NCBI GenBank assembly: GCA_913044215.1
Contig: CAJWOT010000010.1
Location: 1 to 35,531, forward strand
Length of the DNA: 35,531 nt
Source: an uncultured Rhodospirillaceae bacterium
GTDB taxonomy: Bacteria; Pseudomonadota; Alphaproteobacteria; UBA8366; GCA-2717185
Direction: 5' to 3'
Positions 1 to 35,531 of this stretch are shown here, piece by piece; the stretch's first letter is position 1, and every line of letters starts with the position of its first letter. A program made the translations under genes and the position numbers. Under the pieces are notes generated by a model that worked only from the letters and a program-made list of their open reading frames with translations, had not been told where the DNA came from and searched no databases.

Positions 1-73
1 TTAGTTACAAGATCGTGCGGGTCGGCGGTTCCGGTTCGCATTCGCAGGGCATTTCGCGAACGAGGGAGGCATC

Positions 74-1048
74 ATGGCACTCAAACAGATTTTTGCGGCC
101 GGCGCGGCGGTTCTCGCGGCGGTAGCGATAGCACCGGCCCAAGCGGCTGAATTTCCGTCAAAACCGCTGACCGTCGTCGTCGGCTTCGGCGCCGGGGGCG
201 GCACGGATTCCTACGCGCGGGCACTGGCCAGCGTGGCGCCGGAATATATCAACATGCAGCCACTGATCGTGGTCAACAAACCAGGCGGTTCCGGCGTGCC
301 GGCGGCGAAATTCGTCGCGGATGCGAAGCCTGACGGCCACACGATCTATTTGGCCTCCGGCGGATCGTTCTATTTCTCGACCAAGTTCCGCAAGGCGCCT
401 GTGGATCCGATCGCTGACTTCAAGATCGTCTGCATGGTCGGTCGCCTTCTGCCGGGTCTGTTTGTGCATCAGGACAGTGAGTTCAAGGATGCAAAACAGC
501 TGGTCGACTATGCGAAGGCAAATCCCGGCAAGCTGCGCTTCTCGACACCGGGCCGCACCAGCACATGGGGTATCGCCGGGCTGGCCTTCGTCGGCCGCAA
601 CGGCATCAAGGCGCAGGACGTGCCCGCAAAGGGCGGCGCACCGGCGCGCGGGCTGCTGATCGGCAAGCAGGTCGATTTCTCCGTGATCGGCGTTCACCTG
701 ATCAACGGGTTCCAGGACCAGATTCGCGTGTTGGGCTTGATCTTCCCGGAACGGGACCCGAACAACAAGAAGGTTCCGACGATGCAGGAGCAGGGCATCC
801 CGTCAACGGAAGTCTTCACGCCCATGATGCTGATGGTGCCGAAGGCGACGCCGGACGCGACGGTGGTCAAGCTCGATGGCGCCTGCAAGCAGATGACGGC
901 GCACAAGGCATACGGCAAGCTGTTGAAGAAGGCTGGCCTGCCGGCCAAGTATCTCAGCGGACCGGATGCGACGGCCTATTACAACAAGCTGACCGCCACC
1001 TGGTCGCCGATCGTCGACGAACTTAAGAGCAAGAAAAAGAAGAAGTAG
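74..1048 (+). CDS. tctC: TctC-type substrate-binding protein of a tripartite tricarboxylate transporter
   Basis: Periplasmic receptor (Bug family, 324 aa) that captures a carboxylate or related small molecule and hands it to the TctB/TctA membrane pair encoded just downstream. Residues 1-24 form a Sec signal peptide with an AQA/AEF cleavage site, followed by the typical opening FPSKPLTVVVGFGAGGGTD (residues 27-45), where the glycine-rich loop binds the ligand carboxylate. Length is normal for the family (about 320). ATG at 74 has a GGGAGG ribosome-binding site at 64-69. The C-terminus ends in an unusual lysine run (KSKKKKK). The gene leads an apparent tctC-tctB-tctA operon, with a strong hairpin behind it. 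The ligand cannot be told from sequence; many Bug proteins bind compounds other than citrate. Confidence 0.93.
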   Translation: MALKQIFAAGAAVLAAVAIAPAQAAEFPSKPLTVVVGFGAGGGTDSYARALASVAPEYINMQPLIVVNKPGGSGVPAAKFVADAKPDGHTIYLASGGSFYFSTKFRKAPVDPIADFKIVCMVGRLLPGLFVHQDSEFKDAKQLVDYAKANPGKLRFSTPGRTSTWGIAGLAFVGRNGIKAQDVPAKGGAPARGLLIGKQVDFSVIGVHLINGFQDQIRVLGLIFPERDPNNKKVPTMQEQGIPSTEVFTPMMLMVPKATPDATVVKLDGACKQMTAHKAYGKLLKKAGLPAKYLSGPDATAYYNKLTATWSPIVDELKSKKKKK

Positions 1049-1065
1049 CGGCCATACGGCTGAAG

Positions 1066-1090
1066 CGGGGCGGACCTTGGGTTCGCCCCG
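1066..1090 (+). terminator. Intra-operon hairpin between tctC and tctB
   Basis: Arms 1066-1076 and 1080-1090 pair over 11 bp (CGGGGCG with CGCCCCG, then GACC with GGTT including one G-U pair) around a 3-nt loop TTG. The stem is followed by TTCCTTCC, not a clean T-run. It lies 18 bases after the tctC stop, so it probably works as a leaky terminator or as a 3'-end stabiliser that keeps the receptor mRNA more abundant than the membrane genes. The structure is directly visible; its function is inferred. Confidence 0.6.
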
Positions 1091-1122
1091 TTCCTTCCAA
1101 CTGCGAACCAAGTTAACCGTCG

Positions 1123-1641
1123 ATGTCGGCTCGAAGCGATTTCATTTCTGGCCTCGTGATGCTCGCCTGCACGGCGATATTCTACATGGCCGCCCTGGAG
1201 ATCGAAGAAGATCCGTTTGGCGTCGGCATGGAGCCGTACGTCTTTCCGATTGCAATTTGCTATGTGCTGGGCGGCATAACGTTGCTGCTACTGGCGCGTT
1301 CGGCGGTCGGCGCATTTCGCGAAGGTCTCTTCGCTGGCGACTTACAGGAAATCCGCCTGTTCTTCGGTTGGGTTCTGCCTATGGCCGCGATCGCCTTCGC
1401 GTATCTGGGTCTCATCAACCTGTTTCAGTATCTACTGCCGACGATCATCATACTTGCCGCGACGTTGGCGCTGTTCGGCAATCGCGGCGTGAAATGGCTG
1501 GTCACAATTCCGACGATTTCGGGGCTGGTCTACTACGTGACTTTTTTCGGGGTTTTCCGTCTGCTGGAGCCGACCGGCATTCTGATCGAATACGATAATT
1601 TTTACATTTTCGGTGCGATGCGAAAGTTCATCGGCGTTTAG
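1123..1641 (+). CDS. tctB: TctB-type small membrane subunit of the tricarboxylate transporter
   Basis: Small integral membrane subunit (172 aa) of the TTT transporter, acting with TctA in the inner membrane. It has about four hydrophobic segments (near residues 7-25, 40-60, 80-100 and 105-145), and an early EEDPFGVGMEPYVFPI segment resembles the conserved loop after the first helix in TctB proteins. It sits between tctC and tctA, the standard order, 24 bases before tctA. The ATG at 1123 has only a weak ribosome-binding site, which fits a low-level small subunit. TctB proteins are poorly conserved, so the assignment relies on size, topology and position. Confidence 0.85.
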   Translation: MSARSDFISGLVMLACTAIFYMAALEIEEDPFGVGMEPYVFPIAICYVLGGITLLLLARSAVGAFREGLFAGDLQEIRLFFGWVLPMAAIAFAYLGLINLFQYLLPTIIILAATLALFGNRGVKWLVTIPTISGLVYYVTFFGVFRLLEPTGILIEYDNFYIFGAMRKFIGV

Positions 1642-1665
1642 GCGTACGCGGGGACAAGGGGCGAC

Positions 1666-3183
1666 ATGGACCATCCGATCATAGACGGTCTGATCACGCT
1701 GTTTACCAGCGGATGGGCAGTATTCTACGCCGTTCTTGGCACGGCAATCGGGTTGCTCGCCGGTGCGACGCCGGGACTGACCGCATCGGCTGCGATCTCC
1801 ATGATCATTCCGTTGTCGTTCTACATGGAGCCGCTATCGGCGCTGATATTCGTCTATACGATTGGCAAGGCGGCAAGTTTCGGCGGCTCGATCCCGGCGA
1901 TCCTGTTCAACACGCCCGGCACCCCACAGGCGTCGGCGACGCAGATCGAGGGCTATCCTCTGACCCGTCAGGGAAAGCAGGGTAAGGCGCTCAAGATGGC
2001 AGTGCTGGCCTCTGCCCTTGGCGATACCTTCTCCGAATGTTTGCTGATTTTCGGCGCGGCCTTCATCGCGATCTACACCGCGCGAATGGGACCGCCGGAA
2101 ATCTTCGCAGTCTATTGCACCGCTTTTGTTATCATTGGCAGTGTGATCGGGACGTCGATGATCCGCGGCTTGATCAGCACGATGCTCGGCATTCTCTTGG
2201 CGATTATCGGGCTCGATCCGATCAGCTCCATGCCGCGCCTGACCTTCGACGTCAATTATCTGGAAACGGGCATTGGTCTCGTACCGGTTCTGCTCGGCGT
2301 TTTCGTTGTTTCCGAAATATTCGTGCAAATCGCCGACCGCGGCGCACTCGGGGCAGAGCGCATGCTGTCGAAACGCTCGGACGTGCCGCAGGACAATTAT
2401 GTGACCTGGCTGGACTTCCGCCGCTGTCTGCCGGTGATGGCAAAATCGACGGGCATGGGCACGATTATCGGGATGTTGCCCGGCGTCGGTGCCTCGGCAG
2501 CATGCTTCGTCGCCTATGCGGAGGCGAAGCGGTCCGCGAAGCCGGACGACAAGTGGAACGAAGGCGAGATCAAGGGTGTCGCGGCCGCGGAGGCCGCGAA
2601 CAATTCCGTCTCCGGTGCCAATATCATCCCGCTCCTGACATTGGGTATTCCAGGCAGCGTGGCCGCCGCGCTGTTGGGCGGCGTGTTCCTCATTCACGGC
2701 ATGAATATCGGTCCGAAAATCTTCGAAACCGACACGGAGATCATCTACGGCTTGTTCGCGTCCGGTCTGCTTTGCATCGCGACCTATTTCGTGATGGGCT
2801 ATTGGGGCAGCGGCATTATCGGCAAGATCATCGCGAAGGTGCCGGTCCGGGTGATCTACCCGTTCATTTTCATCACGTCGATCGTCGCGGTCTACGCGCT
2901 GCGCAACACGCTATTCGATGTCGGCATGATGTTTGTCTTCGGATTCGTCGGTTACTTCTTCAAAAAGTTCGACTACTCCCTGCCAGCCTTCATCATCGCC
3001 TTCATTCTGGGGCCGGGCGCCGAACGCGCCCTGCGTCAGGCGCTGCTCCTCTCCGAGGACGGCGTGATGATTTTCGCGGAGCGGCCACTCGCGATCTTCT
3101 TTATCTTCCTCGCCGTTCTAGTGATCGGCGTCAGGATCTATCAGTCAATGCACACGGCCCCGAATACCGCTAAGGCAACGTAA
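1666..3183 (+). CDS. tctA: TctA-type large membrane subunit of the tricarboxylate transporter
   Basis: Large permease subunit (505 aa) that carries substrate across the inner membrane, probably driven by an ion gradient. Family hallmarks are visible: an N-terminal GLLAGATPGLTASAAISMI segment, the GSIPAILFNTPGTPQASAT loop, and a second copy of the glycine/proline pattern near the middle (IIGMLPGVGASAACFVAYAEAK, then NIIPLLTLGIPGS), reflecting the internal duplication of TctA. About 11-12 hydrophobic stretches are present and length is normal (about 500). Its last 14 bases overlap the 3' end of the convergent oxidoreductase gene, so there is no room for a separate terminator between them. Confidence 0.94.
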   Translation: MDHPIIDGLITLFTSGWAVFYAVLGTAIGLLAGATPGLTASAAISMIIPLSFYMEPLSALIFVYTIGKAASFGGSIPAILFNTPGTPQASATQIEGYPLTRQGKQGKALKMAVLASALGDTFSECLLIFGAAFIAIYTARMGPPEIFAVYCTAFVIIGSVIGTSMIRGLISTMLGILLAIIGLDPISSMPRLTFDVNYLETGIGLVPVLLGVFVVSEIFVQIADRGALGAERMLSKRSDVPQDNYVTWLDFRRCLPVMAKSTGMGTIIGMLPGVGASAACFVAYAEAKRSAKPDDKWNEGEIKGVAAAEAANNSVSGANIIPLLTLGIPGSVAAALLGGVFLIHGMNIGPKIFETDTEIIYGLFASGLLCIATYFVMGYWGSGIIGKIIAKVPVRVIYPFIFITSIVAVYALRNTLFDVGMMFVFGFVGYFFKKFDYSLPAFIIAFILGPGAERALRQALLLSEDGVMIFAERPLAIFFIFLAVLVIGVRIYQSMHTAPNTAKAT

Positions 3184-4222
3184 CCGCGACGCCTTCCCGC
3201 ACCGAACGGGTTACCGCGTCCGTCCAGTCCATATATTTCACACCGGTCACGAAGTCCGTATGGGTGACTTGCTCCTGGCCGCGTATCGCGCTGACGAATT
3301 CTTCCTCTACGCGCCAACCGCCCGCCTTCGACGGATCGACCGTCACTTCGCTGAGGCCTTCGTCGCCGCGGCCTCCGGCGAAAAGCGTGAACTCGCCGGA
3401 CTTATCCATTTGCAGCAGCAATGTCCCTTCCGTGCCGAAGAGGTAGATGTCGGCATTCGAGGGCGCGTGACCGGAGACGCTAGAAATGCTGAAGCGCATC
3501 TGGCCGCCCGCTTCCAGTTTGCCGATGACGTCGAGATGATCGGGGATCGCCATCGGCCGGCGGCAGCCGTTCTCGTCCTTGCGGTGCGGTACGACAGCTT
3601 GACCGATCGCGTGTACCGTCTTGGCCGGCCCGACCCAGCGCATCATGCATTCGTACCAGATGCCCATCGCCATGATGTTGTTGCCCGACAGGTCGCGGTC
3701 GTGCCGCCAATGGACCGGTGTGTCGTAGTTAGGGAAATTGCTGCCCGCCGTGACGCGCGCGTCGAGCGAGATCAGGTCACCGATGGCGCCGTCGCTGATC
3801 AGACCGATGATCGTGTTGTCGAACTTCAACGAATGCGGGGCTGTGACGATCTGGGCGACCTTGGTCGGGTTGCGTCGCGAGGCGGCCAGCATCATGCGCG
3901 CTTCCGCCGCATTCATCGCCATGCGCGCTTCGCAGAGCACGTGCTTGCCAGCGTCCAATGCCGCGATCGTCATGGGGGCATGCATGTAGGGCCAGGTGCC
4001 GATGCACACCGCGTCGATGGATTGGTCGTTTACGACGTCCATCCAGTCATCAGTGACCCGCGCGACTCCGAACTCGTCCGCGATCCTTTGGCCGGATTCG
4101 ACCGTTCGGTTCGCGACGATATCGAGACTGATATTGTCCTGCGCCAAGAAGCCCGGAATATGGCGCGACCGTGTGTTGCCGCCCGCTCCAATAAGACCCA
4201 CACGCAAGGTTTCGTTTGCCAT
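3170..4222 (-). CDS. Gfo/Idh/MocA family oxidoreductase with altered catalytic motif
   Basis: Predicted cytosolic NAD(P)-dependent dehydrogenase-like protein (350 aa). Residues 9-18 (GLIGAGGNTR) form the Rossmann dinucleotide-binding loop, and the C-terminal half fits the family's alpha/beta domain. The usual active-site motif CEKPMA reads CEARMA (residues 97-102), so the lysine is alanine. In the second motif region, the aspartate and histidine normally used for hydride transfer appear absent (NNIMAMGIWYECMMRW). It may be a diverged dehydrogenase or a non-canonical member. ATG at 4222 has a GGAGGGG ribosome-binding site. It overlaps the tctA 3' end on the opposite strand and follows the YbjN-like gene by 95 bases. 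Substrate unknown. Confidence 0.88.
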   Translation of the reverse strand: MANETLRVGLIGAGGNTRSRHIPGFLAQDNISLDIVANRTVESGQRIADEFGVARVTDDWMDVVNDQSIDAVCIGTWPYMHAPMTIAALDAGKHVLCEARMAMNAAEARMMLAASRRNPTKVAQIVTAPHSLKFDNTIIGLISDGAIGDLISLDARVTAGSNFPNYDTPVHWRHDRDLSGNNIMAMGIWYECMMRWVGPAKTVHAIGQAVVPHRKDENGCRRPMAIPDHLDVIGKLEAGGQMRFSISSVSGHAPSNADIYLFGTEGTLLLQMDKSGEFTLFAGGRGDEGLSEVTVDPSKAGGWRVEEEFVSAIRGQEQVTHTDFVTGVKYMDWTDAVTRSVREGVAVTLP

Positions 4223-4317
4223 TTCGGCCCCTCCAAATCACTGATGTTTTGCCAGGGGGCGGATACTGGCACGCATCCTCCGCCAGTTCAAAGCTGTTCA
4301 CAGGGGTACCGAGGGCC

Positions 4318-4857
4318 CTAGATCGCGAGGCCTTTTTCCAGGAGTTTCTCGATCAACTCACGCTCGATGATGCCGGAACTGTCGCCACCGCCATAGGCGA
4401 TGCCGCCGGAGCTGTAGGTCTTGCCGATGGTTCGGGCAAGATTCACCGTTTGGCCAATACCGGACAGAAATTCAGCATCGCTCAGCGACTTAAACATGTG
4501 GAGATATGCCGCCCAAACAATGTCGCGGGCAATGGCGTAACGCGCATCCAATGTGGTGTCGAAATTCGCCTGCATCAGCCGCCGGAACAATGTCTCGGGG
4601 ATGCTCTCGGTCTTGGTGATACCCACGAGAATGCGCATCCGGTTCGCCCGTGTATCGGTTACTACAAAGACGGGAATGCCTTCGATGCGGAACCGCCACT
4701 GTCCGTCCGCTGGCCGAGTGACGGTGTATCCGACCGCATCGATCAGATCGTTCATGCGGGCGATCGTCATACCGTCCTCGTTGTCAGATCGATCCGCCAG
4801 CGCCGGACCATTGACGCAAACCAGCAACGAGACAAGAACAGCCACAATTCGAAACAT
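4318..4857 (-). CDS. Exported YbjN/type III chaperone-fold-like protein
   Basis: A 179-residue protein starting at 4857; an in-frame upstream ATG at 4938 exists but would bury the signal peptide. The 4857 start has a GAGG box about 8 bases upstream, and residues 1-21 make a typical Sec signal peptide (MFRIVAVLVSLLVC, then an ALA cleavage site). The mature part begins with an acidic segment, then a pattern (MNDLIDAVGYTV, WRFRIEGIPVFVV, RILVGI, MQANFD) that resembles YbjN/TY-Chap sensory-chaperone folds. The C-terminus is glycine-rich, then helical. A periplasmic location is predicted. Function unknown; the fold assignment is from pattern only. Confidence 0.75.
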   Translation of the reverse strand: MFRIVAVLVSLLVCVNGPALADRSDNEDGMTIARMNDLIDAVGYTVTRPADGQWRFRIEGIPVFVVTDTRANRMRILVGITKTESIPETLFRRLMQANFDTTLDARYAIARDIVWAAYLHMFKSLSDAEFLSGIGQTVNLARTIGKTYSSGGIAYGGGDSSGIIERELIEKLLEKGLAI

Positions 4858-5048
4858 TGGAACCTCATTCGCCAGGAGTATCCGCTGCGATAGCACAGAT
4901 GGGGACACAGGGCCGCGCAACTTTCGGTGAACGGGCAACCGGTTTCGGTCCCTTGCATAGCATTAACGGTTTGTAAAATAAGCCTTTGTCACTGTTTCGC
5001 CGTGCCGCGAGACCGCTGAAACGGGTGGTGGCGGTGTCGGCACTTGAT

Positions 5049-5054
5049 TATAAT
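5049..5054 (+). promoter_or_regulatory. Possible -10 box for the S41 protease gene
   Basis: A perfect TATAAT, preceded by a TG dinucleotide one base further away than an ideal extended -10. No good -35 is seen at the right distance. It lies 44 bases before the chosen start codon. Weak evidence. Confidence 0.3.
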
Positions 5055-5097
5055 CCGCGCACTTTACCGGACGAACCATTGTTGGACCGCTTGCCGC

Positions 5098-6357
5098 ATG
5101 AACGTTATTCGCGCTGCTCTGTTCCTTCTTCTGACCGGGTTGGTTGTCGGTTGCGGTATCGCGCAGCATTCGCCTGGTCCAGAAGCCCGTGTCGCGGCCA
5201 AGTCTCTGGCAGAGCAGGTAGGCACATCGGAGAATGGTTCAGGAGCGCAGTTTCAGCTCTTTGCCAAAGTCTTCGATCAAGTCCGCACCCTTTATGTTGA
5301 CGAGGTCGACGATGCGAAGCTGCTGACGGCGGCAGCCGACGGTATGCGCAAGGCTTTTCCCGAACCGGCAAGCGCGGCGGAGGATAAGCTGGTCGGCGCT
5401 GCGATCGAAGGCATGCTGGCGGCGCTCGATCCATACAGTGCTTATCTGAACAATCGCAGCTATAGCGCGGTGCGGGACCAGACACGGGGCGAGTTCGGGG
5501 GGATCGGATTACAGGTCACCAAAGAAGGCGACTTCATCAAAGTCATAAGCCCCATCGACGGGACCCCTGCCGCGCAAGCAGGCGTAAAAGCGGGAGATTT
5601 GATCACCCATGCCGATGGACACCCGCTGGTTGGCATGACGCTTCGGGCGTCCGTGTTGCGGCTGCGGGGCCCGGCGGGCAGTGAGGTGTTGCTCACGGTG
5701 AAACGGGCGGATCTGGAGCCCTTCGGAGTCGCAATCGTCCGAGCCCGCATCCACATCAAGGCGGTGCGTTGGTCGCTCCAGGACGGTATCGGCTATATCC
5801 GTATCTCCAGTTTTACCGAGAAAGCGACTCGGGAGTTCGTTGAAGCGGTCGAGACCATGCGCAGCCAGGGCGGCGATACGCTGCTGGGCCTCGTGCTTGA
5901 TCTGCGGAATAATCCGGGCGGCTTGCTTGAGCAATCTGTGTTGATTTCCGACGAGCTGCTGGAGCGCGGCACGATCGTTTCCACGCGGAGCCGGGTCGAT
6001 CAGCGGTTTTTCAACGCGCGTGCCGGCGATATCGCAGTGGGGCTGCCCATCGTCGTTTTGGTGAATGACGGTTCCGCCTCGGCCGCGGAGATTTTGGCCG
6101 GCGCATTGAAAGACCATGGCCGCGCAATTCTCGTCGGCGGCCGGACGTTCGGGAAAGGGTCGGTGCAGACCATTATTCCGTTTGAGAATAACGACGGGTT
6201 GAAGCTGACGACCGCGCGCTACTACACACCATCCGGCAAATCGGTTGATGGCGGCATCGAGCCCAACATACTCGTGAAGCAGGATCCCGACCGTGAGGGC
6301 GACGAGCAACGCGAGCGGGCCAACCTCGAATTGTCGCGCTTGGCAACGGCCCGTTAG
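5098..6357 (+). CDS. Lipoprotein C-terminal processing peptidase (S41 family, CtpA-like)
   Basis: Serine protease that trims or degrades exported proteins from the C-terminus. Starting at 5098 (419 aa) gives a lipoprotein signal ending in LVVGC, lipidated at Cys19; the in-frame start at 5044 would push that signal inward. Order: helical N-terminal region, PDZ domain about residues 132-202 (GGIGLQV to VKR), then the S41 catalytic domain. Catalytic serine is in NDGSASAAEI (Ser326) and lysine in TFGKGSVQ (Lys353). It is predicted to sit on a membrane facing the periplasm. It is a different gene from the ctpA that alphaproteobacteria usually keep near envC and rppH, so it may be a paralogue. Its end overlaps the convergent kinase gene by 4 bases. 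Confidence 0.92.
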   Translation: MNVIRAALFLLLTGLVVGCGIAQHSPGPEARVAAKSLAEQVGTSENGSGAQFQLFAKVFDQVRTLYVDEVDDAKLLTAAADGMRKAFPEPASAAEDKLVGAAIEGMLAALDPYSAYLNNRSYSAVRDQTRGEFGGIGLQVTKEGDFIKVISPIDGTPAAQAGVKAGDLITHADGHPLVGMTLRASVLRLRGPAGSEVLLTVKRADLEPFGVAIVRARIHIKAVRWSLQDGIGYIRISSFTEKATREFVEAVETMRSQGGDTLLGLVLDLRNNPGGLLEQSVLISDELLERGTIVSTRSRVDQRFFNARAGDIAVGLPIVVLVNDGSASAAEILAGALKDHGRAILVGGRTFGKGSVQTIIPFENNDGLKLTTARYYTPSGKSVDGGIEPNILVKQDPDREGDEQRERANLELSRLATAR

Positions 6358-7277
6358 GTCGTTTTTTCAGCCGCACCCAGCTGAACCATCACAGGGTCGA
6401 CGTCGGACGTGACGGGGATACCGATCTGTGCTCCCTCCCTGGTACAGGCGAGCGCCGCAGCGGCACTGGCCCGGCGTGCGGCGTCCACAATATCGAGGCC
6501 GGCATCCAATCCCGCGGCCAGATAGCCGACATAGGTGTCACCGGCGCCGGTCGTGTCGGTGGGCGTGACGTTTAGCGCCGGGATCGCGTAGCCGCCGGAC
6601 GGACCGTGCAACACCGCGCCTGCTTTTCCCAAGGTCAGAACGCAGGTCAGCCCAAAGCGTTCGGCGAGTTGCCCGGGGATGTCTTCCGGTGTGTGTGTAT
6701 CGATACCCGTCGCGGCTGCGATCGCCGCGCCTTCGATTTCGTTGACGATCAGATAATCGAGCCGCTCCAGCGCCGACGCGGGTACCGGTGCGGCAGGTGC
6801 CACATTCAGGGCCGTCCGAGCGCCACGCTCACGGGCGCGTTCGAGCAGCGCCCAGTTTTCTGCCAGGTCCACTTCCATCTGCAGCAACAGAAGCGTGTCC
6901 GGGCCGAGCAGCGCGTCGGGCACCTGCGCGGCCCGTGTCGACAGGTTCGCCCCGCTCGCGACGACGATCGAATTTTCACAGTCCTTGTCGACACTGATTG
7001 CCGCGCAGGCGGTGGGGGCGTCGACCGTCGCGACGGCATTCGTTTCGACGCCTGAGTTGCGCATGGTATCGACCGCTAGCGCAGCGAAGCCGTCAGCACC
7101 GACGCAGCCGACCATGGTGGTTTTCGCGCCGGCCCGGGCGGCGGCGGCGGCCTGGTTAGCCCCCTTACCGCCGGGGGAGGCGAGATAGCCGGGGCACAGT
7201 ACGGTTTCGCCGGGTGCGGGCTGGTGATCGACGCGGAAGGTCAAATCAACATTGATGGATCCGAAGACGACGATCAT
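6354..7277 (-). CDS. rbsK: Ribokinase-like PfkB-family sugar kinase
   Basis: Cytosolic kinase (307 aa) that phosphorylates a sugar or nucleoside using ATP. The PfkB signatures are present: SPGGKGANQA at residues 34-43 (substrate-binding motif), Asn179-Glu180 in the magnesium/ATP region, and DTTGAGDTYVGY starting at residue 241, with catalytic base Asp247. Length matches RbsK. ATG at 7277 has a perfect AGGAGG and overlaps the stop of the upstream MFS gene (ATGA-type), implying translational coupling. Other PfkB kinases such as nucleoside kinases are alternatives, but the N-terminal GSINVDL and the GGKGANQA motif favour ribokinase. Confidence 0.87.
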   Translation of the reverse strand: MIVVFGSINVDLTFRVDHQPAPGETVLCPGYLASPGGKGANQAAAAARAGAKTTMVGCVGADGFAALAVDTMRNSGVETNAVATVDAPTACAAISVDKDCENSIVVASGANLSTRAAQVPDALLGPDTLLLLQMEVDLAENWALLERARERGARTALNVAPAAPVPASALERLDYLIVNEIEGAAIAAATGIDTHTPEDIPGQLAERFGLTCVLTLGKAGAVLHGPSGGYAIPALNVTPTDTTGAGDTYVGYLAAGLDAGLDIVDAARRASAAAALACTREGAQIGIPVTSDVDPVMVQLGAAEKTT

Positions 7278-8854
7278 TGCAACCTCCTGCGAAAACGGAA
7301 TGGCGCGCCCTTGCGCGTGATGGCCATGATCCAGGCGGGTACCAGGCCGAATAGGGTGACGATGCCCAGGGCGGCAAAGGCGTCCTGGAATCCCAGTGTG
7401 CTCGCCTGGGCGTAGATGACGTCGCCGAGAAAATGCAGCGCGCCCGGTTCCCGCACCGTTTGCGGCACACCGGCTTCGGTCAGCAAGCGGATCAAGGCTT
7501 CGCGCATTTCCTGGCTCGTGTGGTGCGCGGCGGTCTGCATGGCTGCGAAGGCGTCACCATGGAATGGGATGCGCAGTTCCAGGAAGACGACCAGGCCGTT
7601 CGTGCCGATCACCGCGCCGAGCTGCCGCATCAGATTGACCGCGCCGGAGCCCTGGTTCAACAGTTCGGGCGGCAATGATCGCAAAGCGGCCGCGTTGGTG
7701 ACCGGCCGTGTGAAGGCGGTGCCGGCGCGAATGAAGATGGTGAAAGCGACGATTGTCCAGAACGGTGTGTTCACGTCCGCCGTGGCCAATGCCAGGAAGG
7801 CGATCCCGAATGCGATCAGCCCGATATAGATCAGCACATGCGGTGGCCAGCTATCCGCCAACCGTCCGGTCAGCGGATACATGATCAGCAATGATAGGCC
7901 GCCCGGCATCATGATGAGGCCGGCATCGAAGGCGGTGTAGTTCTGAATCTGCTGGACGAACAGGGGGACAAGAAATGTCGATGACAGAAAGGCGCAGCCG
8001 GCGAAGAAGGCGATCGCGCTGGCGGCGACGAACTGAATGTTGCGGAACAGCGCCAGATTGATGAACGGGGCATCGCCGTAGATCTGGCGGAACGCGAAAC
8101 CGAGTGTCGCGGCGCCGCCGAGCGTGAACAGCCCGATGATCTCGTTTGAACTCCAGCCGAGCCGCTGCCCGTAGCTGAAGCCCAGTAGCAATCCGCTCAT
8201 CGCGATGCAGAAGAAGACGAAGCCGATGAAGTCGAACCGCGGGAGGCGCTTCGGCATGGCCCGGCTCGGCATGAACAGCAGTCCCATGAGCAGCGCCACG
8301 CCGGTGCTCGGCAGAGTTAGCAGGAAGACGTAGCGCCAGTTGAAGAACTCGATCGCCAGCCCGCCCATCATTGGCCCCAGGGTGGGCGCCAGTACCATGC
8401 CCATGCTGTAGAAGCCCATCGAACTGCCTTTGCGGTTCGTCGGGAAGACGCTGAAGGTCACGGTCATGCCCAGCGGCATGATGATTCCCGACGATGCGCC
8501 CTGCAGCACGCGGCCGATCATCAGCGTCTCGGTGTTGTGGGCAAGCCCGCTCATCGCCGCACCGATGATGAAAACGAGGAGCGCCCCGGTATAGGTCTTC
8601 CTTTCGCCGAAGGACTCGATCAGCCAACTGCTGATCAGCATGCCGGCCGTAGTCGCGGCGAAATAGCCGGTCGACAGCAATTGTGCCTGGTCGCGCCCGA
8701 TACCGAACGCGCCCATGATGTCCGGAAAGGCGACATTGACCGTTGAACTGGCCAGGATCGCCGTCATACCGCCGATCATGCCGGTGATCGCCGCCAGCCA
8801 TTTATAGGCGGGACCGTAACGGTCGAAGAGGGTTTCGATACTTTCGGCGCGCAC
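7274..8854 (-). CDS. DHA2-type MFS transporter (EmrB/QacA family)
   Basis: Inner-membrane major facilitator protein (526 aa), predicted 14 transmembrane segments, of the proton-driven multidrug efflux family. Hallmarks: ILASSTVNVAFPDI (residues 34-47, motif D1 region), SWLIESFGERKTYTGA (motif A), and GRVLQGASSGIIMPLGMT (motif B/C region). The start is GTG at 8854 with a weak ribosome-binding site; no better in-frame start exists before the first helix. It overlaps the downstream ribokinase by 4 bases. Efflux is the family norm, but coupling with a sugar kinase leaves open export or import of a sugar-like compound. Confidence 0.88.
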   Translation of the reverse strand: MRAESIETLFDRYGPAYKWLAAITGMIGGMTAILASSTVNVAFPDIMGAFGIGRDQAQLLSTGYFAATTAGMLISSWLIESFGERKTYTGALLVFIIGAAMSGLAHNTETLMIGRVLQGASSGIIMPLGMTVTFSVFPTNRKGSSMGFYSMGMVLAPTLGPMMGGLAIEFFNWRYVFLLTLPSTGVALLMGLLFMPSRAMPKRLPRFDFIGFVFFCIAMSGLLLGFSYGQRLGWSSNEIIGLFTLGGAATLGFAFRQIYGDAPFINLALFRNIQFVAASAIAFFAGCAFLSSTFLVPLFVQQIQNYTAFDAGLIMMPGGLSLLIMYPLTGRLADSWPPHVLIYIGLIAFGIAFLALATADVNTPFWTIVAFTIFIRAGTAFTRPVTNAAALRSLPPELLNQGSGAVNLMRQLGAVIGTNGLVVFLELRIPFHGDAFAAMQTAAHHTSQEMREALIRLLTEAGVPQTVREPGALHFLGDVIYAQASTLGFQDAFAALGIVTLFGLVPAWIMAITRKGAPFRFRRRLQ

Positions 8855-8869
8855 AACCGCACTCGTTCA

Positions 8870-8919
8870 TTGACTGGCCGCCGTACGACGCAGGCGTCAC
8901 ACAACCTGGCGGCCGTCAA
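8870..8919 (-). repeat. Nested inverted repeat downstream of the PEP-mutase-family pseudogene
   Basis: Outer arms 8870-8882 (TTGACTGGCCGCC) and 8908-8919 (GGCGGCCGTCAA) pair over 12 bp with one bulged T. Inside, 8887-8891 (GACGC) and 8894-8898 (GCGTC) form a second tight hairpin with a 2-base loop. There is no T-run, so it is not a classic terminator; it could stabilise the 3' end of the minus-strand transcript. It also occupies the leader of the MFS gene, so an attenuator role is possible. Confidence 0.5.
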
Positions 8920-8933
8920 TTATATCGTGAGTG

Positions 8934-9767
8934 TCACCCCCGCATATAGCCGGCGAATTCTGGTGTCGGCATCGAAGAGTCGACGGAGCTGAAGGTACCG
9001 TTTTCCTTCGCTTCGGTCGCCGCGGCGACGACACCGCTCATCGCCGCGCGGTAGAGCGACGTGGCAAGGCTAATCCGCTTGACGCCAGCACCGGCGAGCT
9101 CGGCGACGGTAAAGGACTTTCCCGGGATTCCGACCATGAAATTGAACGGTTTCGACAGCGCGTCGCAGACCGTCTTCACCGCCGCGATGTCGGGCAGGCC
9201 CGGCGCCATCAACACATCGGCGCCGGCGGCTTCATAGGCTTTCAGACGTGCGATGGTGTCGTCCAGATCCGGGTTGCCGCGGATGAAGTTCTCGCTGCGC
9301 CCGGTGAGCGTGAAGGCGAAACCGACGGCGCGCGCCGCGTCGGCGGACGCCGCGATCCGTGCGACCGCGCTGTCGGGATCGTAGAAGCCCAGATCGGGAT
9401 CGCCGGAAAAACCTTCGATCGAGCAACCGACGAGACCGGCCTCTGCGGCGCGCTGCACGGTCTTGGCCGCAGCGCTCGGTTCGTGCCCGAAACCGTTCTC
9501 CAAATCCGCCGACACCGGTAAATCCGTCGCCTCGACCACCGCCCGCGCATGGGTCAACGCTTCCTCCCGCGTCACCCCGCCGTCGCGCCAGCCCAATGTG
9601 CCGGCGAACCCGCCGCTCGACGTTGCCAGCGCCTCGAATCACATGCCGGTCAGAATTCGGGCGGTTCCCGCATCGAACGCATTCGCGATGATGAAAGAGT
9701 CGCTGTTTGCGTGTAAGGCACGGAAGCGGTCGGCCTTTTCGGATTGACTAGGCGTCGTGTTTGTCAT
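8934..9767 (-). pseudogene. PEP mutase/isocitrate lyase family enzyme interrupted by an in-frame TGA
   Basis: Read from ATG at 9767 (AAGGAG ribosome-binding site at 9775-9780), the frame encodes a 277-position ICL/PEPM-superfamily protein. The N-terminus ends with FIIANAFDAGTARILTGM, then a TGA at 9639-9641 (codon 43), then FEALATSSGGFAGTLGWRDG and the rest of the barrel, including SADLENGFGHEP. In relatives the stop position is a conserved glycine (GMGFEAL), so GGA to TGA is the likely change. Everything downstream stays in frame. The 3' part could start at a TTG at 9596 but would lack the first strand and helix of the barrel. Functional members cleave or form C-C or C-P bonds in 2-methylisocitrate, oxaloacetate or phosphonopyruvate. 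Probable pseudogene, unless the base is a sequencing error. Confidence 0.85.
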
Positions 9768-9774
9768 CGATCGT

Positions 9775-9780
9775 CTCCTT
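9775..9780 (-). promoter_or_regulatory. Ribosome-binding site fixing the start of the PEP-mutase-family gene
   Basis: AAGGAG on the minus strand, 7 bases before the ATG at 9767. It shows that the original start is upstream of the TGA, not at the internal TTG at 9596. Confidence 0.7.
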
Positions 9781-9913
9781 CTTCACTGGCGCAGGTTATG
9801 CGAGGCCAGTCCGGTGATGTCGAGTGCCAAAACCGTCGGTCGAATGAGGCCATTGCCCTTGCACGGGTCACCTGTAATGCTGGCTCGGTGAGTGGGAAAG
9901 GCAAGAGGCCGCA

Positions 9914-10978
9914 ATGCGTAGGGAACCCGTAACCGATGCCAGCGTCTGGACCGGCGCCGAGCTTGATGCTGACCGGTCCTGGGAATACGTGCTGAGCGAC
10001 GCGCACCGTGCCGAGCTCGATGCCGCGCTTGGCGCGGTCAAGGCGCAGGGGCTCGGCATTCCGGCGGTTTCGAAAGACAGTTTCCCGCTGCCGAGTCTGG
10101 GTCCTGTGCTTACAAGTGTCGGTGACGATCTGCGGGACGGGCGGGGCTTCGCGTTGCTGCGGCGCTTTCCGGTCGAAGGTTACGAGAACGATGATATCGC
10201 CCTGATGTATTGGGGGCTTTGCAGTCATATCGGGATGGGCATCACGCAGAACGGCGAGGGCGGATTCATCCACTACGTCACCGATGGTGCACTGCGGCCC
10301 AGACAGGGCAAGCGCGGCGTCGGGTTTCCCAAGGAATCGAAGCTGCATGTCGATCTGATGGATATCGTCACCTTGCTGTGCGTGCAGCAGGCGCCCGACG
10401 ATCCGCCAAGCCGCGTGGCCAGCTCGACGGCGATCTACAACCGGGTCTTGGCGGAACGCCCGGAGGCGCTGCCGCGGCTTTTTGAGGGCTTCGAGTGGGG
10501 CCGGCAGGATGAGCATGGCGACGGCGAGACGCCGGCTTCCGGCTATAAGGTGCCGTTCTTCAGCGAAAAGGACGGGCATGTCTCCTGTCAGTATAATCGC
10601 AGTTGGATCAACAACGGTTTGAGTTACAAGGGCGCTGAAATGCCGGATTCCGACGCGGCGCTTCTCGACTATGTCGATTCGGTGGCCGACGACGTCCGGT
10701 TCGAGTTCCCTTTCCACACAGGCGACGTACAGTTCTGCAGCAACTACACCGTGTTGCACGGGCGCGCGGCCCATGCCGTTGTTCCGGAGGAGGACCGCAA
10801 ACGGCTCCTGATGCGGATCTGGCTGGACATGCCGGACTTTCGCAAATTTTCCGACGAAGCGATCGTGCGCTACGGCATTGGCCGTCACGGTCAGCTCGGC
10901 TGGACGGCCGAAGAAATGCTGGCCGGCGTCAATGATGTAACGCGGCCCCGTCGCGCCGACGGGGCGCTCCAGCTTTAG
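9914..10978 (+). CDS. TauD/TfdA-family Fe(II)/2-oxoglutarate dioxygenase
   Basis: Cytosolic non-haem iron oxygenase (354 aa) that would couple 2-oxoglutarate decarboxylation to hydroxylation of a small organic substrate. The metal triad is visible: His145-x-Asp147 in ESKLHVDLMD and distal His282 in YTVLHGRAAH; Arg297 or Arg301 (DRKRLLMRIW) would bind 2-oxoglutarate. Length is nearer the longer TauD/TfdA members than TauD itself. ATG at 9914 follows AAGAGG by about 6 bases. It starts a plus-strand operon with two EamA transporters; only 15 bases separate it from the next gene, which is in the same frame. Substrate cannot be inferred; the second dioxygenase in this window (14274) is not a close copy. 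Confidence 0.88.
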   Translation: MRREPVTDASVWTGAELDADRSWEYVLSDAHRAELDAALGAVKAQGLGIPAVSKDSFPLPSLGPVLTSVGDDLRDGRGFALLRRFPVEGYENDDIALMYWGLCSHIGMGITQNGEGGFIHYVTDGALRPRQGKRGVGFPKESKLHVDLMDIVTLLCVQQAPDDPPSRVASSTAIYNRVLAERPEALPRLFEGFEWGRQDEHGDGETPASGYKVPFFSEKDGHVSCQYNRSWINNGLSYKGAEMPDSDAALLDYVDSVADDVRFEFPFHTGDVQFCSNYTVLHGRAAHAVVPEEDRKRLLMRIWLDMPDFRKFSDEAIVRYGIGRHGQLGWTAEEMLAGVNDVTRPRRADGALQL

Positions 10979-10993
10979 AACCGAAAACGCCAC

Positions 10994-11866
10994 TTGTTCG
11001 AACATTTCCTCCCGGTCGTCTACTCGCTGGGCGCAGGCTTCCTGTTCGCGCTGGGGGCGCATCTGCTCAGCTTCGGCATGCGCTACAGCGACCCGCAGAC
11101 GGGCGCGTTGATCGACATCGGCGCCTCCACGGTGCTGTTCTGGCTGCTGCTGCCCTTCTATATCGAATGGCACTACTGGCTGACGGCGGCGACGGCCGTG
11201 TTCGTCGCCGTCGGATGTTTCCGGCCCTTCGTATCAGCCAGTCTCGGCGCCTGGGGCGTGCGCTTTCTCGGACCAACCTTGACCAGCACGGTCGGCGCCA
11301 CGACGCCGCTGTTCGGCGCCGCGTTCGGTGTGTTTCTCCTGGGCGAGCATCTGACATTGCCCATCACAGCGGGGACCGCCGCGATAATCTTTGGGATGGC
11401 ATTGCTGTCCTATCGTGGGCAGGTCAAGACCGCCTGGCCGCTTTGGGCGCTGTTGTTTCCGCTCGGTGCCGCGATCGTGCGGGCGGGCGCGAATACCTTC
11501 AACAAAATTGGACTGGAGATGGTCCCCAGTCCCTTCTTTGCTGGCCTGGTTACCTTTACGATCTCGTTCTTTCTGGCGTTGAGCGTGCACGGAGTCCGGC
11601 GCCAACCGGTCCCGAATTTCCGGACAACGCCAGGCCTTTGGTGGTTTGCTGCCGCGGGGGTCGTGCATGCCATCGCGGTGACCTTGGTCAATCTCGCCCT
11701 GCAGATCAGTCAGATAATTATTGTGTTGCCGCTGATCTCTACCTTTCCGCTCTTTTCCCTGGCACTCACACTGTTCGTGTTCAAGAGGGAAGTACTCGAC
11801 CGGCGGACGATCATCGCAACCCTGCTGGTCGTCCCTGGCGTTTTGCTGATCGCCGCCTCAAGATGA
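10994..11866 (+). CDS. EamA/DMT-family transporter (first of a tandem pair)
   Basis: Inner-membrane drug/metabolite transporter (290 aa) with about ten hydrophobic helices in two EamA halves (about residues 1-135 and 150-288). The first reads VVYSLGAGFLFALGAHLLS and the second opens at WALLFPLGAAIVRAGAN. The start must be TTG at 10994: the preceding dioxygenase stop is in the same frame 18 bases upstream, no ATG or GTG lies between, and the next ATG (residue 29) would remove most of the first helix. The ribosome-binding site is poor, suggesting translation coupled to the dioxygenase. Likely moves the substrate or product of that enzyme; direction unknown. Confidence 0.85.
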   Translation: MFEHFLPVVYSLGAGFLFALGAHLLSFGMRYSDPQTGALIDIGASTVLFWLLLPFYIEWHYWLTAATAVFVAVGCFRPFVSASLGAWGVRFLGPTLTSTVGATTPLFGAAFGVFLLGEHLTLPITAGTAAIIFGMALLSYRGQVKTAWPLWALLFPLGAAIVRAGANTFNKIGLEMVPSPFFAGLVTFTISFFLALSVHGVRRQPVPNFRTTPGLWWFAAAGVVHAIAVTLVNLALQISQIIIVLPLISTFPLFSLALTLFVFKREVLDRRTIIATLLVVPGVLLIAASR

Positions 11867-11870
11867 GTCA

Positions 11871-12764
11871 ATGGCTCAAGATACAGTAACCGATAAAAAC
11901 CGGCGCGCCGGCGCAGGATACCTCTTCGCCATTATCGCCTCCGTCGGGCTTGGTTCGGCTGTCGCCTTCTCACGCGCTTCCTATGATGGGGGTACAGACC
12001 CGCTATCCGTATCGACAGTGCGTGCCGTGTTCGGGTCCTGCTTGGTCGGTCTGTTTTGCGTCCTGTCTGGGCGCTCGCTGCGCGTGCCGCGCCGCCTCTG
12101 GCCGCATTTGCTCTGCCTCGGTCTGATGATCGGCTACATGTTCTACGGCAATATCGGCGCCGTCCAATACATACCGATCGGTTTGGCGGCCCTGTTGTTC
12201 TTCGTCTATCCGCCGCTGGTGGCGGTCTTCGTCGCCATACTCGACCGCCGCCCGGTCGGAGGGCTGAAAGCGGTCGCTCTGATTGGCGCTTTCGTCGGCC
12301 TGATTTTGATGTTGGGTGTCGATCTCGACACGATCGATTGGCGCGGCGTGGCGCTGGCCTTGGCTGCGGGGGTCTTGGCCGCTGTGAATGCGGTGTGGAT
12401 CGCCCGGGTGATGCACGGCATGGACGTCCTGGTATTGACCTTCTACATGTCCGCGGTCGGGGCGGTGGTCCTCCTGATCGCAACCGCCGGTGCCGGCGGG
12501 ATCACGCTGCCGACGAGCAGCCTCGGATGGTGGGGTGCGTTCGGCGTCGTGTTGTGCCAGGGCTGCTCGATCCCGTTCTTCTACGCCTCGCTGCCGAGGA
12601 TCGGGCCGGAAAAGGCGGCGATGCTAAACAATCTGCAGCCCGTCACCAGCGTGCTGATGGCTTATTTTCTTTTCGCCGAGTTGCTGTCCTCGGTGCAGAT
12701 ATTGGGTGGCGCCATGGTGCTGGGCGGAATCCTGCTGATGCAGTGGCAGGACCGCCGTAACTAA
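11871..12764 (+). CDS. EamA/DMT-family transporter (second of a tandem pair)
   Basis: Second ten-helix EamA protein (297 aa), starting 4 bases after the first ends. The N-terminal half (GYLFAIIASVGLGSAVAFSR) and the C-terminal half (WWGAFGVVLCQGCSIPFFYA, then ERIG-like RIGPEKAAMLNNLQPVTSVL) match the typical EamA repeat, with the conserved proline-threonine segment before the last helices. It is clearly diverged from its neighbour, so this is not a recent duplication. Tandem DMT genes can form heterodimers or act separately. It has no clear ribosome-binding site and is probably coupled to the gene before it. Its stop overlaps the end of the convergent AhpD-like gene by 4 bases. Confidence 0.85.
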   Translation: MAQDTVTDKNRRAGAGYLFAIIASVGLGSAVAFSRASYDGGTDPLSVSTVRAVFGSCLVGLFCVLSGRSLRVPRRLWPHLLCLGLMIGYMFYGNIGAVQYIPIGLAALLFFVYPPLVAVFVAILDRRPVGGLKAVALIGAFVGLILMLGVDLDTIDWRGVALALAAGVLAAVNAVWIARVMHGMDVLVLTFYMSAVGAVVLLIATAGAGGITLPTSSLGWWGAFGVVLCQGCSIPFFYASLPRIGPEKAAMLNNLQPVTSVLMAYFLFAELLSSVQILGGAMVLGGILLMQWQDRRN

Positions 12765-13345
12765 CTGGGATCGGGGAGGGCGCTCGCATCCAACCCACGC
12801 GCTTCGAAAGCGGGCATCACGCCGTCCTCCATGTCGATCTGCAGCGCTTGGTTGATGCGGTTGAACATACCGGTGAGCGTGATGCGCATGGTCAGCTCGA
12901 CGATTTGCGCTTCGCTGAAATGCTTGCGCAGATCCTCGAACACCTGGTCCCGGATGCCCCAGGCCCGCTCCGTCACCAGCACGGCGTAGTCCCGCACCAG
13001 CTTTTCGACCTCGCTCAACCCCGGCGGGTCGGGTTCGAGGATGCGGTCGATGGTCTCCGGATCGACGCCCTCATCGACCGCCATCGCCGAATGATGCGCG
13101 ACGCAATAGGGGCAGGCGTTGGTCTGGCTGACGGCGATCACGGCGATCTCGACCAGACGCTGCGGGAAGTTGCCGGCTTTCCTGATGTCTGTCGCCATGC
13201 CGAAGATGTGTTTCATCCCGGCCGGTGAATGCGCGTACACCGGAACCTGGTTCTCGAAATAGGCGAACAGCTTGCTGAACCGGGCGAAATCGTCTTTCGC
13301 GTCGTCCGCGACATCGTCGATGGTCAAGGGCGTGACCCGGGGCAT
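12761..13345 (-). CDS. AhpD-like carboxymuconolactone decarboxylase-family protein
   Basis: Small helical protein (194 aa) of the CMD/AhpD superfamily, probably a thiol peroxidase-type enzyme. The redox motif is present: Cys78-x-x-Cys81 with His84/His85 (NACPYCVAHHSAM), as in AhpD-like peroxidase-related proteins. Length fits the peroxidase-related branch. ATG at 13345 has GAGGAA about 6 bases upstream. It follows the truncated ABC ATPase remnant by 22 bases on the same strand, so it was probably the last gene of the transporter operon that was deleted. The transcript now starts from the remnant's promoter near 13900. The physiological partner is unknown. Confidence 0.85.
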   Translation of the reverse strand: MPRVTPLTIDDVADDAKDDFARFSKLFAYFENQVPVYAHSPAGMKHIFGMATDIRKAGNFPQRLVEIAVIAVSQTNACPYCVAHHSAMAVDEGVDPETIDRILEPDPPGLSEVEKLVRDYAVLVTERAWGIRDQVFEDLRKHFSEAQIVELTMRITLTGMFNRINQALQIDMEDGVMPAFEARGLDASALPDPS

Positions 13346-13367
13346 GGCAGGTTCCTCGGTTAGCGTG

Positions 13368-13813
13368 TCAGGGGCCGGGCGGTGTCACTGCCGCCGCTGC
13401 GGGGATGCGGCCTTCCTTGACAGCGTGGCAAGCTGCAAGACCGCTTTCGGTTTGTTTCAAGACGGGCGCTTCTTGGCGGCACCGGTCCTCGACGAAGGGG
13501 CAGCGCGGGTGGAAGGCGCAGCCGCTTGGCGGATTGATCGGATTGGGCACTTCGCCGCGCACAGGGGTGCGGTCGCGGCCCGACATCTCCAGGTCGGGAA
13601 TCGTGTCGAGCAACAGCCGCGTATAGAGGTACTGCGGTTTGGTGAACAGGTCGCGCGCGGTTGCAACTTCGCAAAGCCGTCCCAGATACATGACGCCGAT
13701 CCGGTCCGACACATTGTAGACGACGGCGAGATTGTGACTGATGAACAGGCAGGTCAGGCCCAGCCGTTGTTGCAGGCAGCCGCAACCGCGATGGCGGTGA
13801 GTGTTTTCCGCAT
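13368..13813 (-). pseudogene. Deletion scar: exported-protein start fused to the C-terminal end of an oligopeptide ABC ATPase
   Basis: From ATG at 13813 the frame reads MRKTLTAIAVAAA, a standard signal-peptide start, but stops at 13754-13756 after 19 codons. In another frame, from about 13775 down to the stop at 13368-13370, the sequence is the end of an OppD/OppF/DppF-type ATPase: LQQRLGLTCLFISHN (H-loop), then VSDRIGVMYLGRLCE, and the family's C-terminal cysteine segment CAFHPRCPFVEDRC. The Walker A, Q-loop, signature and Walker B portions are absent. The simplest reading is a deletion joining the start of a substrate-binding protein to the end of the last ATPase gene, removing the permeases and most of both ATPases. 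The junction lies near 13770-13780. A misassembly would look the same. Confidence 0.8.
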
Positions 13814-13820
13814 GGATATT

Positions 13821-13826
13821 CTCCCT
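13821..13826 (-). promoter_or_regulatory. Ribosome-binding site of the truncated exported-protein gene
   Basis: AGGGAG on the minus strand, 7 bases before ATG 13813. Its quality shows that the short reading frame was once a real gene start. Confidence 0.65.
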
Positions 13827-13877
13827 GATTTCTTAGCCCGTTTCGCAATGTGCGCCGAGCCAAATATTAGAATCGCG

Positions 13878-13905
13878 AAATTACGTTGTTCGTAAAAAGT
13901 GTCAA
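13878..13905 (-). promoter_or_regulatory. Candidate regulated promoter of the deleted ABC transporter operon
   Basis: On the minus strand a perfect -35 TTGACA (13905-13900) is followed 16 bases later by a weak -10 TAATTT (13883-13878). A perfect palindrome TTACG-N5-CGTAA (13881-13895) fills the spacer, where a repressor would block RNA polymerase. Transcription would start about 60 bases before the ATG at 13813. The regulator is not identifiable here. Confidence 0.45.
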
Positions 13906-13976
13906 TAACCGATCGCACCGCTCGTGATCTCTCGATTGATTGTGACGGATGGGCGCCCTTCGCCTATTTTGCCGCG

Positions 13977-14198
13977 ATGTTCAAGATCAAGGCCTATGCC
14001 CTTCTCATCGCGCTGCTGACGTTTGTCGGTTATTTCGGCGTTTACGGCTTCTACACCACGCTGGCGGACAGTATCGGTGAGGTCTGGGCCTTCGTGGGCG
14101 CCGCCGTGGTCGCCGTGGGTGTGCTGATCATCGCCGCTGTCGGGATCACCATGATCAAATCCAGACCACCGGAAATGGGGAAGGTGCCAGAAGAATAG
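13977..14198 (+). CDS. Small two-helix membrane protein, unknown function
   Basis: A 73-residue protein with two hydrophobic helices (about residues 6-27 and 35-57) and a charged C-terminal tail ending KSRPPEMGKVPEE. ATG at 13977 starts just before the first helix; a longer in-frame GTG start at 13899 would add 26 residues with no recognisable features. No clear ribosome-binding site is present for either, so expression is uncertain. It stands alone between the ABC remnant promoter and a dioxygenase gene. I do not recognise the family. Confidence 0.5.
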   Translation: MFKIKAYALLIALLTFVGYFGVYGFYTTLADSIGEVWAFVGAAVVAVGVLIIAAVGITMIKSRPPEMGKVPEE

Positions 14199-14273
14199 AC
14201 TGGCGCATTTTGCCTCAGCCGGTGCTGAAACGCTAAAATCGCACAGTTGCTAACGTTTGTGAGGACGGGCTCG

Positions 14274-15143
14274 ATGGATGGATCGACGACGGCGTACAAA
14301 CACATCACCGTGTCGCCGATTGCCGGCTCGATGGGGGCGGAAATACAGGGTGTGGACCTGACCGCGCTCGAAGATGAAGTTTTCGACGAACTCTACGACG
14401 CCTGGCTGCGCCACCATGTCGTCGTGCTGCGCGATCAGGAGATCACACCGGACCAGCAGCTCGCTTTCGCGCTGCGCTTCGGCGAGATCCATTACCACCC
14501 CTACATGAAGGGGATGGACGACCATCCGGAAATCCTTGAGATCATCAAGGAGCCTGGCGATCAGTACACCTTTGGGTCGAGTTGGCACACCGACCAGATG
14601 TTCAACCCGCAGCCGGCCAAGGCGACCATGCTATACGCGAAGGAAACGCCAAGCTGCGGCGGCGACACGATCTTCGCCAACATGCACCTTGCCTACGACG
14701 CGCTGTCGGACGGCATGCAGGACATGCTGGCTGACGTGAAGAGCTGGTGCAGCGGCGACAAGTTCAAGCAGGGCGGCCGACCGCAGCGCAAGGATCGTTA
14801 CGCGGGGAACGCCCAGATGCTGGCGAAACTGCGCGATCCCGGCAATCTGCAAACCGAGTCGGCGCACCCGCTGTTCCGGACCCATCCGGAGACGGGACGC
14901 AAGGCACTCTATATGGGCAATCACGTGAAGAGCCTGCACGAGTTCGACGAAGCCGAGGCGGAACCGATCCTCGACTATTTGCGGGCCCATTCGGTGCGGC
15001 CGGAATTCACCTGCCGGGTCGGCTGGCGGCCGGGCACATTGACGATTTGGGACAACCGGTCGGTCCAGCATTTCGCCGTCGCGGACTACAATGAACGCCG
15101 CCGCATGCACCGCATCACGATTGCCGGCGATACGCCGTTTTAG
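14274..15143 (+). CDS. TauD/TfdA-family dioxygenase
   Basis: Fe(II)/2-oxoglutarate-dependent oxygenase (289 aa) close in length and layout to taurine and 2,4-D dioxygenases. Opening ITVSPIAGSMGAEIQGVDL is the family's N-terminal signature. Metal ligands are His105-x-Asp107 (SSWHTDQMF) and His266 (SVQHFAVADY); Arg277 or Arg280 (ERRRMHRIT) would bind 2-oxoglutarate. The start at 14274 is chosen over an in-frame TTG at 14247 because GAGGA lies 8-9 bases upstream and homology starts just after. It is a single-gene unit, ending 220 bases before the convergent MBL hydrolase with a repeat element between. Whether it acts on a sulfonate, phenoxy acid or other substrate is not decidable here. Confidence 0.9.
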   Translation: MDGSTTAYKHITVSPIAGSMGAEIQGVDLTALEDEVFDELYDAWLRHHVVVLRDQEITPDQQLAFALRFGEIHYHPYMKGMDDHPEILEIIKEPGDQYTFGSSWHTDQMFNPQPAKATMLYAKETPSCGGDTIFANMHLAYDALSDGMQDMLADVKSWCSGDKFKQGGRPQRKDRYAGNAQMLAKLRDPGNLQTESAHPLFRTHPETGRKALYMGNHVKSLHEFDEAEAEPILDYLRAHSVRPEFTCRVGWRPGTLTIWDNRSVQHFAVADYNERRRMHRITIAGDTPF

Positions 15144-15192
15144 GCAAGGCTGATTGCTCGGTTTTAGGATTGCTTGTTTAAATTGCGGAAAC

Positions 15193-15302
15193 TGTCATCC
15201 CGGACAAGGCGCCTTGCGCCGCAAATCCGGGCTGAACGGCCATCAGGACCGTTCAGGGGAAACGGTATGGGTTGCATAGCGGCTGTGAAGGCCGGGGTGA
15301 CA
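15193..15302. repeat. About 110-bp element with inverted-repeat ends and internal palindromes
   Basis: TGTCATCCCGG at 15193-15203 is mirrored by CCGGGGTGACA at 15292-15302 (10 of 11 positions). Inside are a perfect palindrome AAGGCGCCTT (15206-15215) and an 8-bp hairpin CTGAACGG/CCGTTCAG (15232-15239 and 15249-15256, 9-base loop). It encodes no protein and lies between two converging genes. Short dispersed elements with this kind of TGTCATCCCGG end are common in alphaproteobacterial genomes. No second copy is present in this window. Confidence 0.6.
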
Positions 15303-15363
15303 TGCGGTGACTTATCGCTGTTGAGTGTCCAATTGGCGGATAGGCTAACAATCAGACTTCAAA

Positions 15364-16242
15364 TCAGCTGTCGCCAAGTAGGTTGAACCGGAAGCTGTCG
15401 CCATGGCTGCAGATATGGCCCATGGTGGGCGAGGCGAAATGCGCCGGGGCGATCAGCGTGTCGGTATCCGCGTGGCGTTCGATCAGGGCGCGGCGGGTCT
15501 TGCCGGACAGAACCCGGTCCTCGCAGGCGCGGCTCGACCATTCCGGGCGGACCAGCTGGATCGGATGGTGGATGACATCGCCGGTCAACACCGCGTTTGC
15601 GCCGCCGGATGACAGGTTGAGCACGATATTGCCCGGCGTGTGACCAGGCGCCGGTTCTAGCGAGATGCCATGATCGACCTCGTAGTCCGAATCGACGAGC
15701 ACCGCCTGACCGGCCTCGACGACGGGCAGCACGCTGTCGTCATAGACGTTCGGCACGGGGCCCTGGCTGCCGTCCTTTTCGCGCTGTAGCCAGAAATCGT
15801 GCTCCTTGCGGGCGAAAACGTATTTCGCGTTCGGGAAGGTGGGGACCCAGCGCCCATCGACCAGCTTGGTGTTCCAGCCGACATGATCGACATGCAGGTG
15901 CGTGCACATGACAATGTCGATGTCTTCCGGCTGCACGCCGGCCGCGGCAAGCGTGTCCAGATAGGGCGTGTTCAACTGATGGAACATGGGCCGGCCCGGC
16001 CGGTCCTTGTGGTTGCCGACACAGGCATCGACGAGGATCGTGTGGTTCGGCGTCTTCAACACGTAGGACTGGATGTTGAGGATGATCATCATCGAAGCCG
16101 GGTCGATATATTTCGGGATCAGCCAGTCCCGGTTCGCCTCCAGCACATCTTCGGTGGCGTCCGGTATGAAATCGTAGAGATTGACGAACGGCTGTTCGCT
16201 CTCAACGACGCGGCTGATTTCGATCTCGCCCAAGCGGTGCAT
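15364..16242 (-). CDS. MBL-fold metallo-hydrolase
   Basis: Metallo-beta-lactamase-fold hydrolase (292 aa from ATG 16242). The dinuclear metal motif THLHVDHVGW is at residues 114-123 (His115, His117, Asp119, His120), followed by a histidine in PAPGHTPGN and the bridging aspartate in LTGDVIHH. The extended frame up to 16452 is rejected because an AGGAAGGA ribosome-binding site sits just before 16242 and the preceding residues are low-complexity arginine-rich. The family includes lactonases and other ester or thioester hydrolases; the quorum-quenching lactonase branch is possible but not shown. No signal peptide, so cytosolic. Convergent with the dioxygenase at 14274. Confidence 0.9.
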   Translation of the reverse strand: MHRLGEIEISRVVESEQPFVNLYDFIPDATEDVLEANRDWLIPKYIDPASMMIILNIQSYVLKTPNHTILVDACVGNHKDRPGRPMFHQLNTPYLDTLAAAGVQPEDIDIVMCTHLHVDHVGWNTKLVDGRWVPTFPNAKYVFARKEHDFWLQREKDGSQGPVPNVYDDSVLPVVEAGQAVLVDSDYEVDHGISLEPAPGHTPGNIVLNLSSGGANAVLTGDVIHHPIQLVRPEWSSRACEDRVLSGKTRRALIERHADTDTLIAPAHFASPTMGHICSHGDSFRFNLLGDS

Positions 16243-16360
16243 GACGGTTCCTTCCTGTCCCGTTATTCGGTCAGTATAGCGGCGGAACCCGCGGCCTCGC
16301 CATCCCTGGCGGTTGACCTGCCGCGCGGACTCGGTCGATGGTCGATCGATCGACAGAGCG

Positions 16361-16366
16361 AGGGAA
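16361..16366 (+). promoter_or_regulatory. Ribosome-binding site marking the start of the frameshifted membrane protein
   Basis: AGGGAA 3-4 bases before ATG 16370, within the longer GCGAGGGAAG. It supports 16370, not the unpreceded GTG at 16407, as the original start. Confidence 0.6.
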
Positions 16367-16369
16367 GCC

Positions 16370-16841
16370 ATGTGGGACGACGTAACAATCGCCCGGGGCG
16401 CTGCATGTGTTCGGCGTGGTGTTGTGGATCGGCGGCGTCGGCTTCGTGACAACGGTCCTGCTGCCAGCGGTCCGACGCATGAAAGATCCGGCAGAGCGCG
16501 TCGCCTTTTTCGAAGCGTTCGAGGGTCGTTTCGCCTGGCAGGCCCGGTTCACCACGCTGTTGGTGGAGGCAACTGGGTTTTACATGGCCGATGCCTGGGA
16601 CCTCTGGGATCGCTTCGCACAGCCAGTTTTCTGGTGGATTCATGCGATGGTCGCGATCTGGGTGGTCTTCACCGTGATGCTGTTCGTCGCCGAACCATTG
16701 TTCGTGCATCGCTGGTTCCTCGCGCGGGCGCGGATGAAACCAATCGAAACATTCCGCCTGATCGAACGGATGCATTGGTTTCTGCTGGCCGTGAGCCTGA
16801 TGACCGTGTTGGGCGCTGTCGCGGGCATACACGCAGGGTAA
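16370..16841 (+). pseudogene. CopD-like four-helix membrane protein with a +1 frameshift
   Basis: ATG 16370 begins MWDDVTIAR, then the frame is lost in a GGGG run at 16395-16398. Removing one G gives MWDDVTIARALHVFGVVLWI, joining smoothly to the remaining frame, which runs to 16841. The restored protein is 156 aa with about four hydrophobic helices, and histidines in HVFGVVLWIGG, WWIHAMVAIW and MHWFLL, resembling CopD/HemJ-like haem-binding membrane proteins. The downstream part alone could start at GTG 16407, but that has no ribosome-binding site and loses the first histidine. Either a true frameshift or a homopolymer sequencing error. Function unknown. Confidence 0.75.
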
Positions 16842-16924
16842 CGCCTCTGGAAGTATCATAATGCTGCCACAGTCGCGGAGAACGATACCGTCCGGTCACA
16901 CAGGTTGGGTGGCGCTATCGCGTT

Positions 16925-16929
16925 GGAGA
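16925..16929 (+). promoter_or_regulatory. Ribosome-binding site before the TAG-interrupted L,D-transpeptidase
   Basis: GGAGA 8-9 bases before ATG 16938. It indicates that this ATG, followed immediately by TAG, is the ancestral start codon. Confidence 0.55.
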
Positions 16930-16937
16930 TTCGGGGC

Positions 16938-17663
16938 ATGTAGGCGTTCTTTGCCATTTTCCTAACCATAGTGGTTGCCCTGCCAAGCGATCTGGCGGCG
17001 CAGGGCAATATCGGCAAGGGCTGCGCGCTTGTGGTCACCAATCGTGTGGCGTCGGTCATCGCCGAGCGTTTGGCTGCGGCTGGATTTCGGCTGGGTGCTC
17101 CGGTGTTCGTTCGAATTTTCAAGAAAGAGGGTGAGCTTGAAATTTGGTTGGAGCGCCGAAACGGTCAATTTACCTTATTCAAGGCATACAAGATTTGTAA
17201 TTTTTCCGGTGAGCTCGGTCCCAAGCAGAAAGAAGGTGACGATCAATCGCCAGAAGGGTTCTATTTCGTCACACCGGCAAGCCTCAATCCGTGGAGCCGT
17301 TACCACCTGTCCTTCAATCTTGGTTATCCTAACCGGTACGATCGACTACACGCGCGGACAGGCAGCGCTCTCATGGTTCATGGCGATTGCGTATCGATTG
17401 GCTGCTACCCGATGGGTGAAACCGAGATCGAGGAGATCTATACGATCGTGGAAGCGGCTTTGCGCGGTGGCCAGCCGTTCTTCCGTGTTCACGCTTTCCC
17501 CTTCCGCATGACAGAAGCCAACATGAGCAATCACGCGGTGTCGGTATGGAAAGATTTCTGGCTGAACCTTAAGCAAGGTTACGACCATTTCGAAACGCTC
17601 CGCCGTCCACCCAACGTGAGTGTCGATCTGAAGCGAAAGCTATCCACCTTCGAGCCATCATGA
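16938..17663 (+). pseudogene. YafK-type L,D-transpeptidase with a stop at codon 2
   Basis: Periplasmic peptidoglycan-remodelling enzyme of the YkuD fold. The catalytic motif HGDCVSIGCYPM is intact (His137 and Cys145 counted from GTG 16971), and the YafK-like neighbourhood (ICNFSGELGPK, SPEGFYFV, SRYHLSFNLGYPN) is present. The frame from ATG 16938 reads Met, TAG, then AFFAIFLTIVVALPSDLAAQ, a perfect signal peptide apart from the stop, which probably replaced AAG (Lys). The only later start is GTG 16971, which deletes most of the signal peptide and would leave the enzyme in the cytoplasm. So the gene is probably inactive, or the base is an error. Catalytic domain otherwise undamaged, suggesting a recent event. 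Confidence 0.75.
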
Positions 17664-17671
17664 TCGTCGTT

Positions 17672-17704
17672 GCAAACAAAACGGGCGGGGTCGCCGCCGC
17701 CCGT
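17672..17704 (-). terminator. Rho-independent terminator after the cyclase-family gene
   Basis: ACGGGCGG (17681-17688) and CCGCCCGT (17697-17704) form an 8-bp stem with an 8-base loop. On the minus strand the stem is followed by TTTTGTTTG, a usable U-tract. It lies 24 bases after the cyclase stop. It may also stop transcription arriving from the plus strand. Confidence 0.7.
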
Positions 17705-17727
17705 TATCGCTTCGATTTGCAATCCGA

Positions 17728-18813
17728 TTAGTAGATTGCGACCGGAACGCCGATCGAACCCGTCGCGCCCTTAATGGGCACCGGCGAGTAGACATACATG
17801 AAGGTGTAGACACCCGCGTCGGCCAGCGCCTTCAGCTTCAGATTCTCTTGGTTGACGATACCGTGCCGGGTCTGCAGGTAGTTGTGGACGCAGAAGATGC
17901 AGCCAGCGGGCACTTCGTTCTTTGTGCCCTTGCCCGGAACCGGGTCGGTCGCCGGCCAGGTGTCCCCGCCCGTTACGCCGGCCTTGACCTCTTCAGCGAT
18001 CCAGCGCGCGACGTCCATGCCGACGCCGGGGCAGCCATTGTTGTATTTGGCGTTGTCGACGATCCAATATTTCTCCCAGCCATAGCGGAACAGGATTGCG
18101 TCGCCTTCCTGGAACTTGAAGTTTTCCATGCCTTGGCGTTTCAGCGCCTTGCGGACGTCGGCCATGGTGGCGACTTCGCCGGCTTCCATCGATTCGACGC
18201 CGCGCGCGCCGGCAAGGTCAATCAGGATGCCGCGGGCGATGATCGGATGTAGCTTTTCGGTGCCGAGCTTGCGCAACCCGTAGGCACCGCCCATTTCTGC
18301 CGCCGTGAAGCCGTTGTACCAGCGCATGTTATTCAGGTCGCCGGGGGCGCCGAGCTGCACACCGATATGCCCAAGACCATCGAACTGGGTGCCAACTTGG
18401 CCAATTTCTGTCGCCAGGAATTCGTCGTTATACATGAGCTTGCTGGCGCCGAAGGGGCCGCCGGTCGGGTTGCCCGGAATGCGCATGCTGAATTTGCGCG
18501 CGCCGAACAGGGGCATGTCGGCGGTATATGCGTGACCGATCTTCATCGTTTTGCCATGCTGGACCATGGAGAAGGCGCGCAGCACGACGGCGGGTTTCTT
18601 GTACCAGTTCGTCGAGCCGGCTTCATCACCTTCACCCCAAATCGGATGCGGCCACCATTTCGAGCCAAGTGGCGTCTCCATGACGTCGCCATCGACCCAA
18701 GGGGCACCTTTACAATCCTTCCAGTTCTCGGCGCTGCACTCGGCGGACGCGCCGCTGGCAGTGAAACAGAGTGCGACCGCAGCTGCAGCCGAAAGCATGT
18801 AGCCCGATTTCAT
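17728..18813 (-). CDS. Exported cyclase-family protein (kynurenine formamidase-like fold)
   Basis: Putative metal-dependent hydrolase of the Cyclase family (361 aa). Residues 1-24 are a Sec signal peptide ending GASA/EC, so it is periplasmic. The metal-binding segment reads QVGTQFDGLGHIG, where most family members have HxGTHxDxxxH; the aspartate and last histidine remain but the central histidine is glutamine, as in a subset of the family. Start 18813 is preceded by GGGAGGT, which decides against the in-frame start 15 bases upstream. It follows the ATP-grasp gene's terminator and has its own palindrome upstream, so it is probably an independent unit. Substrate unknown; amide, lactone or ester hydrolysis is plausible. 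Confidence 0.85.
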   Translation of the reverse strand: MKSGYMLSAAAAVALCFTASGASAECSAENWKDCKGAPWVDGDVMETPLGSKWWPHPIWGEGDEAGSTNWYKKPAVVLRAFSMVQHGKTMKIGHAYTADMPLFGARKFSMRIPGNPTGGPFGASKLMYNDEFLATEIGQVGTQFDGLGHIGVQLGAPGDLNNMRWYNGFTAAEMGGAYGLRKLGTEKLHPIIARGILIDLAGARGVESMEAGEVATMADVRKALKRQGMENFKFQEGDAILFRYGWEKYWIVDNAKYNNGCPGVGMDVARWIAEEVKAGVTGGDTWPATDPVPGKGTKNEVPAGCIFCVHNYLQTRHGIVNQENLKLKALADAGVYTFMYVYSPVPIKGATGSIGVPVAIY

Positions 18814-18873
18814 CGTGATACCTCCCATAACTGTTTTCTAGTAACAGATTGACCGACAAACGAAACGATAAAT

Positions 18874-18891
18874 TTAGTACCGGTTTACTAA
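18874..18891 (-). promoter_or_regulatory. Palindromic operator candidate upstream of the cyclase gene
   Basis: TTAGTA (18874-18879) and TACTAA (18886-18891) are perfect inverted arms around CCGGTT, in AT-rich DNA 61 bases before the cyclase ATG. Symmetry and position fit a dimeric repressor site. Confidence 0.4.
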
Positions 18892-18910
18892 GAGGCACGA
18901 TATCACGAGC

Positions 18911-18954
18911 GTGGAAAAACGGAACCCCGGCGCGGGGGATTTGCACCGGGGTTC
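18911..18954 (-). terminator. Rho-independent terminator after the ATP-grasp gene
   Basis: GAACCCCGG (18922-18930) pairs with CCGGGGTTC (18946-18954) around a 15-base loop. On the minus strand this is followed by CGTTTTTCC. A competing small hairpin, CCCCG-GCG-CGGGG (18925-18937), overlaps one arm. It lies 50 bases beyond the ATP-grasp stop. Confidence 0.75.
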
Positions 18955-19003
18955 GTCGGAGGGCCGTTGGTCACAGGCGTGACCTAGCCTCCTGAATAGA
19001 GCC

Positions 19004-19972
19004 TTACTCTGCCGCGACGGCGACTGCGGGTGCTTGCTGGGAGAGTTCTTGGTCCAAGAATTTTGCGAGCGCGCGCATGCCGGCCCGTGGCGTGTCAGAA
19101 ATCGCCGCAAGGGCTTCGGCGTCATCGTTGTAGTTCGTGTTGGTATTGACGTCGTATGTCCACGCCATCCCGTCGCTGTCGACGATCATTTCGATGCCGG
19201 ATACTTCGATACCGTTGGCAGCGAGGAACTGTTCGTACTTCCCGATGTTTGAATGCGAAAAGTCATTCAGGATTTCGAACATCGGACCCGGAACCTCACC
19301 GACAGGGCAGGCCTGATCTTCGATCTGGCAAACATCGGCGGGGCAAAGCTCGAAGCCCTTGGAGGTATCGACCTTGACCGCGTAGAGGAATTTTCCGCTG
19401 ACAAATTCGCACCGAATGATCGACTTGTCGGCCGACTCGATGAATTGCTGTATCAGCGTCGTGCCATCACGGCCGGCGTCGTAGTCTGCACTCTCCAGAT
19501 ACCTGTCGAGAGCCTCGACCGATTGAAAGAGCTGAACCCCCGCACCTTTGCCACCGCGGTTCGGCTTGAGCATCAAAGGGAACCCGAATTGGGCTGCCGC
19601 GTCGCGCACCGCTTTCGGACCGACGGCAACCATGGTCTTTGGTACGCGGATACCGAACGCCTCCAGTGCGGCGTACTGCTTGACCTTGCTGATCTCAAGT
19701 TCCAGGGCCCGGCTGTCGTTCACGACGCGCCGGCCATGTGCGCCCAGCCAGGACAAAACGCTGGCGGTGTATTCCGGCGCATGGACATGACCGCGGGTGT
19801 GCGAGGAGGCACTCATTCGGTTGTAGAAAACACCATCGGGCGGCGGGCTGGAGAAGTTGAAGAATCCACTATCGAGATGCCATTCGGTGTAGGGCGTACC
19901 CAAATCCTCCAGCGCATTTCGCAGGGGCGGCAACCAGGCACCGTTCTCGTGGATGATATACACCTTATTCAT
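19004..19972 (-). CDS. ATP-grasp ligase (RimK-like)
   Basis: Predicted cytosolic ATP-dependent carboxylate-amine/thiol ligase (322 aa). The N-terminal domain (about residues 1-95) contains NRMSASSHTRGH, a segment typical of RimK-like pre-ATP-grasp domains. The ATP-grasp core has a P-loop-like lysine stretch (FPLMLKPNRGGKGAGVQLF) and ends in the metal-binding motif YDVNTNTNYN. ATG 19972 has AGGGA 8 bases upstream. It is divergent from a class III aminotransferase, with a palindrome in its leader, and is closed by a strong terminator. Its partner substrates are unknown: the family joins amino acids to proteins, cofactors or small metabolites. Not a biotin carboxylase or D-Ala ligase by length and motifs. 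Confidence 0.82.
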   Translation of the reverse strand: MNKVYIIHENGAWLPPLRNALEDLGTPYTEWHLDSGFFNFSSPPPDGVFYNRMSASSHTRGHVHAPEYTASVLSWLGAHGRRVVNDSRALELEISKVKQYAALEAFGIRVPKTMVAVGPKAVRDAAAQFGFPLMLKPNRGGKGAGVQLFQSVEALDRYLESADYDAGRDGTTLIQQFIESADKSIIRCEFVSGKFLYAVKVDTSKGFELCPADVCQIEDQACPVGEVPGPMFEILNDFSHSNIGKYEQFLAANGIEVSGIEMIVDSDGMAWTYDVNTNTNYNDDAEALAAISDTPRAGMRALAKFLDQELSQQAPAVAVAAE

Positions 19973-19997
19973 AACACTGTCCCTGTGTGGCCATTCG

Positions 19998-20024
19998 TTT
20001 AATACGAAAATTTTGTGTATTAAA
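19998..20024. promoter_or_regulatory. Long perfect palindrome in the ATP-grasp/aminotransferase intergenic region
   Basis: TTTAATAC (19998-20005) and GTATTAAA (20017-20024) are perfect 8-bp inverted arms; the spacer contains the self-complementary AAAATTTT. It starts 26 bases upstream of the ATP-grasp ATG and 173 bases before the aminotransferase start, in an AT-rich island. It probably binds a dimeric regulator controlling the ligase, perhaps both genes. Confidence 0.5.
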
Positions 20025-20196
20025 TTTGTTAAGGCGAAAGGTAGTGTGGAAATTGCCGATGTAAAGGGTTTTCGGTGTCACCAGTTTGTGAGCAGTCGGA
20101 CTTGAAGGGCCGCACGGTCGTTTCATTTGAACAACGGGTCGGTGTAGAATGCCGCTCCGGTTGCTCTGCAACTGCAAACCAATCCGAGGAAACGCC

Positions 20197-21585
20197 ATGA
20201 AGGATCTGCCGAATTCACCGGAAAGCCGTGATATCGCGACGGTTCTGCACGCCTACACGAACCTGAAGACCCACCAGGAAACCGGTCCGATGGTGATCCG
20301 TAAGGGCAAGGGTATCCGCGTCTACGACGATAGCGGTAAGGACTATATCGAGGGTATGGCGGGGCTGTGGTGCACGTCGCTTGGTTTCGGCGAGGAGCGA
20401 TTGGTCGAAGCGGCAACCAAGCAAATGCGGGAATTGCCATTTTATCACGTTTTCGCTTCGAAAACGCATCATCCGGCGATCGAGTTGGCCGAACGATTGA
20501 TTGCGCTTGCCCCGGTGCCGATGTCGAAGGCGTTCTTCGCCAATTCCGGCTCGGAAGCCAACGATTCCATGGTCAAGCTGGTCTGGTACTACAACAACGC
20601 GTTGGGCCGGCCGGAGAAGAAGAAGATCATCAGCCGGTTGAAGGGCTATCACGGTGTCACCGTTGCTGCGGCTAGCATGACCGGCCTGCCGGCCAACCAC
20701 ATGGATTTCGATCTGCCGATAGCCAACATCATCCATGCCGACTGTCCGCATCACTATCGCTTCGGCGCGTCCGGCGAGTCGGAAGAGGATTTCGCCACGC
20801 GGCTTGCGGAGAGCCTTGAGAAACAGATTCAGGAGGAGGGGCCGGAGACGGTTGCCGCCTTCATCGCGGAACCGGTGATGGGCGCCGGCGGCGTGATTGT
20901 CCCGCCGAAAACGTACTTCGAGAAGATCCAGGCGGTTCTCAAGAAGTACGATGTGCTTATGGTTGCCGATGAAGTGATCTGCGGCTTCGGCCGAACCGGG
21001 AACATGTTTGGGTCCGAGACGCTCAACATACAACCCGACATCATGACCATGGCGAAGGCTCTATCGTCTGCCTATCTGCCGATTTCGGCAGTATTGATCA
21101 ACGAGAAGATCTTCGACGCGATCAGCACGAATAGCGACAAGATCGGGACCTTCGGGCATGGTTTCACCTATTCAGGGCACCCGGTTCCGGCCGCCGTTGC
21201 GGTCGAGACACTCAAGATCTACGAGGATCGCGATATCCTTGGGCATGTCCGAAGCGTGATGGGCCGCTTCCAGACCAGGCTGCGGAGCTATAGCGATCAT
21301 CCGCTGGTCGGTGAGACTCGCGGTGTCGGGCTTGTCGGTGCCATCGAGCTTGTTCGGAACAAGGAAACGCGGGAATCATTCGACCCGTCTCACGGCGTTG
21401 GCGCCTACGTGTCCGCTCAGGCGCAGGACCATGGTCTCATCGTCCGTGCCATGGGCGATTCCGTTGCCTTCTCGCCGCCGCTGATCATCAGCGAGGCAGA
21501 GATCGACGATATGTTCGATCGGTTCGAAAAGGGACTGGAAGCCGGTACCTTAATGGCGGCGGGATTAACCCAGGCGGCGGAATAG
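20197..21585 (+). CDS. Class III (omega) aminotransferase
   Basis: PLP-dependent transaminase (462 aa) of the omega-amino-acid:pyruvate/putrescine type. Landmarks: WCTSLGFG (residues 58-65, substrate pocket), SGSEAND at 117-123 (phosphate binding), YHGVT at 151-155, Asp258 in VADEVICGFGRTG (pairs with the pyridine nitrogen) and Lys287 in AKALSSAYLP (Schiff base). ATG 20197 follows GAGGAA by 6 bases; the in-frame ATG at 20149 is rejected. It is divergent from the ATP-grasp gene. hemA follows 136 bases later on the same strand and may be separately expressed. It would transfer an amino group from an amine or omega-amino acid to pyruvate or a similar keto acid. Confidence 0.93.
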   Translation: MKDLPNSPESRDIATVLHAYTNLKTHQETGPMVIRKGKGIRVYDDSGKDYIEGMAGLWCTSLGFGEERLVEAATKQMRELPFYHVFASKTHHPAIELAERLIALAPVPMSKAFFANSGSEANDSMVKLVWYYNNALGRPEKKKIISRLKGYHGVTVAAASMTGLPANHMDFDLPIANIIHADCPHHYRFGASGESEEDFATRLAESLEKQIQEEGPETVAAFIAEPVMGAGGVIVPPKTYFEKIQAVLKKYDVLMVADEVICGFGRTGNMFGSETLNIQPDIMTMAKALSSAYLPISAVLINEKIFDAISTNSDKIGTFGHGFTYSGHPVPAAVAVETLKIYEDRDILGHVRSVMGRFQTRLRSYSDHPLVGETRGVGLVGAIELVRNKETRESFDPSHGVGAYVSAQAQDHGLIVRAMGDSVAFSPPLIISEAEIDDMFDRFEKGLEAGTLMAAGLTQAAE

Positions 21586-21721
21586 GCTGGAAGATTCTCG
21601 GCGCGACACCGCGTGCCTGTGGCATTTTGGCTGTGGCGGAGTTTTGCAATTAAGCTAGTTTTAAGGTTAACCAAGCAAATACCTGTGAGAATGAGGCTTT
21701 GGACGCCGTGAAGTTGCTAGC

Positions 21722-22933
21722 GTGAACTATCAAGACTTCTTTTCTGACAAACTGTCCGAACTCAGAAATTCCGGTGACTACCGGGTGTTTGCGGATCTGG
21801 AGCGCGAAGCGGGCGCCTATCCCAAGGCGGTTTTTCGTGAAGGCGGGCAGGAATCGCCCGTCAACGTGTGGTGCTCGAACGATTATCTGGGCCAGGGTCA
21901 GAACCCGGACGTCATCGCGGCCATGCACGAAGCGCTGGACCATTGCGGCGCCGGTGCCGGCGGTACGCGCAATATCTCCGGCACGAACCACTACCATGTC
22001 CTGCTGGAGCAGGAGCTGGCCGACCTGCATCAGCGCGAGGCGGCACTTCTGTTCACCTCGGGCTATGTGGCCAACATGACCACCTTGTCGACGCTGGGTA
22101 TGCGCATGCCCGGCTGCCTACTTTATTCAGATGCCTGGAATCACAACTCGATGATCGAGGGCATCCGGCATAGCCGCGCCGAGAAACGAATTTTCAAGCA
22201 CAACGACCCGGCCGATCTCGACCGGCTGATGCGCGCCGACGATCCGGATGCGCCGAAGATTGTCGTCTTCGAATCGGTCTATTCGATGGATGGCGACATC
22301 GCGCCGATCGGCGAAATTCTCGATGTCTGCGAGAAATACAACGCGCTCAGCTATCTGGATGAAGTTCATGCCGTCGGCATGTATGGTGCGACTGGAGGCG
22401 GCGTCGCGGAGCGCGACGGGGTGATGGATCGCGTTTCGGTGATGCAGGGAACCCTCGCGAAAGGTTTTGGCGTGGTCGGCGGCTATATTGCCGCGACCCG
22501 GGAATTGATCGATTTCGTCCGCAGTTTTGGCAACGGATTCATCTTCACGACCTCAATGCCGCCATCCGTGGCAGCCGGAGCGCTCGCCAGCGTCAAATAT
22601 GTGCGGGACGCGCAGCATTTGCGCGATAAGCATCAGGAACGGGCAGCGACCCTCAAGGCCAAGCTGGGGAAAGCTGGCATCCCTGTGATGCCCTCCGTCA
22701 GCCATATTGTACCGGTGCTGGTCGGCGATCCACGGCTGTGCAAGCTGGCGAGCGATGCGCTGATGGACCGTTTCAACATCTATGTCCAGCCGATCAACTA
22801 TCCGACGGTGGCGCGCGGTACCGAGCGGCTGCGCATCACGCCGACGCCGCAGCATACCGACGCGATGATGGATGACCTGGTTGCAGCGCTGGTCGATATC
22901 TGGGGCGATTTATCATTGAAGTGGGCGGCCTAA
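21722..22933 (+). CDS. hemA: 5-aminolevulinate synthase
   Basis: Catalyses glycine + succinyl-CoA to 5-aminolevulinate, CO2 and CoA, the first step of tetrapyrrole synthesis in alphaproteobacteria. The 403-aa protein has the ALAS-specific start ([15 protein letters not shown]), the CoA/glycine-site segment [17 protein letters not shown] (Thr82 corresponds to the ALAS-specific threonine), His141, Asp213/His216 (YLDEVHAVG) and PLP lysine Lys247 in [15 protein letters not shown]. These exclude the related KBL and BioF enzymes. The start is GTG 21722 with a modest GAAG box. No FNR-type site is obvious in the 136-base leader. Probably the housekeeping copy, although a dedicated secondary-metabolism copy cannot be excluded from this window alone. 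Confidence 0.95.
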
Positions 22934-22997
22934 ATCGCTTTCAGGCCCCCCTTGTAGATCGCGCAATTGGGTGATGAAAATTGTCGGCGATGGGCCA

Positions 22998-23003
22998 TAT
23001 AAT
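22998..23003 (+). promoter_or_regulatory. Possible -10 box for the PadR-like regulator
   Basis: A perfect TATAAT 29 bases before ATG 23033. No -35 of good quality lies at the normal spacing, so support is limited. Confidence 0.3.
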
Positions 23004-23032
23004 GGGTCATCGTAGCGGCAAAGGTCTTGGGC

Positions 23033-23560
23033 ATGTACCGGGATAATACCCTCATACCGACCGAAGCGGTTCGCTTGGCGGCGCTTGGCAGCCTCGCGGA
23101 AGGCGACAAGCAGTATGCCGAATTGGCGAGTGGAATCAGGTATTTCGTGGCACGCATCACCGGGCCATCGCTCGACCTTCTGGGTAGTTCGTTGGAACTG
23201 CTGAATTATGAAGGCTTGGCGGTTCCCGCCGATGGCGGATCCGTCAAAGACAGCGCGATCCTGCAGATAACGCCAGCAGGCCGGGAGGCCTTCCAGACTT
23301 TGATGACCTCCAATGTCCGCGCGCCCGTCAATGAAGTGAGCAAGCTGGTGATCGCGCTGAAGATGCGGTTCCTGCATTTACTGTCGGAAGAGGATCGCCG
23401 CGATCAGGCGGATATGCTGTCCGAAATGTGTGAGACCGAACTGGCGCGGCTCAACGAGTTGCGCAGTGGATACAGTCAGGAACCTCTTGCGCAATGGCTG
23501 GATTTGGAAATAAGCCAACTGCAGCAGCGTCTCGACTGGTTCGAGACGCTCGACGCTTAG
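23033..23560 (+). CDS. PadR-like winged-helix transcriptional regulator
   Basis: A 175-residue DNA-binding protein. Residues about 8-85 fit a winged helix (VRLAALGSLAEGDKQYAELA, LLGSSLELLNYEGLAV as recognition helix and start of the wing, then ITPAGREAFQ). The C-terminal half is helical (DMLSEMCETELARLNEL, ISQLQQRLDWFE), as in PadR dimerisation helices. ATG 23033 has AAAGG 8 bases upstream and is preferred to TTG 23027. It lies 99 bases after hemA on the same strand; whether it regulates hemA, the palindromes at 18874 and 19998, or the SDR downstream is unknown. PadR is the best match; a MarR-type winged helix is the alternative. Confidence 0.65.
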   Translation: MYRDNTLIPTEAVRLAALGSLAEGDKQYAELASGIRYFVARITGPSLDLLGSSLELLNYEGLAVPADGGSVKDSAILQITPAGREAFQTLMTSNVRAPVNEVSKLVIALKMRFLHLLSEEDRRDQADMLSEMCETELARLNELRSGYSQEPLAQWLDLEISQLQQRLDWFETLDA

Positions 23561-23567
23561 TCTCCTT

Positions 23568-24320
23568 TTAGAATACGTGCTGCCCGCCGGTGACGAATAT
23601 TTCCGTACCGGTGACGTAGCCGAAATCTTCGGTACAAAGGCGGTAAACGCAGCCCGCGACCTCGTCCGGCGTGCCCATGCGGTGCATGGGAATACGGTTG
23701 ATTAGCGGTTCGTATTCCGCTCCGATCATTTCCGTCTCGATTTCGCCGGGAGCGACGGCATTTACCCGCACGCCAAGCTGTGCGAATTCCACCGCCATCT
23801 CGCGGGTTAGGGCAGACAAGGCGGCCTTCGAGGTCGAATAGGCCGATCCGGCGAACGGATGGATCGCGTGACCGGCGATCGAGGTGATGTTGACCACGCC
23901 GGCGCCGGTATCCTTGGCGCCGCGGCCCAGGGCGCCAGCGAAGCCCCGCGCCAGTATGAGCGGAGCGAACAGGTTCAGTTCGAAGACTTCTCGCCAGCGC
24001 TCGATATCGCCGTTGAGGCATCCAAGGCGTTCTTTATAGGGCGTTTTTGGCGAGACCGCGGCGTTGTTGACCAACGCGTGCAAAGCGTCGTCACCGAGGA
24101 AATCGTTGGCTTCGGCAATAAATGCGTCAACCGACCCGACATCTGACAGGTCCGTCGGGAAGTGATACGCCCAATTCGGATCGCGTTTGCAATGTTCCGG
24201 AATGTCGTCCCGGCTGCAACTGATGATGCGCCAGCCTTCATTGGAAAAGCGCTGTACGGTGGCATGGCCAATACCGCGGCTGGCGCCGGTCAAGACGACG
24301 GTTTTTCGCTGCTCAGCCAT
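23568..24320 (-). CDS. Short-chain dehydrogenase/reductase (SDR)
   Basis: NAD(P)-dependent oxidoreductase (250 aa), classical SDR. It has the cofactor motif TGASRGIG (residues 11-18), the NNAA motif (85-88), and the catalytic Ser147, Tyr161 and Lys165 (NITSIAG; SAYSTSKAAL). The C-terminus closes with GTEIFVTGGQHVF. It is convergent with the PadR-like gene, with only 7 bases between stops, and follows the CDF gene on the same strand by about 20 bases, so it could be the last gene of a pdxH-CDF-SDR transcript. Substrate specificity is not predictable. Confidence 0.92.
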   Translation of the reverse strand: MAEQRKTVVLTGASRGIGHATVQRFSNEGWRIISCSRDDIPEHCKRDPNWAYHFPTDLSDVGSVDAFIAEANDFLGDDALHALVNNAAVSPKTPYKERLGCLNGDIERWREVFELNLFAPLILARGFAGALGRGAKDTGAGVVNITSIAGHAIHPFAGSAYSTSKAALSALTREMAVEFAQLGVRVNAVAPGEIETEMIGAEYEPLINRIPMHRMGTPDEVAGCVYRLCTEDFGYVTGTEIFVTGGQHVF

Positions 24321-24341
24321 CCATTTTCCTAGCCGCTGTGG

Positions 24342-25274
24342 TCATGGGATATGCGGATGGTACTCCTCGTACCCCTCCGGATCCTGGTGTATCAGGACTT
24401 CAGCGCCTTTGAAGGCCTGTGCGATATCGAGTTCGACCTCATCCGAAATCAGGTGCGCGCCCATCAAGGTGATGTCGGGATCAAGCTCAAGGTGTAACTG
24501 AATAAAAACATCGGATCCCGACCGCCGTGTGCGGAGGTCATGTAGGCTGCGCACATCCTTGTGCTGTTGGGCAATGGCGCGGATTCGCTCCCGGTCGGCT
24601 TCCGGAAGTTCCCGGTCCATCAGCATATCCAAGGCACCGTTCAAAATACGCCAGGCACCGTATAGCAGGTAAAGTGCGATTCCGGCACCGACCAGCGGAT
24701 CGATAAAGGGCAAATCTACATAATACGTTGCCCCCAGCGCCAAAAGGACCGCCAGGTTGATCAGCAAATCCCCTTTGTAGTGCAGCGTGTCGGCGGTGAT
24801 GGCCAATGAGTTGGTGCGCCTGACCACGTAGTGTTGGAAGATCACCAGGGCGAGGGTGAGGGCGATCGAGCCGATCATGACCGCGATCCCGACATCCGTG
24901 GCGGTGACGGGTTGCGGTTGAAACAGACGGGTTCCGGCGTGGAACAAAACAATAATCGCGGATCCGGTAACGAATGCCGACTGAGCCATAGCTGCGAGGG
25001 CTTCCGCCTTTCCGTGCCCGAAGCGATGTTCCCTGTCTGCCGGAGTCAGCGCGTGCCGGACGGCGATCAGCGTGATGATCGAGGCGAGCCCGTCGAGTAG
25101 CGAGTCGACCAATGTCGAAAGCATTGCGACGGAGCCGGTCAACGACCAGGCGACCAATTTGGCGCCTATCAAGATCGCCGCGACGCTGACAGATGCGTAG
25201 GTTGCAAGGCGCATAAGGCGCGCCGATGCCCCTTCTTGTTCCGCGGCGAGGGGCAGATCATCGGCTGCGGTCAT
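24342..25274 (-). CDS. Cation diffusion facilitator metal exporter
   Basis: Inner-membrane divalent metal/proton antiporter (310 aa; Zn, Fe or Cd type). Six transmembrane helices are followed by a cytosolic domain. Metal site residues include Asp57 and Asp61 (LVDSLLDGLAS) and the second-half pair in ADTLHYKGDLLINLAVLL. HRFGHGKAEALAAM is the typical loop between helices. The C-terminal domain (HKDVRSLHDLRTRRSGSDVFIQLHLELDP) is the ferredoxin-like dimer domain. Its start overlaps the pdxH stop by 4 bases (ATGA type), so it is translationally coupled to pdxH. Closest in layout to FieF/YiiP; the metal is not certain. Confidence 0.93.
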   Translation of the reverse strand: MTAADDLPLAAEQEGASARLMRLATYASVSVAAILIGAKLVAWSLTGSVAMLSTLVDSLLDGLASIITLIAVRHALTPADREHRFGHGKAEALAAMAQSAFVTGSAIIVLFHAGTRLFQPQPVTATDVGIAVMIGSIALTLALVIFQHYVVRRTNSLAITADTLHYKGDLLINLAVLLALGATYYVDLPFIDPLVGAGIALYLLYGAWRILNGALDMLMDRELPEADRERIRAIAQQHKDVRSLHDLRTRRSGSDVFIQLHLELDPDITLMGAHLISDEVELDIAQAFKGAEVLIHQDPEGYEEYHPHIP

Positions 25275-25861
25275 GGGAATAGCCGATGTGTTTGCCAGCC
25301 TTCCGCTGCGCGATCGTAGACAATGCGCTCATGCAGTCGGAACTTGCCATCGTCCCAGAATTCGAAATGGGATGGCGTGACGCGATAGCCGGACCAAAAG
25401 GGCGGACGGGGGATTTTGGCAACACCGAATTTTGCGGCGTGCAGGGCAACCTGCTTTTCGAGATCGTGCTTGCCTTCCATGCGGTGCGATTGCTTGCTCG
25501 CCCACGCGCCGATCTGGCTACCGCGGTCGCGGCTCGCGAAATAGGCGTCCGCCGTTGCGTCATCCACCTTTGAAGCCGTGCCTTCGATGCGGACCTGTTT
25601 TTTCAGCGATTTCCAATGAAACAGCAGCGAAACATTCGGGTTCTGTGCAATTTCCCCGGCTTTCCGGCTTTCAAGATTGGTATAGAAGACGAAGCCGCTT
25701 GCACTGTGCTCTTTCAAAAGCACCATCCGTGAGGAGGGGCGGCCTTGCGCATCCACCGTGGCCACCGACATCGCCGACGGGACATCGATCTCCTTCTCAA
25801 TTGCCTCGCCATACCATCGCTGAAATAGCGTAAAAGGCTCATCCAAGTTTGTATTTGCCAT
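25271..25861 (-). CDS. pdxH: Pyridoxamine/pyridoxine 5'-phosphate oxidase
   Basis: FMN enzyme (196 aa) oxidising PNP or PMP to pyridoxal 5'-phosphate, the cofactor used by HemA and the aminotransferase in this window. Signature segments: MSVATVDAQGRPSSRMVLLK (FMN-binding strand), YFASRDRGSQIGAWASKQS, FWSGYRVTPSHFEFW, and the C-terminal RLHERIVY with the substrate-binding arginine and histidine. Length is slightly shorter than the E. coli enzyme (218), as in many bacteria. No strong ribosome-binding site precedes ATG 25861. Divergent from the lipoprotein gene at 26032. Confidence 0.95.
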   Translation of the reverse strand: MANTNLDEPFTLFQRWYGEAIEKEIDVPSAMSVATVDAQGRPSSRMVLLKEHSASGFVFYTNLESRKAGEIAQNPNVSLLFHWKSLKKQVRIEGTASKVDDATADAYFASRDRGSQIGAWASKQSHRMEGKHDLEKQVALHAAKFGVAKIPRPPFWSGYRVTPSHFEFWDDGKFRLHERIVYDRAAEGWQTHRLFP

Positions 25862-25911
25862 CGTTAGTAAATATATAGGTAAAAGAGCATGTATTAAGCG
25901 ACGTCGTGTGG

Positions 25912-25925
25912 GCTCCGTAAGGAGC
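25912..25925. other. Small hairpin with a GNRA-type loop
   Basis: GCTCC (25912-25916) and GGAGC (25921-25925) enclose GTAA, which as RNA on the plus strand is a GNRA tetraloop. It sits in the pdxH/lipoprotein intergenic region, about 107 bases before ATG 26032. Function unknown; could be chance. Confidence 0.25.
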
Positions 25926-26031
25926 GTGCATGGTCTAATTTAGTGTTGGTGCAGGGGATTAGAAAGTGCCGATTCCGGTTATCGTCCGAGGTTTAGGGCG
26001 TGCGACCTGAACACGTTTGCGAGGTGTCATC

Positions 26032-26502
26032 ATGAAAAAGGTTGTTGCGATCGTTGCCGCCGCGTTCTTGCTGGGCGCGTGTGCCAATAACGGGCAAGGG
26101 CAAAAGCAGACAGGCGGAACGCTGATCGGCGCGGGCCTCGGGGCGCTGGCCGGCTCGCAAATCGGTTCCGGCAGCGGGCAACTTGCCGCGGTCGCCATCG
26201 GCGCGTTGGCGGGCGCTTTCTTGGGCAATGAGGTCGGTAAATCGCTTGACCGTGCCGACAAGGCAGCGATGGAGCGCTCGACGCAGCGCGCTTTGGAAAC
26301 TGCGCCCTCCGGACAGACCGTCGCATGGCGTAACCCGGATAGTGGAAATTCGGGTACGATCACCCCTGAACCTGCCGTTCGGCGCGATTCCGGCGAATTC
26401 TGCCGTGAATATCAGCAGACGATTACCGTCGCCGGTCGATCGGAACAGGCGTATGGAACGGCTTGCCGTCAACCGGATGGCAGCTGGAAAATTGTAAAAT
26501 AG
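26032..26502 (+). CDS. Glycine-zipper outer-membrane-type lipoprotein
   Basis: A 156-residue lipoprotein. MKKVVAIVAAAFLLGAC carries a lipobox ending at Cys17. Residues about 27-75 are a glycine-zipper segment (GGTLIGAGLGALAGSQIG, AVAIGALAGAFLGNEVG) that would form a membrane hairpin. The C-terminal part (TVAWRNPDSGNSGTITP, FCREYQQTITVAGRSEQAYG, ACRQPDGSWKIV) matches the RT0821/Lpp0805-type surface-protein domain. Start 26032 has GAGGT 7 bases upstream; an in-frame start at 26017 is rejected because it would disrupt the signal. The dnaJ-like gene follows after 33 bases with no clear terminator. Probable role in envelope integrity. Confidence 0.88.
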   Translation: MKKVVAIVAAAFLLGACANNGQGQKQTGGTLIGAGLGALAGSQIGSGSGQLAAVAIGALAGAFLGNEVGKSLDRADKAAMERSTQRALETAPSGQTVAWRNPDSGNSGTITPEPAVRRDSGEFCREYQQTITVAGRSEQAYGTACRQPDGSWKIVK

Positions 26503-26535
26503 CGCTGGTGGGCATTTGGGCCCGCTGAAGAGATA

Positions 26536-27408
26536 ATGAAGAACCCTTACGAAGTTTTGGGCGTGGCGTCGTCTGCGTCTCAAGACGAGATCAAAGCGGC
26601 TTATCGCAAACTCGCGAAGGAACTGCACCCGGATATGAATCCGGGCGACACCATCGTGGAGCAGCGTTTCAAGGAAGTGACGGCGGCGTATGACATGCTG
26701 TCGGACGAAGGGAAGCGTGCTCAGTTCGACCGCGGCGAAATTAATCCTGACGGCTCGCCGCGCATGGACGGCATGTTTCGCGGTGGTTTCAATCCGGCAG
26801 GCGGCAGAGGAGGCGCTGACTTTGAAGATCTGGTCGCCGATCTGTTCGGTCGACGCCGCCGTCCGCGCCAAACCAAGGGCCAAAGTATAACCTATTCGGT
26901 CCGCGTGCCCTTTCTCGAGGCAGTTCGAGGTGGGGTGCAGCGCGTTCGACTGCATGACGATACGACCGTCGACGTGAACATTCCTGCCGGAACGAGTGAC
27001 GGAGATAGCTTGCGCCTGAAAGGGCGTGGCATGCCTGGGGCGGGAGGCGGTCCGAACGGCGATGCATTTGTCGAGATACAGGTCGATCCGCACGCCTATT
27101 TCGCGCGCGACGGCCTCGACATCCGGGTCGATGTGCCCATTTCGCTGATGGAGGCGGTGCTGGGTGCCAAGGTGAACGTGCCCACGATCCATGGCACGGT
27201 GGCGGTAACCGTACCGGCGGGCTCCAGCAGCGGTCAAGTTCTGCGTCTCAAAGGACGAGGGATAGCTAAGAGCGGGAAAAAGGGCGATGAGTTCGCTCGC
27301 CTGATGATCCAATTGCCGGAAAAAATGGATCCGAAGCTGAAGGAATTCGTTCGATCCTGGACCAAGCAGGGCGATTACGATCCGCGAAAGAAAGCGGGTT
27401 TCGAATAG
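26536..27408 (+). CDS. DnaJ C-terminal-domain co-chaperone (CbpA-like)
   Basis: Type II Hsp40 co-chaperone (290 aa) that would deliver clients to DnaK and stimulate its ATPase. J-domain residues 1-68 with the essential HPD at 31-33 and the closing helix ending FDRGEINPDG. A glycine/phenylalanine-rich linker follows (MFRGGFNPAGGRGG), then two DnaJ C-terminal beta domains (YSVRVPFLEAVRGGVQRVRL; DIRVDVPISLMEAVLGAKV). The cysteine zinc-finger repeats of DnaJ itself are absent, so it is a CbpA/DnaJ2-type protein, not the main DnaJ. It is upstream of fabI, with 117 bases between. Confidence 0.92.
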   Translation: MKNPYEVLGVASSASQDEIKAAYRKLAKELHPDMNPGDTIVEQRFKEVTAAYDMLSDEGKRAQFDRGEINPDGSPRMDGMFRGGFNPAGGRGGADFEDLVADLFGRRRRPRQTKGQSITYSVRVPFLEAVRGGVQRVRLHDDTTVDVNIPAGTSDGDSLRLKGRGMPGAGGGPNGDAFVEIQVDPHAYFARDGLDIRVDVPISLMEAVLGAKVNVPTIHGTVAVTVPAGSSSGQVLRLKGRGIAKSGKKGDEFARLMIQLPEKMDPKLKEFVRSWTKQGDYDPRKKAGFE

Positions 27409-27525
27409 CCGGGACCGCAGAAAAATCTAGTGCAATCGCGATGCGAATCGGCGAGCTTGTTTTGGACGGTAATGCCGCGTGTTGATAGGATGACGCCCGG
27501 CCGAATTACGTAGGAAGGGGAGGGC

Positions 27526-28365
27526 ATGTCCGAGGCGACATCAATCATGGCCGGCAAGCGAGGGCTCATCATGGGCGTCGCAAACGATCGGTCGCTTGCC
27601 TGGGGAATTGCGAAAACCGTAGCAGAGCATGGTGCCGAACTCGCCTTCACATATCAAGGCGAGGCGTTGGAGAAACGGGTTCGGCCGCTTGCCGAATCAC
27701 TCGGATCGGCCCATGTCATGCAGTGCGATGTCACCGATGATGCCAGTGTGGACGCGACATTTGCGACCCTGGCCGAAGCGTGGGGTGATCTCGACTTCGT
27801 CGTTCACGCCATCGCATTCTCCGACAAGGATGAATTGAAGGGAAAATACGTCAATACATCGCGCGAGAATTTCAATCGGTCGCTCGACATTTCCTGTTAT
27901 TCGTTCACGGCTATCGCACAGAGGGCGGTGCCTTTGATGCGTAATGGCGGCAGCTTGGTCACATTGACCTATTACGGTGCCGAGCGGGTCATGCCCCATT
28001 ACAACGTCATGGGCGTTGCCAAAGCTGCCTTGGAAGCGAGCGTCCGTTATCTCGCCGTAGACCTGGGAGACCAGAGCATCCGCGTCAATGCGATTTCTGC
28101 GGGGCCGGTCAAGACCTTGGCAGCATCGGGAATCGGCGATTTCCGCTATATCTTGAAGTGGAACGAGTTGAACTCGCCCCTACGGCGCAACGTGAGTATT
28201 GAGGAAGTCGGTGGTGCGGGCTTGTATCTGCTTAGCGATCTGAGTGCTGGTGTCACCGGCGAAGTCCATCATGTCGATTGCGGCTACAATACGGTGGGCA
28301 TGGTTGCCGTTGACGCGGCAGAGGAGGTCTCCGAGCTCTTGGCGGGGATCAAAGGCAAGTCGTAA
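27526..28365 (+). CDS. fabI: Enoyl-[acyl-carrier-protein] reductase (NADH)
   Basis: Last reductive step in each fatty-acid elongation cycle, reducing enoyl-ACP with NADH. 279 aa. Cofactor motif GLIMGVANDRSLAWGIAK (residues 13-30), with the family's A-N-D-x-S-x-A-W pattern, and the catalytic Tyr159-x6-Lys166 pair (YNVMGVAK) that separates FabI from ordinary SDRs. INAISAGPVKTLAASGI follows as the flexible substrate loop. ATG 27526 has a strong GGGGAGG ribosome-binding site. 15 bases before aroC on the same strand. Target of triclosan-type inhibitors in other bacteria. Confidence 0.96.
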   Translation: MSEATSIMAGKRGLIMGVANDRSLAWGIAKTVAEHGAELAFTYQGEALEKRVRPLAESLGSAHVMQCDVTDDASVDATFATLAEAWGDLDFVVHAIAFSDKDELKGKYVNTSRENFNRSLDISCYSFTAIAQRAVPLMRNGGSLVTLTYYGAERVMPHYNVMGVAKAALEASVRYLAVDLGDQSIRVNAISAGPVKTLAASGIGDFRYILKWNELNSPLRRNVSIEEVGGAGLYLLSDLSAGVTGEVHHVDCGYNTVGMVAVDAAEEVSELLAGIKGKS

Positions 28366-28380
28366 GAGACGGCCGGTATC

Positions 28381-29457
28381 ATGTCGTCGAACAGTTTCGG
28401 CCAGCTATTCCGAGTTACCACCTGGGGCGAGAGCCATGGTGCGGCCATTGGTTGCGTCATCGATGGGGTGCCGCCGCGCCTGGCAATTGATGAAGCGGAA
28501 ATTCAGACCTATTTGGACCGGCGCCGGCCGGGCCAGTCCCGTTTTACGACCCAACGGCGCGAACCCGATGCGGTGAGGATTGTATCGGGCGTCTTCGAAG
28601 GGGTTACCACGGGAACCTCGCTCAGCTTGATCATCGACAATGTGGATCAGCGCTCCAAGGATTACAGCGAGATCAAGGACAAATTCCGCCCAGGGCATGC
28701 CGACTACACCTACTGGCAGAAATACGGTATCCGCGATTATCGCGGTGGCGGACGCTCTTCGGCGCGGGAGACGGCGATGCGGGTGGCTGCCGGCGCGGTC
28801 GCGCGCAAGATATTGGGCGATTCGATTACGATCCGTGGGACGTTGGTGCAGATTGGCGACCTTTCGGTCGACCGCGCCGCTTGGGACTGGGACGAAGTCG
28901 AGCGCAACCCGTTCTGGTGTCCTGACGCTGCCATGGCAAAGAGTTGGGAAGGCTATCTCGACAAGGTCCGCAAGTCGGGTTCGTCGACCGGTGCGGTGAT
29001 TGAGGTCACGGCGTCTGGTGTCCCCGTTGGGTTGGGCGCGCCCATTTACGGCAAACTCGATGCCGATATCGCTGCTGCGATGATGAGCATCAATGCCGTT
29101 AAAGGCGTTGAGATCGGCGCGGGATTTGCGGCCGCCGCATTGTCCGGAGAGGAGAATGCGGATGAGATGCGGATCGGCAATGACGGCACGGTGCGGTTTT
29201 TGTCGAATGCGGCTGGCGGCGTGCTCGGGGGAATATCCACTGGCCAGGATGTCGTCGTTCGCTTCGCGGTCAAGCCGACCAGCTCCATCTTGGCGCCGCG
29301 CAGGACGGTTACGACGGACGGTCAGGAAACGGAGATTTCCACCAAAGGCCGTCACGATCCCTGTGTCGGTATCCGCGCGGTTCCGGTCGGTGAAGCGATG
29401 CTGGCCTGCGTCTTGGCCGATCATCTGCTGCGGCATCGTGCGCAATGCGGCGCATAG
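28381..29457 (+). CDS. aroC: Chorismate synthase
   Basis: Converts 5-enolpyruvylshikimate 3-phosphate to chorismate, the branch point for aromatic amino acids, folate and quinones; needs reduced FMN. 358 aa. All three family signatures are visible: [17 protein letters not shown] near residues 17-33, the [16 protein letters not shown] segment at about 43-58, and [20 protein letters not shown] at about 120-139; the C-terminal [17 protein letters not shown] is also typical. Its last 13 bases overlap the start of sppA in another frame, so the two genes are probably co-translated. Ribosome-binding site is weak (AAGAGA). Confidence 0.97.
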
Positions 29458-31241
29458 GCCGGTTTTTCCTCTACATGTTCGCGTCGGTTGGCGCGTTGGT
29501 GACACTCGCTTTTGTGTCGGTGATCGTATTGGCGGTTACCTATGAAAAAGCTGCGCCGGAGTTGCCGGAGCAGATCTTTCTGCGGCTCGATCTCGATCGC
29601 GGGATTTCGGATAGCCGGTCCGATGATCCGTGGCGTCAGCTGCGGGGCGACAAGACCGTGCATCTCTATGATGTAGTGGACACCTTGGCCACGGCAGAGA
29701 AGGATGACCGGGTCGTTGGTCTAGTAATTCGCTTGGGTGCCACGCGCATCGGTTTGGCGCATGCGCAGGAACTTCGTCAGTCGATCGAAGCATTCCGGTC
29801 TCGGGGCAAGTTTGCGATGGCCTTTGCGCAAACCTTTGGCGGGCTCGGAAACGGCACGACCGAATATTATCTTGCTTCATCGGTCGACGAAATTTGGGTG
29901 CCGCCGTCGGGCCAGTTGTCATTGTTGGGGATCGGTCTCGAGACACCGTTTTTGAAGGATGCGCTGGACAAAGTTGGCGTGCAGGCGGAGTTCGAACAAC
30001 GGCATGAGTTCAAGTCGGCGATTGAGACGCTGACGCGCGATGCGATGAGCGCGCCGGCACGGGCATCTTTGTTGCAGGTCGTGACCGCTTGGTTCGACCG
30101 TATCGTCGCCGATATCGCGAAAGACCGAAAAATTTCTCCTGAAACCCTTCGACAACTGGTAGACCGTTCTCCGCTACTCGTAGAGGAAGCCAAAAATGCT
30201 CAGCTTGTCGATCGGCTGGGTTACTGGGACGAATTTACCGATGCGGTCAGAGCGCGTGCCGGCAAGGAAGCGAAAGGACTGAAATTTTCCGCCTATGCTG
30301 CACACGTTGAGTCGCCGGGTCCGGATGGAACGGATGTCGCATTGATCTATGGCGTTGGACCCATTCAGTCCGGTGACGCGGACAATAGCCCTTGGGATTC
30401 GGATGTCTTCTCAGCGGCCAGTGTCGCGCGGGCGATCGACGATGCCGTGAAGGATCAAGCGATCAAGGCGATCCTCCTGCGCATTGATAGTCCAGGGGGG
30501 TCCTATATCGGATCGGATACGGTGCGCCGGGCTGTTTTGCGGGCACGCAAGAAAGGCAAACCCGTCATCTCCTCCATGGGAAGCTATGGCGCATCGGGCG
30601 GGTACTTTGTCGCGATGGGTGCCGACAAGATCGTCGCGCAGCCCGGAACCATGACCGGTTCGATCGGCGTATTCGGCGGAAAGCTGGCCACCGCGGATCT
30701 ATGGGAAAAGCTGGGGATCAATTGGAACCGGCTGAATGTCGGTGCGCATGCGGGCATGTGGAGCCAAATATTTCCGTTTTCGCCCACTGCCGCCGCGCGC
30801 CATCGTGCGGTCATCGATTTCGTTTATGACGATTTCGCCAGAAAGGTGGCAGAGGATCGGCGTCTGAGCGATGACCAGGTTGATGCGGTCGCACGCGGGC
30901 GAATATGGAGCGGTACGGGTGCGCGGCGGGTCGGTCTCGTCGACGCGCTGGGCGGTTATGCTACCGCTGCCAGTCTGGTGCGCGAAGCATTGAAACTCGA
31001 CGCAGAGGCGCCAATCAATTTCGTTGTGTTGCCGGAACCATTGTCGCCGCTCGATCGCGTACGCGAAGCACTGAATGACGGCGTTCCGCTGATGCAGATC
31101 CTGGTGTCTCAGTTTTCGGAAGCGCGTCCGGATACAATGGCTGCTGTTGGGCGCTATCTGGAACCAGTATTTGGCGACACCAGCGTTCTGCGCCCGCCTG
31201 CCGGGGTACTGCAGTTGCCGCCCCTGCGTCTTGCACCGTAG
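29445..31241 (+). CDS. sppA: Signal peptide peptidase SppA, long (67K) form
   Basis: Membrane-anchored serine peptidase that digests leftover signal peptides in the periplasmic face of the inner membrane. 598 aa with an N-terminal anchor (about residues 8-32) and two repeated S49 domains, as in E. coli SppA. The Ser/Lys dyad is Lys190 ([10 protein letters not shown], first domain) and Ser384 ([12 protein letters not shown], second domain); [13 protein letters not shown] precedes it. ATG 29445 lies inside the aroC 3' end, giving 13 bases of overlap. Convergent with tlyA, leaving only 5 bases between stops. Confidence 0.94.
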
Positions 31242-31246
31242 GGCGG

Positions 31247-32014
31247 TTATCGAGGCCCGCTGCGATGTGCAGCGATCAAGAACTCTTTGTTCCCCTTAGC
31301 CCCGGTTATGGGACTTTCGGCAATTCCGTCGACAACCCAGCCGTCCTGCGTGTCCAGCCATTTGCGGACGAAGTCACAGGCTTCCGCGTGACGCGCCGGG
31401 TCGCGAACGATACCGCCCTTTCCCACCGCATCCCGGTTTAGCTGAAACTGGGGCTTGATGAGTGCAATCAATGCACAGTTTTGGGCGGTGAGGGTGAGCG
31501 GCGTCGCCAGAACCTTTTCCAGTCCGATAAAACTGGCGTCGCAGACGACCAGCTGGGGCGGGGTGGGGAGGTCCGTCGCGGTGAGGCTGCGTGCATTCCG
31601 CCCCTCCAATACGATCACCCGGGGGTCTTCGCGCAGCTTCCAGGCCAATTGACCGCGGCCGACATCGACAGCGGTGACGGTTGCTGCGCCCCGGTCCAGC
31701 AGCACTTCCGTAAAGCCGCCGGTCGAGGCGCCCACATCGAGGCAATTCAGACCGGCGGGATCGATATCGAAGTGATCCAGACCGTGAACCAGTTTGAGCG
31801 CCCCGCGGGAAACCCACGGATGGTCCGGTCCACGCACTTCTAAAGGAGCATCGATGGCGAGGGTCTCGCCGGCTTTTTCAATACGCCGTTCGCCGGAATA
31901 AATCTGCCCGGCCATGATCGCCGCCTGGGCCTTAGTTCGGCTGTCGGCCAAACCGCGTTCGATCAACAGCAGATCGGCGCGTTGCTTGCGCGGCCGTTTA
32001 CCTGTCGCGCCCAT
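31247..32014 (-). CDS. tlyA: TlyA-family rRNA methyltransferase (hemolysin A family)
   Basis: S-adenosylmethionine-dependent ribose 2'-O-methyltransferase acting on rRNA (16S and 23S cytidines in characterised TlyA). 255 aa. N-terminal S4 RNA-binding domain, residues about 10-70 (RADLLLIERGLADSRTKAQA, IMAGQIY); conserved VSRGALKL with Lys74; SAM-binding CLDVGASTGGFTEVLLDRGA at 91-110; VCDASFIGLEK and IALIKPQFQ carry the rest of the K-D-K-E active site. The family is often labelled hemolysin, but a methyltransferase role is better supported. It is the last gene of the xseB-ispA-dxs-tlyA run, 26 bases after dxs. Confidence 0.94.
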   Translation of the reverse strand: MGATGKRPRKQRADLLLIERGLADSRTKAQAAIMAGQIYSGERRIEKAGETLAIDAPLEVRGPDHPWVSRGALKLVHGLDHFDIDPAGLNCLDVGASTGGFTEVLLDRGAATVTAVDVGRGQLAWKLREDPRVIVLEGRNARSLTATDLPTPPQLVVCDASFIGLEKVLATPLTLTAQNCALIALIKPQFQLNRDAVGKGGIVRDPARHAEACDFVRKWLDTQDGWVVDGIAESPITGAKGNKEFLIAAHRSGPR

Positions 32015-32040
32015 CTTGCAACAGGCAGCCGAACGCGGTT

Positions 32041-33957
32041 TTAGGCGCGCGCCGGCTCTTCGATAGTCTCATGGCCCAGTGCGGTGAGGGCCGTAGAGAC
32101 AATTTGAGGTGCGTTGAGGCCCGCTTCATCATTCTGATTGTACTGGCTTTCATGATCGATGAAGAAGTCCGGCAAGCACATTTGCCGAACCTTGAGACCG
32201 TTGTCCAACAGCCCTTCATTGGCGAGGAATTGCAGCACGAAGCTGCCGAAGCCGCCGACGGCACCTTCTTCGATGGTGATTAGCACTTCATGCTCGCTCG
32301 CCAGCTTGCGGATTAGTTCTTCATCGAGCGGTTTGGCAAACCGTGCATCTGCAACGGTCGTCGACAGGCCGCGCGCCGCAAGATCGTCCGCGGCTTTCAG
32401 CGACTCGCCAAGCCGGGTGCCGAAGGACAGGATCGCCACGGTCGTCCCCTCGCGGATGACCCGGCCCTTACCTATTTCCAGCGGTACGCCGCGTTCCGGC
32501 ATATCGACGCCGACGCCTTCACCGCGCGGGTAGCGGAACGCTGAGGGGCGATCGTTGATCTGGACGGCCGTTGCGACCATATGGGCCAATTCGGCCTCGT
32601 CCGCCGCCGCCATGACGACGAAGCCTGGCAGACAGCCGAGATAGGTAATGTCATAGGCACCGCAATGGGTCGTACCGTCGGCGCCGACCACGCCGGCGCG
32701 GTCGATCGCGAATCGCACCGGCAGGCTTTGCAGGGCCACGTCATGTACGACCTGATCGTAGCCGCGCTGCAGGAAGGTGGAGTAGATCGCTGCGAACGGT
32801 TTCATACCTTGTGCCGCGAGTCCCGCGGCAAATGTCACACCATGCTGCTCGGCAATACCGACATCGAAGGTGCGGTCGGGAAATGCGTTCTCAAAGAGGT
32901 TCAGTCCGGTGCCCGAGGGCATCGCCGCCGTGATCGCACAGATCTTGTCGTCTTCCTGCGCTTCCTTGATCAGGCTTTCCGCGAAAACCTTCGTATAGGC
33001 CGGCGCATTCGACGTGCCCTTATGCTGGGCGCCTGTGATAACGTCGAATTTGGAGACACCATGATATTTGTCGTCCGATTTCTCAGCGGGGTCGTAGCCT
33101 TTACCCTTCTGAGTGACGCAATGAATCAGGATCGGACCCTGCATTTCATCGTCACGGACATTTTTCAGTATCGGCAATAGGTGGTCCAGATTATGACCAT
33201 CGATCGGTCCGACGTAATAGAAGCCGAGTTCCTCGAACAGGGTGCCGCCCGTAACCATGCCACGGGCGTACTCTTCCGCCCGCTTTGCGACGGTTTCGAC
33301 CGACTTCGGGAATTTGTGTGCGATGACGCCGCCGAGATGCCGCAGCGATCGGAATTGCTTGGACGAAATAAGCCGCGACAAATGGGCGCTCAACGCGCCC
33401 ACTGGCGGCGCAATCGACATGTCGTTGTCGTTGAGGATAACAATCAGACGGGTATCCATTGAGCCAGCATTGTTCATGGCTTCGTAAGCCATGCCGGCAC
33501 TCATCGCCCCATCGCCAATAACGCAAATCGAGTTTCGCTGTTCGCCAAGCAAATCGCTCGCAACCTTGAAACCGAGGCCCGATGAGATCGATGTCGAGCT
33601 ATGAGCCGCGCCGAAGGGGTCGTATTCGCTTTCCGATCGCTTCGTGAATCCGGACAAACCACCGCCTTGCCGAAGGGTTCGAATGCGGTCGCGGCGACCG
33701 GTCAAAATCTTGTGCGGATAGCACTGATGGCCGACATCCCAGATCAGCTTGTCGTCCGGTGTGTTGAAAACGTAATGGATCGCGACGGTAAGCTCTACGA
33801 CTCCCAGACCGGCGCCGAGATGACCGCCCGTCATTGACACAGCATCGATTAATTCGGCACGCAGTTCATCAGCCAATTGGCGCAATTGCGACTCTTCCAA
33901 CTCGCGCAGATCGGCTGGCACTTTAACTGTGTCCAGAAGTGGTGTTTCGAGGCTCAC
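32041..33957 (-). CDS. dxs: 1-Deoxy-D-xylulose-5-phosphate synthase
   Basis: Thiamine-diphosphate enzyme joining pyruvate and glyceraldehyde 3-phosphate, the first and flux-controlling step of the MEP isoprenoid pathway. 638 aa, a normal length. Visible motifs: [20 protein letters not shown] (N-terminal ThDP domain), the cofactor/Mg segment [36 protein letters not shown] (pyrimidine domain) with the catalytic glutamate, and a C-terminal transketolase domain. GTG at 33957 is chosen because GGGAG lies about 8 bases upstream; the frame can extend to 34152, but that part overlaps ispA and has no family similarity. 19 bases after ispA in the same operon. Confidence 0.96.
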
Positions 33958-33976
33958 CTTCGGTCTCCCTCTTGCT

Positions 33977-34909
33977 CTAACTTTTTCGTTCGACGACAAA
34001 ATTGGCCGCCTCTCGCAACGGATCGGCCGTGTCGTCGAATATGGCAAGATGCTCAACGGCTTGATTTGCGAGCAGTCTTGCCTGTTCCCTTGCCCGCTCG
34101 ACTCCCAGGATGGACACAAATGTGGCCTTGCCTGCGTCAGCGTCCTTGCCAACCGCCTTGCCTGTTTCCTCTATTGTCCCTTCTACGTCAAGCAAGTCGT
34201 CCGCAATCTGGAAGGTCAGTCCCAAATCGTGAGCGTATCCCCGGAGTGCTTCACGCGGTTCTGTCGAGGCACGGCCGAGAATCGCTCCTGCTTCACATGA
34301 AAATGCGATCAAGGCGCCCGTTTTCAAGCGCTGCAGGCGCGTAATGCCACCCATGTCGAGTTCGATGGTCTCCGCCGCCAGGTCCAGCATCTGGCCGCCG
34401 ACCATGCCGTGAGCGCCCGCCGCTTTGGAGAGGGCAGCCACGAGCTCGGCTCGAACGCTACCATTTTCATGCGTTCGCGGATCGGCCAGGACCTCGAAGG
34501 CAAGAGTGAGCAGTGCATCGCCAGCCAAAATGGCCGTCGCTTCGTCGAATTGTTTATGGACCGTGGGCTGGCCGCGCCGGAGGTCATCGTCATCCATCGC
34601 CGGAAGATCGTCATGTACCAGCGAGTAGCAATGAACCAACTCCACCGCCGCGGCAACGCGCAACGCGGACGATCGGCTAACCGAGAAGAGTGCGGCGCTT
34701 TGTACGACGAGAAAGGGGCGGAACCGCTTGCCGCCGCCCAATGTGGCGTACCGCATCGAGTCGAACAGGCGGGCCTCATGACCGCCATCCGCAGGAAGTA
34801 CCATTTCGAGAACTTCCTCGACATCCCGCGCGGTGTCCCTCAGCGCTTTTTCGAGCGCCAGCGTCGCGGTTTCAGCCAATATCCGCAGGCGCCGTTGTCG
34901 CGCCACCAT
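33977..34909 (-). CDS. ispA: Farnesyl diphosphate synthase (short-chain polyprenyl synthase)
   Basis: Condenses isopentenyl diphosphate with dimethylallyl and geranyl diphosphates to make farnesyl diphosphate, downstream of Dxs in the same pathway. 310 aa. Both aspartate-rich motifs are present: [17 protein letters not shown] (first, binding the allylic substrate) and [12 protein letters not shown] (second). [16 protein letters not shown] is the usual IPP-binding lysine/arginine segment. The start is uncertain: ATG 34909 lies within xseB (overlap 38 bases) and has no clear ribosome-binding site, so translation is probably coupled. A TTG at 34879 would give a length nearer other IspA proteins. 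Confidence 0.94.
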
Positions 34910-35117
34910 TGTTCGTAAAAGAGATCTTTTCGATCCGGTTCTTGGCTTCCGCCAATCTTGTCTCGCAATGTTTCTTAAGCGCCGCGCCTCGTTCATACGA
35001 TTTTATAGCGTCGTCGAGCTTGCCTTCACCGGACTCCAGCGAACGGACAATTTGCTCCAATTCGTTTAACGCATCCTCGAAGCCCAACGCTTCGATGTCT
35101 TTGCCGACGCCACTCAT
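34872..35117 (-). CDS. xseB: Exodeoxyribonuclease VII small subunit
   Basis: Short helical subunit (81 aa) that assembles with XseA into the single-strand DNA nuclease ExoVII. Diagnostic pattern: FEDALNELEQIVRSLESGEG, followed by LDDAIKSYERGAALKKHCE and LAEAKNRIEKI, the two antiparallel helices of the family. It starts the minus-strand run xseB-ispA-dxs-tlyA and overlaps ispA. Association of xseB with ispA and dxs is widespread in proteobacteria. The C-terminal tail ([14 protein letters not shown]) is unstructured. Confidence 0.95.
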   Translation of the reverse strand: MSGVGKDIEALGFEDALNELEQIVRSLESGEGKLDDAIKSYERGAALKKHCETRLAEAKNRIEKISFTNNGGATTAPADIG

Positions 35118-35366
35118 ATCGTTATCCAGGTCTGATGTTCTCGCGAGGCCGTGAGTTTAATCGGGCAGCCGGGGAGTGTCCAAGGCTATGTCTCGCAGAA
35201 AGCCTGCACACTCCTTAGAGCTTGGCCTGTCGGCGATGTGTCTTAGCATGCCGTTAATCTTTGTTTCAGAGCTTTTCTATACCGTCACATTGTCGTCTTT
35301 CCGACTAGGTCCCGAATTTGTGCTTTCGGGGTACCGGTGCCAGGTCTGAACACAAGGTAATCAGGT
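35118..35366. other. Intergenic region between xseB and the response regulator
   Basis: 249 bases with divergent genes on both sides, so it should hold promoters in both directions. I see no protein-coding signal. A single CtrA-like half site (TTAA followed 7 bases later by TTCA, near 35254) is too weak to call. The downstream gene has AAGG at 35354-35357. Confidence 0.4.
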
Positions 35367-35531
35367 ATGAAGTCATGTTTGGTTGTCGACGATTCCAAAG
35401 TAGTGCGGAGCGTTTCCCGAAAGATACTGGAAGAACTCGATTTTTCCGTAGATGAGGCGGCAGACGGCCAGATCGCGCTTGATCACTGCGTCAACGCGAT
35501 GCCGGACGCAATCCTGCTCGATTGGAATATG
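35367..35531 (+). CDS. Response regulator receiver-domain protein (partial, runs off the window)
   Basis: First 55 codons of a CheY-like receiver domain. MKSCLVVDDSKVVRSVSRKI carries the acidic pair (Asp8-Asp9), which binds magnesium, and DAILLDWNM carries the phospho-acceptor aspartate (Asp52). The helix between (EELDFSVDEAADGQIALD) fits the family. ATG 35367 follows AAGG about 9 bases upstream. The DDSK and LLDWNM pattern resembles stand-alone single-domain regulators of alphaproteobacteria; whether an output domain follows cannot be seen. Confidence 0.9.
   Translation, partial: MKSCLVVDDSKVVRSVSRKILEELDFSVDEAADGQIALDHCVNAMPDAILLDWNM

Follow-up and report, generated by a model that had tools for sequence, protein, structure and literature searches.

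The minus strand of the window (the whole stretch of 35,531 nucleotides that was analyzed) carries a gene related to PEP mutase and isocitrate lyase whose reading frame is interrupted by a TGA codon. This arrangement raises the question of whether the TGA is decoded as an amino acid, is bypassed by starting translation farther downstream, marks an inactivated gene, or is an artifact of genome assembly. Overall, the evidence points to a pseudogene of an ordinary kind as the probable answer, although the chance that it is an assembly artifact is real.

The gene occupies positions 8934 to 9767 and begins with an ATG at 9767-9765, with an AAGGAG box upstream (GAAGAAGGAGACGATCG). After 42 codons, the frame meets the TGA at codon 43 (9641-9639), which is flanked by TGM and FEALATSS, and then stays open for another 234 codons until the TGA at 8936-8934. 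This layout, described in a first-pass annotation, was confirmed on the sequence. A chance open frame is excluded, because homology covers both sides of the codon-43 stop. Other long frames at 9232-9642 and 9764-11173 on the minus strand and at 8931-9521 on the plus strand were taken as chance overlaps; a Pfam search with the frame at 9764-11173 yielded no match.

When codon 43 is read through, residues 15-252 of the protein match Pfam family PF13714 with 231.7 bits (E 1.2e-68), against a curated cut-off of 31.5 bits, and the match spans profile positions 1-238 of 240. The closest solved structure is PDB 4lsb, annotated "lyase/mutase" (E 2e-70). With 4lsb and the uncharacterized proteins of PF13714, the read-through gene shares homology over the whole length, as well as the DLE.GFG and SIE motifs; it differs from those proteins in its codon-43 stop and in no longer having R60, D119, or an aromatic side chain at position 261. 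Methylisocitrate lyase (PrpB) and PEP mutase (PepM) belong to the same superfamily, but their curated models are matched only weakly, far below the cut-offs (83.8 bits versus an NCBIfam cut-off of 354.4 for PrpB; 47.6 versus 319.6 bits for PepM). PEP mutase is marked by the motif EDKx5NS (PMC12723261), which is absent here: the corresponding site reads SIEGFSGDPDL in the window gene and SIEDATGDKDK in the consensus of its relatives. A Glu115-type residue of methylisocitrate lyase has been named (PMC7609661), and by analogy the Glu that precedes D119 is probably its counterpart.

The window comes from a draft, MAG-like assembly (G000) of 4.75 Mb in 525 contigs, which is 93% complete and 5% contaminated. 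Its closest relative, G001, is also a MAG, and is collinear with window positions 1377-10845 over 9,472 bases, with 97% nucleotide identity and one 3-base indel. The G001 orthologue has a whole frame with GGA at codon 43, and its protein is 97% identical. In tblastn searches with X at codon 43, residues 1-277 matched G001 at 97% and residues 4-277 matched a more distant genome, G003, at 74%. The order TauD-PEPM-MFS-pfkB-S41 is kept, and the gene is whole in G001, G002, and G003. The frame in the window is thus broken where its orthologues are whole, as in a pseudogene. No second intact copy was found in G000, in which the next-best matches are approximately 31% identical.

Comparison of the neighborhood with these genomes yielded three further observations. 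At approximately window positions 13664-13775, G001 carries about 4.9 kb of extra sequence (L152, contig C285:2991-7896), with approximately 112 bases repeated alongside, a pattern such as a mobile element or a local duplication leaves. At 15193-15231 lies a dispersed repeat of approximately 40 bases, of the type GTCATCCCGGAC...AATCCGGG, with many matches in G001, G002, and G003 at 85-95%. Finally, a 353-codon frame on the plus strand (3260-4321), antisense to an oxidoreductase gene on the minus strand (3170-4222), is most likely not a gene, because it contains a stop in G001 and has a dN/dS of 2.3 in comparison with that genome.

We assembled 87 relatives of the interrupted gene at 60% identity or more, 86 of which cover codon 43. 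All 86 have glycine at this position, encoded by all four glycine codons; TGA and cysteine never occur. The stop therefore does fall on a conserved glycine, as the first-pass annotation had proposed, and the single G-to-T change that it invoked is enough, given the GGA of G001. The annotation had also asked whether relatives might carry TGA at this position, as recoding would imply, and none does.

Recoding, in which the TGA would be read as selenocysteine, glycine, or another amino acid so that the whole enzyme is made, could account for the 234 codons that remain open beyond the TGA. Moreover, the sister genomes G001 and G003 contain tRNA-Sec genes above the gathering score. However, with glycine in all 86 covering relatives, recoding is rejected. 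G000 also encodes RF2, and TGA terminates several conserved genes of the window. In-frame stops elsewhere in G000 include TAA and TAG, so the phenomenon is not confined to TGA, and a read-through product would still be without R60 and D119. We therefore regard it as extremely improbable that TGA is recoded here, and equally so that the lineage decodes this one TGA as an amino acid depending on its context and still makes the full-length enzyme. The tRNA-Sec loci themselves lie at C581:996-1087 in G001 (L145) and at C14:15501-15592 in G003 (L146). None was detected above the gathering score in the 93% complete G000 assembly, which would mean either that selenocysteine use has been lost or that the assembly has a gap.

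Translation might instead resume beyond the stop. The TTG at codon 58 (9594-9596) opens a frame of 220 codons, the only long one available for reinitiation, and superfamily models still match its product weakly. However, inspection by eye revealed no ribosome-binding site at the usual distance before this TTG, and none of the relatives examined is built as a TTG-started short form. The earlier statement that reinitiation here would remove the first barrel strand is correct, and the conserved ATSSG segment would be lost as well; the near-invariant D119 would still be replaced by glycine. It is consequently very improbable that a functional 220-residue protein is made from this start.

The first-pass annotation called the gene "otherwise intact", which holds for the frame only, since the protein carries changes confined to G000 at residues that are near-invariant in relatives or invariant in the outgroups. 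When changes were polarized by using G002 and G003 as outgroups, seven amino-acid changes in the gene (including the stop) fell on the branch leading to G000, and the G001 branch had none. Six of them lie in columns that do not vary among the outgroups and G001: G43stop, R60W, L106R, D119G, F261S, and T264S. These changes are of mixed type, with three transitions and three transversions. Comparison with the relatives indicates how strongly some of these sites are conserved. Codon 60 (9588-9590) is TGG, encoding Trp, at a position where all 86 covering relatives have Arg or Lys. Codon 119 (9411-9413), within the IED/SIED motif, is GGT, encoding Gly, where 86 of 87 relatives have Asp. Codon 261 (8985-8987) is TCC, encoding Ser, where Tyr or Phe is found in all 86 relatives that cover it.

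The rate of amino-acid change on the G000 branch is more than four times as high in this gene as in neighboring genes. Of 230 invariant columns in this gene, 6 carry a change found only in G000, compared with 24 of 5,859 across the remaining conserved genes of the window (p 0.0008; p 0.004 when the stop is omitted), although the test is post hoc, in that the gene was chosen for its stop, and is open to local base error. Those other conserved genes contain no internal stops. The raised rate suggests that constraint on the gene is relaxed, and relaxed constraint makes recent inactivation the best reading.

We therefore favor, as the probable explanation from sequence comparison, that an ordinary enzyme gene of the isocitrate lyase/PEP mutase family, inherited vertically, has recently been inactivated. 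In this scheme, selection on the gene would have been relaxed in the G000 lineage, one base change would have turned codon 43 into a stop, and further changes would have built up at residues that the enzyme normally keeps; we infer this order of events. Translation would begin at 9767 and end once 42 residues have been added, and presumably no active enzyme would be made. The gene resembles single-nonsense bacterial pseudogenes in having a lone internal stop where relatives have a whole gene. The stop itself, the glycine of the relatives, the one-base difference from G001, and the changes seen only in G000 are all apparent in the sequences, and the base is presumably real in the organism. Against inactivation, the stop is seen in a single draft, MAG-like genome, no frameshift or deletion has accumulated, the upstream region with the ribosome-binding site is nearly unchanged (3 of 146 bases differ), as a young event would lead one to expect, and the assembly has a general excess, relative to G001, of first- and second-position changes and of transversions, such as low-level base error gives.

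This last point bears on the possibility that the TGA, and perhaps other odd codons, are artifacts of a consensus base error or a strain mixture, and that the gene is intact in the organism. Assembly commonly produces false pseudogenes, in a manner that depends on coverage (PMC11017572), and the window gene likewise lies in a draft, fragmented assembly, with its 525 contigs and 5% contamination. First- and second-position changes number 59 in G000 versus 24 in G001, whereas third-position changes are about equal (81 versus 91), and transversions are more frequent in G000. Similarly, across conserved genes at window positions 5044-34152, polarized amino-acid changes number 43 in G000 versus 19 in G001, with equal synonymous change. 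Such an excess would follow from consensus errors at scattered sites, and equally from weaker selection combined with a different spectrum of mutations.

However, in-frame stops are rare among G000 domain matches. We sampled five Pfam families, amounting to an estimated 60,000 codons, as a stand-in for the genome-wide rate. Stops were present in 0 of 113 matches to PF00106, 0 of 61 to PF00005, 1 of 30 to PF00528 (a TGA), and 2 of 75 to PF07690 (one with TAA and one weak match with two TAG codons); among 13 matches to PF13714, the only one was the window gene itself. The affected matches elsewhere are a BPD_transp_1 match with TGA (C338:4073-4444) and two MFS matches, one with TAA (C33:18015-19016) and the weak one with two TAG codons (C4:18073-18432). 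Because approximately 2% of single changes in the window gene create a stop, counting all sampled stops as errors would still imply only about 0.1% error per base. A compatible rate would hardly place a stop and several changes at conserved sites into one 0.8-kb gene. In this respect, the additional conserved-site changes distinguish the gene from a lone assembly error and favor real loss, without proving it; a cluster of local errors in the gene is conceivable. Taken together, we consider an assembly artifact possible, and a serious alternative to recent inactivation.

Nothing here represents a new way of reading the genetic code; an inactivated gene is most likely, and a base error is possible. 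The finding is an ordinary one, and general understanding is unchanged by either reading. If the TGA is an artifact, the locus would be an example of draft assemblies creating false pseudogenes. If it is real, it would reflect the recent loss of one enzyme in one uncultured alphaproteobacterial lineage, with its gene neighborhood kept.
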